Shown here one piece after another: positions 1 to 64,000 of a stretch of DNA of 64,000 nt. How positions within the stretch are numbered: the stretch's first letter is position 1; every line of letters begins with the position of its first letter. This DNA comes from Mesorhizobium sp. Z1-4 (lineage in GTDB: Bacteria > Pseudomonadota > Alphaproteobacteria > Rhizobiales > Rhizobiaceae): the NCBI RefSeq assembly GCF_004000235.1, contig NZ_RCIO01000002.1, positions 823,501 through 887,500 on the forward strand, in the 5' to 3' direction. Below the pieces are notes generated by a model. It was not told where the DNA came from, did no database searches, and worked only from the letters and a program-made list of their open reading frames with translations. The position numbers and the translations under genes are program-made.

Positions 1-79
1 CATATATGCGCCGTGCATGCGCTTCGCTTCCGCAGTGCCGGACGTGTTCGCCAGCGCAGAACCCTTGAAAGGAATTGAC

Positions 80-1054
80 ATGTCGAGCCGTCACGCGCCC
101 GTTCTGATCATTGGCTCCGGGCCCGCCGGATACACGGCGGCGATTTATGCCGCACGCGCGCTGCTGAAGCCGCTTCTCGTCGCCGGCCTGGAGCAGGGCG
201 GCCAGCTCACCATCACCACCGATGTGGAGAACTACCCGGGTTTTGCCGATCCCGTTCAGGGCCCCTGGCTGATGGAACAGATGCTGAAGCAGGCCGAAAA
301 TGTCGGCGCCGAGATCGCCAATGACGTCATCGTCGAGGTCGATCTTTCGGTGCGGCCGTTTCGTGCGCGCGGCGATTCGGGCACCGAATACACAGGCGAC
401 GCACTGATCATCGCAACCGGCGCGAAGGCGAAGTGGCTCGGCCTGCCGTCGGAGCAGAAATTCATGGGCTTCGGCGTCTCCGCCTGTGCCACATGCGACG
501 GCTTCTTCTACCGCGACAAGGACGTCGTTGTGGTCGGCGGCGGCAATACCGCGGTCGAGGAAGCGCTCTACCTCTCCAATCTTGCCAGCCATGTGACGCT
601 GGTCCACCGGCGCGACGAGTTGCGCGCGGAGCGCATTCTTCAAGAACGCCTTTTCGCCAAGAAAAACGTCACCGTTGTCTGGGACAGCGTCGTTGACGAG
701 ATTAAGGGCGAAGCCGGCAAGCCGCCGCTGCCTGCGTCGGTCAATGGTGTCGTGCTGAAGAACGTGAAAACAGGTACGACGACGGAGATGCCGGTACATG
801 GCGTCTTCGTGGCGATCGGCCACGCGCCCGCGGTCGAACTTTTCAAAGACAAGCTGAAGCACAAGCCGAACGGTTATCTCTGGACCGATCCCGGTTCGAC
901 GCGGACGGATGTGCCAGGCGTGTTTGCAGCCGGCGACGTGACCGACGATATCTTTCGCCAGGCAGTCACCGCGGCCGGTCTTGGCTGCATGGCGGCGCTG
1001 GAGGCGGAGCGTTACCTCGCCGAGCAGGGAGCGCACAGGGAAGCCGCCGAATAG
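80..1054 (+). CDS. trxB: Thioredoxin-disulfide reductase (TrxB)
   Basis: This cytoplasmic FAD enzyme reduces thioredoxin with NADPH. The 324-residue protein has the usual length for low-molecular-weight TrxB. It shows the N-terminal FAD motif GSGPAG (about residues 12-17), the redox motif CATC (Cys136 and Cys139), the NADPH-binding GGGNTA and a C-terminal GDV segment that contacts FAD. I chose the ATG at 80 because GAAAGGAA lies just upstream and homology starts there; an in-frame ATG at 17 would add 21 unconserved residues. It is followed 30 bases later by the LysR gene lsrB, an order typical of rhizobia, and the two may be cotranscribed. Confidence 0.97.
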   Translation: MSSRHAPVLIIGSGPAGYTAAIYAARALLKPLLVAGLEQGGQLTITTDVENYPGFADPVQGPWLMEQMLKQAENVGAEIANDVIVEVDLSVRPFRARGDSGTEYTGDALIIATGAKAKWLGLPSEQKFMGFGVSACATCDGFFYRDKDVVVVGGGNTAVEEALYLSNLASHVTLVHRRDELRAERILQERLFAKKNVTVVWDSVVDEIKGEAGKPPLPASVNGVVLKNVKTGTTTEMPVHGVFVAIGHAPAVELFKDKLKHKPNGYLWTDPGSTRTDVPGVFAAGDVTDDIFRQAVTAAGLGCMAALEAERYLAEQGAHREAAE

Positions 1055-1084
1055 GCACAGGCTACGAATACGGGGGCAAAGACG

Positions 1085-1981
1085 ATGGCGGTTGACTGGG
1101 ACAAGCTGCGGGTTTTCCACGCGGCGGCCGAGGCCGGCTCGTTTACCCATGCGGCCGAGACCCTTCACTTGTCGCAATCGGCAATTTCGCGCCAGGTAAG
1201 CGCGCTTGAGCAGGAAGTGGGCGTACCGCTGTTCCACCGCCATGCGCGCGGCCTGGTGCTGACCGAGCAGGGCGACCTGCTTTACCGCACTGCGCATGAA
1301 GTGCTGATGAAGCTCGAAAACGTCACGCTGCGGCTGACGGAAACAAAGGACCTGCCGTCCGGCGTGCTCAGGGTCAGCACAACGGTCGGCCTCGGTTCCG
1401 GCTGGCTAACCGAACGGATTCCGGAGTTTCTCGATCTGTATCCGGAGATCGACCTGCATCTCATTCTTGCAAACGAGGAACTCGACCTGACCATGCGTCA
1501 GGCCGATTGCGCCATCCGCCTGCGCCAGCCGCAGCAGCCGGATCTGATCCAGCGCCGGCTTTTCACGGTGCACTTCCACCTCTACGCCTCGCCCGCTTAT
1601 GTGAACAAGCATGGCAAGCCGAATTCGATCCAGGAACTCGACCGGCACCGCATTGTCACCTTCGGCGAACAGGTGCCGCAGCATCTATCGGATATGAACT
1701 GGCTGGAAACGGCTGGCAGGACCGATGGCGCCAAGCGGGCGTCTTCCCTGCAGATCAACAATATACTGTCGATAAAGCTCGCGGTGCAGCGGGGTGCGGG
1801 CATTGCGATGCTGCCCGACTATATGGTCGACAAGAACTCCGGCCTCGTGCAGCTGCTGCCCGAAACCGAGGTGCCTTCGTTCGATACCTACTTCTGTTAT
1901 CCCGACGCTATGAAGGGGCAGGCGCGGCTCCACGTGTTTCGCGATTTCCTGATTTCAAAGGCCAGAAGCTGGTCATTTTAG
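1085..1981 (+). CDS. lsrB: LysR-family regulator, LsrB/VtlR type
   Basis: The 298-residue protein has an N-terminal winged HTH (about residues 4-63, with AAETLHLSQSAISRQVSALE) and a C-terminal LysR substrate-binding domain. The whole sequence resembles the LsrB/VtlR regulators of rhizobia, Agrobacterium and Brucella. In those genera the regulator sits next to trxB and controls redox genes or the AbcR small RNAs. Both neighbours are present here: trxB upstream and an AbcR-like sRNA downstream. VtlR is the Brucella/Agrobacterium name for the same family. The family assignment is strong; control of the adjacent sRNA is inferred from family knowledge and position. Confidence 0.93.
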   Translation: MAVDWDKLRVFHAAAEAGSFTHAAETLHLSQSAISRQVSALEQEVGVPLFHRHARGLVLTEQGDLLYRTAHEVLMKLENVTLRLTETKDLPSGVLRVSTTVGLGSGWLTERIPEFLDLYPEIDLHLILANEELDLTMRQADCAIRLRQPQQPDLIQRRLFTVHFHLYASPAYVNKHGKPNSIQELDRHRIVTFGEQVPQHLSDMNWLETAGRTDGAKRASSLQINNILSIKLAVQRGAGIAMLPDYMVDKNSGLVQLLPETEVPSFDTYFCYPDAMKGQARLHVFRDFLISKARSWSF

Positions 1982-1987
1982 GCGCAC

Positions 1988-2027
1988 ATCAGCCTGCTTG
2001 CTGATTTCCCACTGCATTTCGGCAGTG
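1988..2027 (+). terminator. Tandem small inverted repeats after lsrB
   Basis: Two short perfect hairpins lie directly after the lsrB stop. The first is ATCAGC/GCTGAT (1988-1993 with 2000-2005); the second is CACTGC/GCAGTG (2010-2015 with 2022-2027). Neither is followed by a clear T-run, so intrinsic termination is only a suggestion. They could instead stabilise the 3' end of the trxB-lsrB transcript. Confidence 0.35.
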
Positions 2028-2079
2028 CAATTATCGCAAAAAAATCGTGCAAGTGACTGATTTTCAACCGTGAATGATA

Positions 2080-2099
2080 CCCATGCAATTCTGCATGGG
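2080..2099. promoter_or_regulatory. Perfect 8-bp-arm palindrome upstream of the sRNA
   Basis: CCCATGCA and TGCATGGG form a perfect inverted repeat with a 4-base spacer. It lies between lsrB and the putative sRNA promoter, about 20 bases before the -35. It has the dyad form of a LysR-type site, and the adjacent LsrB/VtlR protein is the obvious candidate binder. It could also be an RNA hairpin at the end of the lsrB message. The symmetry is seen; the function is inferred. Confidence 0.45.
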
Positions 2100-2118
2100 T
2101 GCATTGCAAAATGGGATG

Positions 2119-2148
2119 CTTGTTATTTAGGCTGCAAATGCACATATC
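2119..2148 (+). promoter_or_regulatory. Putative promoter of the AbcR-like sRNA
   Basis: CTTGTT (2119-2124) and CATATC (2143-2148) are separated by 18 bases. They resemble the alphaproteobacterial CTTGAC / CTATAT type of promoter. The predicted start, near 2155, fits an RNA of about 113 nt ending at the strong terminator at 2267. Confidence 0.45.
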
Positions 2149-2154
2149 TCAATC

Positions 2155-2267
2155 ACTCGCGAATGCATTCCTCCTCCCATTGGCATTCGTTGAGTGTTCC
2201 CCTCTGGAGGTTTTGCCTAACGGCACTCCAACGACTCGCCGGATCATTTGATCCGGCGCTTTTTTTT
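2155..2267 (+). ncRNA. abcR: AbcR/alpha-r15-like trans-acting small RNA
   Basis: This intergenic segment has the hallmarks of the alpha-r15 (AbcR) family. It is about 110 nt long, has C-rich anti-Shine-Dalgarno segments (TTCCTCCC near 2167 and TTCCCCTC near 2198) suited to pairing with ribosome binding sites, and ends in a strong Rho-independent terminator. In rhizobia, tandem AbcR RNAs lie next to lsrB, as here. They act with Hfq to silence many ABC-transporter mRNAs. Only one copy is seen here. The exact 5' end is inferred from the promoter-like boxes. No ORF is supported in the interval. Confidence 0.78.
2237..2267 (+). terminator. Rho-independent terminator of the AbcR-like sRNA
   Basis: A perfect 9-bp stem (CGCCGGATC at 2237-2245 with GATCCGGCG at 2250-2258) closes an ATTT loop. 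It is followed by C and eight T residues (2260-2267). This is the strongest intrinsic terminator in the window. Confidence 0.9.
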
Positions 2268-2304
2268 GTAGCAACGAAAATCGGACAGAGCGTCGACCGG
2301 CGGG

Positions 2305-4353
2305 TCAGGCTGCCTTGCCCTGTGCGTCGAGCACCATGTCGGCCGCGCGCCCGGTCAGCTCGGCCATGTGATCGAATGTCGCCTTGTAAGAGGCAACGCC
2401 GGCCGTTGCGGACCGTAGCTCGATGATAAGGTTGCTCGTTTCGGCCTGCGGCATCAGCGCTTCCACAACGTCCCATCCGTCCCATCCCTCGCGGGCGTCG
2501 AAGCCCAGAATCTGGCCGCGGTGCTGCGGTACAAGTGCAGTCACCCGGGCGGTGGCGTCCGATGTCGTAAAGATCTCCAGCTTGTAGATGGGTTCGAGCA
2601 GTACCGGCGAGCAGGCGGCCATACCTTCGCGCATCGCCAGCTTGGCCGCCTGCTGGAAGGCCATGTCGGAAGAATCGACCGAGTGGTACGAGCCGTCCGA
2701 CAGATTGACGGCGATGTCCACCACCGGAAAGCCGAGCGGCCCGGTCTTCAGGTAATCCCGAATGCCGGTCTCGACCGAGGGGATGTACTGCTTGGGGACC
2801 ACGCCGCCGGTGATCGTGTCGGTGAACTCGAAGCCCGAGCCGCGCGGCAGCGGCTTGATGTCGATCACCACGTCGCCGAATTGGCCGTGGCCGCCGGACT
2901 GCTTCTTGTGCCGACCGCGTTGCGTCGTGCCCTTGCGGATCGTTTCGCGGTAGGGGATCGACGGTGGGTAGGACTGCACCGGTATCTGGTATTTGCCCTC
3001 CAGTTTCTCGACCGCGACCCGCAGATGCATTTCGCCGTGGCCGGAGAGGATCGTTTCCCCGCTTTCCTGATTGTGTTCCACGGACAGCGACGGGTCTTCT
3101 TCATTGAGCTTGTGCAGAGCTGCAGAAAGTTTGACTTCGTCCTTGCGTTCGCGCGGACGCAGCGCGATGGCGAACACAGGCGCGGGCGCCGCGATGTCCA
3201 CGAAACCCGATTGCGCGTTCTTGTCGGCGAAAAGCGTTTCGCCCGTCGCCGCATCGTCGAGCTTTCCCAGCGCGACCGTATCGCCTTCGGCGGCGGAAGA
3301 CTGCTTGTTCTGATCCTTGCCGAGCATGCGGTAAATTCCGGAAACCTTGACCGTCTGGCCTGACGATGTCGTGAGCTCGGAGCCATCCGCAATGGTGCCG
3401 GAAAGAATGCGCGCGATCGAGAGCTTGCCGCCGTGAGGTGTGTGGAAGGATTTTACGATCTGCGCCGCAGGTCTGCTGCCCTCGGCGCCGAGCCTTTCGC
3501 GGGTTGCCGCAACGTCGGGCGCGTCGTGGCGCAGCGCCTTGAGAAGACGCAGCACGCCATTGCCCTTTTCGGCAGAGCCGATGAGCACCGGCACAACCGC
3601 GCCTTCGCGCAAATCGGCAGCCAGATCGTCGAACACGGCATCGCGCGGCGGCTCGATATCCTCAAGCAGCTGTTCCATCAGCTCGTCGTCGTGGTCGGCG
3701 AGCTTTTCGAGCATCGAGAAACGGGCTTCGATCTCGCGCGCCTTGTCGTCGTCGGGGATCGGCTGGATTTCGCTCTCGGCATGCTCGCGGTAGATGTAAG
3801 CGCGCTCCAGCGCCAGATCGATCGAGCCAACGATAATGCCGTCCTTGCGCAGTGCGATCTGGCGCAGAAGCAGCGGTTTGGCGCTGGCGGGCTGAAGCAG
3901 TTTCAGCGTATCGCGAATGCTTGCCTCGCTCCTGTCGATCTTGTTGAGAAAAAGCATGCAGGGAACGCCCAGCGCGTCGAGCTGGCGCAGAACGAGCTGA
4001 AGTGCCGGCACCTTCTTTTCGTCCGCTTCGGCCACCACCACTGCCACGTCGGCCGCCGCGAGAACCGGTTCTGCCTCGAAGGCGAACTCGACGGATCCCG
4101 GGCAATCGATGAAGGTCATCGTCTCGCCCATGAATTCGGTCGTTGCGACGGTCGCTTCCACACTCATCGCGTGGCTGCGGGCCTCCGCTGAGGCATCACC
4201 CACGGTCTGGCCGGATGTGACAGCGTTTTGTTTGGGGATCGCGCCGGTGCGCGCAACAACTGCTTCGAGAAGTGTGGTCTTGCCGCTTGCGAAGGGACCG
4301 ACAATGGCTATGCACTTCGGTCCCGTGCGTCTTTCTCCTGCGCGTTTTCCCAT
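2305..4353 (-). CDS. Elongation factor G-like translational GTPase
   Basis: The protein (682 residues from this start) has the EF-G domain order: an N-terminal GTPase domain, then domains II, III, IV and V. The P-loop is GPFASGKT, the switch II motif reads DCPG rather than the usual DTPG, and NKID is present. Domain IV carries GGHGQFGD and domain V covers the last 90 residues. It is not the str-operon fusA: the N-terminus is divergent, and this family is annotated in many alphaproteobacteria as a second, FusA-like EF-G. I chose the ATG at 4353 because GGGAGAGG lies 6 bases upstream; an ATG 18 bases earlier lacks that support. Its cellular role is not established. Confidence 0.85.
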   Translation of the reverse strand: MGKRAGERRTGPKCIAIVGPFASGKTTLLEAVVARTGAIPKQNAVTSGQTVGDASAEARSHAMSVEATVATTEFMGETMTFIDCPGSVEFAFEAEPVLAAADVAVVVAEADEKKVPALQLVLRQLDALGVPCMLFLNKIDRSEASIRDTLKLLQPASAKPLLLRQIALRKDGIIVGSIDLALERAYIYREHAESEIQPIPDDDKAREIEARFSMLEKLADHDDELMEQLLEDIEPPRDAVFDDLAADLREGAVVPVLIGSAEKGNGVLRLLKALRHDAPDVAATRERLGAEGSRPAAQIVKSFHTPHGGKLSIARILSGTIADGSELTTSSGQTVKVSGIYRMLGKDQNKQSSAAEGDTVALGKLDDAATGETLFADKNAQSGFVDIAAPAPVFAIALRPRERKDEVKLSAALHKLNEEDPSLSVEHNQESGETILSGHGEMHLRVAVEKLEGKYQIPVQSYPPSIPYRETIRKGTTQRGRHKKQSGGHGQFGDVVIDIKPLPRGSGFEFTDTITGGVVPKQYIPSVETGIRDYLKTGPLGFPVVDIAVNLSDGSYHSVDSSDMAFQQAAKLAMREGMAACSPVLLEPIYKLEIFTTSDATARVTALVPQHRGQILGFDAREGWDGWDVVEALMPQAETSNLIIELRSATAGVASYKATFDHMAELTGRAADMVLDAQGKAA

Positions 4354-4487
4354 GACTGGCCTCTCCCTCATGCGTTTCGCGATGAGCGGCGGCCGGCCTG
4401 CGGCCGTCGCATGGCCGCGACGGCTCTTGAGGCCGCTCGTAGGCCATGAGCGGCATCGTCACACGGGTTTTGGATTTCGGCAAGAGC

Positions 4488-4517
4488 CGGCAGGCGCCGA
4501 CGGGGCGCCGCCTGCCG
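4488..4517 (-). terminator. Hairpin downstream of aatA
   Basis: A perfect 9-bp GC-rich stem (CGGCAGGCG with CGCCTGCCG) with a 12-base loop lies 6 bases after the aatA stop on the minus strand. No strong T-run follows, so it is a stem-loop with possible terminator activity. Confidence 0.4.
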
Positions 4518-4522
4518 TCAGT

Positions 4523-6836
<2,314 letters not shown>

Positions 6837-6840
6837 ACCG

Positions 6841-7677
6841 ATGGCAACAGAACGGATATCGTCCCTCATCGAAGTCGATGCGCTGGGTGTCTACACGGCG
6901 CGGCTCGGGACGCTGTCGGTCAAAGCCTATTTCAGGCCGGTATTTCAGGTCGATGGCGCCGAGTTGCGCATGGCGGCGCTTATGGGCGAGGCTCGTGTTC
7001 AGCTCGGCCGGGGTTGCAGCAACGCCGCGGCCTTTCATGACGATGTGCGCGAAATCGGCAAGGCGGCGGGGATAGGGCGGGCGCTTGTGGCGCTCAATCG
7101 GGGCAATACGGGCGTCGGCGGCCTGGCCCTGATTGTACCGGCGGGCAGTCAGGACGAGATCGAGGACGGCCTTCTGGCTCACGCACTTCGCGCCAGGGAC
7201 GAGTTGGCGTTGTTCAACGAATTCGAACCTGCCAGACCGATTTGCGAACTGCCGTCGCCAGAGATCGCCGATCTTGCGGATATCGGCCGTTATGCCGCCG
7301 CATGCCGGCGTCTTGGCGCCGGCGTTTCGCTTGGCCGGTTCAACGGTTCTCCGGCGGCGATTGAAGCCGTGCGTGCAGTGTGTCCGGAAATCGTCTCACT
7401 GGATATGAGCTGGTTCAACAGGGTCACTGCTTCCGGGCAGGCCAGCAAGCTCCTCAAGCCCCTGTTTCGCAGCTTGCGTGCCGCCGGCGCGCGTGTCCAT
7501 GCGGGCGGGCTCACCAGCAGCGCTCAGGTTGCGGCTGCCTGCGATGCCGGTGCGGACCTCTATTGCGGCCGGGTGCTGGCGACCTCATTGCCAGCGGGTG
7601 CGTTCCTGAAGCCGTCATCGGTGCCGTTGTCGGCGCATACCGGCGGCCGGCATAACGTGGTGCAGCTCTTCGCGTAA
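6841..7677 (+). CDS. Degenerate EAL-fold protein, paralogue of the preceding gene
   Basis: This 278-residue protein aligns in outline with the EAL protein immediately upstream. FRPVFQVDGAELRMAALMGEAR matches the start of the EAL domain, and the sequence continues to CGRVLA, the position of QGFVLA. Each catalytic motif is lost: MGEA replaces EGLL, LGRFNG replaces DDYG, SLDMSW replaces KFDAHF, AGGLT replaces EGIEE, and the glutamine is gone. It cannot be an active phosphodiesterase and may bind ligand or its neighbour. The ATG at 6841 lies 4 bases after the upstream stop. Family databases may not call a domain here; the relationship is my inference from motif order. Confidence 0.72.
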   Translation: MATERISSLIEVDALGVYTARLGTLSVKAYFRPVFQVDGAELRMAALMGEARVQLGRGCSNAAAFHDDVREIGKAAGIGRALVALNRGNTGVGGLALIVPAGSQDEIEDGLLAHALRARDELALFNEFEPARPICELPSPEIADLADIGRYAAACRRLGAGVSLGRFNGSPAAIEAVRAVCPEIVSLDMSWFNRVTASGQASKLLKPLFRSLRAAGARVHAGGLTSSAQVAAACDAGADLYCGRVLATSLPAGAFLKPSSVPLSAHTGGRHNVVQLFA

Positions 7678-7793
7678 GGGCAAGGCGCTGCCGGCGCGTG
7701 ACACTTCCACGACGATTCCAGGCCCAATCCGTGGACCGTTACAAATCTGAAATCTGACGGTCATTGCGGCGTTACATGGCGGTGTTCAAAGGC

Positions 7794-7813
7794 GTCACCT
7801 TCAACCAGGTGAC
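7794..7813 (+). promoter_or_regulatory. Leader hairpin directly before the ugpB ribosome site
   Basis: GTCACCT (7794-7800) and AGGTGAC (7807-7813) form a perfect 7-bp stem with a 6-base loop. The stem ends a few bases before the AAGGAG that precedes the ugpB start. It could be an operator or a leader structure that affects translation. The inverted repeat is clear; the role is unknown. Confidence 0.4.
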
Positions 7814-7828
7814 ACCAAGGAGCGTCCC

Positions 7829-9139
7829 ATGAAACTGCGTCTTCTTCTTGCGGCGACTACCGCCGCGTTCGTTGGCTATTCGGCCAGCGCATCCGCTGAA
7901 ACCAAAATCCAGTGGTGGCATGCAATGGGCGGCCAGCTCGGCGAAACCGTCAATCAGATCGCCGCTGACTTCAATGCATCGCAGAACGAAGTCGAGATCA
8001 CACCGGTTTACAAGGGAACCTATGAGGAGACCCTGACTGCCGGTATCGCCGCGTTCCGCGCAGGCGGCCAGCCGAACATCCTGCAGGTCTTCGATGCCGG
8101 CGCCGCAACGGTGATCGGCGCCAAAGGCGCGGTGCTTCCGGTTCAGGACCTCCTCGAAGGCGCCGGTGCAGACTTCAACATCGAAGACTACATTTCGGGC
8201 GTCCGCTATTTCTATGCCGACAGCGCCGGCAAGATGATCGGCATGCCGTTCAATTCGTCCGCGCCGATCATGTATTACAATACCGAGGCGCTGGAAAAGG
8301 CCGGTGTCGAAGCACCGACGACCTGGGAAGAGTTCGAGGCGATTGCGCCGAAGCTCAAGGAAGCCGGTTACATCGCGCTGGTTCAGTCGCATCTGCCGTG
8401 GGAGTTCACCGAGAACTTCCTGTCGCGCAACAATCTCCAGTTCGCGACCAACAACAACGGTTATGACGGTGCGGTCGACACCAAGCTGCTCGTGAATGCC
8501 GAGCCGCTGAAGATGATGTTCACCAAGCTCTCCGACTGGAAGAAGGAAGGCTTCTTCGAGTGGTACGGCACCGGCTGGGGCGACAACCAGACCCCGTTCG
8601 AGCAAGGCAAGGTTGCGTTGTGGGTCGGTTCGTCCGGTTCCTTCGGCGGTTTGCAGAAATCGGCCACGATGCCGTTCGGTGCGGTGCCGCTGCCGTGCTG
8701 GGCATCGATCGTGGGCGAGGGCGGTTGCTACCAGTCCTTCATCGGCGGTGCGGCGCTGTTCGCGATGTCGGGCAAGTCGGACGAAGAAAACGCGGCGACG
8801 GCGAAATTCTTCGAATACATGACCTCTCCGGAAGTGCAGCTGATGTGGCACAAGGAGACCGGTTATGTGCCGATCACCAACGCCGCCTATGAGGCGGCCA
8901 AGTCGGAGGGCTATTACGACGAGACCCCGCAGGCCGAGGTCGGCATCGAGCAGCTCAACATGAAGGCCGGCGAGTGGACCCGCGGCTACCGCATGGGCTT
9001 CTACGTCCAGATCCGTGACATCATGAACCGCGAATACGGCAAGCTCTTCACCGGCGAAACCACCGTCGATGCGGCGTTCGAGGCGATCGAGAGCGAAGGC
9101 AACCAGCTTCTCGAGCGTTTCGCCAAGACCGGTTCCTGA
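7829..9139 (+). CDS. ugpB: sn-Glycerol-3-phosphate ABC transporter, periplasmic binding protein UgpB
   Basis: The 436-residue precursor has a Sec signal peptide ending at ASA about residue 23, followed by a family 1 extracellular solute-binding fold. It closely resembles UgpB throughout, including IQWWHAMGG at the mature N-terminus and YGTGWGDNQTPFEQGKVALWVGSSGS in the ligand cleft. It delivers glycerol-3-phosphate (and glycerophosphodiesters in some bacteria) to the UgpAE permease. It is the first gene of a four-gene operon. The upstream region contains CGGTCAT near 7758, a weak half-site for a Pho box; phosphate control is known for ugp operons but is not convincing from this sequence. Confidence 0.95.
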   Translation: MKLRLLLAATTAAFVGYSASASAETKIQWWHAMGGQLGETVNQIAADFNASQNEVEITPVYKGTYEETLTAGIAAFRAGGQPNILQVFDAGAATVIGAKGAVLPVQDLLEGAGADFNIEDYISGVRYFYADSAGKMIGMPFNSSAPIMYYNTEALEKAGVEAPTTWEEFEAIAPKLKEAGYIALVQSHLPWEFTENFLSRNNLQFATNNNGYDGAVDTKLLVNAEPLKMMFTKLSDWKKEGFFEWYGTGWGDNQTPFEQGKVALWVGSSGSFGGLQKSATMPFGAVPLPCWASIVGEGGCYQSFIGGAALFAMSGKSDEENAATAKFFEYMTSPEVQLMWHKETGYVPITNAAYEAAKSEGYYDETPQAEVGIEQLNMKAGEWTRGYRMGFYVQIRDIMNREYGKLFTGETTVDAAFEAIESEGNQLLERFAKTGS

Positions 9140-9210
9140 TCGCTACCGAAACCGAAACGGCGCGCGTCCCGTCCGGGGCGCGAGCCCCTTTTTCCGGCGG
9201 GGAAACTTCG

Positions 9211-10092
9211 ATGAACAAGGTCAGGTTCGGACACTCGGTCATCCCGTATCTGTTTCTGCTGCCGCAGATCCTGATTGTCGCGGTGTTCTTCTATCTGCCG
9301 GCGGGCGAGGCCGTCCGTTCGTCCTTTTATCTGGAGGACCCGTTCGGCTTCGGGTCGACCTTTGTCGGGCTCGACAACTACCGCGATGTGCTGAGCAATG
9401 CCGAATACCGGCGTGTTGCGATATTCACGGTCTGGTTCACGGTGCTTGTCGCGTTCTTCGCACTGGCGATCGCGCTGGTGCTGGCCGTGAAAGCCGATGC
9501 GGTATTGCGCGGCGCAAAGAGCTACCGCACGCTTCTGATGTGGGTTTATGCGATCGCGCCACCGGTCGCCGGGCTGCTCGGCATCATGCTGTTCGACCAG
9601 CATGTCGGACCGATCGTGAAAATGGCTTCGTGGTTCGGCTGGAACCTGCGGGTCGGGGTCAACTACCACGACACCGCGTTTGCGATGATCGTCACAGCGG
9701 TCTGGCTGCAGATCGCCGTCAATTTCATCTTCTTCCTTTCGGGGCTGCAGTCGATCCCGCGCTCGGTGCGCGAAGCAGCCCGGATCGACTGCCGGTCCGG
9801 CTTCCGCCGGTTCTGGACGGTCACCTTCCCGCTGCTCACGCCAACGGCGTTCTTCCTGGTCGTGATCAACATCACATATGCGCTGTTCGACACGTTCGGC
9901 CTCATCGACCTGATGACCAAGAACGAGCCCGGCAACAACCCGGTGACGCTTGTCTACAAGGTCTTCCTCGACGGGTTCCGCGGCAACGATCTGGGCGGCT
10001 CATCGGCGCAATCCGTCATCCTGATGGCCGTCGTTTTTGTGCTCACCATCGTTCAGTTCCGCTTCATCGAACGGCGGGTTCATTATTCATGA
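9211..10092 (+). CDS. ugpA: Glycerol-3-phosphate ABC transporter permease UgpA
   Basis: This 293-residue inner-membrane permease has six predicted hydrophobic segments. The binding-protein-dependent transport signature lies in the cytoplasmic loop near residues 188-205 (EAARIDCRSGFRRFWTVTFP), where the ATPase docks. The gene lies 71 bases after ugpB and 10 bases before ugpE. GGGGAAAC precedes the ATG. Length and order match UgpA. Confidence 0.95.
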   Translation: MNKVRFGHSVIPYLFLLPQILIVAVFFYLPAGEAVRSSFYLEDPFGFGSTFVGLDNYRDVLSNAEYRRVAIFTVWFTVLVAFFALAIALVLAVKADAVLRGAKSYRTLLMWVYAIAPPVAGLLGIMLFDQHVGPIVKMASWFGWNLRVGVNYHDTAFAMIVTAVWLQIAVNFIFFLSGLQSIPRSVREAARIDCRSGFRRFWTVTFPLLTPTAFFLVVINITYALFDTFGLIDLMTKNEPGNNPVTLVYKVFLDGFRGNDLGGSSAQSVILMAVVFVLTIVQFRFIERRVHYS

Positions 10093-10102
10093 GGACGCTC
10101 GC

Positions 10103-11002
10103 ATGACGGACACTGCCACAACGTTGCACACTGGCGCGCCCGACACCCCTGCGACCGGAATCCGGTGGGGTTTGCTGTTCGATCACGCCATCCTGATTGC
10201 CGGATCGCTGTTCATGCTTTTGCCGGTCTATCTGGCCTTCATGACCTCAACGCATGAGGCCGTGACGATCCACATCGGCGGCGTGCAGTTTCTGCCCGGC
10301 GACCGGCTGGCCGAAAATTATGCGACGGTTCTGTTCGACGGCATCGGGTTCGCGGGCGCGGTCAACGGAACGACGATGATGGTGAACTCCATGATCCTGG
10401 GGTTCGGCTTTGCCATCGGCAAGATCGTCGTTGCCATGATGGCGGCCTATGCCATCGTCTATTTCCGGTTTCCGCTTGCCGAGTTGGCATTCTGGGCGAT
10501 CTTCTTCACGCTGCTGCTGCCGCTTGAGGTGCGCATTCTGCCATCCTACGAAATCGTTCAGAAGATGGGGCTGATCAACACCTACACCGGCCTGATCGTT
10601 CCCCTTATCGCCTCGGCAACCGCGACGTTTTTCTTCCGTCAGTTCTTCAAATCGGTTCCCGACGAGCTGATAGAGGCGGCGCGCATCGACGGCGCGGGTC
10701 CACTCAAGTTCTTCCGGGACATACTTGTTCCGCTCAGCCGTACGATGATCGCGGCGATCTTCATCATCATGTTCGTCTACGGCTGGAACCAGTATCTGTG
10801 GCCGACGCTGATCACCACGAACGAGGACTATTTCACGCTCGTTCGGGGCATCAAGCAGATCATCCAGGTGTGGGTCGGCGCGCAGATCCCCGAATACAGC
10901 CAGGCCATGGCGCTGGCGGTGCTGGCAATGCTGCCGCCCGTCGTCGTGGTGGTGGTGTTCCAGAGCTGGTTCATCAAAGGCCTTACCGAGAGCGACAAAT
11001 AG
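10103..11002 (+). CDS. ugpE: Glycerol-3-phosphate ABC transporter permease UgpE
   Basis: This 299-residue inner-membrane permease is the partner of UgpA. It has an N-terminal membrane segment, several further helices and the permease loop EAARIDGAGPLKFFRDILVP. The ATG at 10103 has GAGGA upstream; the frame is open to 10037, but that extension overlaps ugpA. The gene is followed 9 bases later by ugpC. Confidence 0.95.
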   Translation: MTDTATTLHTGAPDTPATGIRWGLLFDHAILIAGSLFMLLPVYLAFMTSTHEAVTIHIGGVQFLPGDRLAENYATVLFDGIGFAGAVNGTTMMVNSMILGFGFAIGKIVVAMMAAYAIVYFRFPLAELAFWAIFFTLLLPLEVRILPSYEIVQKMGLINTYTGLIVPLIASATATFFFRQFFKSVPDELIEAARIDGAGPLKFFRDILVPLSRTMIAAIFIIMFVYGWNQYLWPTLITTNEDYFTLVRGIKQIIQVWVGAQIPEYSQAMALAVLAMLPPVVVVVVFQSWFIKGLTESDK

Positions 11003-11011
11003 GAAAACACC

Positions 11012-12151
11012 ATGGCTCAGGTTCATATCGAGCGGGTTTCGAAAATCTATTCGGGCACGCAGCGCGCCGTAAACGACATATCGATCGACATTCCGGACGG
11101 AGAGTTCGTTGTTCTGGTCGGGCCGTCAGGCTGCGGAAAATCGACATTGCTCAGAATGGTTGCGGGCCTGGAGAGCATCACCGAAGGCAAGGTCTCGATC
11201 GGGGATAGGGTGGTGAATGGCGTTGATCCGGCCGAGCGCGACATTGCAATGGTGTTCCAGAACTATGCGCTCTACCCGCATATGAAGGTCTACGACAACA
11301 TGGCCTATGGCCTGCGCAATCGCGGCATGCCGAAAGCCGAGATCGACCGACGCGTGCGCGAAGCCGCGAAGACGCTCGAGCTGGAACATCTTCTGGAGCG
11401 GCGCCCGCGTGAGCTGTCCGGCGGGCAGCGGCAGCGCGTCGCGATGGGCCGCGCCATCGTGCGCAGTCCGAAGGTGTTTCTGTTCGACGAGCCGCTCTCC
11501 AATCTCGACGCCAAACTGCGCGGCCAGATGCGCGTGGAGATCAGAAATCTCCAGAAGCGCTTCGGCGTTACCAGCATCTACGTCACTCACGATCAGGTGG
11601 AAGCGATGACGCTGGCCGACACGCTGGTGGTGATGAACAACGGTGTGGCCGAACAGATCGGTTCGCCGCTCGACGTCTACGAGCGCCCGGCGAGTGCCTT
11701 TGTCGCCGGCTTCATTGGCGCCCCTGCCATGAATCTGATCGAGGCGGTGGTGGAGGGCGATGGCCGGGCTCTTGCGGTCGGGGCCAGCCGGCTTGCACCG
11801 TTCAGCCATTCTCCTGCGCTGGAACCCGGTCGGCCCGTGACGCTGGGCATTCGGCCTGAGCATCTGAGGCGCGCGCATGCGAACGAAAAGGCAGATATGG
11901 ACCTTGTCGTATCGGCGGCCGAGATACTCGGCGCCGACACGCTCGCTCACGGCAGGATTGCGCCGGGTGGAACCGGCGCCGCGCCGCTCATCGTACGTCT
12001 GCCGGGCAATGTGCGGCTTGAGACCGGGGCGCGCCTGCCGCTGGTGCTCGAGCCCGGCGCAGCCCACCTGTTCGACGGGGAGACGGGCCGCAGGATCGAT
12101 TTGGCCGAAGCTGCCGTGGCGCCGCAGCAGGCCGCCATGGCCCGGGCCTAG
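11012..12151 (+). CDS. ugpC: Glycerol-3-phosphate ABC transporter ATP-binding protein UgpC
   Basis: This 379-residue MalK/UgpC-family ATPase energises UgpAE. It has Walker [10 protein letters not shown] (about residues 37-45), a Q-loop in [11 protein letters not shown], the signature LSGGQRQR, Walker [13 protein letters not shown] and the switch histidine in YVTHDQ. A C-terminal TOBE/regulatory domain occupies about residues 235-360. It ends the operon, and a hairpin follows within 40 bases. Confidence 0.95.
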
Positions 12152-12161
12152 GCACGCATCA

Positions 12162-12189
12162 CAAAAAGAGGCCCGGCTGGGCCGGGCCT
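12162..12189 (-). terminator. Bidirectional terminator between ugpC and the converging small gene
   Basis: AGGCCCGGC and GCCGGGCCT form a perfect 9-bp stem with a TGG loop (12169-12189). Read on the minus strand it is followed by CTTTTTG, a proper T-run, so it terminates the converging gene at 12233-12463 and probably also ugpC. Confidence 0.75.
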
Positions 12190-12232
12190 TGAGTTGCGGG
12201 AGAAAACCCGTTGGGAGGCACAGTCAGGGCGC

Positions 12233-12463
12233 TCAGGCCACCTGCCGAAGATCCTGACCGGTGTATTCCGGAAAGGCGGTTGGAGTGGCGGCGCGATAGA
12301 GAATATCGTTCAGGAGATCGAGGTCGACGTAGTAGTAGCGGGCGAGCTGCACGGGGATGTCGTCGAGGCCGTAGCCGTGCGACAGCATGTAGTCTGCAAC
12401 GGCGGCAAGCTGCTCCGGCTCAATCAATCTGCGCTTGGCGTTGTCTTGCGGTATCTGATGCAC
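12233..12463 (-). CDS. Conserved-looking small hypothetical protein
   Basis: I do not recognise this 76-residue acidic protein. It is rich in aromatic residues in the middle (ARYYYVDLDLLNDIL) and has no signal peptide or membrane segment. I chose the GTG at 12463 because a G-rich Shine-Dalgarno (AGGGGG) sits 5 bases upstream; a further GTG at 12508 would add 15 basic residues with no ribosome site. It is followed by the strong terminator at 12162-12189, which supports a real transcription unit. Confidence 0.6.
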   Translation of the reverse strand: MHQIPQDNAKRRLIEPEQLAAVADYMLSHGYGLDDIPVQLARYYYVDLDLLNDILYRAATPTAFPEYTGQDLRQVA

Positions 12464-12669
12464 GCCGGCCCCCTGTTGGCGTCTGATCGAACGCAACACC
12501 CGGCGCACAAGCGCGCCAATACTCCGCGACTTTTTTGGAAATACTGCCCGGCTACAGCGGACTACGCCCCCGAATCACCTGACTATGAGTATGCCTTCGC
12601 TCGAATCTTGGCGCAAGAGTCGGCTTTGCTTGCGCAAGGTCGGCGCAAGTTTCGCGGTAAGTGTCTATT

Positions 12670-13263
12670 TCAGAATGCGAAAACGGCTTGATCAGGGTTG
12701 GCGGCGGGCGGCGCGGCGCGCTCATGTGCCAGCAGGCGCTTTTTCGTTTCGGTGCCGCGCTCGGCCGAAAATCCACCCAGTTTGCCGCCTGCTGCCACGA
12801 TACGGTGACATGGCACGATAAGCGGAATCGGGTTGCGCCCGAGCGCCGTGCCCGTTTCGCGTGCGTGATTTGGGAAGCCGGCACGCGCTGCGAGTTCGCC
12901 ATAGGTAACGACTTCGCCATGGCCGAGTTTACGCGCGGCCGCATAGACCGCGCGCCGGAACGGATCGACGCCATCAAGATCAAGCGGCACGGCGTCGAAG
13001 CCGCTTTCGTCGCCTTCGGCATATGCGCGCACTGCCGCAACGACCGCTCGAACCGGGGCTGGAAGGTCGGGTTCTGAGACAAGCCCGGCGTCACCGGTGT
13101 CCCCGCGATTGGCGAACAGCTGCTCGGCTGCCTGCCGGGTCGGTTCGGGCAAGATGCAGCGGCAGATGCCGCGCGCACTCCAGGCAATGGAGAAGAATCC
13201 CAGTGCGGTTTCGAAGATGAACGCACCAGGCGCCAGTTTGGAAGGGAAGGCGGTTTCAGTCAT
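12670..13263 (-). CDS. ogt: Methylated-DNA--protein-cysteine S-methyltransferase
   Basis: This 197-residue protein repairs O6-alkylguanine by a suicide transfer to a cysteine. The active site PCHRIV is present (Cys152). The flanking conserved helix and turn (YGELAARAG, then GTALGRNPIPLIV, then GGKLGGFS) match the Ogt/MGMT DNA-binding domain. The N-terminal half is the variable ribonuclease-like domain. There is no Ada AraC or zinc domain, so this is a stand-alone Ogt-type enzyme. The Shine-Dalgarno is weak. Confidence 0.92.
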   Translation of the reverse strand: MTETAFPSKLAPGAFIFETALGFFSIAWSARGICRCILPEPTRQAAEQLFANRGDTGDAGLVSEPDLPAPVRAVVAAVRAYAEGDESGFDAVPLDLDGVDPFRRAVYAAARKLGHGEVVTYGELAARAGFPNHARETGTALGRNPIPLIVPCHRIVAAGGKLGGFSAERGTETKKRLLAHERAAPPAANPDQAVFAF

Positions 13264-13437
13264 CTGTCACACCCGTTCCGCTGCAGAATAGCATGGACAA
13301 CTAGCCGAACAAAGCACGAACCGATCACTCCTGCCACCCGATTCCCGCATGTGTTGTACTTAGCGTCTGCAACACCCGTTGAAGGTGGACATATGCGCGT
13401 CGCAACGAAACAATGCTCCGCAACAACGGAGGTATTC

Positions 13438-13824
13438 ATGCGTCTGAAGATAATCGCCGCAATCTTGCTTGCGGCTTCCACTATTAGTGCTCCGGCACAG
13501 AACTGCGAGGATCCGCAGACGCAACTCGAGATGAACCATTGTGCGGGCCTTGCCTACGAGGCCGCCGATGCGCAACTCAACGAAATCTATGGCGAGGTAC
13601 GGTCGCGGCTCGATCCCGACGGCACGGAGCAACTCGTAGCAACGCAGCGCGCATGGATCGCTTATCGCGACGCCGAATGCACCTTCCGGTCGCGCGGCGT
13701 CGAGGGCGGGACAATCTATGCTACAATCCATGCCGGCTGCCTTGCCGATCTAACCGAACAGCGCACCGCCGATTTCGAAACGATGCTGGCCTGTCCCGAG
13801 GGCGATCTGAGCTGTCCGTTCTGA
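13438..13824 (+). CDS. Secreted LprI-like (DUF1311) small protein
   Basis: The 128-residue precursor has a clear signal peptide (MRLKIIAAILLAASTISAPA) and a mature part with six cysteines. The pattern NCEDPQTQLEMNHCAG, then the repeated helices around QRAWIAYRDAECTF, is typical of the lysozyme-inhibitor LprI/DUF1311 family. It is expected in the periplasm. I chose the ATG at 13438 because CGGAGG lies 5 bases upstream and the signal peptide starts there. Lysozyme inhibition is known only for some family members. Confidence 0.8.
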   Translation: MRLKIIAAILLAASTISAPAQNCEDPQTQLEMNHCAGLAYEAADAQLNEIYGEVRSRLDPDGTEQLVATQRAWIAYRDAECTFRSRGVEGGTIYATIHAGCLADLTEQRTADFETMLACPEGDLSCPF

Positions 13825-13841
13825 CCGCGCAATGCCGGCGG

Positions 13842-14798
13842 TTACCAGGCGTTGGCGGCCTCGGCTCTTGCGAAACGGCGATAGGCTGCAGGAGCCTTTG
13901 ACTGGTGTTTGCTGAAGGCCCGGCTGAATGCCGCTTCGGAGCCGTAGCCGACCTGCTCGGCAATTTCTATGATCGGCTCGTTCGATCCTGCCAGCAGCTG
14001 ACGTGCGACTTCCATGCGCCAATGGGTCAGATAGCCGATTGGCGTCATGCCCATGCATTCGGCAAAGCGCATCGCAAATGCCGTGCGAGACATGCCGGCC
14101 GTGCGCGCCAGCCGCTCGATCGTCCATGTGTCGCCGGGCCTTTCGTGAATCGCCGCAAGCGCACGGGCGATGTGCGCGTCGGCGAAACCGGCAAGCACCG
14201 GTCTGTCTGAACCGGCGATGTCGAGATAGGTGCGAAGTGCCTGGGCGAAGATGATTTCCGACAGTTTGAGGGCAATCAGGTCGCTGCCCATTCTCTGACG
14301 CCCGGCTTCGGCCCCGATCACTTTGAGTGTCTGTTCCATCCAGGCGCCCGCGGCCTCGCTGTAATCGGCGATATGGATGTGGTCGGGCAACGCATCGATG
14401 AGCAGTGAACGCGCATCCGGGTCGAATGCGAAATGCCCGCAGACCAGCTGTGTGGCGTGGTCGGTGCCGGTCGGGCCGTAAACAAGCGCCCCTTTGCCGT
14501 CGAACCCGGACTCTTCGATGACACTTTCCAGTTGGACCGCGAGGTTTTCCGTCTTTGGGTCGCAATACATCGTGTGGGCCGCGCCGCGCATGATGATGAG
14601 CAGATCGCCCTGTTCCAGCAGAACGGGTGCCTCCCGAGGACTGATGCGGACCAGGCAGCGGCCTTTGTGCACGTAGTGGAAGCGCGCAACATTTTCATAG
14701 GCCGGCACGCGGATGCTCCAGGGCGATGTAAACGCGGTGCGAAAATAAAGCGTCCCCGCCAGTCGCATGTGGGAGAGAATGTCACTCAGCAGATCCAT
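13842..14798 (-). CDS. AraC-family regulator with N-terminal cupin domain
   Basis: The 318-residue protein has an N-terminal cupin domain (about residues 15-180) and two C-terminal AraC HTH motifs (about residues 215-310, including TIERLARTAGMSRTAFAMRF and IIEIAEQVGYGSEAAFSRAF). The architecture fits the cupin-6/AraC group, often redox or metabolite sensors. It is divergent from the DUF4142-cupredoxin pair, so control of those genes is likely. The effector is unknown. Confidence 0.87.
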   Translation of the reverse strand: MDLLSDILSHMRLAGTLYFRTAFTSPWSIRVPAYENVARFHYVHKGRCLVRISPREAPVLLEQGDLLIIMRGAAHTMYCDPKTENLAVQLESVIEESGFDGKGALVYGPTGTDHATQLVCGHFAFDPDARSLLIDALPDHIHIADYSEAAGAWMEQTLKVIGAEAGRQRMGSDLIALKLSEIIFAQALRTYLDIAGSDRPVLAGFADAHIARALAAIHERPGDTWTIERLARTAGMSRTAFAMRFAECMGMTPIGYLTHWRMEVARQLLAGSNEPIIEIAEQVGYGSEAAFSRAFSKHQSKAPAAYRRFARAEAANAW

Positions 14799-14964
14799 GA
14801 CGGGAATAATGCCATTGCGATCATCTATCGTCCATAGATGGAAACTGTTCCGAACGATTGATCAATTTTTTGGAACTTTGAGCCATTCATGAAACCAGCT
14901 TGTTCCGTTTTGGTTGAGCGCGAGGGCTGCCACGGCTCTCGGCGAACCTAAAAGGAACCAATCC

Positions 14965-15498
14965 ATGAAGATAATTTCATCCCTCCTGGCAGCCGGCGTT
15001 GCTGCATCCCTCGCTGCTGCCCCGGCTTCGGCACAGGATGCGGCTGCCCTCAATGACCTCGAAATCGCGCATGTCGCTTATGTCGCGGACAATATCGACA
15101 TTCGTTATGCGCATCTGGCGCTGGCGATTTCGACCAACCCTGCGATCCATGAGTTCGCCAGAACGATGATCCGCGACCATACGGCGGTGAACGAGCAGGC
15201 GCTTGCACTTCTCGACAAGCTGGGTGCGCAGGCACAGGACAATTTCCTCAGCCAGACACTGCTCGAAAACGCCGACAAGCTGGTCGACGAGATGGCTGGT
15301 CTGCGCGGCGCGGAGTTCGACAAGCGATATGCCGAAAACGAACTTGCCTATCACATGGCGGTCAACGATCTCGTCGAGAACACCTTCATACCCAACATCG
15401 ACAATGGCGAGGTGAAGGCTTTGTTCGAGGCCGGTCTTGAAATCTTCAAGGCGCATCAGGGCCATGCCGAAATGATGGTCGGGCAGGTTTCGCAGTGA
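14965..15498 (+). CDS. DUF4142 (ferritin-like fold) secreted protein
   Basis: The 177-residue precursor has a signal peptide ending at ASA about residue 23. The mature helical protein has the DUF4142 pattern, including HEFARTMIRDHTAVNEQALAL and a C-terminal LEIFKAHQGHAEMM. The family looks like a ferritin-like four-helix bundle, but its role is unknown. AAAGGA precedes the ATG at 14965. The stop overlaps the GTG start of the cupredoxin gene, so the two are translationally coupled. Both lie opposite an AraC regulator. Confidence 0.85.
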   Translation: MKIISSLLAAGVAASLAAAPASAQDAAALNDLEIAHVAYVADNIDIRYAHLALAISTNPAIHEFARTMIRDHTAVNEQALALLDKLGAQAQDNFLSQTLLENADKLVDEMAGLRGAEFDKRYAENELAYHMAVNDLVENTFIPNIDNGEVKALFEAGLEIFKAHQGHAEMMVGQVSQ

Positions 15499-15863
15499 GC
15501 CGGCGGAACAGGCGTTCCGTGCTCGCGGGCGGTGTGGCGGCTTTTGCCGCCGCGCTGTCCGGGCGCGCGGCCTTCAGCCATAACGGCATCGACCACAGCA
15601 AGGAGGGTGCCGCGCATCACACGGTGACGATCGAGCGTTTCAAGTTCGTGCCGGCGGCGATCGAAGCAAAGCCGGGCGACACCGTGACCTGGACGAACGC
15701 CGATATCGCACCGCATACGGCCACTGCCGCCGACGCCAGCTGGGACACGGGTACGATCAGAAAGGGCGAGGCGAAGTCCATCACCGTTTCGGCCGGCATG
15801 GCGCCCGACTATTTCTGCCGCTTTCATCCCGCAATGAAGGGGACGATCGGCGTTCACGCGTGA
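15495..15863 (+). CDS. Tat-exported type 1 copper protein (amicyanin/pseudoazurin-like)
   Basis: The 122-residue precursor starts with a twin-arginine leader (SRRNRRSVLAGG followed by a hydrophobic stretch). The mature cupredoxin fold carries the type 1 copper ligands His (APHTAT), Cys (DYFCRFHP), His (FHP) and Met (AMKG). It probably shuttles electrons or binds copper in the periplasm. The GTG start overlaps the upstream DUF4142 stop. Electron partners cannot be told from the sequence. Confidence 0.87.
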   Translation: MSRRNRRSVLAGGVAAFAAALSGRAAFSHNGIDHSKEGAAHHTVTIERFKFVPAAIEAKPGDTVTWTNADIAPHTATAADASWDTGTIRKGEAKSITVSAGMAPDYFCRFHPAMKGTIGVHA

Positions 15864-15956
15864 AGGGTAGCGCCGTGCGATCTTTTTCACCATGCGACTG
15901 CGCGTTCCCGGCGGTTCGATTACCGACTGTTAATTCCTGCCCGGCTACCTCGAAGC

Positions 15957-16445
15957 ATGGCCAAGAAATCGAAAAAAGCAGATGCCGGGACCGCTCCCCG
16001 GGGGCGGTCCAGGCTTTTCATTGCGGCGGCGATAGCGCTGCCGCTCATTGTCGGTGCGGGCGGTTATGCCGTGTGGGCGCTGTATTTCGCTGCTCCGGGA
16101 AATGCCGAAGCCGCGGCCGTGCACGACGCGACCGACGAGACGAAAGTTGCCGCCGTTCCGCGCGAGATCATGGCGGAATCGTCCTTCACCCATTCCCACG
16201 CGCTTTCCGTGCTGGTGCGCGAAAAGTGCGGGTCTTCGCAGGCGCCGGCGCTGCGCGAGGCGAGCAATGCCGAAGCCGCCGGGGACGGGCTTCTGGCGCA
16301 GCTCTCGTGGGAGGCCGCGGCGCGCCGCACCCAGCTGCTGAAGACAAAATCCTGCGGCTACCTGCTGACCGAAATCGCCGATGCCGATGCCCGGGCGGCG
16401 CGGATGCTCGCCGCCAACAAAAGCGGGCAGGCGTCCAAGCACTGA
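15957..16445 (+). CDS. Membrane-anchored hypothetical protein
   Basis: I do not recognise this 162-residue protein. A basic N-terminus (about 20 residues) is followed by one hydrophobic segment (about 21-45), then a soluble domain with two cysteines (EKCGSS and KSCGYLL) that could form a disulfide in the periplasm. The inferred topology is N-in, C-out. It lies 93 bases after the cupredoxin gene in the same direction but has its own leader. Confidence 0.65.
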   Translation: MAKKSKKADAGTAPRGRSRLFIAAAIALPLIVGAGGYAVWALYFAAPGNAEAAAVHDATDETKVAAVPREIMAESSFTHSHALSVLVREKCGSSQAPALREASNAEAAGDGLLAQLSWEAAARRTQLLKTKSCGYLLTEIADADARAARMLAANKSGQASKH

Positions 16446-16552
16446 GCGCGCCTGCCGGCCAATTGCCGGCGCAAGGGGCCGGTCTTTGCCGCCGAATGGA
16501 CAAAGCGCCCGCCCGGGGAGACAATGGTGCCCGGATTTGAGCGGGGGCAACC

Positions 16553-16954
16553 ATGCCGAAATGGGCCAAGATCGCACTGGGCGTCGCAGGCGGCCTGGCG
16601 GTGTTCGTTGCGATTGTGATCGCGATCGTGTTCTACGCAACGTCGGGTGTGATCGAGGCGATCGACCGGCACCTGGCGCTGCTGAAGGCGGGCGATGTGC
16701 CCACAGCCTACGAAGAAACGTCGGAGGCCTTTCGAAGTGCGACGACCCTGGAGGGGTTCGTTGCCTTCATCGATGCGCATCCGATCCTGAAGGAGATCGA
16801 GGACCATTCCTTCTCCAGCCGCGAGATCAAAAACGGTGTCGGCCATGTGTCGGGCAAGCTGACGACTGGAAGCGGCGGCGTGCAGCCGGTGGAATACCGG
16901 CTGGTGAAGGAAAACGACGTGTGGAAGATCATCTCGATCGATCTCGGCGGATGA
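16553..16954 (+). CDS. DUF4864-like small membrane-anchored protein
   Basis: The 133-residue protein has an N-terminal transmembrane segment (about residues 7-29) and a soluble domain resembling the NTF2-like DUF4864 family. Signature parts are HLALLKAGDVPTAYEETSEAFR and YRLVKENDVWKIISIDL. The domain probably faces the periplasm. The function is unknown. A palindromic repeat copy follows immediately after its stop. Confidence 0.68.
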   Translation: MPKWAKIALGVAGGLAVFVAIVIAIVFYATSGVIEAIDRHLALLKAGDVPTAYEETSEAFRSATTLEGFVAFIDAHPILKEIEDHSFSSREIKNGVGHVSGKLTTGSGGVQPVEYRLVKENDVWKIISIDLGG

Positions 16955-16957
16955 TTT

Positions 16958-17052
16958 TCTCGCTCACGCCGAGTCCCCCCGGAACATGTCCGGGGTCAGC
17001 GGCTTCGCGGGGGCGGGCCATAAGGCCCGACGCCCACTTGGGCTTGCGGACC
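16958..17052. repeat. Intergenic palindromic repeat, copy A
   Basis: This begins with CGCTCACG, then a hairpin (CCCCGGA/TCCGGGG), CTTCGCGGGGGC, a CATAAG core and ACTTGGGCTTGCGGAC. The same skeleton recurs at 17792-17880 (copy B); copy C at 18683-18772 shares the first half. All three are short and non-coding and sit just downstream of a gene. Copy A differs from B and C in the central hairpin sequence. Confidence 0.6.
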
Positions 17053-17087
17053 TTGTCCGATATCCGCCTGGTCTCGGAGGCTGAGCC

Positions 17088-17774
17088 ATGGTTCTGATCG
17101 CACGCATTCTGCTCTTCATCCTGATCGTCGCGATTGCCGCGGTTGTGGGCGCCTTCGCCGCTTTCTTCGGGCTCTACTTCATCGGCAAGCTGATGGGCGC
17201 CAGCGACTTCGAGGGCGCGCTGGCGATGGGAGCGGCGGGTTTCATGCCCGCCGGCGCGGTTGTTGGGGCGATCGCGGGTGCAATCTTCGCCTGGCGGCTC
17301 AGCCGCAGGCTGGAGCCGCGTGCTGCGATGGGTGCCGGCTATGGGCTCGCCGGGCTGATCGCCCTTGTCGCCGCAAGCTGGTTCGGCCTCGACTATTACC
17401 AAAAGGGCGGGCCCTACTCGGTGGAGGAAGAGCCGCTGGTTCTGATCGAATGGCGGCTGCCCGAGCAGGTGGCGGGCTCCGATGTCGTGCTCTACCGGCA
17501 CACGATGCGCTCCACCTTCATGGACTGGACGCTCGACACGGGGTGGGACGATCCGCCAGCGCGCGAGGAGGAAGGGCGCACCGTGCTGCGATTTCGCGGT
17601 TATCTCCGCTGGCGGCGGGAAGGGCGTATCTTCCAGTTGTGGAAGTTCCCTGAGCACAACGACCGTATCACTGTGGAGCTGAAGCTTGGTGCGGACCCCG
17701 AAGCTCAGGCCGATTACGGCCCCTGGCGCGAGGCGGGCGAGGGTCATGCTTTCCGGACGCGGGTGGTGCGGTAG
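17088..17774 (+). CDS. Polytopic membrane hypothetical protein
   Basis: I do not recognise this 228-residue protein. The first 115 residues hold three hydrophobic helices, small and glycine/alanine rich (including AGFMPAGAVVGAIAGAIFAW). The remaining 110 residues form a charged, tryptophan-rich soluble domain with several WRLP and RWRREG segments. The ATG at 17088 follows GAGGCTGAGCC. It lies between repeat copies A and B and opposite no competing frame. Confidence 0.6.
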   Translation: MVLIARILLFILIVAIAAVVGAFAAFFGLYFIGKLMGASDFEGALAMGAAGFMPAGAVVGAIAGAIFAWRLSRRLEPRAAMGAGYGLAGLIALVAASWFGLDYYQKGGPYSVEEEPLVLIEWRLPEQVAGSDVVLYRHTMRSTFMDWTLDTGWDDPPAREEEGRTVLRFRGYLRWRREGRIFQLWKFPEHNDRITVELKLGADPEAQADYGPWREAGEGHAFRTRVVR

Positions 17775-17791
17775 AGGTTTTTTGCGATTGA

Positions 17792-17880
17792 TTTCGCTCA
17801 CGGGCTATTCCGCCGCGTTGCGGCGGGCCCTTCGCGGGGGCCTCGCATAAGCTCGGACGCGCGCTTGCGCTTGCGGCCTT
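17792..17880. repeat. Intergenic palindromic repeat, copy B
   Basis: TTTCGCTCACGGGC is followed by a perfect 7-bp hairpin (CCGCCGC, GTT, GCGGCGG at 17810-17826), then CCCTTCGCGGGGGC, CATAAG and CGCTTGCGCTTGCGG. It matches copy C across the first half and copy A at the ends and core. Confidence 0.7.
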
Positions 17881-17995
17881 CGGCCGAAGGGCAAACCTCT
17901 TGTGACGGTCTGCAGCGCTTCTCGTGCTTGTGCCGGGCCGCTCCTTTCGTTAATAGGGCGGCGGGTGGGGAGTTTCCGGTTTCGGTCGTTTGCTG

Positions 17996-18646
17996 ATGTC
18001 CCCATCGTTCAAATCCCTTCCGCAGATATCGTTCGCGCTGGCGCTCTCGCTTGGCGCGCTGTCGCTTGCCGGCTGCACTTCGTCCGGCGGGGTAGCGCAG
18101 CAGCTGCAAGCCGCAGCGCAGGAGGAAGCCGCACTTCCCGATGAGGTGAACGCGGTGCCCGGCGCGCGGGGCGAGGGTTTCGCGCTTGCCTCCTATGCCG
18201 GCCCGACGCCAACTTCGGCCAATACGGTGTTCGCGCCGGAGGGGCGCTACGGGCCCGACCGGGTTGCCGCGCGCAGCCCCGAACTCGACCTTCTGATCGC
18301 GCGATATGCGGAGCATTACGACGTGCCGGAACGGCTGGTGCGGCGCGTGGTGAAACGCGAAAGCACGTTCGATCCCGCCGCGCGCAACGGGCCCTATTGG
18401 GGGCTGATGCAGATCCTGCCGCAGACCGCCCGCACCATGGGGCACCGGGGTTCGGCGGAAGAGCTGCTCGACGCCGAAACCAACCTCAAATATGCGGTGC
18501 GCTATCTGCGCGGCGCCTATCTGACGGCCGGCGGCGACGAGGACCAGGCGGTGCGGCTCTACGCGCGCGGCTATTATTACGACGCCAAGGCGGCCGGGCT
18601 GCTCGACGAAACGGGCCTCGGCCGCGACCGCCGGCGGATGAACTAG
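17996..18646 (+). CDS. Lipoprotein soluble lytic transglycosylase (SLT domain)
   Basis: The 216-residue precursor has a lipoprotein signal with lipobox LAGC (about residues 25-28), a low-complexity linker, and an SLT/lysozyme-like domain from about residue 100. The catalytic glutamate is in VKRESTFDPAAR, followed by YWGLMQILPQTARTMG and a late YARGYYYDAK. It cleaves peptidoglycan glycan strands from the periplasmic face. The ATG at 17996 is chosen over a TTG 6 bases earlier. The Shine-Dalgarno is not strong. Confidence 0.88.
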   Translation: MSPSFKSLPQISFALALSLGALSLAGCTSSGGVAQQLQAAAQEEAALPDEVNAVPGARGEGFALASYAGPTPTSANTVFAPEGRYGPDRVAARSPELDLLIARYAEHYDVPERLVRRVVKRESTFDPAARNGPYWGLMQILPQTARTMGHRGSAEELLDAETNLKYAVRYLRGAYLTAGGDEDQAVRLYARGYYYDAKAAGLLDETGLGRDRRRMN

Positions 18647-18682
18647 GAAAGTTTCTTCGCGGGTTGTTTTCGCTCGGGTTTG

Positions 18683-18772
18683 TTTTCGTTCACGGGCAAT
18701 TCCGCCGCTGACGCGGCGGGCCCTCAGCGTGGGCGCCGGACGACCGGCGGCGCGCAGTCGCGCGCTCGGACC
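18683..18772. repeat. Intergenic palindromic repeat, copy C
   Basis: TTTCGTTCACGGGCAATT, then CCGCCGC/GCGGCGG arms (18702-18708 with 18713-18719) and GGCCCTCAGCGTGGGC match copy B. The second half is more divergent (GCGCGCAGTCGCGCGCTCGGACC). Confidence 0.62.
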
Positions 18773-18922
18773 ACGTCCGTTTGTTTTTGCTGACGCCGAA
18801 TTCGCTCTGATCACCGGCTCCGCGGGCGCGCCCGAAAAGTCGGGCGCAGTCGCCGCCTCGGCCTGCGGCCGTTTTGGCGCAATTGCTGAGAAGTGGCGAA
18901 TGTCGCGACCATTCTGGCATCG

Positions 18923-18945
18923 ATCCTCGGGTCAAGCCCGAGGAT
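18923..18945. repeat. Short perfect palindrome in a gene-free region
   Basis: ATCCTCGGG and CCCGAGGAT flank a 5-base loop. This is a form often dispersed in alphaproteobacterial intergenic DNA. The gene-free stretch 18647-19191 holds only this, repeat copy C and the longer palindromic element at 19050; I see no ORF there. Confidence 0.55.
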
Positions 18946-19049
18946 GACGAGGTGGATATGTGCTCCGCCAGTCTCCAATGTCATGCCGGTATCGCCGTGT
19001 AATGGAATGCTCTGCGGCTGACGGTTTGCGTCAGGCCTCCCTCCCGGTC

Positions 19050-19147
19050 GTCATCCCGGACTTGATCCGTGATCCATGCCTGAGCGGCCGTGAACTGCAC
19101 AAAGATCACGGAATGGGTCCCGGACAGGCTTCGCCTTCCGGGATGAC
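19050..19147. repeat. Palindromic element (GTCATCCCGGA family), copy 1
   Basis: The ends GTCATCCCGGA (19050-19060) and TCCGGGATGAC (19137-19147) are perfect inverted repeats. Inside are TTGATCCGTGATCC and CACGGAATGGGTCCCGGACAG. The same inner block is found in copy 2 at 20177-20298. It looks like a small non-autonomous mobile or structural element. Confidence 0.65.
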
Positions 19148-19191
19148 GCGCGTGGTTTTGGTGTTCGCAACCGGGCCCGGCTGCTCACCCA

Positions 19192-19999
19192 TCACGACGT
19201 ATCGAGCGCGTCCAACGCCAGGGCCTGGCACTCGTTCAATATGTCGTCGACCATGTGGTTGGGGCGTTTCCTCTTGCCCGGCGGGTGGCCGATGCGCAGC
19301 GGCGAGACGCGGCGGATACCAGAACCACCCCCAGCCTCTCCCCGCAAGGGGGAGGGGAAATCCGCCCCTCTAGCCCTCCAGCGAGCAAGGCGGCGTGCCT
19401 CGCGCGGCAGGTTGGCGAGTGCGCGGCGCGACGAAAGCAGGCGGCGGCAGAGGCCCGTCACATCGACCGGGTCGTCGGGGGAAAAGACGGGCTTTTCGGG
19501 AATTGGCGCCGGCTCGGTGACGCCCACCACGCAGATGCGCGGCATGAATTTCGAAGCGTGCCTCGGCGGTTCGAAACGGAACCGCTTCAGCGGGTCGAGC
19601 AGCGGGAAGGCCGGGATGCGAAGGCTTTGCCCCCACTCCGCCTCGCTTTCGCTCGGCACCTCTCGTTGCGGGGAAGAGGAAGGGGGCCAGGTCCTGCCGG
19701 CCGGACGCGGCACGACATCCTGCGCGGCAATCACGACGAGACGCCGGATGGCGGCTTCGGCGGCGCGCAGGATGCGCAGCGCATAGGTGTGCAGGTGGCG
19801 CGGGAGGAAGTGGCGGCAATCGGCAGTCGGCAATAGGCAATCGAAAACACCATTGTCGCCAGCCTGTGCTGAGCCCGACTGCCGACTGCCGACTGCCTAT
19901 TGCCGACTGCCGGTCTTCAAGCCCGGCAAGCGCGAACAGCGCCGCGAGGATGCGCTGCAATGCCTCGCGGTTGCGTCTGATTGCCAGCGTCCAGTCCAT
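19192..19999 (-). pseudogene. Conserved hypothetical gene split by a frame shift in heptamer repeats
   Basis: The N-terminal part (MDWTLAIRRNREALQRILAAL) and the C-terminal part (LPRHLHTYALRILRAAE, PVDVTGLCRRL, RRLARWRAR, PLRIGHPPG and DEVL-like ending ALDALDTS) resemble one conserved Hyphomicrobiales protein of unknown function. They lie in different frames. The frame changes within the two heptamer arrays at 19815-19911. Removing one 7-base unit joins the frames without a stop, giving about 266 residues. A further repeat copy (CTCTCCCCGCAAGG type, about 19335-19357) is inserted in frame near the C-terminus. The ATG at 19999 follows GAGGTGGA. It is either a decayed gene or one switched off by repeat length. 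Confidence 0.66.
19815..19911. repeat. Two facing arrays of heptanucleotide repeats
   Basis: Array 1 (19815-19842) has four 7-base units: GGCAATC, GGCAGTC, GGCAATA, GGCAATC. Array 2 (19877-19911) has five units in the opposite sense: GACTGCC three times, TATTGCC, GACTGCC. A 34-base spacer separates them. The arrays lie inside a conserved gene, and each unit changes the reading frame by one. Confidence 0.88.
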
Positions 20000-20176
20000 T
20001 TCCACCTCGCGTTGACCTGCGGGGATTGTCGGAGCGGTTTGGCGAGCGGGGATAGAAAAGTGGGTGGTGAGTGGGCAATGGTGAGCGGGGGCACGGGGTT
20101 AGCGGGGGTGAAAATTTCTCCAGTGCCGAATCTGTCCACGCGGCGTCAGCGAGTGGTAGGAGCCACCACCACCGCC

Positions 20177-20298
20177 GTCGTCCCGGACGAGCCGCGCAGC
20201 GGCGATGATCCGGGATCCATTCCGGAACGGTTGTAATCTCGGCAGGAGTCACGGAATGGATCCCGGACAGCCTCGTTTCACTCGGCTTCCGGGATGAC
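20177..20298. repeat. Palindromic element (GTCATCCCGGA family), copy 2
   Basis: The left end is GTCGTCCCGGA (one mismatch) and the right end TCCGGGATGAC. The inner block CACGGAATGGATCCCGGACAG matches copy 1 with one difference. This element and the next fill much of the gene-free stretch 20000-20593. Confidence 0.65.
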
Positions 20299-20358
20299 GC
20301 GCCGAGGTGGCGAAGCTCGTTACTGGCCCGGCTCTGAGGCTCGGACCCAGAGGCATGG

Positions 20359-20403
20359 ATTCCCGACACACTCCGCTCGTTCCTCGCTCATGCGGTCGGG
20401 AAT
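20359..20403. repeat. Short palindrome related to the GTCATCCCGGA family
   Basis: ATTCCCGA (20359-20366) and TCGGGAAT (20396-20403) form 8-bp inverted ends around a 29-base interior, followed by GACGGCGAGG. It is a shorter, variant member. The rest of the stretch to 20593 is AT-richer and leads into the HEPN-like gene. Confidence 0.5.
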
Positions 20404-20593
20404 GACGGCGAGGTTATATTCACGCTTGCTAAAAAGACTTGTCCCCCCCAGTGCCAAGAAGCAAGAATTTAGAGCGGAAAATTCAACTGGCTTCTGGCGA
20501 AATGCAATCCGAGGAGCCAACCGATCTAATTGGTACGGCTTATCCACATCGGTATAGCTAAATGAAATTAGGCTTGGTCTCACGAACATTGCT

Positions 20594-21499
20594 ATGACCG
20601 AAATCGATTTTGGGTACTACCCGTCGCCGCTCGCGATTTCTGTTGGCAACATCGAAATTCGGACGCTTCCTAACTTGGAAGCAACGGTAGCGCTCGTGAA
20701 TGCCGAAGGTGTGGTGGGTAAGTGGATCTACGCTCCACCGCAGGAAGTTCGTCATTTCGGCGCTACTCGCGAAATCCGCACTATGCCATACCCGTCGCGC
20801 GTTTTTGGTTTGCCGAAGACCCATGTCCTTAGGCACTTTGCTGCCGAAAGCACTGACCACATTACCTTTCTCTTATGGGCAGAGTCCTTTTTTGAAGGAA
20901 TTAGGCTCACAGCAACGGAGGCCGGATTTATCGATGCTACGCCTCTCGTTCCAGGTACATTGGTGGATTTCGGCATGTCTGGCCCGAACAAGCGAAAGGC
21001 GCTGGCGCTCGCTGATGCGTTCTGGATTGCCAATCGTTGCAAGCCAATGCGGGCAAAACGTTTCGCTGCCGCCGTACATTCGCTCTTCCTCAGCCAGAAT
21101 CCGCTTCTTCTTCAGTTTGAAAAGTTTATTTTTCTCTACACCGCGCTTGATGCCTGTTTTGCCCTTGCGTCATCCATAAATCCTCGTCCCAAACACCTAT
21201 CGCATGCTGAGCGCGTAGCTTGGATGTGTGACCTGTTCAGTATGGAAACGCCCGTGTGGGCAATCAAGAACGGCGGCCAGGCGGAGATTGCGATACTACG
21301 TAACAATGCGCTTCATGAGGCACTTTTCATGGGCGAACCGCTGGGCTTTGCGCTTCATGGAGTGGGTACTGGGAGTAACCTGACCCTCGAAATGCATGCG
21401 CTTATCTGCCGCCTGCTGGTTGCGTTACTGGGCGCACCTTCAAGCGGATATGTCCGCGCTGCCATCAATACGCGGCAGCGTCACCTTTTAACCCTCTAG
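20594..21499 (+). CDS. Orphan HEPN-like protein (possible ApeA-type)
   Basis: This 301-residue protein has no recognised neighbour partners. The N-terminal half is beta-rich with few charged motifs; the C-terminal half is helical and contains RNNALH (Arg236 to His241). This fits the RX4-6H motif of HEPN ribonucleases, including a polar residue right after the arginine. The layout resembles ApeA-like proteins, where a sensor half precedes HEPN. Base composition is visibly lower in GC than the flanking core genes, which suggests transfer. The start at 20594 lacks a clear Shine-Dalgarno, so the N-terminus is uncertain. The RNase role is inferred from one motif and fold impression. Confidence 0.6.
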   Translation: MTEIDFGYYPSPLAISVGNIEIRTLPNLEATVALVNAEGVVGKWIYAPPQEVRHFGATREIRTMPYPSRVFGLPKTHVLRHFAAESTDHITFLLWAESFFEGIRLTATEAGFIDATPLVPGTLVDFGMSGPNKRKALALADAFWIANRCKPMRAKRFAAAVHSLFLSQNPLLLQFEKFIFLYTALDACFALASSINPRPKHLSHAERVAWMCDLFSMETPVWAIKNGGQAEIAILRNNALHEALFMGEPLGFALHGVGTGSNLTLEMHALICRLLVALLGAPSSGYVRAAINTRQRHLLTL

Positions 21500-21586
21500 A
21501 GCCGGGGTATAGCGGGACCTTCACGTGGCCTTCTGACAACCTGCAGAGGACGCAATTAGAGTGATCCGTCAGTCGCCTTCGGCTAT

Positions 21587-21865
21587 TCAGGCCGCGTGGG
21601 CCATGTCCTTCGCGGGTGTCACCGCCGCCACGACCGCATCTTCGGACCACGAGCGGAAGTCGGGGTCACGGCGCAGTGCGTCGAGCGTGCGTGGCTCGGG
21701 TTTTTCGCCCTGCCAGTCTTCGAAAGCGAAGCCGAGGGCAATTCCTGCTTCGCGCAACGCTTCGTCCAGCGTGTCCGCAATGGTGGTCACACCCGGAACG
21801 TCGGGGAAGGAAATGCCGTAGCCGCTGTCGGGCTCTTTGTGGATGAGCGCGATGTAGTGGGTCAT
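21587..21865 (-). CDS. hicB: HicB-family antitoxin (short form)
   Basis: The 92-residue protein has the HicB N-terminal fold (YIALIHKEPDSGYGISFPDVPGVTTIADTLDEALREA). It lacks a clear C-terminal HTH or ribbon-helix-helix DNA-binding domain, which longer HicB proteins have. It neutralises the HicA toxin by direct binding. The gene starts 2 bases after the hicA stop on the same strand, in the usual toxin-first order. Confidence 0.87.
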   Translation of the reverse strand: MTHYIALIHKEPDSGYGISFPDVPGVTTIADTLDEALREAGIALGFAFEDWQGEKPEPRTLDALRRDPDFRSWSEDAVVAAVTPAKDMAHAA

Positions 21866-21867
21866 CG

Positions 21868-22059
21868 TCAGTCCTTCGGCCAGCCGGCCTGCGCGTAGAT
21901 GGAACGCACGGTGCCGGCGGGAATGTCCTTGCGCGGATGTGTAACAATCACCACACGGCCATCCGCATGACGGTATTTATGGTGCGAACCGCGTGTCGAG
22001 ACAAGGAGGAAGCCGTCGCGCGTCAGCCGGCGGATGATGTCGCGACTGTCCTTGAGCAC
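21868..22059 (-). CDS. hicA: HicA-family toxin (mRNA interferase)
   Basis: The 63-residue protein has the dsRNA-binding-like HicA fold with the key histidine segment GSHHKYRHADGR and the ending HPRKDIPAGTVRSIYAQAG. It cleaves mRNA when free of HicB. The start is a GTG at 22059, with GAGGGGG 5 bases upstream; the frame is open further upstream, but that part is palindromic repeat DNA. A stack of hairpins lies where the promoter should be. Confidence 0.87.
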   Translation of the reverse strand: MLKDSRDIIRRLTRDGFLLVSTRGSHHKYRHADGRVVIVTHPRKDIPAGTVRSIYAQAGWPKD

Positions 22060-22061
22060 GC

Positions 22062-22245
22062 ATTCCCCCTCTCTTGCGAATTCCAGGGACTTGGCAGAGC
22101 CAAGCCCAGGAATTCGCTTTCTCTCCCGCAAGGGGAGAGATAGGCGCCGGCGCACGGCCTCTGCCACCCCCACCCCGCGCCTGTGGGCTCTGCCCCTCAC
22201 TGCCCTGCCGGGCATCTCTCCCCGTGAACGGGGAGAGAAAGGCAG
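22062..22245. repeat. Stacked palindromic repeats between hicA and carB
   Basis: Three hairpins follow one another. The first pairs GCGAATTCC (22076-22084) with GGAATTCGC (22109-22117) and has further internal pairing (CTTGG/CCAAG). The second is a TCTCCC/GGGGAGA stem near 22120-22140. The third is a perfect 11-bp stem, TCTCTCCCCGT (22215-22225) with ACGGGGAGAGA (22228-22238). The CTCTCCCC...GGGGAGAG type also occurs inside the split gene near 19335. No coding sequence is supported here. Confidence 0.68.
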
Positions 22246-22251
22246 CTTCGA

Positions 22252-25746
<3,495 letters not shown>

Positions 25747-25874
25747 ATTCGGGTTCCGGCTCGGGCGCGCGCTTTCCGCCCGGTTTTCCGAGGCGGAATG
25801 CATGAAGTGAATGTTCAGGCTAGGCGCGCTCTATAGGGTATGGCGCGCGGGTAGGGAACCCCTGCCGACAGCGT

Positions 25875-28800
25875 TTACTCAAGTGCTTCGAGTGCCGCTT
25901 CGACGCGCGTCAGATTGTCGGCGCTTTCGCGGGCTGTCTCTGTTTTGCCGGAAGCCCTGAGCCCGGCCTCGGCCCATTCGCATAGCCCCCTGGCTTCGAC
26001 CAGGGCGGCGCGGTCCTTCCTGTGCCGTCCGAGATTCAACAGGGCACGGCAAAGGCTGTCGGCGGTACTGTGCTGCGATGCGGACCCCAGTTCGCGCTGG
26101 ACGGCGAGCGCTTCGCGCAGAATCGGCACCGACCGGGAAAACAGGTCTTCATCGTCCGCCAGTTCGCCAAGCAGCACGAGATCGTATCCGATCAGATTCT
26201 GAAGAATGGCCCATCTGTCGGGAAACCGGTCGCGCGTCAGCACGGTCTGCGCGGCACGGGCCGCCTGAATGGCGTCTTCAAGGTTGGAGCTGCGCTGTTG
26301 CTCGAAAGCGCTGTCTTTGGCTGCAATAGACAGGAGAAATGCGAGCTTGTACTGGCTGATCGTGCGGTCGAACGCTCCATCCGGCAGCACCGCGACAGCC
26401 TCGCGATATGCAACGATCGCATCCCGGGTATGCCGTTGCCCGGCATTCATCTGCGCCAGTTCGTGGAGCGCGTCGCCGATTTTCATTTGGACCTTGGCCC
26501 AGGAAAGCGGATCGCTGCTTCGGGTCCATATCTGAAGGGAGGCGCGGTAGGCCGCCATCGCCTGCTGGACCAGCTTGTTATCCTGCTTCCGGTTGCCAAG
26601 TTCGACCAGTACTTCCGCCAGAAAGTAGTCCGACCGAGCGCGGCCCGGTGATCCAGGTCTCCACATAGAACGCGCTTTTGTTAACGCGGTTACGGCAGCC
26701 TCCAGCCGGTCAGTGCGATCTTCTATCAGGCCCAGCTGGTGCAAAGTGACGCCCATCGTGTGGAGTGTGGTCCGATGCGAGGGGGAGCTTTCGTGCGGCG
26801 TGTTTTGTATTGCGTCCTCGAGCAACGCCACAGCGCGCTTGAGCCTGACCGGATCCCGATTGCGCTTGCCGACTTCATAGAGTGCGCTCGCCAGGTTGGT
26901 TTTCAGCGCGACAAGCGAGTAGGGCACCCACTCTTCCGAGGCCTCGGCCATTGAGGCCGAATAAAGCCGGATCGCCTCCTCGTAACTCGCAACATCGTTA
27001 TCGAGTTCCGCGAGCTTCGCGACGGATGAGGCGAGCTTCGACGTTTCAACTGCCCAATCGACTGGAAATTTGTCCCGGGTAACGACTTCCAGGACCGATT
27101 TGAATCGCTCGATGGACTCCTTCAGTTTTGTCTTGTCCCGGGTGCTGCTTCCCAGCATTCTGAGCGCCGTCCCGCGCTCGCTCTGTATCTTCACCCAAGA
27201 TAGCGGCGTCTGCTCCCTGCTGTACCGAAGGGCCGCCTGGTCGAGCAATCCTATTGCCTCCTCCAGACCGGAAGCGCCGCCGCCGAGTTCGGCAAGTGTG
27301 ATAAGGGCCGAGGCCAGGCCGGAGTGAGACCTGGCCAGCATCAAAGGCATATCGTCAGCCGGAATTTCTTCCAGCGTCATACGATGGATGGAAATCGCCC
27401 TCTCAAGGTGCGTGGGTTCGTTCAACCGTTTGCCGAGATCGCGATAGACGGATGCCAGACTGCTCTGTGTCATGATCCAATCATGGGGGTAGCGATCGCG
27501 GGTCCTCACCTCCAGCGCCTGACGATAGATTTCTGCGGTTTCGAGCAGCGTGCCTACGTCTGCTTGCAAGTTCCCCAATCGGTGCATCGCCGCACCGAGA
27601 TTGTGCAGTGTGAGTGCCCAGTCGTAGGGTGAATTTTCCCGCGTTCGAACCTGCAGCGCCGACTTGTAGGCAGTGATGGCAGCGTCGAGATTGTCCCTGC
27701 TGAGGTCGCGCGCGCTCAACGTCATGAGCGTGCTGCCCACATTGTTTTGCGCGATCGCCCAGTCGTCAGGGTGCCGATCTCTCGTGTGCACACCGAGCGC
27801 CGCGCGGTAGGCATCCAAGGCCTGACGCAACCTGACATTATCGGTTTCGCGAGTTCCCTGTATCAGCAGTGCGTTGCCCAGCTCGTTTTGTGTAAGCGCC
27901 CAGCGCTCCCGGCTTTCCGTTGCATCGGCATGCCGGAGCGCCTGCCGGCCGGCGGCAATCGCTTTTTCCAGCGCGCCATTGTCACTGTTGAATTCGCCAG
28001 CCTGACGCAGGCTGCCGGCCTGCGCGGTTTTGTAGAGCCACGCCAGCTCAACGTCCCAACGCTCAATCTCGGCATAGGCCTTTTCATAATACTCGGCGGC
28101 TTTCAGATGATCGAAGGCCAGCGTCGCCACCTCGCCGCTCTTGGCATATTCGGCGGCGAATTCGGTACGGCGGGCGCGGATCAGATCTTCTTCGCTGTCG
28201 ATGAACACCGACAGCTGTTCGATGCGTTTGTCGACCTCTCCGCGCAGCTGCCGTGCAGTCGCGAGCGCACCTTCAGCGACCGCCCGATCGGAAAGAGCGG
28301 ACAGGCGCGCAAGGTCGGGGTCGGGGTTTTCGATGACGCGCCGCTTTTCGAGGAACTTCTTCAATTCCTCTGTCTGCTCGCGAAGCAGTTGTTCAAGTTC
28401 GGCCGGATCGTCCGGCGCATCGCGTCCGAGAGCGCGCAACATACCGAATATGGCATCCATCGGCACGCCGCCATTGGAGGCAATGCGCTCGACCTGCTTG
28501 CGGTTGAATTCCGGCAACGCCGCAATCGAGAGCAGCAGCTGTCGGCGCTCGGTGAGGATGTCGCCCTCGGCGCCCTCAACCGGCTTCGGCGCCTCACCGA
28601 AATAGAGCAGGCGGCGCAGGCTTTCATTGACCCAGGGACGCTGGCGTCCGCCGGTCTTGAGATAGACCTCTTCGGCCACCATGCGCATCACCGTGCCGAA
28701 TTCCTCGCCTGCCATCGCCGAGATGTGGCGGGTGAGGGCGGCGGCATAGGGGCTGTTTTCCCCGGAAGCGCCATCAAGCGCGACCTGACCCGGTGCGGCG

Positions 28801-29471
28801 GCAAAGCCGATGACGATGCCGAGATTGTCGGAGGGCGTGGTGTCTGCCTTTGCGAGCGCAGACGCACCGCGCGTGTCGGCGACAGCGAGGCCGCCGGTGG
28901 AGACGGGCAGCGCGTCGGCGTTGGCAGCAACCTTCAGTGTCGCGCCTTCGGGGAAGGGGTTGTCGCGGCAGGCATCGAGCAGAACGATGGTGACGGCAAC
29001 GGTCTGACGCAGCCGGCGAATGACATCAGAGACCGGGACGAGCTTCGTTGCTGCCTCATCGAGCGCAGAGATGTCGGTATCGACCGGCACCAGCCAGTTC
29101 TCGCCACCGGCCTCGATGCCGTGACCGGCGTAATAGAGCACGGCGACATCGGCGTCTTCGGCATCCTCGACGAAACGTTCGAGGTCACGCGCGAGGTCGT
29201 CAGCATCGCGGTCGGTGCGGCGGACGGAATCGAAGCCGAGATCGGAGAGCAGCTCCTCGATCGCGTCGGCATCGTCCGGCGGGTTCGCCAGCAGTGCCAG
29301 ATGTTCGTAGTCGCCATTGCCGATGACCAGCGCCACACCGCGCAGAGTTTCCTGCGCGGATGCCGGCCGTAGCAGGCACATGCATATGGCAAAAAGCGCT
29401 AACGCAAGAAATCGTGCCGGCAAAAATCTCTTTGCCGCAGCTAGCCCCTTCACCAAGCCTTCGCCCGGCAT
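25875..29471 (-). CDS. Secreted caspase-fold (C14-like) protease with TPR tail, paralogue 1
   Basis: The protein is 1198 residues from the ATG at 29471, which has AGGAGG 4 bases upstream. A signal peptide ends at ASA/Q (about residue 39). A caspase p20-like domain follows, with the His in YYAGHGIEAGG (about His117) and the Cys in LLDACRDNP (about Cys168). After about residue 320 come roughly twelve tetratricopeptide-like repeats, many with the pattern PxDWAxxQNNLG at about 55-residue spacing. The first 281 residues after the signal are 94% identical (17 differences counted) to the protein at 34407-38090, while the tails are strongly divergent. The substrate is unknown. A periplasmic location is expected from the signal peptide. 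Confidence 0.85.
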   Translation of the reverse strand: MPGEGLVKGLAAAKRFLPARFLALALFAICMCLLRPASAQETLRGVALVIGNGDYEHLALLANPPDDADAIEELLSDLGFDSVRRTDRDADDLARDLERFVEDAEDADVAVLYYAGHGIEAGGENWLVPVDTDISALDEAATKLVPVSDVIRRLRQTVAVTIVLLDACRDNPFPEGATLKVAANADALPVSTGGLAVADTRGASALAKADTTPSDNLGIVIGFAAAPGQVALDGASGENSPYAAALTRHISAMAGEEFGTVMRMVAEEVYLKTGGRQRPWVNESLRRLLYFGEAPKPVEGAEGDILTERRQLLLSIAALPEFNRKQVERIASNGGVPMDAIFGMLRALGRDAPDDPAELEQLLREQTEELKKFLEKRRVIENPDPDLARLSALSDRAVAEGALATARQLRGEVDKRIEQLSVFIDSEEDLIRARRTEFAAEYAKSGEVATLAFDHLKAAEYYEKAYAEIERWDVELAWLYKTAQAGSLRQAGEFNSDNGALEKAIAAGRQALRHADATESRERWALTQNELGNALLIQGTRETDNVRLRQALDAYRAALGVHTRDRHPDDWAIAQNNVGSTLMTLSARDLSRDNLDAAITAYKSALQVRTRENSPYDWALTLHNLGAAMHRLGNLQADVGTLLETAEIYRQALEVRTRDRYPHDWIMTQSSLASVYRDLGKRLNEPTHLERAISIHRMTLEEIPADDMPLMLARSHSGLASALITLAELGGGASGLEEAIGLLDQAALRYSREQTPLSWVKIQSERGTALRMLGSSTRDKTKLKESIERFKSVLEVVTRDKFPVDWAVETSKLASSVAKLAELDNDVASYEEAIRLYSASMAEASEEWVPYSLVALKTNLASALYEVGKRNRDPVRLKRAVALLEDAIQNTPHESSPSHRTTLHTMGVTLHQLGLIEDRTDRLEAAVTALTKARSMWRPGSPGRARSDYFLAEVLVELGNRKQDNKLVQQAMAAYRASLQIWTRSSDPLSWAKVQMKIGDALHELAQMNAGQRHTRDAIVAYREAVAVLPDGAFDRTISQYKLAFLLSIAAKDSAFEQQRSSNLEDAIQAARAAQTVLTRDRFPDRWAILQNLIGYDLVLLGELADDEDLFSRSVPILREALAVQRELGSASQHSTADSLCRALLNLGRHRKDRAALVEARGLCEWAEAGLRASGKTETARESADNLTRVEAALEALE

Positions 29472-29666
29472 TGTGCCTCCTGACTTTCCCATTCGCCCAA
29501 CGCCAAACTAGAAGAACAATGGGACCGTGTCATGGCATCGACTGCCCCGCCGCGGGCCCCGGTTCGACTGATGCCGGCCCAGATGCTAGGGCCAATGGGC
29601 ACGATGGGCGCTTACAACGGGTGCTGCGTGAGCGATGCCGAACAAGGCCAGAGGAGGCGCCAGCAG

Positions 29667-30332
29667 ATGATCACAGTCCATTACCTCAACGATAGCCGGG
29701 CGCACCGCATCGTATGGCTTCTGGAAGAGCTCGGCGTCGATTACGACATCAAGCAATATACCCGCCGGGCCGACATGCGGGCGCCGGCAGATCTGAAGGC
29801 CATTCACCCGCTCGGCAAATCGCCGGTGATCGAAGATGACGGCATAGTCGTTGCCGAGACCGGCGCCATTGTCGAATATCTGATCGGCAAATACGGCAAG
29901 GGCCGCAACCTCGTGCCAAAGGGTGAGGAAGAGAAGCGCCGCTACTCCTACTGGCTGCATTACGCGGAAGGGTCTGCGATGCCGCTGCTGCTGCTCAGGC
30001 TGATTTTCGGCCAGCTGCCGGTGCGTTCGCCGTTTATCATCAGGCCTTTTGCCAAGGCGATTTCATCGGCTGTCACGGCGCGGCTCATTGCGCCGCAAAT
30101 CGATAATCATCTGGGCTTCTGGGAGCGTGAGCTGGCGCGCGACGGCTTCTTCGCGGGGCCGGACTTCAGCGCGGCGGATATCATGATGAGCTTTCCGGTC
30201 GAGACCGGAATGGGCCGGGTCGACTATCACGGCAAACGCGAGGCGATCGACGCCTGGCTCGCCGCCATCCGCGCGCGCCCTGCCTATCAGAAGGCGCTTG
30301 AGCGGGGTGGTGCCTACCGCTTCGCTGCCTGA
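29667..30332 (+). CDS. Glutathione S-transferase family protein
   Basis: The 221-residue protein has an N-terminal thioredoxin-like GST domain (MITVHYLNDSRAHRIVWLLEELGVDY, with IHPLGKSPVIEDDG and ETGAIVEYLI) and an all-helical C-terminal domain. Ser10 could serve as the glutathione-activating residue. The ATG at 29667 follows AGGAGG at a 9-base spacing; a frame open to 29532 is not conserved. It is divergent from caspase paralogue 1. Confidence 0.9.
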   Translation: MITVHYLNDSRAHRIVWLLEELGVDYDIKQYTRRADMRAPADLKAIHPLGKSPVIEDDGIVVAETGAIVEYLIGKYGKGRNLVPKGEEEKRRYSYWLHYAEGSAMPLLLLRLIFGQLPVRSPFIIRPFAKAISSAVTARLIAPQIDNHLGFWERELARDGFFAGPDFSAADIMMSFPVETGMGRVDYHGKREAIDAWLAAIRARPAYQKALERGGAYRFAA

Positions 30333-30344
30333 CCCCGCCGGCCG

Positions 30345-30689
30345 CTACTCGGCGGCTATGCGCACATCTTCCGACTGCCAGCGCCTCGCCAGCTCGTTCA
30401 GGCCGCGCAGCGTGACAGCCAGCTCGGTTCCGCGATCCGTGAGGCTGTAGGTGACCTGCGGCGGGCTTGTCGGTTCGACATGACGATGAACCAGCCCGAA
30501 CGCTTCCAGGTGGCGCAGCCGCGCCGTCAGCATGCGCGTGGAGACGCCGCTGACCTGTCGCTTCAAGGCCCCGAAACGCATCTCATTATGCTCATGGAGC
30601 ACCCACACGATGTAGGTTGTCCATGGCCCGGAAAGCAGATCGGTGATGGAATCCATCGGACAGGCATTGGGCGGGCAAGGCAGCTTCAT
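30345..30689 (-). CDS. HxlR-family transcriptional regulator
   Basis: The 114-residue winged-helix protein has the HxlR core (DLLSGPWTTYIVWVLHEHNEMRFGALKRQVSGVSTRMLTARLRHLEAFGLVHR). It begins with CPPNACPM, the cysteine-containing N-terminus seen in redox-sensing members. It is divergent from the redox operon starting at 30906 and converges with the GST gene. Control of the divergent operon is the natural inference. Confidence 0.88.
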   Translation of the reverse strand: MKLPCPPNACPMDSITDLLSGPWTTYIVWVLHEHNEMRFGALKRQVSGVSTRMLTARLRHLEAFGLVHRHVEPTSPPQVTYSLTDRGTELAVTLRGLNELARRWQSEDVRIAAE

Positions 30690-30905
30690 GGCGCAACCTC
30701 CTCGGATTGCTGCATCAAGTGGTTACTAAATAATACCTACTTTACTTAAGTGCCTATGACAACTAGCTCTTCTCCCGGAGATTGCGTTGGGCGCACGGCG
30801 AGAATTCGCGGTCGCGTGCAAGTGTCTTCGAACGCAATGGGCATAACGCCAGATCAATTGCCGGGCCGGCGCCAACAACGCCGCGTTACCCGCATGGAGA
30901 AGTTC

Positions 30906-31499
30906 ATGAAGAAGATCGCCATCGTCTACCATAGCGGCTACGGACACACGAAGGTGCAGGCCGAGGCCGTGCATCGGGGCGCGGCAAGCGTTGCCGGTGT
31001 CGCAGCGTTGCTTGTGCCGGTCGATGCTTACGAAGAGAACTGGGACGAGCTCGACGCGGCTGATGCCATCATCTTCGGTTCGCCAACCTATATGGCCGGC
31101 GCCTCGGCGCAGTTTAAAGCCTTTCTCGACGCGACTTCCTCGCGCTGGGCGGAGCAGCGGTGGAAGGACAAGCTTGCCGCGGGTTTCACAAATTCGGCAG
31201 GACATAATGGCGACAAGCTCAATACGCTGCAGCAGTTCAGCCTGTTTGCCATGCAGCACAGCATGGTGTGGATCGGGCTCGGACTTCTGCCCGGAAATCA
31301 CACCAGCGAAGGGTCGCCGGAAGATCTGAACCGCCTGGCCGGGTTTCTTGGCGCGATGGCGCAGTCGAATGCGGATCTGGCGGCCGATGTCGTTCCGGCA
31401 GGTTCCGATCTGCGAACGGCGGAGTATCTTGGCCAGCGCGTGGCGCTTGCCGCGCTGCGCTGGCGGCAGAGCGAGACAGCCTCGGAAGCAGCGGCGTAA
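30906..31499 (+). CDS. Flavodoxin/WrbA-like NAD(P)H-dependent FMN protein
   Basis: The 197-residue protein has an N-terminal FMN phosphate loop (KKIAIVYHSGYGHTKVQAE), then FGSPTYMAG and a C-terminal segment resembling flavodoxin-family NAD(P)H:quinone reductases. It probably performs two-electron quinone reduction. I chose the ATG at 30906 because GGAGAA lies just upstream; an ATG at 30894 is in frame but poorly placed. It heads a four-gene same-strand cluster opposite HxlR. Confidence 0.82.
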   Translation: MKKIAIVYHSGYGHTKVQAEAVHRGAASVAGVAALLVPVDAYEENWDELDAADAIIFGSPTYMAGASAQFKAFLDATSSRWAEQRWKDKLAAGFTNSAGHNGDKLNTLQQFSLFAMQHSMVWIGLGLLPGNHTSEGSPEDLNRLAGFLGAMAQSNADLAADVVPAGSDLRTAEYLGQRVALAALRWRQSETASEAAA

Positions 31500-31522
31500 C
31501 CAACAGAAAAGGACGACAGGTG

Positions 31523-31909
31523 ATGCCGAAATCCGATTTCGCAGAGGTGACCGCCGTCATCGCCAACTATTTCGACGGGCTCTACAACAGCGACGCGGCG
31601 CTGCTTGGCGAGGTGTTCCATCCGAAAGCAACCTATGCCTGCGCGACCGAAGGCAAGCTGACCTACATGACGATGGAGGACTATCTGCCGATGGTCGCCA
31701 AGCGGCGGTCGCCGGCGAGCAAGGGCGAAACGCGGACGGATGCGATCGAAGCGATCGAATTCGCCGGGCCGGTGACGGCGTTCGTGCGGGCGCGGTGTTC
31801 GATCGCGCCGAGGGATTTCACCGACTTCCTGACGCTGATCCAGATCGATGGCCGCTGGCAGATCATCGCCAAGGTCTTTCACTTCGAGACAGCCGACGAG
31901 CGCGGCTAG
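31523..31909 (+). CDS. NTF2-like (SnoaL-type) protein
   Basis: The 128-residue protein has the cone-shaped NTF2-like fold pattern (VIANYFDGLYNSDAALLGEVFHP, then FTDFLTLIQIDGRWQIIAKVFHF). The fold is used by lumazine-binding-like proteins, ketosteroid isomerases and small hydrolases. The substrate is not evident. It lies between the flavodoxin and tautomerase genes with short gaps, so it is probably cotranscribed. Confidence 0.8.
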   Translation: MPKSDFAEVTAVIANYFDGLYNSDAALLGEVFHPKATYACATEGKLTYMTMEDYLPMVAKRRSPASKGETRTDAIEAIEFAGPVTAFVRARCSIAPRDFTDFLTLIQIDGRWQIIAKVFHFETADERG

Positions 31910-31936
31910 AACGCCGGCAGATAAGGACAAGGCGAC

Positions 31937-32146
31937 ATGCCATATGTGAATATCAAGATCACCCGCGAGGGTGCGACGGCTGAGCAGAAGGCCGAACTCA
32001 TCAAGGGCGCAACGGACCTTCTGGTCGATGTGCTCGGCAAAAACCCCAAGACCACGGTCGTTGTCATCGACGAGGTGGAAATGGAACATTGGGGTATTGG
32101 CGGGCTGCCGGTCGAGGCCTACCGCAAGCAGGCTGCCGGGGGTTAG
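31937..32146 (+). CDS. 4-Oxalocrotonate tautomerase-family protein
   Basis: The 69-residue protein begins MPYVNIKIT. After methionine removal, Pro1 is the catalytic base of this family. The rest (EQKAELIKGATDLLVDVLGKNPKTTVVVIDEVEMEHWGIGG) fits the tautomerase subunit. It normally forms hexamers. Neighbours suggest a role in processing oxidised or nitro compounds, but the substrate is not known. Confidence 0.9.
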   Translation: MPYVNIKITREGATAEQKAELIKGATDLLVDVLGKNPKTTVVVIDEVEMEHWGIGGLPVEAYRKQAAGG

Positions 32147-32178
32147 GCGACGGACAGAAGGCAGCGAGTAAAAGCGCC

Positions 32179-33150
32179 ATGGCGATACGGACAAAACTCA
32201 ACGACCTGCTCGGGATCGAGCACCCGGTGCTTTTGGCGCCGATGGCCGGCGTCAGCGGCGGCGCGCTTGCCGCTGCCGTCACGCAGGCTGGAGGGCTTGG
32301 CCAGATCGGCGGCGGCTATGGCGATGCCGACTGGCTGGGCCGCGAATTCGCCGCCGCCGGAAATGCGCGGCTTGGGGTCGGGTTCATCACCTGGAAGCTG
32401 GCGCAGCAGCCGCATCTGCTCGACATGGTGCTGGAGCGGCAGCCGGTCGCGGTATTTCTGTCGTTCGGTGACGCCGGGTCGTTTGCCGAGACAATCCGGC
32501 GGTCAGGCTCGAAACTGATCATGCAGGTGCAAACGCTGGAGCAAGCGCGCGCGGCGATCGATGCAGGCGCAGACGCCATCGTTGCGCAGGGCACCGAAGC
32601 CGGCGGCCATGGCGGCAGCCGCGCGACGCTGCCGCTGGTGCCGGCTGTCGTCGACATCGCAGGCGAGCTGCCGGTGATTGCCGCAGGCGGCATTGCCGAC
32701 GGGCGCGGGATGGCCGCCGCGCTGATGCTCGGTGCGGCGGGTGTGTTATGCGGCACGGCGTTTTTTGCCAGCGACGAAGCTCTTTCGCCGGAAGGCGCGA
32801 AGGCCGTTGCGACCGCCGCTTCGGGCGATCACACCTTGCGCAGCTCGGTGTGCGACGTCGCGCGCGGCCTCGACTGGCCCGGCGCGTGGAACCTCAGAAC
32901 CCTGCGCAACCATTTCTCCGACCGCTGGGCCGGCGAAGTCGAAAGCCTCAAGGCCGACGCAGCCGCGCAACGCGACATCTATGCATCGGCAGCAGCGAAA
33001 GGCGACTTCGACACCGCCGCCGTAATTGTCGGCGAGGGGGTGGACCTTGTCACGCGGCGCGAGCCCGCGGCCGCCATCCTGACGCGTATGGTGACCGAGG
33101 CCGAGGCGCTGCTGAAAGCCGCGCCGGGTTACGTCGCGGCTCCAGCATAG
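32179..33150 (+). CDS. Nitronate monooxygenase (2-nitropropane dioxygenase family)
   Basis: This 323-residue FMN TIM-barrel enzyme has the start GIEHPVLLAPMAGVSGG, the middle VAQGTEAGGHGG (which holds an active-site histidine) and the FMN phosphate site VIAAGGIADGRGMAAALMLGAAGVLCGTAF. It oxidises alkyl nitronates. The ATG at 32179 starts the conserved sequence; earlier in-frame starts overlap the tautomerase gene. It ends the HxlR-opposed operon. Confidence 0.9.
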   Translation: MAIRTKLNDLLGIEHPVLLAPMAGVSGGALAAAVTQAGGLGQIGGGYGDADWLGREFAAAGNARLGVGFITWKLAQQPHLLDMVLERQPVAVFLSFGDAGSFAETIRRSGSKLIMQVQTLEQARAAIDAGADAIVAQGTEAGGHGGSRATLPLVPAVVDIAGELPVIAAGGIADGRGMAAALMLGAAGVLCGTAFFASDEALSPEGAKAVATAASGDHTLRSSVCDVARGLDWPGAWNLRTLRNHFSDRWAGEVESLKADAAAQRDIYASAAAKGDFDTAAVIVGEGVDLVTRREPAAAILTRMVTEAEALLKAAPGYVAAPA

Positions 33151-33203
33151 AAGCCGGCCCTGCCATCGCACTTCGGGACGACCGCACCACAGCCCGTTTT
33201 GCC

Positions 33204-33890
33204 TTATGAGAGGTTCTTGCGTCGTTCTATTTCATCGTCGGTCGGGGTTTCGAAGGCGAAAGAGCCAATCGCGATTTCGCCAACGCGGTCGTAGTGGGCG
33301 ATGAAGACGCCGCTGGGCGAAACCTTGGATGACTTCAGCTTCAGGGTTGCGGGCGCTGCGGCTGGATCGAAGACCCGCTTGCCCTTGCCCAGGATGAGAG
33401 GGAACACAAACAGGCGCAGCTCGTCGACGAGATCGTTCTCGAACAGGATCTTCAGCAGTTCGCTGGAGCCCTGGGTCAGTAGGTTCGGGCCGCTACCCTG
33501 TTTGATCTCGCGCAGGCGCGCAACCACATCGCCACCCAACGCCTGGCTGTTCTGCCAGCCGAGAGATTCCGGCCGGTGGGTCGCAACATATTTGGTTGCA
33601 CGGTTGAAGGAATTGGCCACCTCTGCCGACGAGGCGTCGAAATCGGCTGCCGTTTTATCCAGCTGCACATGCGGCCAGTGTGCCGCGAAAATGTCGTAGG
33701 TGCGGCGACCAAGCAGGAGATCGAATGGCTCGGCAAAAACACGATCCAAGGCGGCGCCAAGTTCGTCGTCGAAGAACGCGGGCAGCCAACCGCCGTACCG
33801 GAAGCCGTTGCTGGGGTCTTCCTCCGGCCCGCCCGGTGCCTGCATGACGCCATCGAGGCTGGTGAATGCCTTGGCAATGATTTTGCGCAT
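33204..33890 (-). CDS. Dihydrofolate reductase-like (RibD C-terminal domain) protein
   Basis: The 228-residue protein resembles the RibD C-terminal/DHFR-fold family (RKIIAKAFTSLDGVMQAPGGPEEDP, LLLGRRTYDIFAAHWP, LLTQGSSELLKILFENDLVDELRLFVFPLILGKGKRVF). These proteins use NADPH but their substrates are mostly unknown. GAAGGGA lies 8 bases before the ATG at 33890. It is divergent from the GFA protein at 33993. Confidence 0.88.
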   Translation of the reverse strand: MRKIIAKAFTSLDGVMQAPGGPEEDPSNGFRYGGWLPAFFDDELGAALDRVFAEPFDLLLGRRTYDIFAAHWPHVQLDKTAADFDASSAEVANSFNRATKYVATHRPESLGWQNSQALGGDVVARLREIKQGSGPNLLTQGSSELLKILFENDLVDELRLFVFPLILGKGKRVFDPAAAPATLKLKSSKVSPSGVFIAHYDRVGEIAIGSFAFETPTDDEIERRKNLS

Positions 33891-33992
33891 CTGTTCGTTC
33901 CCTTCGATAGTGACACATTCCAACCCAGGACGTACGAAGCCTGCCGGTTCCGACAATGGACCGGCTTCCCAAAAAACGGAACGGGATCAACG

Positions 33993-34394
33993 ATGACGCA
34001 AATCACCAGCGGCGGCTGCCTGTGCGGCGCCGTGACATTCGAGGTCGACGGCGAATTCGATGCATTTTTTCTTTGCCACTGCTCGCGGTGCCGCAAGGAT
34101 ACCGGCTCGGCGCATGCCGCCAACCTCTTCTCCGGTTCGGCAACGATCGCCTGGCTGTCCGGCGAGGCGTTCGTCAAAGGGTACCGGCTGCCGGGTACGC
34201 GCCATGAACGGAGCTTCTGTTCGCAATGCGGCTCGGCGCTTCCGCTATCGGGCGAGGGCATGCTTGTGGTGCCGGCGGGCAGTCTGGACAGCCCCGTGAG
34301 CCTGAGGCCGACGGCCCATATCAGCTGCGCCGACCGTGCCGGCTGGGACCGCGACCTGCATGAATTGCCGGAGATAGCGGGACTGCCCGGCTAG
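33993..34394 (+). CDS. GFA-family (glutathione-dependent formaldehyde-activating-like) zinc protein
   Basis: The 133-residue protein has the GFA cysteine set: GGCLCGAVTF, CHCSRCRKDTGSAHA and RSFCSQCGSALP, which bind zinc and glutathione adducts in this family. It is a small cytosolic protein. True formaldehyde activation is not shown for most members. The ATG at 33993 begins the conserved part; upstream in-frame sequence overlaps the DHFR-like gene leader. Confidence 0.88.
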   Translation: MTQITSGGCLCGAVTFEVDGEFDAFFLCHCSRCRKDTGSAHAANLFSGSATIAWLSGEAFVKGYRLPGTRHERSFCSQCGSALPLSGEGMLVVPAGSLDSPVSLRPTAHISCADRAGWDRDLHELPEIAGLPG

Positions 34395-34406
34395 CCTGCG
34401 GCGGCG

Positions 34407-37400
34407 CTAGTCGAGTTCGGCCAGCACCTTGCGGCCGCGGGCGATGTTGGCCTCGGTGATCTGGGCCACGTCTGCAAGGCCATGCTGTTCGATCGCGGTC
34501 ATCGCGCGGGCGCAGGCATCGAGACCTTCGCCGACGCGAGCACGGCTCGCCTCGGCGCGGCCGAGCTCTATCAGCGCCTCGCACAGGGTATCTTCCGAAT
34601 AACCGAGTTCGGCCGAACCAGCATCGCGCTGGATGGCGGTTGCGTCGCGCAGAAGGCCGACGGCACGTGCATAGGGCTCCGGTCCGGACGCGGTTTCCTT
34701 GCCGGCGACGACCAGCGCATAGGCCAGCGAATTGGCGCGGCGCGCCCAGTCGAGCGGTGCGCCGGCGCGCAGATCGCCGCCGAGCGAGGCGTCGTAAGCT
34801 GCGATCGCTGCATCGAAATCGGCCGGAGTGCCGGTTTCGCGCGCCAGCGCCAGAAGACTGTCGGCAAGTCCCGCCCGGCGCTCGGCAGCGAGCGCGGCAT
34901 TGTCGTCGCGTTCGGCGTATTCGATTGCCGCCCGATATTCGCGCACGGCATCGCGCGGGCTGGCGGCGCTTCCGGCTGCGGGCGACTGGTAGAGGATGGC
35001 GCGGTTGGCGTGTGCGTAACCCACGGTCTCGTGCATGGCCGGTTCGGCTTTGCCGGCGCCGATTGCGGCTTCATACGCATCGAGAGCCTTGCGCCATGCG
35101 GCGGCATCGCCCGTACGGTAGGCGATTTCATGCCAGGCACGGCCGCGTTCGAACTCGGCCTCGGTACGGTCGGTGACCTGTCCGGCGGCTTCAAACGCAG
35201 CCGCGGCATCGCGATAGGCGCCGGCTGCCTGTTCGAAATCGGCGCTTTCGCCGGTGTGCAGTCCGATAGCGAACAGCATGTGTCCGCTGTTGCGGCGCGC
35301 ATAGACCCAGTCGGCCTCGGCGTCGGTCCAGATGGCGAGCGCTGCGTGGTAGTCTTCGAGCGCGGCCCGGTAGTCGTCGAGCAGATCTGTGCGGTTGGCG
35401 CGTTCGTGCAACGCCTGGCCACGCGAGAAAGCCGTGCGCGCAATCTCGGCCGGCTCGCTTGCCTCGCTCCAGAACCGAAGCGCGCTGCCGTGGGCGGCGG
35501 CGGCTTCGCGGAACGCCTCGGCATCGTCTTCGATGCGACCGAGCTCGAACAGCGCGTAACCCATGTTGCGCTGCGCGATCGCCTGGCTGCGGGGCACGTC
35601 GGCCCAGATGCCGACCGCCTTGCGATAGGCAGCGACGGCTTCGCGGTGATGGTCCGCGTCGTCGGAAGCCAGCGCCAGCGCATAGTGGGCGCGCCCGGTG
35701 TTGTTGAATATCTCGGCGAGATCGGCGCCGGCAGCACCGGGATCGACGACGGCGGAGGCCTCGCGCAGCACCTCGAGCGCGCGTTCCACGACGCCGGTGT
35801 CGGTGTTGCCGTCGAGCACGGCATTGCTCAGCTTGAGCACCGCGTCGGCGAAGGGCACCGGGTAGGCTTTGGAATCGTAGAGCTCGACCGCTTTTTCATA
35901 GGCTTCGATGGCCTGCGTGGAGGCGCCTTCGATGCCCTCGGACGCCAGGTCGAAGTGAATGTTGCCGATATTCATCTGCGTGCTCGCCGCGTCGCGCAGA
36001 TTGCCTGTCGCCTTGCGAGCCTTGAGCGCCAGATCGTAGGCCGTGAGCGCATCGTCGCGCAGGGCGGGTTCTTTGCGAAGACGCGCCAGGCCGCGCAGGG
36101 CAACGCCAAGATTGTGCTTGGCCATCGACCAGTCTTCGATCTGCTGCTTGGGCGCGGACGGATCGAGTGCCTTTTCCACTTCCTTGAGGGCGGCCTGAAC
36201 CGCATCGGACCCGCGTGCCGACGAACGCGCGGCCTCATCGAGGCCGACGATCGCCTCGTCCAGCGTGCCGCCGGGGTCGAAGAAGGCGAGGGCACGGTTG
36301 AGTGCGTCAATGGCGAATTCATAATCGGCTGCGTCATCGCTGTCCTGCGCCGCCGTGAGTGCGGTCACCGCGAGATCGTTCCAGATGGCACCTTTTTCGC
36401 GCCCACTGTCGTCGCCGGCATTGTCGAGCGCCTGCTGCAGGAAATCGCGCCCCTGGCGCAGAGCCTCGGGATCGTTGGTCAGGCGGGCCCGCGATAAAAG
36501 CATCTGGCCGAGCTGCTTGGCGAAACGGGCCGAGCGAGTCGGCGTCCAGCTGACGGTCGGGGTTTCGAGCTCGCGGCGGGCGACTTCCTCGCCCTCGGCA
36601 AGGGCAGCCAGGTCGCCGCGTTCCAGTGCCGCATTCTTGTAGGCCTCGAACTGGTAGCGGCGGTAGTCGAAAGCGCGGTCGATATCCCATTCGGCGATGA
36701 TGTCGAAGGCCTCGCCATAATCGCGGGCGGCGGCCAGGTAGTCGAACAGGAGCAGCTTGGTTTCGGCGCTGCGGGCGTACACTTCCCCATCCTCGATGAT
36801 GCGCTGGCGCAGCGCCGCGACCTGTTCCTGACGGGTTTCGCGAAGCGAGGCGACACGCGCCTTGGCCTGCTCGCGCAGCTCGTTGGCGGCATTGAGCGCG
36901 CCCTCGAGCTCGGCCTGATCGGCCAGTTCGGTGAGGCGCTGGATTTCCGGGTCGGGATTGAGCAGCGCTGCGCGGGCGTTGCGGTTTTCCGCGAAACGGT
37001 CGATCTCGGCCTTGAGCCGCGCCTCGACGGTTGCGGGATCGTCATTCGGATCGATGCCGGCCGCACGCATCATGGCGAAGACGACGCTCATCGGCACATT
37101 GCCGGAGCGGGACAGGCCCTCGGCGCTTTCGCGCTGCGGGGTGGGCAGTGCCGCAATCGAGAGCAGCAGCTGGCGGCGCTCGGTGAGGATGTCGCCCTCG
37201 GCGCCCTCGACCGGCTGCGGCGCCTCGCCGAAATAAAGCAGCCGGCGCAGGCTTTCATTGACCCATGGCCGCTGCGCTCCAGCGGTCTTGAGGTAGACCT
37301 CTTCGGCGACCATGCGCATGACCGTGCCGAACTCCTCGCCGGCCATCGCCGAGATGTGGCGGGTCAGGGCGGCGGCATAGGGGCTGTTTTCGCCAGCGCT

Positions 37401-38090
37401 GCCATCGAGCGCGACCTGGCCAGGGGCGGCGGCGAAGCCGATGACAATGCCGAGATTGTCGGAGGGGGTGGCGTCTGCCTTTGCGAGCGCAGACGCACCG
37501 CGCGTGTCGGCGACAGCGAGGCCGCCGGTGGAGACGGGCAGCGGGTCGGCGTTGGCAGCAACCTTCAGCGTTGCGCCGTCGGGGAAGGGGTTGTCGCGGC
37601 AGGCATCGAGCAGGACGATGGTGACAGCAACGGTCTCGCGCAAACGGCGCATAACGTCTGATACGGGAACGAGCTTCGTTGCAGCAGAATCGAGCGCGGA
37701 GATATCGGCATCGACCGGCACCAGCCAGTTCTCGCCACCGGCCTCGATGCCATGGCCGGCATAATAGAGCACGGCAACATCGGCCTCTTCGGCATCCTCG
37801 ACGAAACGTTCCAGGTCACGCGTGAGGTCATCCGCATCGCGGTCGGTGCGGCGGACGGAATCGAAACCGAGGTCGGAGAGCAGCTCCTCGATGGCGTCGG
37901 CATCGTCCGGCGGATTGGTCAGCGGCGCAAGATGTTCGTAATCGCCATTGCCGATGACCAGCGCCACGCCGCGCAGCGCCTCCTGCGCGGGTGCAGGCAT
38001 GGCCGCCGCGCACAGAAACACGGCGATTAACGAAAGAAGCCAGGTGCGGCGCAGCGCCGCCAACGCGGAGGAGAACGTGCTTTCAGTCAT
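34407..38090 (-). CDS. Secreted caspase-fold (C14-like) protease with TPR tail, paralogue 2
   Basis: The 1227-residue precursor has a signal peptide (LIAVFLCAAAMPAPAQ) and a caspase p20-like domain with the dyad His113 (YYAGHGIEAGG) and Cys164 (LLDACRDNP). The protease domain is 94% identical to paralogue 1 over 281 residues, including long identical DNA stretches. From residue 317 onward the sequence diverges abruptly, leaving a tail of about 900 residues made of alanine-rich TPR-like repeats (AxxxYxxALxxW, for example YRKAVGIWADVPRSQAIAQRN). The Shine-Dalgarno is weak (AGGG). The substrate is unknown. Both copies point the same way. Confidence 0.85.
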   Translation of the reverse strand: MTESTFSSALAALRRTWLLSLIAVFLCAAAMPAPAQEALRGVALVIGNGDYEHLAPLTNPPDDADAIEELLSDLGFDSVRRTDRDADDLTRDLERFVEDAEEADVAVLYYAGHGIEAGGENWLVPVDADISALDSAATKLVPVSDVMRRLRETVAVTIVLLDACRDNPFPDGATLKVAANADPLPVSTGGLAVADTRGASALAKADATPSDNLGIVIGFAAAPGQVALDGSAGENSPYAAALTRHISAMAGEEFGTVMRMVAEEVYLKTAGAQRPWVNESLRRLLYFGEAPQPVEGAEGDILTERRQLLLSIAALPTPQRESAEGLSRSGNVPMSVVFAMMRAAGIDPNDDPATVEARLKAEIDRFAENRNARAALLNPDPEIQRLTELADQAELEGALNAANELREQAKARVASLRETRQEQVAALRQRIIEDGEVYARSAETKLLLFDYLAAARDYGEAFDIIAEWDIDRAFDYRRYQFEAYKNAALERGDLAALAEGEEVARRELETPTVSWTPTRSARFAKQLGQMLLSRARLTNDPEALRQGRDFLQQALDNAGDDSGREKGAIWNDLAVTALTAAQDSDDAADYEFAIDALNRALAFFDPGGTLDEAIVGLDEAARSSARGSDAVQAALKEVEKALDPSAPKQQIEDWSMAKHNLGVALRGLARLRKEPALRDDALTAYDLALKARKATGNLRDAASTQMNIGNIHFDLASEGIEGASTQAIEAYEKAVELYDSKAYPVPFADAVLKLSNAVLDGNTDTGVVERALEVLREASAVVDPGAAGADLAEIFNNTGRAHYALALASDDADHHREAVAAYRKAVGIWADVPRSQAIAQRNMGYALFELGRIEDDAEAFREAAAAHGSALRFWSEASEPAEIARTAFSRGQALHERANRTDLLDDYRAALEDYHAALAIWTDAEADWVYARRNSGHMLFAIGLHTGESADFEQAAGAYRDAAAAFEAAGQVTDRTEAEFERGRAWHEIAYRTGDAAAWRKALDAYEAAIGAGKAEPAMHETVGYAHANRAILYQSPAAGSAASPRDAVREYRAAIEYAERDDNAALAAERRAGLADSLLALARETGTPADFDAAIAAYDASLGGDLRAGAPLDWARRANSLAYALVVAGKETASGPEPYARAVGLLRDATAIQRDAGSAELGYSEDTLCEALIELGRAEASRARVGEGLDACARAMTAIEQHGLADVAQITEANIARGRKVLAELD

Positions 38091-38185
38091 GCCCTATTGC
38101 CCAGAGCCTGACTTATAGTTTCCCGCCAATGTGGCGGCAATGAGTGACGGCCCGCAGACCGCCACTCACCGCCGGTTGCGCCGGG

Positions 38186-38974
38186 TTACTGCGCCAGAAG
38201 AGGTAGTGCGTCGGTCTGCTGTTCGGCGCCGATCGCCGTATAACCGCCGTCGACCGCAATGTCGGTGCCGGTGATGAAGGACGCTTCGGCCGAGCACAGG
38301 AACATCACGGTGTTCGCCACCTCGTCGGGTCCGCCGGTGCGTTTGAGCAGATGGAAGGGGGCAGCCACGCTGTCGGCCTTGGCGCGTTTGTCGCCGGTGA
38401 TGTCGCGGATGATGTTGGACCAGGTCCAGCCCGGCGAGACGGAATTGACCCGGATGTTCTGCGGCGCGAGGAAAGCGGCCTGCGTTTTGGTGACGTTGAG
38501 GATGGCGGCCTTGGAGGCCGAATAGACCATGCGGCCGGGCTGCGCGATCTTGGCGGAAATGCTGCCGTAGTTGACGATGGCGCCGCCGCCGCGTGCCGCG
38601 ATCTCCTCGCTTGCCTTCTGGGTGAAGATGGCGCCGCCGACAAGGTTGATGTTGAGCGCCGAAAGCCAGTTCTCGCGGCTGGTTGCAAGCCCCTCGTCGA
38701 GATAGGTGGAAGCGATATTGACGAGGAAATCGATGCCGCCGAATGTGGATTTGCACTCCGCGATGCAGGCATCGATATCCTTGTCGCTTGTGATGTCGGT
38801 CTTGCAGAACCGGACCTTGGCGCCCAGCTCGTCTGCAAGCGCCTTGCCGTCGGCCTCGGCGATGTCGGCCATGACGACCGAGACGCCGTTGCGGTTGAAT
38901 GCGCGCACCACTTCCTGCCCGATCAGTGTCGAGGCGCCGGTGACGATCGCTACTTTTCCTTCAAGTCCTCTCAC
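38186..38974 (-). CDS. Short-chain dehydrogenase/reductase
   Basis: The 262-residue Rossmann-fold oxidoreductase has the cofactor loop TGASTLIG (about residues 12-19), Asp in ADIAEAD, the catalytic serine in YGSIS and the YSASK motif. The C-terminus ends in a GGYTAIG-type family signature. It is the third gene of the StyA-like operon, 41 bases after the flavin reductase, so an alcohol or diol produced by the monooxygenase is a plausible substrate. Confidence 0.88.
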   Translation of the reverse strand: MRGLEGKVAIVTGASTLIGQEVVRAFNRNGVSVVMADIAEADGKALADELGAKVRFCKTDITSDKDIDACIAECKSTFGGIDFLVNIASTYLDEGLATSRENWLSALNINLVGGAIFTQKASEEIAARGGGAIVNYGSISAKIAQPGRMVYSASKAAILNVTKTQAAFLAPQNIRVNSVSPGWTWSNIIRDITGDKRAKADSVAAPFHLLKRTGGPDEVANTVMFLCSAEASFITGTDIAVDGGYTAIGAEQQTDALPLLAQ

Positions 38975-39015
38975 GGTTTCCTCCCGTTATCGAAATTCCA
39001 TTGATTGCCTTCATG

Positions 39016-39564
39016 TCACTGCACCGCCGCAGCCGCGGCAAGCGCCTGGGCCGGTGCGATCGTCTTGAAGGCCGATTCCATGTAAAGCAGCGGTTCGCCG
39101 CCGCTGTTGTTCTTGATGCCGACGATATCGGCCACGATGATGGCGTGGCTGCCGACATCGATTGCCACGTTGAGCGTGCAGTCGAATGCCGTGAGTGCGT
39201 CGTCGAGAATGGGCGCGCCGGTGGTCAGGGTCCGCCAGCGGCCCTCGCTGAAACGGTCGACATCGCCGATATCCTTCATGCCGGCAAAGCGCATCGCCAG
39301 CGACTGATGCGCAGCGGACAATATGTTGATGCCGAGCCTGCGGCTTTTCGAGATCATCTCATAAGTGATGCCGTTGCGGTTGATGCAGGCGATCACGCGC
39401 GGCGGATCGGCGGACAACGAGCAGACGGCCGTGGCCGTCAGGCCGCGCCGCTCCGCGCCCTCGCCGGTGGTCACAATCGTGACCGCGCCGGCAAGGTAAC
39501 GCATCGCCTGCTTGAAATCGCTCGACGCCACGGGCGTCATGACAGGCTGCGCGGCGAGGGTCAC
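39016..39564 (-). CDS. Flavin reductase (StyB/HpaC-like) of a two-component monooxygenase
   Basis: The 182-residue flavin-reductase-fold protein (FKQAMRYLAGAVTIVTTGEGAERRGLTATAVCSLSADPPRVIACINRNG) supplies reduced FAD to the monooxygenase. Its start overlaps the StyA-like stop by 4 bases (ATGA), which couples their synthesis. The substrate-binding histidine and GxHA segment (DVGSHAIIVADIVG) are present. Confidence 0.9.
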   Translation of the reverse strand: MTLAAQPVMTPVASSDFKQAMRYLAGAVTIVTTGEGAERRGLTATAVCSLSADPPRVIACINRNGITYEMISKSRRLGINILSAAHQSLAMRFAGMKDIGDVDRFSEGRWRTLTTGAPILDDALTAFDCTLNVAIDVGSHAIIVADIVGIKNNSGGEPLLYMESAFKTIAPAQALAAAAAVQ

Positions 39565-40949
39565 GGTGTCATCCTTGCCAGTGGATGGCTTGAGCGCGGC
39601 ATGCCCAATACCTGCCTGATCTGGCCTTTGCCGATCTTGAGTTTGTTAGCGATGTCGACACGGCCGGCTCTGCCGCCGGAGACTTCGTTCATGAATTTCA
39701 GCGACGCCTGCGGCTCCAGCATCTGACGGGTGAAGCTGTTTGGGTTGTCGAAATTGTTGACGAAGGCGTTTGCGACTTTCTGGTGTACGGAGGCGTTGTC
39801 CGGCCTGCCGTCGCTGCCATATTGAGCGATCAGAATGCGCTGTGCGGCGGGCGTGATCTCCTCCAGAAGGAGGTTGTTGAAGTCGTTGGTGGCCTTGCCG
39901 ATCTCATCGTAATAGGCGTCGAAGGTCGCCTGCATCCACTCGGCATCGAACGTGCCCGACTTGTTGGCCTCCGCGGATTTCAGCAGCATCCTGATCTGGC
40001 GGTAACAGTTGTTTGCGCCCTGGCCGCCGATCGGGTCGAGTGCGTTTGCCATGTCGCCCAACGCCATCACATTGCGGCCGGAGGGCAAGGTGCCGACAGG
40101 ATGTTTGACGCACGGCGTGAAGGCACCTTTCAGCCAACCCTTCGGATCTGCCAGTTCGGCGTTTCTGATCCAGGCGTAGTCCCAGGGAATATACTGTTTG
40201 AACAGCTCCTTGACCCGGACGAGAAGCTCTTCGCCGGTTTTGCAATCGTCGAATTTGTCGAACACACCGCCGGGCCGGGCCTCGAAGATCGCGTTCCAGC
40301 ACTGGAACCCGTCCTTGTGCCAGTAGGGGATGGAAAACTGCTCGCCGGCCGTGGCGAAGAAGTTGAACTTGATGCCGTACTGGAACGGGATGCCGTCACG
40401 GGTGCGGTCAAGTTCGAGATTCTTCATGACAAACATGGCCAGCTTGCGCTGCGGCTTGTCGTAGACGGTGCGGGCCTTGTCGACCTCGAAAATGCTGCCG
40501 ATGTCGCTTTTGCCTGCGGCGACCAGGGTGAGGTCGGCCGCCGCTGCGATTTCCTCCAGCCGGGCCAAGTCGACATTTTCGACGATCACCTTGCCACCGC
40601 GTTCCTGGAAATCATGCGTCCAGCGATAGGACTGGATACGCACGTCGATGGCCAGCGCCATGCGGTCGAGGCGGCCCATGAGATCGATGAGCTGGCGGCC
40701 CATCTTGGGGCAGAAGGTGAGGTGAATGCCGTTGATCGGGGTGGAGTTTTCCCAATGGTTGACGCCGAGCTCTCGCTCCAGATCAAGCGAACTGGCGAAG
40801 CGGCAGGCGGTGCCGGTGGGCGGCACTTTGGTAAGCCAGTCCTCCGCGCTGAGCGCAGAATGGATGGTCACGTCATGTCCCTGCTTCAAGAGACCCAGGC
40901 CGGCAAGCAGGCCGCTCATGCCGGAACCGATAATTGCTATCTTGCTCAT
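39561..40949 (-). CDS. Styrene/indole monooxygenase oxygenase component (StyA-like)
   Basis: This 462-residue FAD monooxygenase has the Rossmann FAD motif GSGMSGLLAGLG (about residues 8-19), the LGDMANALDPIGGQGANN flavin site and long stretches resembling StyA (RFASSLDLERELGVNHWENSTPINGIHLTFCPK). It epoxidises vinyl aromatics and often makes indigo from indole. It is the first gene of the operon, divergent from an AraC regulator at 41120. The natural substrate cannot be told from the sequence. Confidence 0.85.
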   Translation of the reverse strand: MSKIAIIGSGMSGLLAGLGLLKQGHDVTIHSALSAEDWLTKVPPTGTACRFASSLDLERELGVNHWENSTPINGIHLTFCPKMGRQLIDLMGRLDRMALAIDVRIQSYRWTHDFQERGGKVIVENVDLARLEEIAAAADLTLVAAGKSDIGSIFEVDKARTVYDKPQRKLAMFVMKNLELDRTRDGIPFQYGIKFNFFATAGEQFSIPYWHKDGFQCWNAIFEARPGGVFDKFDDCKTGEELLVRVKELFKQYIPWDYAWIRNAELADPKGWLKGAFTPCVKHPVGTLPSGRNVMALGDMANALDPIGGQGANNCYRQIRMLLKSAEANKSGTFDAEWMQATFDAYYDEIGKATNDFNNLLLEEITPAAQRILIAQYGSDGRPDNASVHQKVANAFVNNFDNPNSFTRQMLEPQASLKFMNEVSGGRAGRVDIANKLKIGKGQIRQVLGMPRSSHPLARMTP

Positions 40950-41119
40950 CTCTCAACCCCTCCCAAGGCGAGTAGGACCAGCCTGTCTGAACGAAGGCGC
41001 GCGGCCGGCCAGATGATGCAAGACTTTGCCTGTTTTGGCGCTCCCGCAATCCGGATATTGCGGGATTGTCCGGATCGTGCGACAAGTTTAAGCTTGAAGT
41101 AAATCGAGATGGAGGGCCG

Positions 41120-42061
41120 ATGCACGTAACGTCATCGCATCTTTCTGATTTTACTGAAGCGGTGGGCAGCCACTTCCGTCCGCACGAAGTGAGCGGACCG
41201 GACCGGATTGCCGGAAACCTGGAAGCGCGGCATTTCGGCCGTGTGGGGCTTACCTATCTCAGCTACGGGTCCGAGGTGGAAATCCGGACAGACCCCCTGG
41301 ACGGGTTCTCACTGTTGCAAATCCCGATCAAAGGCGTGTCGAGCGAACCGGACGGTGACGGGCGAGACCGGTTCAGCCTGCAAAAGGGGCAGGTGCTGGG
41401 GCTGGCACGCGGTATCGACTTCGCCATTCACCGCAACTGCACTTTGCTGATCACCCGGTTCGAGAACGCCGACATCGCGGAGACGCTGGCGGACCTTTCG
41501 GGCCAGGGCGATGCGGCCCGTACAATGAAAACGATGAAGAGCTGCGACCTCGCCTCACCGGCCGGCCGGGCGCTGCTCAGCCAGCTACGGTGGCTCAATT
41601 TCGAGCTTGCCGAAGGCGGCTCGCGGCTGGCGCTCATGGAAGCGCATTGCTCGAAGGGGCTGCTGGTGAGTTTTCTGATGGCAACCGTGCCTGGCCTTTC
41701 CAGAAGCTCCACGCCGCTGCCCACCTTTGCGGCCGTGCGGCGGGTCGAGGCCTATGTGGACGAGCACCTTGGGGAGGCAATCACCATTGCCGACATGGCG
41801 CGGGTCGCGGGGGTGCCGGTGCGCACGCTGTTCGAGCTGTTCAAGCGCTACAAGGAAGAAACGCCGGCAGAGATGTTGCGGCGCAAACGGCTGGAAGCCG
41901 TGCGGCAGCTCCTCGTTCAGTCAAGCCCCTACGATACCACTGTAACCGAGGCCGCGATGGCCTGCGGCTTCGCGCATCTGGGCAGGTTCGCGCAATATTA
42001 CGGCGCCGAATATGGCGAAAAACCCTCCGACACGCTGATGCGGCGCAGGCACCATTCCTGA
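41120..42061 (+). CDS. AraC-family regulator (AraC-binding-2 type)
   Basis: The 313-residue protein has an N-terminal AraC-binding-like domain and two HTH motifs near the C-terminus (ITIADMARVAGVPVRTLFELFKRY and TVTEAAMACGFAHLGRFAQYYGAEYG). The type is common next to aromatic catabolic operons. It is divergent from the StyA-like operon with a 170-base gap, so it probably activates it. GGAGGG is close to the ATG at 41120. Confidence 0.87.
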   Translation: MHVTSSHLSDFTEAVGSHFRPHEVSGPDRIAGNLEARHFGRVGLTYLSYGSEVEIRTDPLDGFSLLQIPIKGVSSEPDGDGRDRFSLQKGQVLGLARGIDFAIHRNCTLLITRFENADIAETLADLSGQGDAARTMKTMKSCDLASPAGRALLSQLRWLNFELAEGGSRLALMEAHCSKGLLVSFLMATVPGLSRSSTPLPTFAAVRRVEAYVDEHLGEAITIADMARVAGVPVRTLFELFKRYKEETPAEMLRRKRLEAVRQLLVQSSPYDTTVTEAAMACGFAHLGRFAQYYGAEYGEKPSDTLMRRRHHS

Positions 42062-42220
42062 CATCAAGACATCGATTCGGTGCATGATCTGACGTCTCCT
42101 GCGGGCACTTTGCCGGCAGCCAGAAAAACGATCATAAAGAAATACAATAAAGCCAGCGTTTTTAGGTTATACTTGTTCTCTTTCGGTTAAAGCTTAGCCG
42201 GTGCGTGGGAGGGCATGGCG

Positions 42221-44599
42221 ATGGTTGATGTTCGCAGTCTAGCCGAAGTCGAACTCAGGGCGCGCGAGCGGCTGCGCCGCAACAAAAGCCAGATCGAATA
42301 TTCGCTGGAGCAGATCGCCGACGGCAATCCGCTGGCAGCGGAAACGCAACCTTTCCGGCGTCTGGAGCGCATCCAGACAAAAGCCGGCGTGACGCGCGAC
42401 GAAGCCGAAATGATGTCGGTTGCGATCGAAGCGACGGCGCGGCAGCCGCGGGCGCGGGGAGCGAAACGCGCCAAGGCGGGCGGGCCGGAGGTCATACGCG
42501 GGGCGACGCTGGACTTTGTCGGCGTGGCGTTTCTGGAGATCGGGCGGCGCGCTGCGGACGCTGTCGGGCGCATTGCGTTTCTGAACGATGCACCGCAAGG
42601 CACCGGGTTTCTCGTCGGGCCGCGGCTCCTGCTCACCAACCACCATGTCATTGAGACCGCCGCTGCCGCGCGGCGCATGCAGGTGCAGTTCGACTATGAA
42701 TACGGCGTCGACAGGTTTGCGCTGGCTCCGTCGAACTTCTTTCTCGACCCGGGCTACTGCTTCGTTACCGACGGTATCGACGGCCTGGATTTCACGCTTA
42801 TCGGCATCGGCGCGCAGCGGTCCGGCACGCGGCAGCTTGCCGAATTCGGTTATCTGCCGCTTTCGGATGCCGGCGACAAACACATGCTTGGCGAGACTGC
42901 CAATGTGATCCAGCATCCGGACGGGCGGTACAAGGAGCTGGTGCTGCGGGAAAACCATCTGGTTGCGCGCGACGAGACGGCACAGGTGCTGCACTATGTT
43001 GCCGATACCGAGCAGGGTTCATCGGGATCGCCGGTCTTCAACAATGAATGGGAGCCGATTGCGCTGCATCACTGGGGCACCGCCTGGCGCGAGGTGATGG
43101 GCACAGACGGCCGTCCCCTGTCGCGCGAGGTCAATGAAGGCATCCGCATCAGCGCCATTGTCACCCATCTGCAGAAGCTGCTGACGACGGGTGGGATCGA
43201 GAAGCCGGCCGTGGTGCGCGCGGCGCTGGAGATGTGGGAGCGGGCGCGGGATGGCGGGCGGTCCATGCGCACGCCCATCGGCGCGGGCTCCGATGTCTCG
43301 GGCGAAGAAAGCAGAAACGGGCCTGCCGGATCGCTGCAGTCGCGGGTCGGCGATGACGGATCGGTGACGTGGACCTTTCCGATCGAAATCACCGTGCGGG
43401 CACCGCTGGCGGCGGCCACGCCCGACACCGCTGCCGAAATGCCGGCCGAGCCGGAGGCTGAGGCGCCGGCGGAGAGCCCCGGCGGGGCCGAACGGCGCAC
43501 CTGGCGCACCGAGGAATTCGACGACCGCGGCGGCTACGAGCCGGGTTTCATTCCCGGTTTCATCGTGCCGCTGCCGACCGTTGCCAAATCGCCTTACCGG
43601 ATCGCCGAAAACCAGCTTGCCGGACCGGGCGACGACAAACACGAGCTGCCCTATCATCATTTCTCGATCGTGATGAATGCCGACCGGCGGCTGGCGTTTT
43701 TCACCGCCGTCAATATCGACGGCAAACGCATCAAGGCGGTGAAACGCGGTACCAAGACCGTGACCAGCGACCCCAGCCTGTCGCAGCTCGGCGTGGAACG
43801 CATCGCGGCCGAGGGCGCGGAGGCGAGCGACGATTTCCGTCCCGACCGGCGCGTGCTCGAATCCGAGCGAATGGACCGGCCCTTCTACGAGAAGCAGGTG
43901 GTGCCTGGGTTCCCCGACCCCTCGGCGCGCGACCGTATTGCGCGCATGTTCCAGAAGGGCCACATCGTGCTGCGCGGCGACCCCGCCTGGGGCAGCGACG
44001 AGGAGGCGCTTGCCGCCGAGCGCGACACGTTCTTCTACACCAACGCCGCGCCGCAGGTCGGCTTCTTCAATCAGGGCAGCGACCTGGACCGGCCTGGTTC
44101 CAAGGGAAAGCTGCGCTGGCGGGCGGTGGAAACCTATGTGCTGCGCAACGCGGTGACGATGAAAAGCCGGATCTCGGTGTTTGCCGGGCCTATATTCGCC
44201 AAGGACGACCCCGAATACAGGTTCGGCGCGCAAGTGCCGATGCGGTTCTGGAAGATCGCGGTGTGGAACGACGGCGGAACGCTTCGGTCGATCGCGCTGA
44301 TCGCCGACCAGCGGCCGGTACTGAAGGTCATGCCGGAGCGGATCGCGGACGGGGCCGAGGCGTTCGGCGACGATGAGGAACTGGCGCGCGTCTCCGAGTT
44401 TCTGGCGACCGTGGCGGAGGTGGAGAAGGCGACGGGGCTCGACTTCGGAGATATCGTGCGCGACGGCGATATCCGGGCAGGGGCGGAAAGCGCCGCCGCG
44501 GTGACGCTCAAAGCCACCGACCTCAAACGGCGGGCGCGAAAGCCGGCGAAAAAGAGCACGGCGGCAAGTCGCAGGAAGCCGGCAAGGCGCAAAAGCTAG
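42221..44599 (+). CDS. Trypsin-like serine protease fused to a DNA/RNA non-specific endonuclease
   Basis: The protein is 792 residues. After a helical N-terminal region, a trypsin-like domain spans about residues 110-320 with catalytic His (TNHHV, about His142), Asp (GLDFTLIG, about Asp190) and Ser (QGSSGSPV, about Ser268). An acidic/proline linker follows (about 395-425). A DNA/RNA non-specific endonuclease (NucA-like) domain then spans about 470-690, with YHHFSIVMNADRRLAFFTAVNIDG, the active His in FQKGHIVLRGDPAWG (about His581) and the metal-binding Asn in FFYTNAAPQ. The tail is lysine/arginine rich. No signal peptide is seen. I chose the ATG at 42221 because GGGAGGG sits 7 bases before it; the ATG at 42215 is too close. 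Confidence 0.84.
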   Translation: MVDVRSLAEVELRARERLRRNKSQIEYSLEQIADGNPLAAETQPFRRLERIQTKAGVTRDEAEMMSVAIEATARQPRARGAKRAKAGGPEVIRGATLDFVGVAFLEIGRRAADAVGRIAFLNDAPQGTGFLVGPRLLLTNHHVIETAAAARRMQVQFDYEYGVDRFALAPSNFFLDPGYCFVTDGIDGLDFTLIGIGAQRSGTRQLAEFGYLPLSDAGDKHMLGETANVIQHPDGRYKELVLRENHLVARDETAQVLHYVADTEQGSSGSPVFNNEWEPIALHHWGTAWREVMGTDGRPLSREVNEGIRISAIVTHLQKLLTTGGIEKPAVVRAALEMWERARDGGRSMRTPIGAGSDVSGEESRNGPAGSLQSRVGDDGSVTWTFPIEITVRAPLAAATPDTAAEMPAEPEAEAPAESPGGAERRTWRTEEFDDRGGYEPGFIPGFIVPLPTVAKSPYRIAENQLAGPGDDKHELPYHHFSIVMNADRRLAFFTAVNIDGKRIKAVKRGTKTVTSDPSLSQLGVERIAAEGAEASDDFRPDRRVLESERMDRPFYEKQVVPGFPDPSARDRIARMFQKGHIVLRGDPAWGSDEEALAAERDTFFYTNAAPQVGFFNQGSDLDRPGSKGKLRWRAVETYVLRNAVTMKSRISVFAGPIFAKDDPEYRFGAQVPMRFWKIAVWNDGGTLRSIALIADQRPVLKVMPERIADGAEAFGDDEELARVSEFLATVAEVEKATGLDFGDIVRDGDIRAGAESAAAVTLKATDLKRRARKPAKKSTAASRRKPARRKS

Positions 44600-44730
44600 C
44601 TGCCGTTGCATTGCGGTGCGATGCGGCTGGGCGCCACGGTATCGCGCCACTGGCCAGCCTGTTAGCCTGGCGGCGTAACCGGCATGTTCCGGTGCGCCGC
44701 GGCGCGCCTGTGCCGGCGCGGAGGAGCATG

Positions 44731-45099
44731 ATGGGAAAGCGCAGCGCCGAGGTCGATGCCTGGATGGCCGCGTATGACAACCCGCAGAAGCCGGTCGTGG
44801 AGGCCGTGCGGCGCGTGATGCTCGATGCGGACACGCGTCTCGGCGAGACCATCAAGTGGCAAGCGCCGACCTTTGTCTACAAGGGCAATCTGGCGTCGTT
44901 TTTTCCGAAGGCCAAGAAACACGCAACGCTGATGTTTCACACCGGCGCGTCTCTCGCGGCAGCGGGCGATTTTCCTTCGCTCGAAGGCGAAGGGGCGACG
45001 TCACGCGCGATGAAGTTCGCGGATGTCGACGATGTCGATGCCAAGGCAGGCGAACTTCGGGCGATCGTCAAAGCCTGGTGCGATGCAAGAGACGGCTGA
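44731..45099 (+). CDS. DUF1801-family small protein
   Basis: The 122-residue cytosolic protein matches the DUF1801 (YdhG-like) fold: VDAWMAAYDNPQKPVVEAVRRVMLD, ETIKWQAPTFVYKGNLASFFP and the ending ELRAIVKAWC. The function is unknown. The ATG at 44731 has GGAGG 6 bases before it; an ATG 3 bases earlier is less well spaced. Confidence 0.85.
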   Translation: MGKRSAEVDAWMAAYDNPQKPVVEAVRRVMLDADTRLGETIKWQAPTFVYKGNLASFFPKAKKHATLMFHTGASLAAAGDFPSLEGEGATSRAMKFADVDDVDAKAGELRAIVKAWCDARDG

Positions 45100-45227
45100 G
45101 CGCGCGCCCAGGGTGGACGATGGCGACGACCGTGCCGCACGCCGACTTGCGCGGCTTGATCTTGCCGCATATCCGGTCTTGATTGACAGAGCGGCGATCG
45201 GCGCCGCGGCGGAAGCAGGAAAATCAT

Positions 45228-46130
45228 ATGCGTTGGCGCGGACGGCGGGAAAGCAGCAATATCGAAGACCGGAGAGGCCAGTCGTCAGGGCTTCCCGGCG
45301 GTTTCGGGCGCGGCGGCACGCGGATGCGGCTTCCGACCGGGCGCGGCGGCGGCGGTATCAGTTTCACCGGGCTGATCATCATCGTCGTCGTCTTTTTCGG
45401 CCTGCGCGCAATCGGCATCGACCCGCTGGCCATGCTGGGTGGCGGGCAGGGCGGTGGCGGCCAGTTCGCGCAGGAGGAAGGCACGCAGGCCTCCGACGAC
45501 ATGCGCAAATTCGTGGCTGTGGTTCTGGGCGAAACCGAAAATGTCTGGAACGGGGTCTTCAGGGCAGAGGGCGCGACCTATCGCGAGCCGACGCTGACGC
45601 TGTTTTCGGGGCAGGTGCGTTCCGCCTGCGGCTTCGCCTCTTCGGCCTCGGGGCCATTCTATTGTCCGGGCGACAGCAAGATCTATCTCGATACGACCTT
45701 TTTCGACCAGCTGGCGCGCCAGTTCGGCGCCGCGGGCGATTTCGCGCAGGCTTATGTGATTGCGCATGAGGTCGGCCACCATGTGCAGAACCTGATCGGC
45801 GTTTTGCCGCGGTTCAACGAGATGCGCCAGCGCATGAGCCAGGCCGAGGCCAATGCGATGTCGATGCGGGTCGAGCTCCAGGCCGACTGCTTTGCCGGTG
45901 TGTGGGCGCATTTCACGGATCGCGAGGGGCTGCTTGAGGCCGGCGACATCGAGGAAGCGCTGAATGCCGCCAGGCAGATCGGCGACGACACGCTGCAGCG
46001 GCGCACGCAAGGCTATGTCGTGCCGGAGAGCTTCAACCACGGCACCTCGGAGCAGCGCCAGACCTGGTTCGCGAACGGGTTCAGGGGCGGCAAACTCTCC
46101 GATTGCGACACGTTCAACAACCCGATCTGA
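45228..46130 (+). CDS. ypfJ: YpfJ-like neutral zinc metallopeptidase (membrane-anchored)
   Basis: The 300-residue protein starts with MRWRGRRESSNIEDRRGQ, has one transmembrane segment (about residues 45-62) and a periplasmic zinc peptidase domain. The zinc motif is HEVGHH, with a later Glu in the MRVELQADCFAGVWAH helix. The overall family is YpfJ/KPN_00809. The substrate is unknown. The ATG at 45228 is chosen by the conserved start; GCAGGAAAATC lies upstream. Confidence 0.88.
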   Translation: MRWRGRRESSNIEDRRGQSSGLPGGFGRGGTRMRLPTGRGGGGISFTGLIIIVVVFFGLRAIGIDPLAMLGGGQGGGGQFAQEEGTQASDDMRKFVAVVLGETENVWNGVFRAEGATYREPTLTLFSGQVRSACGFASSASGPFYCPGDSKIYLDTTFFDQLARQFGAAGDFAQAYVIAHEVGHHVQNLIGVLPRFNEMRQRMSQAEANAMSMRVELQADCFAGVWAHFTDREGLLEAGDIEEALNAARQIGDDTLQRRTQGYVVPESFNHGTSEQRQTWFANGFRGGKLSDCDTFNNPI

Positions 46131-46269
46131 GCCATGTGCCGCGGCCGGCAAGCGCGCCTTTCCAAGGTAAACCGCTCCTAAACAGTCACTCACGGTTTCA
46201 TGCAATCCGTTTAGACGGGTATTAACAGGCGCCGGGTTATGGTGGTTTCCGAAAGGCTGGGGAACGACC

Positions 46270-47904
46270 ATGCAAAAACGATCGAAGCGCTTTCTCGACA
46301 GCACGAGCGGAAACTTTGCGATTGGCGCAAGCGTGCTTGCGGTGCCGCTTATCTTTGCCGCCGGGCTGATGGTGGACATGACGACGGTCAGCCACTCGCA
46401 GAACGAATTGCAGCAGGCGATGGACGCGGCGGTGCTTGCCGTGGCGCGCGAAGGCGAGAACCTCTCCGACAAGCAGGCGAACGATATCGCCCGTACCTAT
46501 ATTCAGGAAAACTACAATCTCGTCTTCGGCAATCTGAAGGTCATCAGGGAAGGGACCAAGGTGACCGTCGATGCAACAGCGGAGACACCGACCGCGTTCG
46601 GCGGGTTGCTCGGCTACAGCAACTGGACGGTCGAGGCACGGTCCGCCGCCGATGTCGCCTTTGCAAGCTACGAGGTCGCGCTGGTGCTCGACACGACCGG
46701 CTCCATGGCCGGCGGCAAGCTGACGGCGATGAAAGACGCCGTCGACGGCATGATCCAATCGATGACTGCCCAAATCCAGAACAAGGAACGGCTGAAGTTT
46801 TCGCTGGTGCCGTTCGCGACCTTCGTCAATGTCGGGCCGGAGCATGGGCCCAAATTCGACAAGAGTGGCAAGCAGATCGCCGGTACCGGTGCGCCGTGGC
46901 TCGACCTGAATGGTGAAAGCCCGCTGCCGCAGACGGAGCTGTCGCCTGGCGCGAGCCGCTTCCAGCTATACGAAAACATGGGCAAGAGCTGGCCGGGGTG
47001 TGTGGAGACGCGCTATCGCGGGTCGAAGGACTACGATGTCAGCGATATGGCTGCCGACCCGTCCAAGCCGGAGACGCTTTTTGTTCCGGCTTTCAGTATC
47101 GATGAACCGGACGAAGGCTACGCAAACAGCTACATCACCGCAAAAGTAGACCCCCTGGACATGTCCGTCGCGGCCAAGAAAGAGAAGTGGAGCAAGTATG
47201 GCGTCAAGACCAATGACAAAGGCGAACCGCTGCTTGGTGGGTTGCTCGACGGCATAACCGGGCTGGTCGGTCTCGGCGGTTCCGATCCGAAACTGAAAAA
47301 GGTGAAAATCGACGACGGGCCGTCGATCTATGCCGGAATGAACAAGGGGCCGGACTTTTTCTGCGACACGCAGCCGATCACCGCGCTGTCCAACAACTAT
47401 CCGGATCTGCGTAGCAAGGTGAAGGCGCTCGAGGCCAAGGGCAACACCAATATCATGGAGGGTGTCGCCTGGGGAACCAGGGTGCTTTCGCCTGGCGAGC
47501 CCTTCGGCCAGGCGCAACCGAAATCCAAGTCAGGCATCGAAAAGATCATGGTGGTGCTGACCGACGGCTCGAATACGCTTGGCGTCAATTCAAGAGATCT
47601 CGGCTCAGAGTATTCCAGTGTCGGCTACCTCGTCGATGGCAGGCTCGGCACACTGACGCCGAGCGGAGCTGCCACCAATACGGCCATGAACGAGCGCACG
47701 CTCGCGGCCTGCGATTACGCCAAAAAAGAGGGCATCGAAATCTACACGATCCGGCTTGAAGAGCCGGACGTGAAAACCGGGACCATGCTGCAGCAATGCG
47801 CCACCTCGCCGGCCCACTTCTTCGACGCGCCGTCGCGTGCGCAGCTCGACGAGGTCTTCGAGGAAATCAGGGAACGCGTCGTGAGGCTGCGTCTGGCGTC
47901 CTGA
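46270..47904 (+). CDS. TadG-like pilus-assembly / von Willebrand factor A protein
   Basis: The 544-residue protein has an N-terminal TadE/G-like hydrophobic segment (SGNFAIGASVLAVPLIFAAGLMVDMTTV, residues 13-40), then a large extracytoplasmic vWA-like domain with the MIDAS DTTGSMAGGK and a late IMVVLTDGSNT. Length and order match rhizobial TadG paralogues. No other tad/cpa or flp gene is in the window, so it stands alone. GGGGAA precedes the ATG. Confidence 0.83.
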   Translation: MQKRSKRFLDSTSGNFAIGASVLAVPLIFAAGLMVDMTTVSHSQNELQQAMDAAVLAVAREGENLSDKQANDIARTYIQENYNLVFGNLKVIREGTKVTVDATAETPTAFGGLLGYSNWTVEARSAADVAFASYEVALVLDTTGSMAGGKLTAMKDAVDGMIQSMTAQIQNKERLKFSLVPFATFVNVGPEHGPKFDKSGKQIAGTGAPWLDLNGESPLPQTELSPGASRFQLYENMGKSWPGCVETRYRGSKDYDVSDMAADPSKPETLFVPAFSIDEPDEGYANSYITAKVDPLDMSVAAKKEKWSKYGVKTNDKGEPLLGGLLDGITGLVGLGGSDPKLKKVKIDDGPSIYAGMNKGPDFFCDTQPITALSNNYPDLRSKVKALEAKGNTNIMEGVAWGTRVLSPGEPFGQAQPKSKSGIEKIMVVLTDGSNTLGVNSRDLGSEYSSVGYLVDGRLGTLTPSGAATNTAMNERTLAACDYAKKEGIEIYTIRLEEPDVKTGTMLQQCATSPAHFFDAPSRAQLDEVFEEIRERVVRLRLAS

Positions 47905-47928
47905 CGGACACGGATATGACTTGCGGAT

Positions 47929-47958
47929 AGGGCGGCCCAGTGCCGCCCTTTCCATTTT
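47929..47958 (+). terminator. Intrinsic terminator after the TadG-like gene
   Basis: AGGGCGGC (47929-47936) and GCCGCCCT (47942-47949) form a perfect 8-bp stem, followed by TTTCCATTTT. Confidence 0.72.
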
Positions 47959-47975
47959 GCAAGCGGGTTGGCCGC

Positions 47976-48380
47976 CTATTCACCCCAGCCGGCGATAACC
48001 GCGTCAGCCTCGAACTCGACCAGCCATTCCGGGTTCACGAAACGATTGATGGCCATGATCGTATCGACGGGCCGCACATCGCGGAAATATTCCTTGCGGA
48101 CGTCAATCGCGGCTTTCCAGTTGTCGATGTCGGTCAGAATGACTCGCGTACGGACGACGTCATGCAGGCCCGAGCCTGCGCGCTCGAGCGCATCCTTGAT
48201 GATCTCGATGCACTGCCGCGTCTGGGCGGCGACATCGCCAACGCCGACGGTCTTGCCGTCGGCACCCACCGGAGCCGTACCGCCTATCGAAATGAACGGG
48301 CCGACACGCACAGCGCGCGAGAAGCCCACAACGGCCTCCATCGGGTTGCCGTTGGAAATCAGTTCCCTGTCGTATTTCAT
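47976..48380 (-). CDS. RidA-family (YjgF-like) protein
   Basis: The 134-residue protein has the RidA fold segments VRVGPFISIGGTAPVGADG, QTRQCIEIIKDALERAG and DVVRTRVILTD with the arginine that binds 2-aminoacrylate-type ligands. It removes reactive enamine/imine intermediates in related proteins. The ATG at 48380 follows GGAGG at a usable distance. It lies just downstream of carA on the same strand. Confidence 0.87.
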   Translation of the reverse strand: MKYDRELISNGNPMEAVVGFSRAVRVGPFISIGGTAPVGADGKTVGVGDVAAQTRQCIEIIKDALERAGSGLHDVVRTRVILTDIDNWKAAIDVRKEYFRDVRPVDTIMAINRFVNPEWLVEFEADAVIAGWGE

Positions 48381-48450
48381 GCCTCGATCCTCCACACCTG
48401 CCGCAGCAGAATGCGTGGACGGAGGGCTGGCTGGCAATCGCGCTTGGGCG

Positions 48451-49653
48451 CTAGCGCTCGGCCAGCGCCGGCTCGCCCTGGCGCTCGCGGATCAGGTTGG
48501 CGAAGCGCCGGAACAGGTAATGCGAATCCTGCGGGCCGGGGGAGGCTTCCGGGTGGTGCTGTACCGAAAAGACCGGCTTGCCGGTGACGCGCAGACCACA
48601 ATTCGAACCGTCGAACAGGGACACATGCGTGGCTTCCACGCCTTCGGGCAGGGTATCCTTGTCGACCGCGAAGCCGTGGTTCATCGACACGATTTCCACC
48701 TTGCCGGTGGTGAAGTCCTTCACCGGGTGATTGGCGCCGTGATGGCCCTGATGCATCTTCACCGTGGAAGCGCCGAGCGCCAGGGCGAGCATCTGGTGGC
48801 CAAGGCAGATGCCGAACACCGGAATGCCGGTCGCGATGAGGTCCTTGATCACCGGTACTGCATATTCGCCGGTGGCGGCGGGATCGCCGGGGCCGTTCGA
48901 CAGGAAAATACCGTCGGGCTGCAATGCCAGGATATCGGCGGCCGGGGTTTTGGCCGGCACGACGGTGACCCTGGCGCCGAGATTGGACAAGAGGCGCAGG
49001 ATGTTGCGCTTCACGCCATAATCGATGGCGACCACATGGAAGGAAGCCGCGTCCTGCCTGCCGTAGCCGGCTTCAAGCGTCCATGGCTTTTCTTCCCATT
49101 GCGACGACTGGCCGGAGGTGACCTCCCTGGCGAGGTCGAGGCCGACGAGGCCCGACCACGCGGCCGCCTTGCGCTTCAGGTCCTCGACGTCGAACGAACC
49201 GTCGGGTGCATGGGCGATGACGGCGTTGGGCATGCCCTTTTCGCGGATGAGCGCGGTGAGCGCCCGCGTGTCGATGCCGGATAGCGCGACAATGCCGCGG
49301 CGCTTGAGCCAGGCATCGAGATGGCCGGCGGAACGGAAGTTCGACGGGCCGCTGACATCGGCCTTGAAAATCGCACCCACCGCTCCGGCGCGCGCGGCCG
49401 GGTTCAAATCCTCGATATCATCGTCATTGGCGCCGACATTGCCGATATGCGGGAAAGTGAAGGTGACAATCTGGCCGGCATAGGAGGGGTCGGTGAGGAT
49501 TTCCTGGTAGCCGGTGAGCGCGGTGTTGAAGCAGACTTCGCCAATCGCCTCGCCCTCTGCGCCGAGGCCGCGGCCCTCGATCACCGTGCCGTCGGCCAAT
49601 ACCAGAAGCGCGGTCGCGCGGGTGGCTCCCCAGGGTGCGGTGTGGTCGGTCAT
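48451..49653 (-). CDS. carA: Carbamoyl-phosphate synthase small subunit (CarA)
   Basis: This 400-residue class I glutamine amidotransferase supplies ammonia to CarB. The N-terminal CPSase domain ([31 protein letters not shown]) precedes the GATase domain with the nucleophile in [11 protein letters not shown] and the His/Glu pair in [11 protein letters not shown]. The ATG at 49653 has GGAGA 6 bases upstream; the frame is open to 49788 without conservation. carB lies separately, as is usual in rhizobia. Confidence 0.96.
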
Positions 49654-49938
49654 GGCGTTTCTCCGGTGGTCCGGGCGAGGGGCTTGAAAACGGTTCGTCT
49701 TTGGCCATATAGGCGTCGACACACGTGCGCTCGCCATTCGGTCGATCGTTTGCGCCTGCGGTGTAAAGGCTTTCAAAGGCGCGGACAATAGGTAACCGAA
49801 ACGGGCCGGTCAATGTGGACAAATGCGTTCGCGCGATTTTACGAAGATATTCAAAATCAATAGCTTAGCGGCAAGGAAACGATTTGCGCCCAAGACCGGC
49901 GGGCGCTATCCTGCGCGCGAGGCAGGGAGTATTCGGCC

Positions 49939-50388
49939 ATGCGCGATGACATCGCGAAGGCATTGAAAGACGCCATCAAGCAGCAAGACAAGCACCGCGT
50001 TTCGACATTGCGCCTGATTCAGACCGCGATTCAGGACCGCGATATCGCCAACCGCGGAGCGGGCAAGGACCCGATCAGCGAAACGGAGATCGCGGCGGTG
50101 CTGCTGACGATGGTCAAGCAGCGCAAGGAATCGGCGCGCCTCTATGAAGAAGGCGGCCGGCTTGAGCTTGCCCAGCAGGAGCTGGACGAGATCGACATCA
50201 TTCGCGGCTTCCTGCCCAAGCAGCTTTCCGATGCCGACATGCAGCGGTTGTGCGCCCAGGTGGTGCACGAGATCGGCGGTGGCGGACTGCGCGACATGGG
50301 CCGCTGCATGAACGAGCTGAAGGCCAAATATCCGGGCCAGATGGATTTCGGCAAGGCGAGCGGGATCGTCAAAGACCTGCTGCGCTAG
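49939..50388 (+). CDS. yqeY: GatB/YqeY-domain protein
   Basis: This 149-residue helical protein matches YqeY (LKDAIKQQDKHRVSTLRLIQTAIQDRDI, then ELAQQELDEIDIIRGFLPKQLSD and MGRCMNELKAKYPGQMDFGKASGIVKDLL). The family resembles the tail of GatB, which binds tRNA. It is divergent from carA and close to dnaG-rpoD, the standard rhizobial context. The ATG at 49939 follows AGGGAG. Confidence 0.93.
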   Translation: MRDDIAKALKDAIKQQDKHRVSTLRLIQTAIQDRDIANRGAGKDPISETEIAAVLLTMVKQRKESARLYEEGGRLELAQQELDEIDIIRGFLPKQLSDADMQRLCAQVVHEIGGGGLRDMGRCMNELKAKYPGQMDFGKASGIVKDLLR

Positions 50389-50438
50389 GCAGCTGCCTTC
50401 CCCGGCTTGGCACGGGGAAACTTTCCACAACCGAATAA

Positions 50439-50464
50439 GCGGAGCCGGCATTTGCCGGCTCCGC
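50439..50464. terminator. Perfect 12-bp hairpin between converging genes
   Basis: GCGGAGCCGGCA and TGCCGGCTCCGC flank a TT loop. It lies between the ends of yqeY and the PRC-barrel gene and can act in either direction. There is no long T-run on either side. Confidence 0.65.
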
Positions 50465-50482
50465 CTGTTGTGCGAGCCGAAT

Positions 50483-51280
50483 CTATTCGAGCGGCTTCCC
50501 GCTAGCCGGCACGTCGCTCGTCTGCGTGACGTCGATACCGGCCTCGATATCGGAATAGGCAGGAGCCGCTTCCAGCGCCTCACGCGTCACGTTGAGCACG
50601 ATGCGGTCGGGAAGATTGTCTTCGCCGACGACCGGTTCATCGTCGACCGGCGGCCGGGCATAAGCGGCGCTGTCCGAACCGCCCATGGTTCCGGTCGTGC
50701 CGGTGCCGTCGGGCTCTTCGGCAGGCATCCTGGCGGCTGCCTCCGACTGCGCCTCGAGCTCGCGCCGCTTTTCCTCCTTCGTCTTCAGACCCTCGGTCTT
50801 GCCGGGGCCGAATTCGAGCGCGCTCATCGCCACGGCGACGTCCTTCTCGCCGATGCCGAGAAAACCGCCGACACCGACGAGAACGGCAATCACTTCGCCG
50901 CGCCCGTTGACGAGCACATCCGAGATATCACCGATATTGTCGCCCTTGGCGTCCACGACCGCCTTGCCTTCAAGGTCGGTGGCACGCCATGCGCCGCTTT
51001 GCGGAACAGTCACGAACGGCCCTGAAACCTCATTCCCGCCGGCAAGGGCGGTCTGCGTGCCGCTCTCTTCCATGGTTTCCGCGGGTTTCGTCGCGGCCTG
51101 TTCGGTGTCGTCGGCAGGCATGGTTTCTTCCATCGCCTGTTCACCGGCGGTGCCGGCATCCGGCTTGACGAGCAGTTCTTCCGCCTGGACCTCGGGGTCC
51201 TGCGCGGGCTGTTCCTGGGCAATCGCGGCGAACGGAATCGATACCGCCGCGAGCAAAGCCAAATAGGTGTTTCTGTTCAT
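50483..51280 (-). CDS. Secreted PRC-barrel domain protein
   Basis: The 265-residue precursor has a signal peptide (MNRNTYLALLAAVSIPFAAIA), a long acidic low-complexity linker (about residues 22-80) and one PRC-barrel domain (WRATDLEGKAVVDAKGDNIGDISDVLVNGRGEVIAVLVGVGGFLGIGEKDVAV). A disordered tail follows. It resembles rhizobial stress-linked PRC-barrel proteins. The ATG at 51280 follows AGGAGA. Upstream in-frame sequence is not conserved. Confidence 0.82.
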   Translation of the reverse strand: MNRNTYLALLAAVSIPFAAIAQEQPAQDPEVQAEELLVKPDAGTAGEQAMEETMPADDTEQAATKPAETMEESGTQTALAGGNEVSGPFVTVPQSGAWRATDLEGKAVVDAKGDNIGDISDVLVNGRGEVIAVLVGVGGFLGIGEKDVAVAMSALEFGPGKTEGLKTKEEKRRELEAQSEAAARMPAEEPDGTGTTGTMGGSDSAAYARPPVDDEPVVGEDNLPDRIVLNVTREALEAAPAYSDIEAGIDVTQTSDVPASGKPLE

Positions 51281-51532
51281 TGGATCTCTCCTTTGACGCT
51301 TCAACACCCCCCTTTGATCTGGGAATTGCGTTCCCAGGCTGCGAATTGCGCGGCTGGCTGCCGACATCGCTTCCGCCGTCACCACCTGACATCGAACTGG
51401 GATTGCTCCGCGGGTGGCACATATGCCCGGCATCGGCTTATCGTCGCCAAGCCAAACCCCGCATTCGCAAGCGGCATTAGGCGGCGACCAATGAGGCGTA
51501 TTCAAGACGTCTGTTGGGCGATCCCGCGGCAA

Positions 51533-52717
51533 TCAGCCGGCAGGTACCGCAGCCGGCGGCCGGGCACCGCTGCGGCGCTCCCATTGATACGAGCCGGCTG
51601 CGACAACGACAGCGATGATCATGGCGAAGATGCCAAGCACCGGCAGGCTGCGATAGCCGAAGCCGGCGGTGAGCAGCAGCGAGCCGATGGTCGCCGCGAG
51701 TGCTATGCCGAAGTTGAAGCCCGACGGAATGAGCGATGAGGCAAGGTTTGGCGCATCCGCGGTCCAGCCGAGGATGCGGGTCTGGACCGGCGTGCCGATG
51801 GCGAAATTCACTGCGCCCCAGAGGGTCAGTATGGCGATCATCGCGACGGGGTAGGGTGCGGCGGCATACATGGCAGCCATGACGGCGGCCTGCAGCGCCA
51901 GAAGCCCGATCATCGACGGCATCAGCTTCCAGCCCGCGAGGCGACCGCCGGCAAAAACACCGGCAGTGGCGCCGACGCCGTTCAGAAGCAATACCCAGGG
52001 GATCAATTCCGGGTCGAGGCCGGTGATCTCGCGCAGGAAAGGCACGATGTAGGTGTAGGGAACGAACTGAGCGATCATCAGCATCAGCATGACGATGAGC
52101 GAGGTCCAGACCTGCTGGCGGCCGAGAACGCGGATTTCGCGCGCGAGGCCTGCGGGAGGCGCGGACGCGGCCGGCGTGCGCGGCAAAAGCGCCAGCATGG
52201 CCAGCGTGGCGAGGAGGCCGAGGCCGAACATTGCCCAGAAGGTGGCGCGCCAGCCGAACGCGTTGCCGATGGCGGTGCCTGCCGGCACGCCCAAGATGCC
52301 GGAGACGGTGAGGCCGGCGAGCACAACCGCGACCGCCATGCCACGCCTTTCCTCGCTGACGAGCCCGACGGCAACGACCATCGCCGCACCGAAATAGACG
52401 CCATGCGCGACTGCCACCGCGACGCGGAGAAAAAGCATCTCGGCGAAACCGGGTGCCAGCGCGCAAGCGACCTGCCCGGCGGTGAAAATGACCGCGAGCC
52501 AGATCAGCAGCGTGCGGCGCGGTACGCGTCCTGTCACGATGGTGAGCAGCGGACCGCCGATCGCGATGCCGAGCGCATAACCGGTGACGAGGTAACCTGC
52601 GGCCGGAATGGAGACGTCCAGCCCTTCGGCTACGTTCGGCAACACGCCTGCAATGACGAACTCGGTCGTGCCGAAGGCGAAGGCAGCGATGAAAAGGGCG
52701 ATCAGGGGCAGCGGCAT
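51533..52717 (-). CDS. MFS exporter (DHA1-type drug/sugar efflux)
   Basis: The 394-residue inner-membrane protein has about twelve hydrophobic helices. It carries motif A at GRVPRRTLL and begins PLPLIALFIAAFAFGTTEFVIAGVLPNVAEG, as in the AraJ/YdhP-like exporters. The substrate cannot be told. The frame is open to 52756; the ATG at 52717 starts the hydrophobic, conserved part. Confidence 0.85.
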   Translation of the reverse strand: MPLPLIALFIAAFAFGTTEFVIAGVLPNVAEGLDVSIPAAGYLVTGYALGIAIGGPLLTIVTGRVPRRTLLIWLAVIFTAGQVACALAPGFAEMLFLRVAVAVAHGVYFGAAMVVAVGLVSEERRGMAVAVVLAGLTVSGILGVPAGTAIGNAFGWRATFWAMFGLGLLATLAMLALLPRTPAASAPPAGLAREIRVLGRQQVWTSLIVMLMLMIAQFVPYTYIVPFLREITGLDPELIPWVLLLNGVGATAGVFAGGRLAGWKLMPSMIGLLALQAAVMAAMYAAAPYPVAMIAILTLWGAVNFAIGTPVQTRILGWTADAPNLASSLIPSGFNFGIALAATIGSLLLTAGFGYRSLPVLGIFAMIIAVVVAAGSYQWERRSGARPPAAVPAG

Positions 52718-52838
52718 TGTCGGCTCGAACTGTGCGGAAGTCCGGCGTGAAAGCACGACGGCAGCGGCGCGGCAATCGAGAAATTGTGTGCCAGGGTGCA
52801 GATTATCTGAAGTGCGGCGGGCTTCGCAGTCAGGCGGC

Positions 52839-53177
52839 CTATTCGGCCGGATCTTTCAGCTTGCGGATTTCCTGCATGTAGCTGCGCAGCACCGCATTGA
52901 TGCGAGTCTGGTAGCCCTTGCCCTCGGCTTTGAAGAAATCGAGCACGTCGCTGTCGAGCCGGATCGAAACGGCCCTTTTCTCGACCGGATAAACGACGGT
53001 CGCCTTCGACCAGTCGATATCCATGAAATCGGCCCAGTCGGGATCGTCGCGCATCTGCGCCTCGATCTCCTCGTCGGTCATGGCATCGACGCGGGCCCAA
53101 TTTGTCTTGGTTTCACCCCGCTCGGCCATGCGACGGATTTCATCCGCCGAATATCTGACGATATTTTTCTCGCTCAT
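52839..53177 (-). CDS. brnA: BrnA-family antitoxin
   Basis: The 112-residue protein ends in a ribbon-helix-helix-type DNA-binding domain (KRAVSIRLDSDVLDFFKAEGKGYQTRINAVLRSYMQE) typical of BrnA. It binds the BrnT toxin and represses the operon. Its start overlaps the end of brnT by 38 bases. Confidence 0.88.
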   Translation of the reverse strand: MSEKNIVRYSADEIRRMAERGETKTNWARVDAMTDEEIEAQMRDDPDWADFMDIDWSKATVVYPVEKRAVSIRLDSDVLDFFKAEGKGYQTRINAVLRSYMQEIRKLKDPAE

Positions 53178-53436
53178 AGCGTCTCGCCGGCCTCATCGTA
53201 ATAATACGGCACCGATCGTCTCGCATCGTGTAGACAACGGCTACCAAGCGTTCGTTTGTTCGGCAAACCGCGACGGCGCGGTTTTCATCGTCCCTAACAG
53301 ACGGCCAAGAGATGTGCGGCTCGAGAAGTGCTCTCGCACCGTCAGCCAAGTCCATTTCCCGGACGTCGAGGGTCAACTTCCGCTTCGCTTCATCCCACTC
53401 GAATTCAGTCTCTAGATGTAGTTGTGAAATTTCCAT
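53140..53436 (-). CDS. brnT: BrnT-family ribonuclease toxin
   Basis: The 98-residue protein has the BrnT/RelE-like fold pattern FEWDEAKRKLTLDVREMD, DDENRAVAVCRTNERLVAVVYTMRDDRCRIITMRPARRYEREKYRQ. The conserved arginine/glutamate tail is complete. It is the first gene of a toxin-first operon with brnA. A strong promoter lies about 70 bases upstream. Confidence 0.89.
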   Translation of the reverse strand: MEISQLHLETEFEWDEAKRKLTLDVREMDLADGARALLEPHISWPSVRDDENRAVAVCRTNERLVAVVYTMRDDRCRIITMRPARRYEREKYRQIFGG

Positions 53437-53504
53437 CGGTCAGTTCCCGAGAAGCTTTTCCTAGTTGGCTTACTCCGGGAACGCCACGGAACTCACAGAG
53501 ATTG

Positions 53505-53533
53505 TATATACGTTTGTATCTTCTTTCGGTCAA
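53505..53533 (-). promoter_or_regulatory. Promoter of brnTA
   Basis: On the minus strand, TTGACC (53533-53528) and TATATA (53510-53505) are 17 bases apart, close to the ideal sigma-70 layout. The 8-bp palindrome GTATATAC (53504-53511) overlaps the -10 and could be a BrnA operator. Confidence 0.7.
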
Positions 53534-53616
53534 GCTGTGAACATCGGGCACTAATGCTCGTCACCGTCGCGCTTTGGCCATCGCGTGGTTATATGAGAGC
53601 CTCCAGCGAGGCCTCG

Positions 53617-55527
53617 ATGCGGTTTTCAGACACTTTTCTCGACGAGATACGCGCCCGGCTGCCGATTTCGGCCGTCGTGGGCACGCGCGTGACGTGGGAC
53701 AAGAAAAAAACCAACGCCTCGCGCGGCGACTACTGGGCCTGCTGCCCGTTCCATGGCGAGAAGACGCCGTCCTTCCATGCGGACGACCGGCGCGGGCGCT
53801 ATCACTGTTTCGGCTGCGGGGTCTCGGGCGACCATTTCCGCTTCTTGACCGAACTCGACGGCATGAGCTTTCCCGAGGCGGTGGAGCGCGTAGCCGATCA
53901 GGCGGGCGTGCCGATGCCGGCGCGCGATCCGCAGGCGGAACGCCGCGAGAAGGAAAAAGCCTCGCTCACCGAGGTGATGGAACTGGCAACCGGGTTTTTT
54001 CAGGAGACGCTTCAGGCGGCTGACGGGGCGAAGGCCCGCGCCTATCTGCGCGACCGCGGCATCACTTCGGTGACGCAGCAAACCTTCCGGCTGGGCTACG
54101 CACCCGACAGCCGCAATGCGCTCAAGGAGTTTCTCGCCTCGAAAGGCATCGAAAAGGCGCAGATGGAGGCCTGCGGGCTGACTGTGTTCGAGAACGTGCC
54201 GGTCTCTTATGACCGGTTCCGCGACCGCATCATGTTTCCGATCGAGGATTCGCGCGGGCGGGTGATCGCATTCGGGGGGCGGGCAATGTCGGCCGACATT
54301 CCGGCCAAATACATGAACTCGCCGGAGACCGAGCTCTTCCACAAGGGCAACGTGCTCTACAATTTCGCCCGCGCCCGCAAGACGCTCGGCCGCGATGAAA
54401 CGGTGATCGTCGCCGAAGGTTACATGGACGTGATCGGGCTGGCGCAGGCCGGATTCGAGCACGGTGTTGCGCCGCTGGGTACCGCGCTGACGGAAAACCA
54501 GCTCGAACTGCTTTGGCGCATGACCAAGGAGCCGCTTTTGTGCTTCGACGGCGATCAGGCCGGGCTGCGTGCCGCGTTCCGCGCCGCCGAGCTGGCGCTG
54601 CCGATGATCGCGCCGGGGCGTACGCTGCGTTTCGTCATCATGCCCGAAGGCAAGGACCCGGACGATCTGGTGCGCGAAAGCGGACCGGAAGCATTTCAGG
54701 CGCTGATCAACGAAGCACGGTCGCTGGCCGACATGCTGTGGCTGCGTGAAACCTCGGGCGGTGTGTTCGATACGCCGGAGCGGCGCGCCGACCTTGAAAA
54801 GCGGCTGCGACTTTTGACGGCCACCATTCGCGACGAGAGCGTGCGCTACCACTACAGCCAGGATATGCGGGAACGCGCACAGGCGTTTTTCGGTGCCAGG
54901 CGCGAACCGGCCAACCAGCGCGGCGACAAGCGCGCGTTCGGCCAGGGAGGGCGCGGACAGGCCTCCGGCCGGATGCCGGTGTCTGACAGGCTTGCACATT
55001 CGGCGCTTGTGCGCAGCGCCGGCCCGGTCATGCCGCTGCGCGAAGCGACGATCGTGGTGGCGCTCGCCAACCACGCCGCGCTGCTCGACGCCTATTTCGA
55101 TCAGGCCGCGTCGATGGATCTGGAGCACCCCGAACTCAGGCAATTGCTGGCGGCGCTGCTGGATATCGTTGCGACCGGCGAGCCGCACGGGCCTGATGAG
55201 GTCGCGGCCCGATTCGAGGCGCGGGGGCTGGCCGAAACCTGGTCGCGAGCGGTGCTGCTCGTCAAAGGCGCGCATCAATGGCCGGCACTGGCCGACGCCA
55301 CGCTGGACGACGCGCGCGAGGCATTCGTGCAGGCGCTGCACTTGCAGCGCAGCTCAGGCTTTCTAAATAAGGAGCTGAAAGCGGCCGAACTGGCGCTTGC
55401 AACCGATCCGACGGAAGAGAATTATCGGCGCCTGGTTGAGATACAGGCCCATATCCGGGATGCACAATCCACCGAAGCGCTGATCGAAGGCTTCGGAGTG
55501 ACATCAGGGCGCGTTGCTCGCGGATAG
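53617..55527 (+). CDS. dnaG: DNA primase (DnaG)
   Basis: This 636-residue primase makes RNA primers at the replication fork. The N-terminal CHC2 zinc domain (CCPFHGEKTPSFHADDRRGRYHCFGCG) is followed by the TOPRIM catalytic core (VIVAEGYMDVIGLAQAGFEHGVAPLGTALT with acidic FDGDQAG). The C-terminal DnaB-binding region is alanine rich. I chose the ATG at 53617 by the conserved MRFSDTFLDEIRARLPIS start; the frame is open to 53554. It is upstream of rpoD. Confidence 0.95.
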   Translation: MRFSDTFLDEIRARLPISAVVGTRVTWDKKKTNASRGDYWACCPFHGEKTPSFHADDRRGRYHCFGCGVSGDHFRFLTELDGMSFPEAVERVADQAGVPMPARDPQAERREKEKASLTEVMELATGFFQETLQAADGAKARAYLRDRGITSVTQQTFRLGYAPDSRNALKEFLASKGIEKAQMEACGLTVFENVPVSYDRFRDRIMFPIEDSRGRVIAFGGRAMSADIPAKYMNSPETELFHKGNVLYNFARARKTLGRDETVIVAEGYMDVIGLAQAGFEHGVAPLGTALTENQLELLWRMTKEPLLCFDGDQAGLRAAFRAAELALPMIAPGRTLRFVIMPEGKDPDDLVRESGPEAFQALINEARSLADMLWLRETSGGVFDTPERRADLEKRLRLLTATIRDESVRYHYSQDMRERAQAFFGARREPANQRGDKRAFGQGGRGQASGRMPVSDRLAHSALVRSAGPVMPLREATIVVALANHAALLDAYFDQAASMDLEHPELRQLLAALLDIVATGEPHGPDEVAARFEARGLAETWSRAVLLVKGAHQWPALADATLDDAREAFVQALHLQRSSGFLNKELKAAELALATDPTEENYRRLVEIQAHIRDAQSTEALIEGFGVTSGRVARG

Positions 55528-55563
55528 GCTGTTTCGACCCGGAATCGGCTTTTTGCCGGCTGT

Positions 55564-55586
55564 GATTCGCTTTTTTAATGCGAATC
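55564..55586. repeat. Inverted repeat in the dnaG-rpoD gap
   Basis: GATTCGC and GCGAATC pair across a TTTTTTAAT loop. The T-run is in the loop, so it is not a standard terminator. The rest of the 298-base gap to rpoD contains no supported ORF; rpoD promoters are expected there but no clear boxes stand out. Confidence 0.5.
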
Positions 55587-55825
55587 GTGCCACTGGCGCT
55601 TGACCTTGCACGAGAATGACGGAATCACACGATCCGAAATCCGCAGATGCGACCAATATGCGACGGTTCTATGGACCAGCGCCGGCATCGACCTATGTGG
55701 CAGGGTTAATCGACACTTAACGGGGTTGGGGTACTGCGCTCATTAAAATGAAGGCGACAGCGGCAACCCGATTCGGACCGCACAATCCGGCAGCTTGAGG
55801 CTGCCGCCTGGAGACGGAACAAAGC

Positions 55826-57847
55826 ATGGCGACCAAGACGAAAGAAAAGGAAGAGGTCGAAACCGAACGCGAAGGCCAGACCGACGGCCCGCTGCTCGAC
55901 CTTTCCGACGACGCGGTCAAGAAAATGATCAAGGTCGCCAAGAAGCGCGGCTACGTTACGATGGACGAGCTCAACGCCGTCCTGCCTTCCGAGGAAGTCA
56001 CCTCCGAACAGATCGAAGACACGATGTCGATGCTCTCAGACATGGGCATCAACGTGGTCGAGGATGACGAGGCGGGCGAAGAGTCCGACAACAAGGACAA
56101 CGATTCCGACGACGACGCCAACGAGGTTGCGGCACAGACCGGAACCGCCGTCGCGACGACGACCAAAAAAGAACCGACCGACCGGACCGACGACCCGGTG
56201 CGCATGTATCTTCGCGAGATGGGCTCGGTCGAGCTTCTGTCGCGCGAGGGCGAGATTGCGATCGCCAAGCGCATCGAGGCCGGCCGCGAGACGATGATTG
56301 CGGGCCTGTGCGAAAGCCCGCTGACCTTCCAGGCCATCATCATCTGGCGCGACGAACTCAACGAAGCGAAGATTCTGCTGCGCGAGATCATCGATCTCGA
56401 GGCGACCTATGCCGGCCCCGAGGCCAAGCAGGCACCGGTGGTGGAGCGGGTCGAGCCGGAAGACAAGCCCAAGGAAGAGCAGAAGGGGCGGCGCTCGCGC
56501 GACGATGACGACATCACCAATGTCGGCGGCGAGAGCAACACCGAAGACGACGACGAGGACGATGAGGACGAGGCCAACCTGTCGCTTGCGGCAATGGAGG
56601 CCGAACTTCGCCCGCAGGTGATGGAGACGCTCGATACCATCGCGTCGACCTACAAGAAGCTCAGAAAATTGCAGGACCAGCAGGTGGAAGCCCGCCTGTC
56701 GGCCTCCGGCGCGCTGTCGACCAGCCAGGAGCGCTCCTACAAGAAACTCAAGGAAGAGCTGATCACGGCGGTGAAATCGCTGTCGCTCAACAATGCGCGC
56801 ATCGAGGCGCTGGTGGAGCAGCTCTACGACATCAACAAGCGGCTGGTTCAGAACGAAGGCAAGCTTCTGCGCCTCGCCGAAAGCTATGGCGTGAAGCGCG
56901 AGAGCTTCCTGGAGCATTATCAGGGATCGGAGCTCGATCCCAACTGGACGAAGTCGATCTCCAATCTTGCCGCGAAGGGCTGGAAGGAGTTCACGAAGTC
57001 CGAGAAGGACAACATCAAGACGCTGCGCGCCGAAATCCAGAACCTGGCGCAGGAAACCGGCATTTCGATCGGCGAGTTCCGTCGCATCGTGAACCAGGTC
57101 CAGAAGGGCGAGCGCGAAGCCGCAATCGCCAAGAAGGAGATGGTGGAAGCCAATCTGCGGCTGGTGATTTCCATCGCCAAAAAATACACCAACCGCGGCC
57201 TGCAGTTCCTGGATCTCATTCAGGAAGGCAATATCGGCCTGATGAAAGCGGTCGACAAATTCGAATACCGCCGCGGCTACAAATTCTCCACCTACGCGAC
57301 CTGGTGGATCAGGCAGGCGATCACCCGTTCGATCGCCGATCAGGCGCGAACCATTCGCATTCCGGTGCACATGATCGAGACGATCAACAAGATCGTCCGT
57401 ACCTCGCGCCAGATGCTGCACGAGATCGGCCGCGAGCCGACGCCGGAGGAACTGGCGGAAAAGCTCGCCATGCCGCTCGAAAAGGTGCGCAAGGTGCTGA
57501 AGATCGCCAAGGAGCCGATCAGCCTCGAAACGCCGGTCGGCGACGAGGAAGATTCGCATCTGGGCGATTTCATCGAGGACAAATCGGCCGTGTTGCCGAT
57601 CGATGCCGCGATCCAGGCCAATCTGCGCGAGACGACGACGCGCGTGCTCGCCTCGCTGACGCCGCGCGAAGAGCGCGTTCTCAGAATGCGCTTCGGCATC
57701 GGCATGAACACCGACCACACGCTGGAGGAAGTCGGCCAGCAGTTCTCGGTGACGCGCGAGCGTATCCGCCAGATCGAGGCCAAGGCGCTGAGGAAGCTGA
57801 AGCACCCGAGCCGCTCTAGGAAGCTCAGGAGCTTCCTCGACAGCTAG
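55826..57847 (+). CDS. rpoD: RNA polymerase primary sigma factor RpoD (sigma-70)
   Basis: The 673-residue protein has all sigma-70 regions: an acidic 1.1 region; 1.2 ([21 protein letters not shown]); a long non-conserved region with an acidic stretch about residues 220-255; 2.1-2.4 ([57 protein letters not shown]); 3; and 4.2 HTH near the end ([30 protein letters not shown]). It directs transcription of housekeeping genes. It is followed by a good terminator. Confidence 0.97.
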
Positions 57848-57872
57848 ACTTGCAGACCAGTGTCGACGTTGC

Positions 57873-57904
57873 AAAAGCCGGGTGTTTTGCCCGGCTTTTC
57901 TTTT
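57873..57904 (+). terminator. Rho-independent terminator of rpoD
   Basis: AAAAGCCGGG (57873-57882) and CCCGGCTTTT (57890-57899) form a 10-bp stem, followed by CTTTT. Confidence 0.85.
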
Positions 57905-58073
57905 GGCTGAAGGTGACAATCGCCGCGACGAGGGTTGCATTCGGCGAAGCGGGACGCTGCTCCACCCAGCCGCGATAGGCCATGTCAGGAGTGACCGCGC
58001 CATGCGTTGATCGCGGTCCCGGCAGATGCGTATCCTTGGCTGTCTTATAGGCGGTTCAGGAGAGCGATGCCGG

Positions 58074-58691
58074 ATGGAGAAAGTCGATTTCAAAAGGACG
58101 CTGAAGCATTTCTATCTACCGACGGCGAAGGATTTTTCGCAGGTCGAGGTGCCGGCAATGCAGTTCGTCATGGTCGACGGGGCGGGTGACCCGAACACCT
58201 CGCCGGTCTACAGGGCAGCGCTGGAATGGCTCTACCCCGTAAGCTACGGGCTCAAATTTGCCTCCAAGCTGACGCTCAAGCGCGATTATGCGGTGCCCCC
58301 GCTCGAAGGTTTGTGGTGGGCGGAGGACATGGGTACATTCCTGACGCGCGAGAAGGACAAGTGGTCTTGGACAATGATGATCATGGCGCCGGACTGGATC
58401 GACCGGGCGATGTTCGATGCGGCGGTGGCAAAGGCGGCCGGCAAGCTCGGCGCCGAGCCGCCGGCAAGTTTGCGCCTCGAGGCGTTCGACGAGGGCCTTT
58501 CGGTGCAGATCATGCATGTCGGGCCATACGACGCGGAGGGGCCGACAATCGCGCGGCTGCACGGCGAATACCTGCCGGCGAACGGGCTGACCGAAAACGG
58601 CCATCACCACGAAATCTACATCGGCGATCCGCGGCGCACCGCACCCGAGAAACTGAAGACGGTGCTCCGGCAGCCGGTCAGGCGCGCCTAG
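58074..58691 (+). CDS. GyrI-like small-molecule-binding protein
   Basis: The 205-residue protein has the GyrI-like domain (VEVPAMQFVMVDGAGDPNTSPVYRAALEWLYPVSYGLKFA, later LSVQIMHVGPYDAEGPTIARLHGEYLPANGL). There is no DNA-binding domain. Members bind small hydrophobic ligands. The ATG at 58074 follows AGGAGA at a 9-base spacing; the frame is open to 58026. Confidence 0.86.
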   Translation: MEKVDFKRTLKHFYLPTAKDFSQVEVPAMQFVMVDGAGDPNTSPVYRAALEWLYPVSYGLKFASKLTLKRDYAVPPLEGLWWAEDMGTFLTREKDKWSWTMMIMAPDWIDRAMFDAAVAKAAGKLGAEPPASLRLEAFDEGLSVQIMHVGPYDAEGPTIARLHGEYLPANGLTENGHHHEIYIGDPRRTAPEKLKTVLRQPVRRA

Positions 58692-58753
58692 AGGCCGGCA
58701 ATAGCCGGCATCGGCGGTGGACTAGACCGTGGCCGGCGGCGCGTTGCCCGAGA

Positions 58754-59551
58754 CTATGCGACGGCACGCATGGCGTTCTGCCGCGGCAGCCTGGCGTCGA
58801 CATATGGATTGCCCGAGCGGCTCGTTTCGAGGCTGGTCTCGACACGGTAGGTCTCGCCGATCGCGGGCAAAGCGAGCACTTCGCGCGTCGGCCCCTCAGC
58901 AACCACCCTACCATCGCGCAGCAGCACCAGCCGGTTGCAGAATTTCGCTGCCAGGTTGAGATCGTGCAGGGCGGCGATGACGACCATGCCGCCGTCGCGC
59001 GCCGCGTCGTGGATGCGCGTCAGAATGGAGAGCTGATGGTGGAGGTCAAGCGCACTGGTCGGCTCGTCGAGCAGCATCAGGTTGGGCGCGCGCACGAGGC
59101 TCTGCGCCACCGCGACCATCTGGGCCTGGCCGCCGGACAGGGCGCCGATGGGGCGGTCGGCAAGATTTGCGAGGGCGAGTTTGTGGAGCGCGCCACTGAC
59201 GCGTTCGACCTGTTCGGCGCCGACGCGCCAGCCTCCCTTTTGCTTAAGGGCCAAAAGGACACTTTCGAACACGGTGAGCGCTGCGTTGCAGCCATAGGCC
59301 TGGGGCATGTAGACGACCTGCCGTGCGCGTTCGGCACGCGGAAGAGCATCGAGCGATTTTCCGTTCAGTTCCATGGTGCCGGCACGCGGCCGGATCAACC
59401 CGGCCAGAGCCTTGAAGAGCGTCGATTTTCCAGCCGCGTTGGGGCCGATGAGGCCGATGAAGGAACCCGGTTCGAGCACTCGGGTGGAAACGTCGTGCAG
59501 CACCTGCCGGCTGCCGTATGACACATTCAGCCTGTCGATGATGAGGGTCAT
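58754..59551 (-). CDS. Iron/siderophore-type ABC transporter ATP-binding protein
   Basis: This 265-residue ATPase has Walker A GPNAAGKST, signature LSGGQAQM, Walker B LMLLDEPTSALD and the switch His in ALHDLN. The FepC/FecE-like layout fits uptake of ferric chelates. Its start overlaps the permease stop by 4 bases (ATGA). It ends the three-gene operon. Confidence 0.92.
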   Translation of the reverse strand: MTLIIDRLNVSYGSRQVLHDVSTRVLEPGSFIGLIGPNAAGKSTLFKALAGLIRPRAGTMELNGKSLDALPRAERARQVVYMPQAYGCNAALTVFESVLLALKQKGGWRVGAEQVERVSGALHKLALANLADRPIGALSGGQAQMVAVAQSLVRAPNLMLLDEPTSALDLHHQLSILTRIHDAARDGGMVVIAALHDLNLAAKFCNRLVLLRDGRVVAEGPTREVLALPAIGETYRVETSLETSRSGNPYVDARLPRQNAMRAVA

Positions 59552-60627
59552 CCGAGTTTCTCCTTGCGGGTGGACAGGATCAGAGACACGAAGACGGGAA
59601 CGCCGATCAGCGCCGTCACGATGCCGATGGGGTAAAGCACGCCGGGCGTGACGCTCTTGGAGACGATCGAGGCGACTGACAGAACGAGCGCGCCGACAAT
59701 GGCGGAGAGTGGCAGAAAGAAACGCTGGTCCTCGCCCACCAGCATGCGGGCGATATGCGGGCCGACAAGGCCGACAAAACCGACCGTTCCGACAAAGGAC
59801 ACGGCTGTCGCCGCCAGAAGCGAAATGCAGACCAGCAGTTCCAGACGCAGCCGTCCGACATCGACACCCATGGAGCGTGCGGTTTCCTCGCCCATGCGCA
59901 AGGCGGTTAGCTGCCATCCGCGCATCATGCAGAAAGGAAGGATGAGGAAGAGGAGGACGCCCCCGAGCTGTATCTTTTCCCAGCTGGCGCGCGAAAGCGA
60001 ACCCATCATCCAGAAAACGATACGCGACAGCTCATCCTCCGAGGCCGCGTACTGCATCATCGCCAGCAGCGCGTTGAAGGTGAAAAAAATGGCAATACCG
60101 AAAAGCACCATCGTGTCGGCTCCGGCGCCGCGAAGCCGGCTGGCAAACAGCAACAGCGCGCAGGTGGCGAGCGCAAACACGAAAGCATTTATGGTGACGA
60201 TCAGCGGCCCGACATTGGGTATGAGGCTCATTCCCGTGACGATGGCCAGCGCCGCGCCGAAGCTGGCGGCAGAGGATACACCGAGCGTGAAAGGCTCCGC
60301 GAGCGGGTTGTTGAGGATGGTCTGCATTTCAGCGCCGGCAGCACCGAGCATTGCGCCGACAAGAACCGCCGTCACGGCGATCGGCAGGCGGTAGTCCCAG
60401 ACAACAACCTCCAGCTTTACCCCATGGGAACGCGGGTCGAGCAGCGTGTCGAAGACGGTCCTTAAGTTGAAATTGCCGGGACCGTTGGTGATGTCGATCA
60501 TGAAGGATGTGAGCAGGAGTGCCGAAAGGAGGCCGATCAGGGCCAGCCGGCGGCCGATACGGCTGCGATAACCCGCGGCCGGGTCCAGCTCGTCCGGAGC
60601 GGGCCGTGAACCTGCGTTTGCGGTCAT
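59548..60627 (-). CDS. FecCD-family ABC permease (iron-chelate uptake)
   Basis: This 359-residue inner-membrane protein has multiple hydrophobic helices of the BtuC/FecCD type. It includes the GAMLGAAGAEMQTILNNPLAEPFTLGVSSAASFGAALAI segment and the late VGFVGLVGPHIARMLVG loop. A single permease gene is present, so the channel is probably a homodimer. Confidence 0.92.
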   Translation of the reverse strand: MTANAGSRPAPDELDPAAGYRSRIGRRLALIGLLSALLLTSFMIDITNGPGNFNLRTVFDTLLDPRSHGVKLEVVVWDYRLPIAVTAVLVGAMLGAAGAEMQTILNNPLAEPFTLGVSSAASFGAALAIVTGMSLIPNVGPLIVTINAFVFALATCALLLFASRLRGAGADTMVLFGIAIFFTFNALLAMMQYAASEDELSRIVFWMMGSLSRASWEKIQLGGVLLFLILPFCMMRGWQLTALRMGEETARSMGVDVGRLRLELLVCISLLAATAVSFVGTVGFVGLVGPHIARMLVGEDQRFFLPLSAIVGALVLSVASIVSKSVTPGVLYPIGIVTALIGVPVFVSLILSTRKEKLG

Positions 60628-60706
60628 GGTGGATATCCAGCGGACAGTGTTTGCGTTTCCGGATCACCGGTCCGGTTTGCAAACCGGACCGGCACGCGGT
60701 CTGCGA

Positions 60707-61855
60707 CTATTGGAGGGTGGCCCAGAAGCGGCCGCTATAGTCGATGGGCAGGAAACGGTCGTGCAGGAGCCTGAAGTTCGCTTCCGGGTCGATATCGGCG
60801 AACAGCTCGGGATGGAACCACTTGGCGAAGGCCTGCATGGCAACGAAGTGATAGGGGCTGTTGTAGAACTGGTGGTAGACGGAGTGGAACCGCTTGTTCC
60901 TCACGGCAGACAGTTCCGGCCAGCCGTTGCGGTCTGCGAGCGCAGCCAGCCGCTTCTGGATGTCGGCGTCGTCGGCTTCGTAACCAAACAGGACCGCCTG
61001 GGTTGCGGGCCGTGCCTCGGCCCAGTTGGCGCCAGTTCCGATGATGACGTCCGGGTCGTCGGCGAAGATCGCCTCCGGGTTCACGGCGCCGCCGTATCCC
61101 GGGAACTTCCGCGTTCCCCAGTTGATGCCGCCCGCGAGATCGACCAGCCGGCCGAGATTGGCGCCGCCGAAGGTGCGGCAGCATGCTCCTGGATCGTACC
61201 CGGCAGCGGTTTCGATAAAGACCAGAGGCTTGTCTTCGTCCGCCACGCCCGCCAGGCGCCCGGTGATCACGCTCATCTGCTGCGTGTAGAAATCGATGAA
61301 CTCCGCCGCTTCGTCGCGGCGGTCCAGAACCTTGCCGAGCAGCATGAGGCTTGGAATGGCGTTTTCGGTAGGGTTTTGACGAAAGTCGATGAATACCGCG
61401 GGGATGCCGGCTTTCTCGAGCTTTTCGAGAATACCGCTCTCCTGGGCCTTGAGCAGGTCGCCGAGGTTCATCACGATCAGCTCGGTATCGAGCGCGATCA
61501 GCTTTTCGAGGCTGTACTCGGCATCGTAGGGGTTGCCGAGGCTGGCAATGTCGCGCGCCGCCGGGAAAAGCGCCTCATATTTGCGCCAGGCATCGGGATC
61601 GTAGTTGATCAAATCGTCTTTCCAGCCGACGACACGCTGGAACGGATTATCGCGGTCAAGCGGGGCAATCGAATAAAGCATCCGGCCTTCGCCCAGAACG
61701 ATGCGGGAGGGGTCGGATTCGAGCTCGACGGTTCGGCCGGCGATGTCCGTTACGGTAATCTTATCGGCATTGGCCGGGGAGGAAGACAGTGCCAAAGCCA
61801 GCATGGTGGTGGAAAGCGCAGCGCATGCGCCGCGCAGGAATTCTGCGGGTCTCAT
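60707..61855 (-). CDS. Iron-chelate ABC transporter periplasmic binding protein
   Basis: The 382-residue precursor has a signal peptide (about residues 1-30, ending ANA) and a cluster A-II binding-protein fold linked by one long helix (ITVTDIAGRTVELESDPSRIVLGEGRM at the mature start). It delivers a ferric chelate, or possibly haem or cobalamin, to the FecCD-type permease. The ATG at 61855 follows AGGAGA; an upstream TTG frame is not conserved. A perfect IRO-like palindrome lies 75 bases upstream. Confidence 0.92.
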   Translation of the reverse strand: MRPAEFLRGACAALSTTMLALALSSSPANADKITVTDIAGRTVELESDPSRIVLGEGRMLYSIAPLDRDNPFQRVVGWKDDLINYDPDAWRKYEALFPAARDIASLGNPYDAEYSLEKLIALDTELIVMNLGDLLKAQESGILEKLEKAGIPAVFIDFRQNPTENAIPSLMLLGKVLDRRDEAAEFIDFYTQQMSVITGRLAGVADEDKPLVFIETAAGYDPGACCRTFGGANLGRLVDLAGGINWGTRKFPGYGGAVNPEAIFADDPDVIIGTGANWAEARPATQAVLFGYEADDADIQKRLAALADRNGWPELSAVRNKRFHSVYHQFYNSPYHFVAMQAFAKWFHPELFADIDPEANFRLLHDRFLPIDYSGRFWATLQ

Positions 61856-61929
61856 TACTTCTCCTGACGCAGGTTCAAGGTCTCGGGGGAAAGCGCTGGC
61901 GGCTGCTGGCAGCGGCAAAAGATATTATA

Positions 61930-61944
61930 TGACTAAGTTAGTCA
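61930..61944 (-). promoter_or_regulatory. RirA/IRO-like iron box at the siderophore-operon promoter
   Basis: TGACTAAGTTAGTCA is a perfect palindrome of the form TGA-N9-TCA, the known IRO motif bound by RirA in rhizobia. On the minus strand it runs directly into a TATAAT -10 element, so binding would block transcription of the operon that starts at 61855. Confidence 0.8.
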
Positions 61945-62049
61945 AGTTTTATTCGAGAGGCGGGCATTCGTTCGCGCGCGCACGCATTCCGGCGTTTGGA
62001 GAACGCCGAAAAACGGGGCGTGTCTGGAAGCGGATTGACTGCCTGGCGC

Positions 62050-62379
62050 TTAAGCCGCGGCCTCGGCCGCGCATTTGCTGCACAGCGGTGTCTGCGGCAG
62101 AAGGTCGAGGCGCTCCTCCTCGATCGGCTGGCCGCATTTCACGCAGGTGCCGTAAGTGCCGGCCTTGATGCGGTCGAGCGCGGCGCGGATCGCCTTGTAT
62201 TCGGCCAGGCCGCTGGCGCCGAGACTTTCCAGAACCTCATCGTCCTCTTGCTCAATCGCGTTTTCCTCCCAATCGGGATTGGGGGCGTCGTCGAGCAGGT
62301 CCTCGATGTTCCTGAGCCGCTCGTCGAGTTCGGAAAGGCGGGTCAGAAGCTGCTTCTTGCGGGCCTTGAGGTCTGTCAT
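62050..62379 (-). CDS. DksA/TraR-family zinc-finger protein
   Basis: The 109-residue protein has an N-terminal coiled-coil (LKARKKQLLTRLSELDERLRNIEDLLDD) and a C-terminal four-cysteine finger (CVKCGQPI then CSKC). DksA-like proteins bind RNA polymerase or act as small zinc proteins. It is shorter than DksA itself. It stands alone between the iron transporter and the TetR gene. Confidence 0.88.
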   Translation of the reverse strand: MTDLKARKKQLLTRLSELDERLRNIEDLLDDAPNPDWEENAIEQEDDEVLESLGASGLAEYKAIRAALDRIKAGTYGTCVKCGQPIEEERLDLLPQTPLCSKCAAEAAA

Positions 62380-62490
62380 GTCAAATTCCCTGTTGCTCTC
62401 TCAAGCACTAGCGCAGCATCGTCTGCTTCAAATTGATGCCGGTCAATGCGCGACCCGGTTGTGCGTTCTTTCCAGCGAGGCATCAAAGGG

Positions 62491-63090
62491 TCAGCGGTGC
62501 GGCGACAGACCGGCGACAACGGCATCCAGAACCTGCATCTGATCCTCAACCGGCGCACCCTCGGCGATCGCCAGCGTAGCACGGTCGTACATCGCGCCCA
62601 GCAGCCCGGTGAGCGCGTCGAGCGGTAGCGGCGCAATGGCGCCGGCCCGAATAGCGGCGGCCAGCCCCTCGCGCAAAGTGCGGTTGCCGTGGCGTCCGTC
62701 TATCTCGTCCATCACGGTTCGTCCGAGTACGGCCGGGCCGTCCAGAAGCAGCAGGCGCGTCCGGCCCGGTTCACGCATGGCTTCGACATAAGCGCGGCCG
62801 CCCGCGCTCAGGGCGGATGCCAGATCGGCGGCTTTGGACGGTGCCGCCCGTTCGATCCCGGCAGCGACGACCTCCGCCTCCTGCTCGACCACGGCCCGGA
62901 ACAACGCCTCCTTGTCGGCAAAATGGTGATAGAGCGCGCCGCGCGTGACGCCCGCTGCGCCGACAATCTCCGGCGTGCCGGTGGCGGCGTATCCCTTGTC
63001 GACAAACAATGCGCGTGCAGCGGCAATGAGTGCAGCGCGTGTGGCGTCCGTACGGTCGCGGTTCGAACGTCTCGCAGAATCCTGTTGCAT
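62491..63090 (-). CDS. TetR-family transcriptional regulator
   Basis: The 199-residue protein has an N-terminal TetR HTH (TRAALIAAARALFVDKGYAATGTPEIVGAAGVTRGALYHHFADKEALFRAVV) and a ligand domain. The ATG at 63090 touches an operator palindrome, and no Shine-Dalgarno is seen. It is therefore either leaderless or poorly translated, which would fit tight self-control. It is divergent from the VOC gene. Confidence 0.9.
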   Translation of the reverse strand: MQQDSARRSNRDRTDATRAALIAAARALFVDKGYAATGTPEIVGAAGVTRGALYHHFADKEALFRAVVEQEAEVVAAGIERAAPSKAADLASALSAGGRAYVEAMREPGRTRLLLLDGPAVLGRTVMDEIDGRHGNRTLREGLAAAIRAGAIAPLPLDALTGLLGAMYDRATLAIAEGAPVEDQMQVLDAVVAGLSPHR

Positions 63091-63135
63091 ACATACAGCC
63101 TGTATGTTATTTCAACCTACATACAGCCTGTATGT
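63091..63135. promoter_or_regulatory. Two identical palindromic operators and a promoter for TetR/VOC
   Basis: ACATACAGCCTGTATGT occurs twice (63091-63107 and 63119-63135), 28 bases apart from centre to centre. On the plus strand, TTGCAT (63085-63090) and TATTTC (63108-63113) have the first palindrome as their exact 17-base spacer. This is a self-consistent TetR-type repressor site for both divergent genes. Confidence 0.83.
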
Positions 63136-63158
63136 AACCGAGAACGGAGCCAAGCGCA

Positions 63159-63587
63159 ATGAAATCGACCAACTACTATCCCGTGCTGTTGACCGGCGAC
63201 GTGGCCGCAACCGCGGCCTTCTACATCGAGCATTTCCAGTTTCAGGCGATGTTCGACAGCGACTGGTACGTGCATCTGCAGTCAACCGAGAACCAGAGGG
63301 TCAATCTCGCCATCCTGCAGGGCGATCACGATACGATCCCCCAGGAAGGCCGGGGCCGGACGTCCGGACTGATCATCAATTTCGAAGTCGAGGACGTCGA
63401 TAGCGTGCATGACCGGTTGGCGGCAGCGGGGCTGCCGATCCTGCTTTCTCTGCGCGACGAGGCCTTCGGCCAGCGCCATTTCATTACCCGCGACCCCAAC
63501 GGCGTTTTAATCGACATCATCAAGCCGATCCCGCCGAGCGAAGAGTTTCTCGCGCAGTATGCGCCGGATGCGGTGCCCGCCGACTAG
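63159..63587 (+). CDS. VOC/glyoxalase-bleomycin-resistance-family protein
   Basis: The 142-residue protein has the beta-alpha-beta-beta-beta pattern of the vicinal-oxygen-chelate fold ([38 protein letters not shown] and [19 protein letters not shown]). It may bind or modify a small toxic compound. Its promoter is overlaid by the TetR operators. CGGAG precedes the ATG. Confidence 0.85.
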
Positions 63588-63626
63588 GCAGGAGCGCGAG
63601 GTCGGGCGGACGAGTTTCGCCCGGCC

Positions 63627-63998
63627 TTACTCCTTCAGGAACCTGAAATGTCTGATCGCCGCGCCGCCGCGCGTGCCTGGAAAGTCGTTTGCGGAGGGCA
63701 GTTCCTGCATGGCGGCAACCACATTGGCGATCGATACGACGCCGTGCAGTCCCTGGGGATCGAGCACTCCGACGATCCGCAGATACATGAGCCCGAGATT
63801 CGGGTCCTTGTAGCGGCCAATGACTTCCACGCCTTCCAGGTCACCGACCTTGGTCTTGCGCACAATGTCGCGCACACTTTCGGTATAGGACGCAGTGGCG
63901 CGGCCGAAAACGTCGTTCGCCAAAAGACCGGCGAGCGCGTTGAGCCTTTCCTCAGCGCTACCCCGGGCGATCGTCATGCGAACGAACTGGATATTCTC
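63627..63998 (-). CDS. C-terminal part of an unrecognised protein, running past the window edge
   Basis: The frame is open from 63627 to the window edge. The visible part ends in GVVSIANVVAAMQELPSANDFPGTRGGAAIRHFRFLKE. An ATG at 63977 could start a 116-residue protein, but the preceding codons (ENIQFVR) look coding, so the gene more likely begins beyond the window. I do not recognise the family. Confidence 0.55.
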   Translation of the reverse strand, partial: ENIQFVRMTIARGSAEERLNALAGLLANDVFGRATASYTESVRDIVRKTKVGDLEGVEVIGRYKDPNLGLMYLRIVGVLDPQGLHGVVSIANVVAAMQELPSANDFPGTRGGAAIRHFRFLKE

Positions 63999-64000
63999 TA

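Follow-up and report, generated by a model that had tools for sequence, protein, structure and literature searches.

The intervening sequences of ribosomal RNA are excised by RNase III at the transcript level, and the Rickettsia palindromic elements (RPE) are palindromic repeats that protein genes carry in frame where an insert is tolerated. In Coxiella burnetii, the intervening sequence (IVS) of the 23S rRNA carries an S23p open reading frame (ORF) preceded by tandem heptamers, the number of which varies among strains (PMC4990558). Heptamers are also found in the Beggiatoaceae, where the TAACTGA repeats form direct arrays and S23p is not mentioned (PMC4679880). A literature search, with preprints and most subscription papers outside its scope, found S23p and heptamers joined only in the account of the Coxiella 23S rRNA IVS (PMC4990558), and turned up no paper that makes the bracketing of S23p genes by heptamer arrays a general rule. 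The locus described here lies in a stretch of 64,000 nucleotides from Mesorhizobium sp. Z1-4 (the window). It is likely a gene-less heptamer hairpin in the tolerant linker of a protein gene, of the same kind as the elements that bracket S23p/IVP genes, with one extra GGCAGTC unit breaking the frame of its host gene.

The window holds two facing arrays of 7-bp units, for which a preliminary description made from the sequence had counted four and five copies. The tandem repeat program TRF agrees, with 4.3 units at 19814-19843 (the 3' array in the gene) and 5.4 units at 19875-19912 (the 5' array), both at period 7. The arrays are inverted copies of each other, with an 87% match over 30 nt that rises to 96% complementarity in a core of 23 nt, and as single-stranded RNA the region folds at -63.4 kcal/mol (z = -7.1). 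What had been presented as two separate features are in fact both arms of one hairpin of ~99 bp (19814 to 19912), with a short loop and no gene of its own, placed in the linker that joins the host gene's two halves; similar hairpins are seen in the homologues L004, L006, and L008. No other lag-7 runs scoring at least 10 are present in the 64-kb window, and among 40 Markov-shuffled windows only 15 runs of this kind were found altogether, the highest of which scored 13, where the better of the two arms scores 19. An Rfam scan of 18.0-22.3 kb returned nothing credible, its single match being at chance level and under its gathering score. Another dispersed palindromic repeat (TCCGGGATGACG, or GGATCC.TTCCGGA type) has copies on either side of the host gene, at 19049-19148 and 20162-20302.

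The host gene is on the minus strand, with its ATG at 19999 and its stop at 19192, and its halves are in different frames. The N-terminal part (MDWTLAIRRNREALQRILAALFALAGLE; 19916 to 19999, 28 codons) begins with the MD..AI.R.R.AL.R start that is conserved in all homologues. The C-terminal part (FLPRHLHTYALRIL... to ...ALDALDTS and the stop; 19192 to 19809, ~206 codons) is in another frame; it also reads FLPRHLH...DTS, shares 82% identity with L002, an intact homologue, and contains no further stop or frameshift. The earlier proposal that these are the halves of one split protein is supported, and the homologues in the same genus are intact. The proposal that this is a conserved rhizobial protein was too broad, since a BLAST-level protein search found homologues in the window's own genus only (4 of 41 genomes, 1 of 36 genera). 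A search of the host protein against Pfam and NCBIfam matched no family. The gene is multi-copy, with several paralogues per genome, and all the homologues found have open frames, a retention that is possibly overstated because the protein search partly pre-selects for open frames. The genome's own paralogues are L007 and L010; in L007 (G000:C24:53778-54416), a linker segment (SGASGLPYPGAG) occurs in duplicate around an N that may be an assembly join.

When the homologues are aligned, conserved blocks are joined by linkers that differ strongly in length and content. For example, the linker after 'ALAGL' contains a similar heptamer hairpin in L004, L006, and L008, where it is read in frame. Sequences that look like other repeats are found there in L002 (SPHPEALAEGEP), L008 (HPELVEGS), and L011 (HPEPVEGS), and L003 has a short stretch that is unrelated. 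A second dispersed palindromic repeat (CTCCCCGCAAGGGGGAG, at 19338-19354 and found at 16 places in the genome with up to 2 mismatches) is read in frame in a C-terminal linker of the host gene itself. Since the linkers hold hairpins, other repeats, and a second palindrome in frame, this fast-changing, genus-specific gene tolerates repeats as long as the frame is kept. In this the hairpin resembles the RPE, as a palindromic repeat at a tolerant site inside a gene; by their description, the RPE differ in that the element here has 7-bp arrays, variable loops, and a link to the S23p/IVP gene. The preliminary description had proposed to look for relatives that lack the arrays and keep a different linker, and the picture is mixed: L004, L006, and L008 retain the hairpin in frame, and L002, L003, L005, and L011 have a different linker without such a hairpin. 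Both L002 and L003 lie in synteny with the window. The host gene may have carried its hairpin ancestrally and not gained it by a new insertion.

When one unit is omitted on paper, the halves join without a stop into a protein of about 266 residues, as had been reported. L008 reads SAIGSRQSEPAQADGSILDCLLPTADCLTLPRHL through its hairpin, and the window minus one unit gives the matching SAIGSRQSGSAQAGDNGVFDCLLPTADCRHFLPRHL. Compared with its closest hairpin-bearing homologue, the window has one additional GGCAGTC unit (+7), and three identical adjacent GGCAGTC units are present at 19877-19897 (minus strand), one of which is likely the extra one by comparison with the in-frame L008. The simplest reading is that the +7 arose by the gain of a single unit through slippage, a cause already named in the preliminary description, and it agrees with the extra unit lying among three identical neighbors and with the intact homologues holding the hairpin in frame. 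An assembly or sequencing error that added one unit too many to the hairpin-forming repeat is an alternative, given a draft genome in 29 contigs and the proneness of tandem repeats in a strong hairpin to such errors, but arms of 30 and 38 bp in an element of ~99 bp fit in one short read, and we regard an error of this kind as very unlikely.

The rest of the host gene bears on the age of the frame break. Its core dN/dS is 0.20 against L002 and 0.13-0.28 against other close homologues, and of the polarized core changes, 5 synonymous and 3 nonsynonymous fall on the branch of the window and 5 and 4, respectively, on that of L002. Neither more disabling changes nor relaxed constraint, the marks of a pseudogene, were found in the rest of the gene, and because it shows no decay, the frame-breaking event is probably recent. 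One could also consider an ordinary fixed pseudogene, whose frame was lost once through the gain of a heptamer and whose decay is still to come. The frame is broken in the one sequence at hand, and the paralogues L007 and L010 mean that the loss may be tolerated. Against this, there is no second lesion, and the core substitutions look as constrained as those on the L002 branch. A fixed loss of this kind would look the same as a very recent event, so this explanation overlaps with the one preferred here; on balance it is a serious but doubtful candidate.

A phase-variable gene, in which the gain and loss of units in the arms reversibly switches the protein on and off in the population, would make use of the same anatomy. 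Like the slipped-strand contingency loci, the host ORF holds a repeat unit that is not a multiple of three, so that the 7-bp units at 19814-19843 and 19875-19912 shift its frame; the remaining gene is intact and constrained, congeners differ by whole units in array length at other loci, and Coxiella strains carry 2 or 3 heptamers in their IVS (PMC4990558). Unlike those loci, the arms in the window are short, imperfect, and inverted, and come without observed switching. The tract has only 3 perfect adjacent units, and the host gene belongs to a multi-copy, fast-changing family without an assigned function. Four homologues lack such a hairpin, which argues that the arrays are not maintained as a switch. 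The alleles, compared only between species, are in frame in L004, L006, and L008 and out of frame in the window. Reversible switching of the host gene is possible, but a phase-variable gene in this sense is improbable.

The kinship of the hairpin with dispersed hairpins around S23p/four-helix-bundle genes was missed in the preliminary description. Elsewhere in the genome, the window's unit forms strong arrays only on contig C24, where two of them face each other at a distance of ~450 bp (locus C24:82900-83380). Between them is a gene for a four-helix-bundle protein of the PF05635 '23S rRNA IVP'/TIGR02436 family (E = 8.5e-36 for PF05635), which is related to the solved structure 2GSC. Models of Avd, the accessory protein of diversity-generating retroelements, score below their cut-offs on this protein (NF033474, 22.1 bits vs 80; bAvd, 24.4 vs 40). 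The S23p ORF between inverted repeats, absent in the window hairpin, is therefore present elsewhere in the same genome. Twelve IVP genes were found in the 41 relatives, and in all but one or two of them heptamer arrays are present on both sides, with unit sequences that differ.

The association was followed in larger samples. A scan of GTDB gave 80 IVP loci, which are the closest relatives of the query, mostly at two sites, and so do not amount to 80 independent events. Lag-7 scores of at least 12 were seen upstream in 30 and downstream in 54 of these loci, other lags giving zero or one, and in none of 1,494 background windows from the same loci; by eye, facing arrays are present in nearly all. 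The complementarity of the left and right flanks beats every shuffle in 80 of 80 loci, at 20.6 within a locus compared to 13.0 between loci. Mapped on the protein tree of the 80 loci, site labels switch 7 times and unit types 11 times. In an independent sample of Pseudomonadota, IVP is found in 52 of 299 genomes, and lag-7 arrays occur upstream in 9 and downstream in 16 of 29 loci, with zero at other lags except the multiple 14. Ten IVP loci on cyanobacterial plasmids have mean lag-7 scores of 21 and 23, compared to 4-5 at other lags; L214 and L215 among the plasmid loci are without heptamers, one of them with apparent 8-bp units, and the arrays of L213 are direct rather than inverted. The phylum-wide and cyanobacterial samples are more independent evidence than the 80 GTDB loci.

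In 72 of the 80 GTDB loci the IVP gene lies between nuoC and nuoD (50) or between the ATP-grasp and alpha-E genes (22), and it is co-oriented with its neighbors in all 72 that could be classified. The orientation of the flanking genes was taken from conserved motifs of nuoC, nuoD, ATP-grasp, and alpha-E, as longest-ORF calls are unreliable in GC-rich DNA. On the cyanobacterial plasmids, L210 and L213 have the order cas6-IVP-cas4, and L214, seemingly with 8-bp units, has cas10-IVP-cmr3. These four-helix-bundle genes, which lie within CRISPR-Cas operons and have short tandem arrays, facing or direct, look like passengers, though they could be mistaken for CRISPR-linked genes. Also, the right arms of the congeneric IVP loci L176, L179, L183, and L189 range from about 30 to 90 nt with the same unit, which suggests that unit number changes fast. 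G034, which also has an IVP gene, carries long near-perfect direct CTGCCGA arrays of ~200 bp and ~80 bp in the same orientation, ~1 kb apart (G034:C6:539691-539891 and 540857-540938).

These loci share with the Coxiella IVS a PF05635/TIGR02436 protein, stem-forming inverted repeats around its gene, and tandem heptamers whose number varies between strains. They differ from it in that both arms are heptamer arrays and in their location, which is not a 23S rRNA gene but a protein operon (nuoC/nuoD, ATP-grasp/alpha-E, CRISPR genes). The window hairpin differs further, being gene-less and inside a protein gene. Intergenic tandem heptamers at many loci are a feature in common with the short tandemly repeated repetitive (STRR) heptamers of cyanobacteria and the TAACTGA repeats of the Beggiatoaceae (PMC4679880), but those have been reported as direct arrays with no gene attached to them, and here they are inverted pairs that bracket the IVP gene.

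The same element also exists without its gene where relatives hold it whole. Among six members of the genus, the ATP-grasp/alpha-E site is empty in G002 and G004 (15 and 29 bp), holds a full element (497-508 bp) in G000, G001, and G003, and has a 186-bp gene-less hairpin in G005 (L168, G005:C5), with arm units unlike those of its sister species; a Pfam search of G005 found no IVP gene. Gene-less hairpins with the window's arm unit number ~12 in G003 and one or two each in G001, G004, G008, and G034, and both of those in G001 are in homologues of the window's host gene. A gene-less hairpin of the opposite polarity was found in 0 of 41 genomes. Five of the 6 genomes with such hairpins have an IVP gene, compared to 10 of 41 overall (p = 0.0018). 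The link between the two is weak, because it concerns one heptamer sequence in related genomes, and hairpins of other units occur in genomes without IVP. At one further orthologous site (L216-L221), most members of the genus have a hairpin, with different heptamer units, and G001 has none; the arms match best within species in most, with G005 below its shuffles. For these hairpins, long residence seems to fit better than recent transposition.

The window hairpin could instead be a miniature inverted-repeat element (MITE), non-autonomous and mobilized in trans. In favor of this are the terminal inverted repeats, the ~12 gene-less hairpins in G003 that share its arms, and a site at which forms with and without the gene both occur. 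Gene-less hairpins at different places have loops unrelated in sequence, however, so the copies have no internal sequence in common; the matching ends surround an IVP gene and not a known transposase; and hairpins persist at orthologous sites. Nor is a target-site duplication established, none being obvious when empty and full ATP-grasp/alpha-E sites were compared at one locus. A MITE is thus unlikely. The REP/BIME elements with their RAYT transposases are similarly dispersed palindromes with a linked small protein, but REP arms are not heptamer arrays and the four-helix-bundle protein linked here has no transposase domain. We also considered whether the window hairpin derives by internal deletion from the IVP element of its own genome, with the interior preserved, and dropped this because the gene-less loops are unrelated. 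For the same reason, common descent with the IVP-bracketing hairpins rests only on arm sequence, polarity, and architecture. A shared mechanism of origin for the two is what we infer.

In the preferred reading, then, the ~99-bp gene-less hairpin would be a passenger in the hypervariable linker of a gene restricted to the genus. It would belong to a wider kind of element in which inverted 7-bp arrays, with a locus-specific unit and matched arms, bracket an S23p/IVP gene inside operons; in some cases the gene is lost or absent and the hairpin alone stays. Slippage may add and remove whole units in the arrays, and a template-switch, copying, or selective process may hold the arms matched. By analogy with the action of RNase III on rRNA intervening sequences, the stem in the transcript may insulate or excise the insert, and the heptamer stem may be a target of the IVP protein. 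A single step of slippage, the extra GGCAGTC, would have thrown the window's host gene out of frame. A broader proposal, which we put forward tentatively and at somewhat less than even confidence, is that across phyla the S23p/IVP genes are, as a general rule, the loop cargo of a heptamer-armed hairpin. Its units would turn over between species as its arms stay complementary, implying dedicated maintenance or copying, perhaps with the IVP protein acting on the stem, and gene-less versions would persist in operons and protein genes, where slippage shifts the frame.

The S23p/four-helix-bundle genes are widespread, and one structure has been solved (2GSC). In the literature searched, which took in few subscription papers and no preprints, we could not find the bracketing of S23p/IVP genes by heptamer hairpins in operons across several phyla described before. 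Its near-constant presence inside operons provides a testable nucleic-acid partner for the S23p proteins. The link to S23p also offers one explanation for the heptamer arrays that have been separately reported in cyanobacteria, Beggiatoaceae, and Coxiella. The window is a case in point for how a single unit, in a hairpin that lies within a coding linker, is enough to break a frame or restore it.
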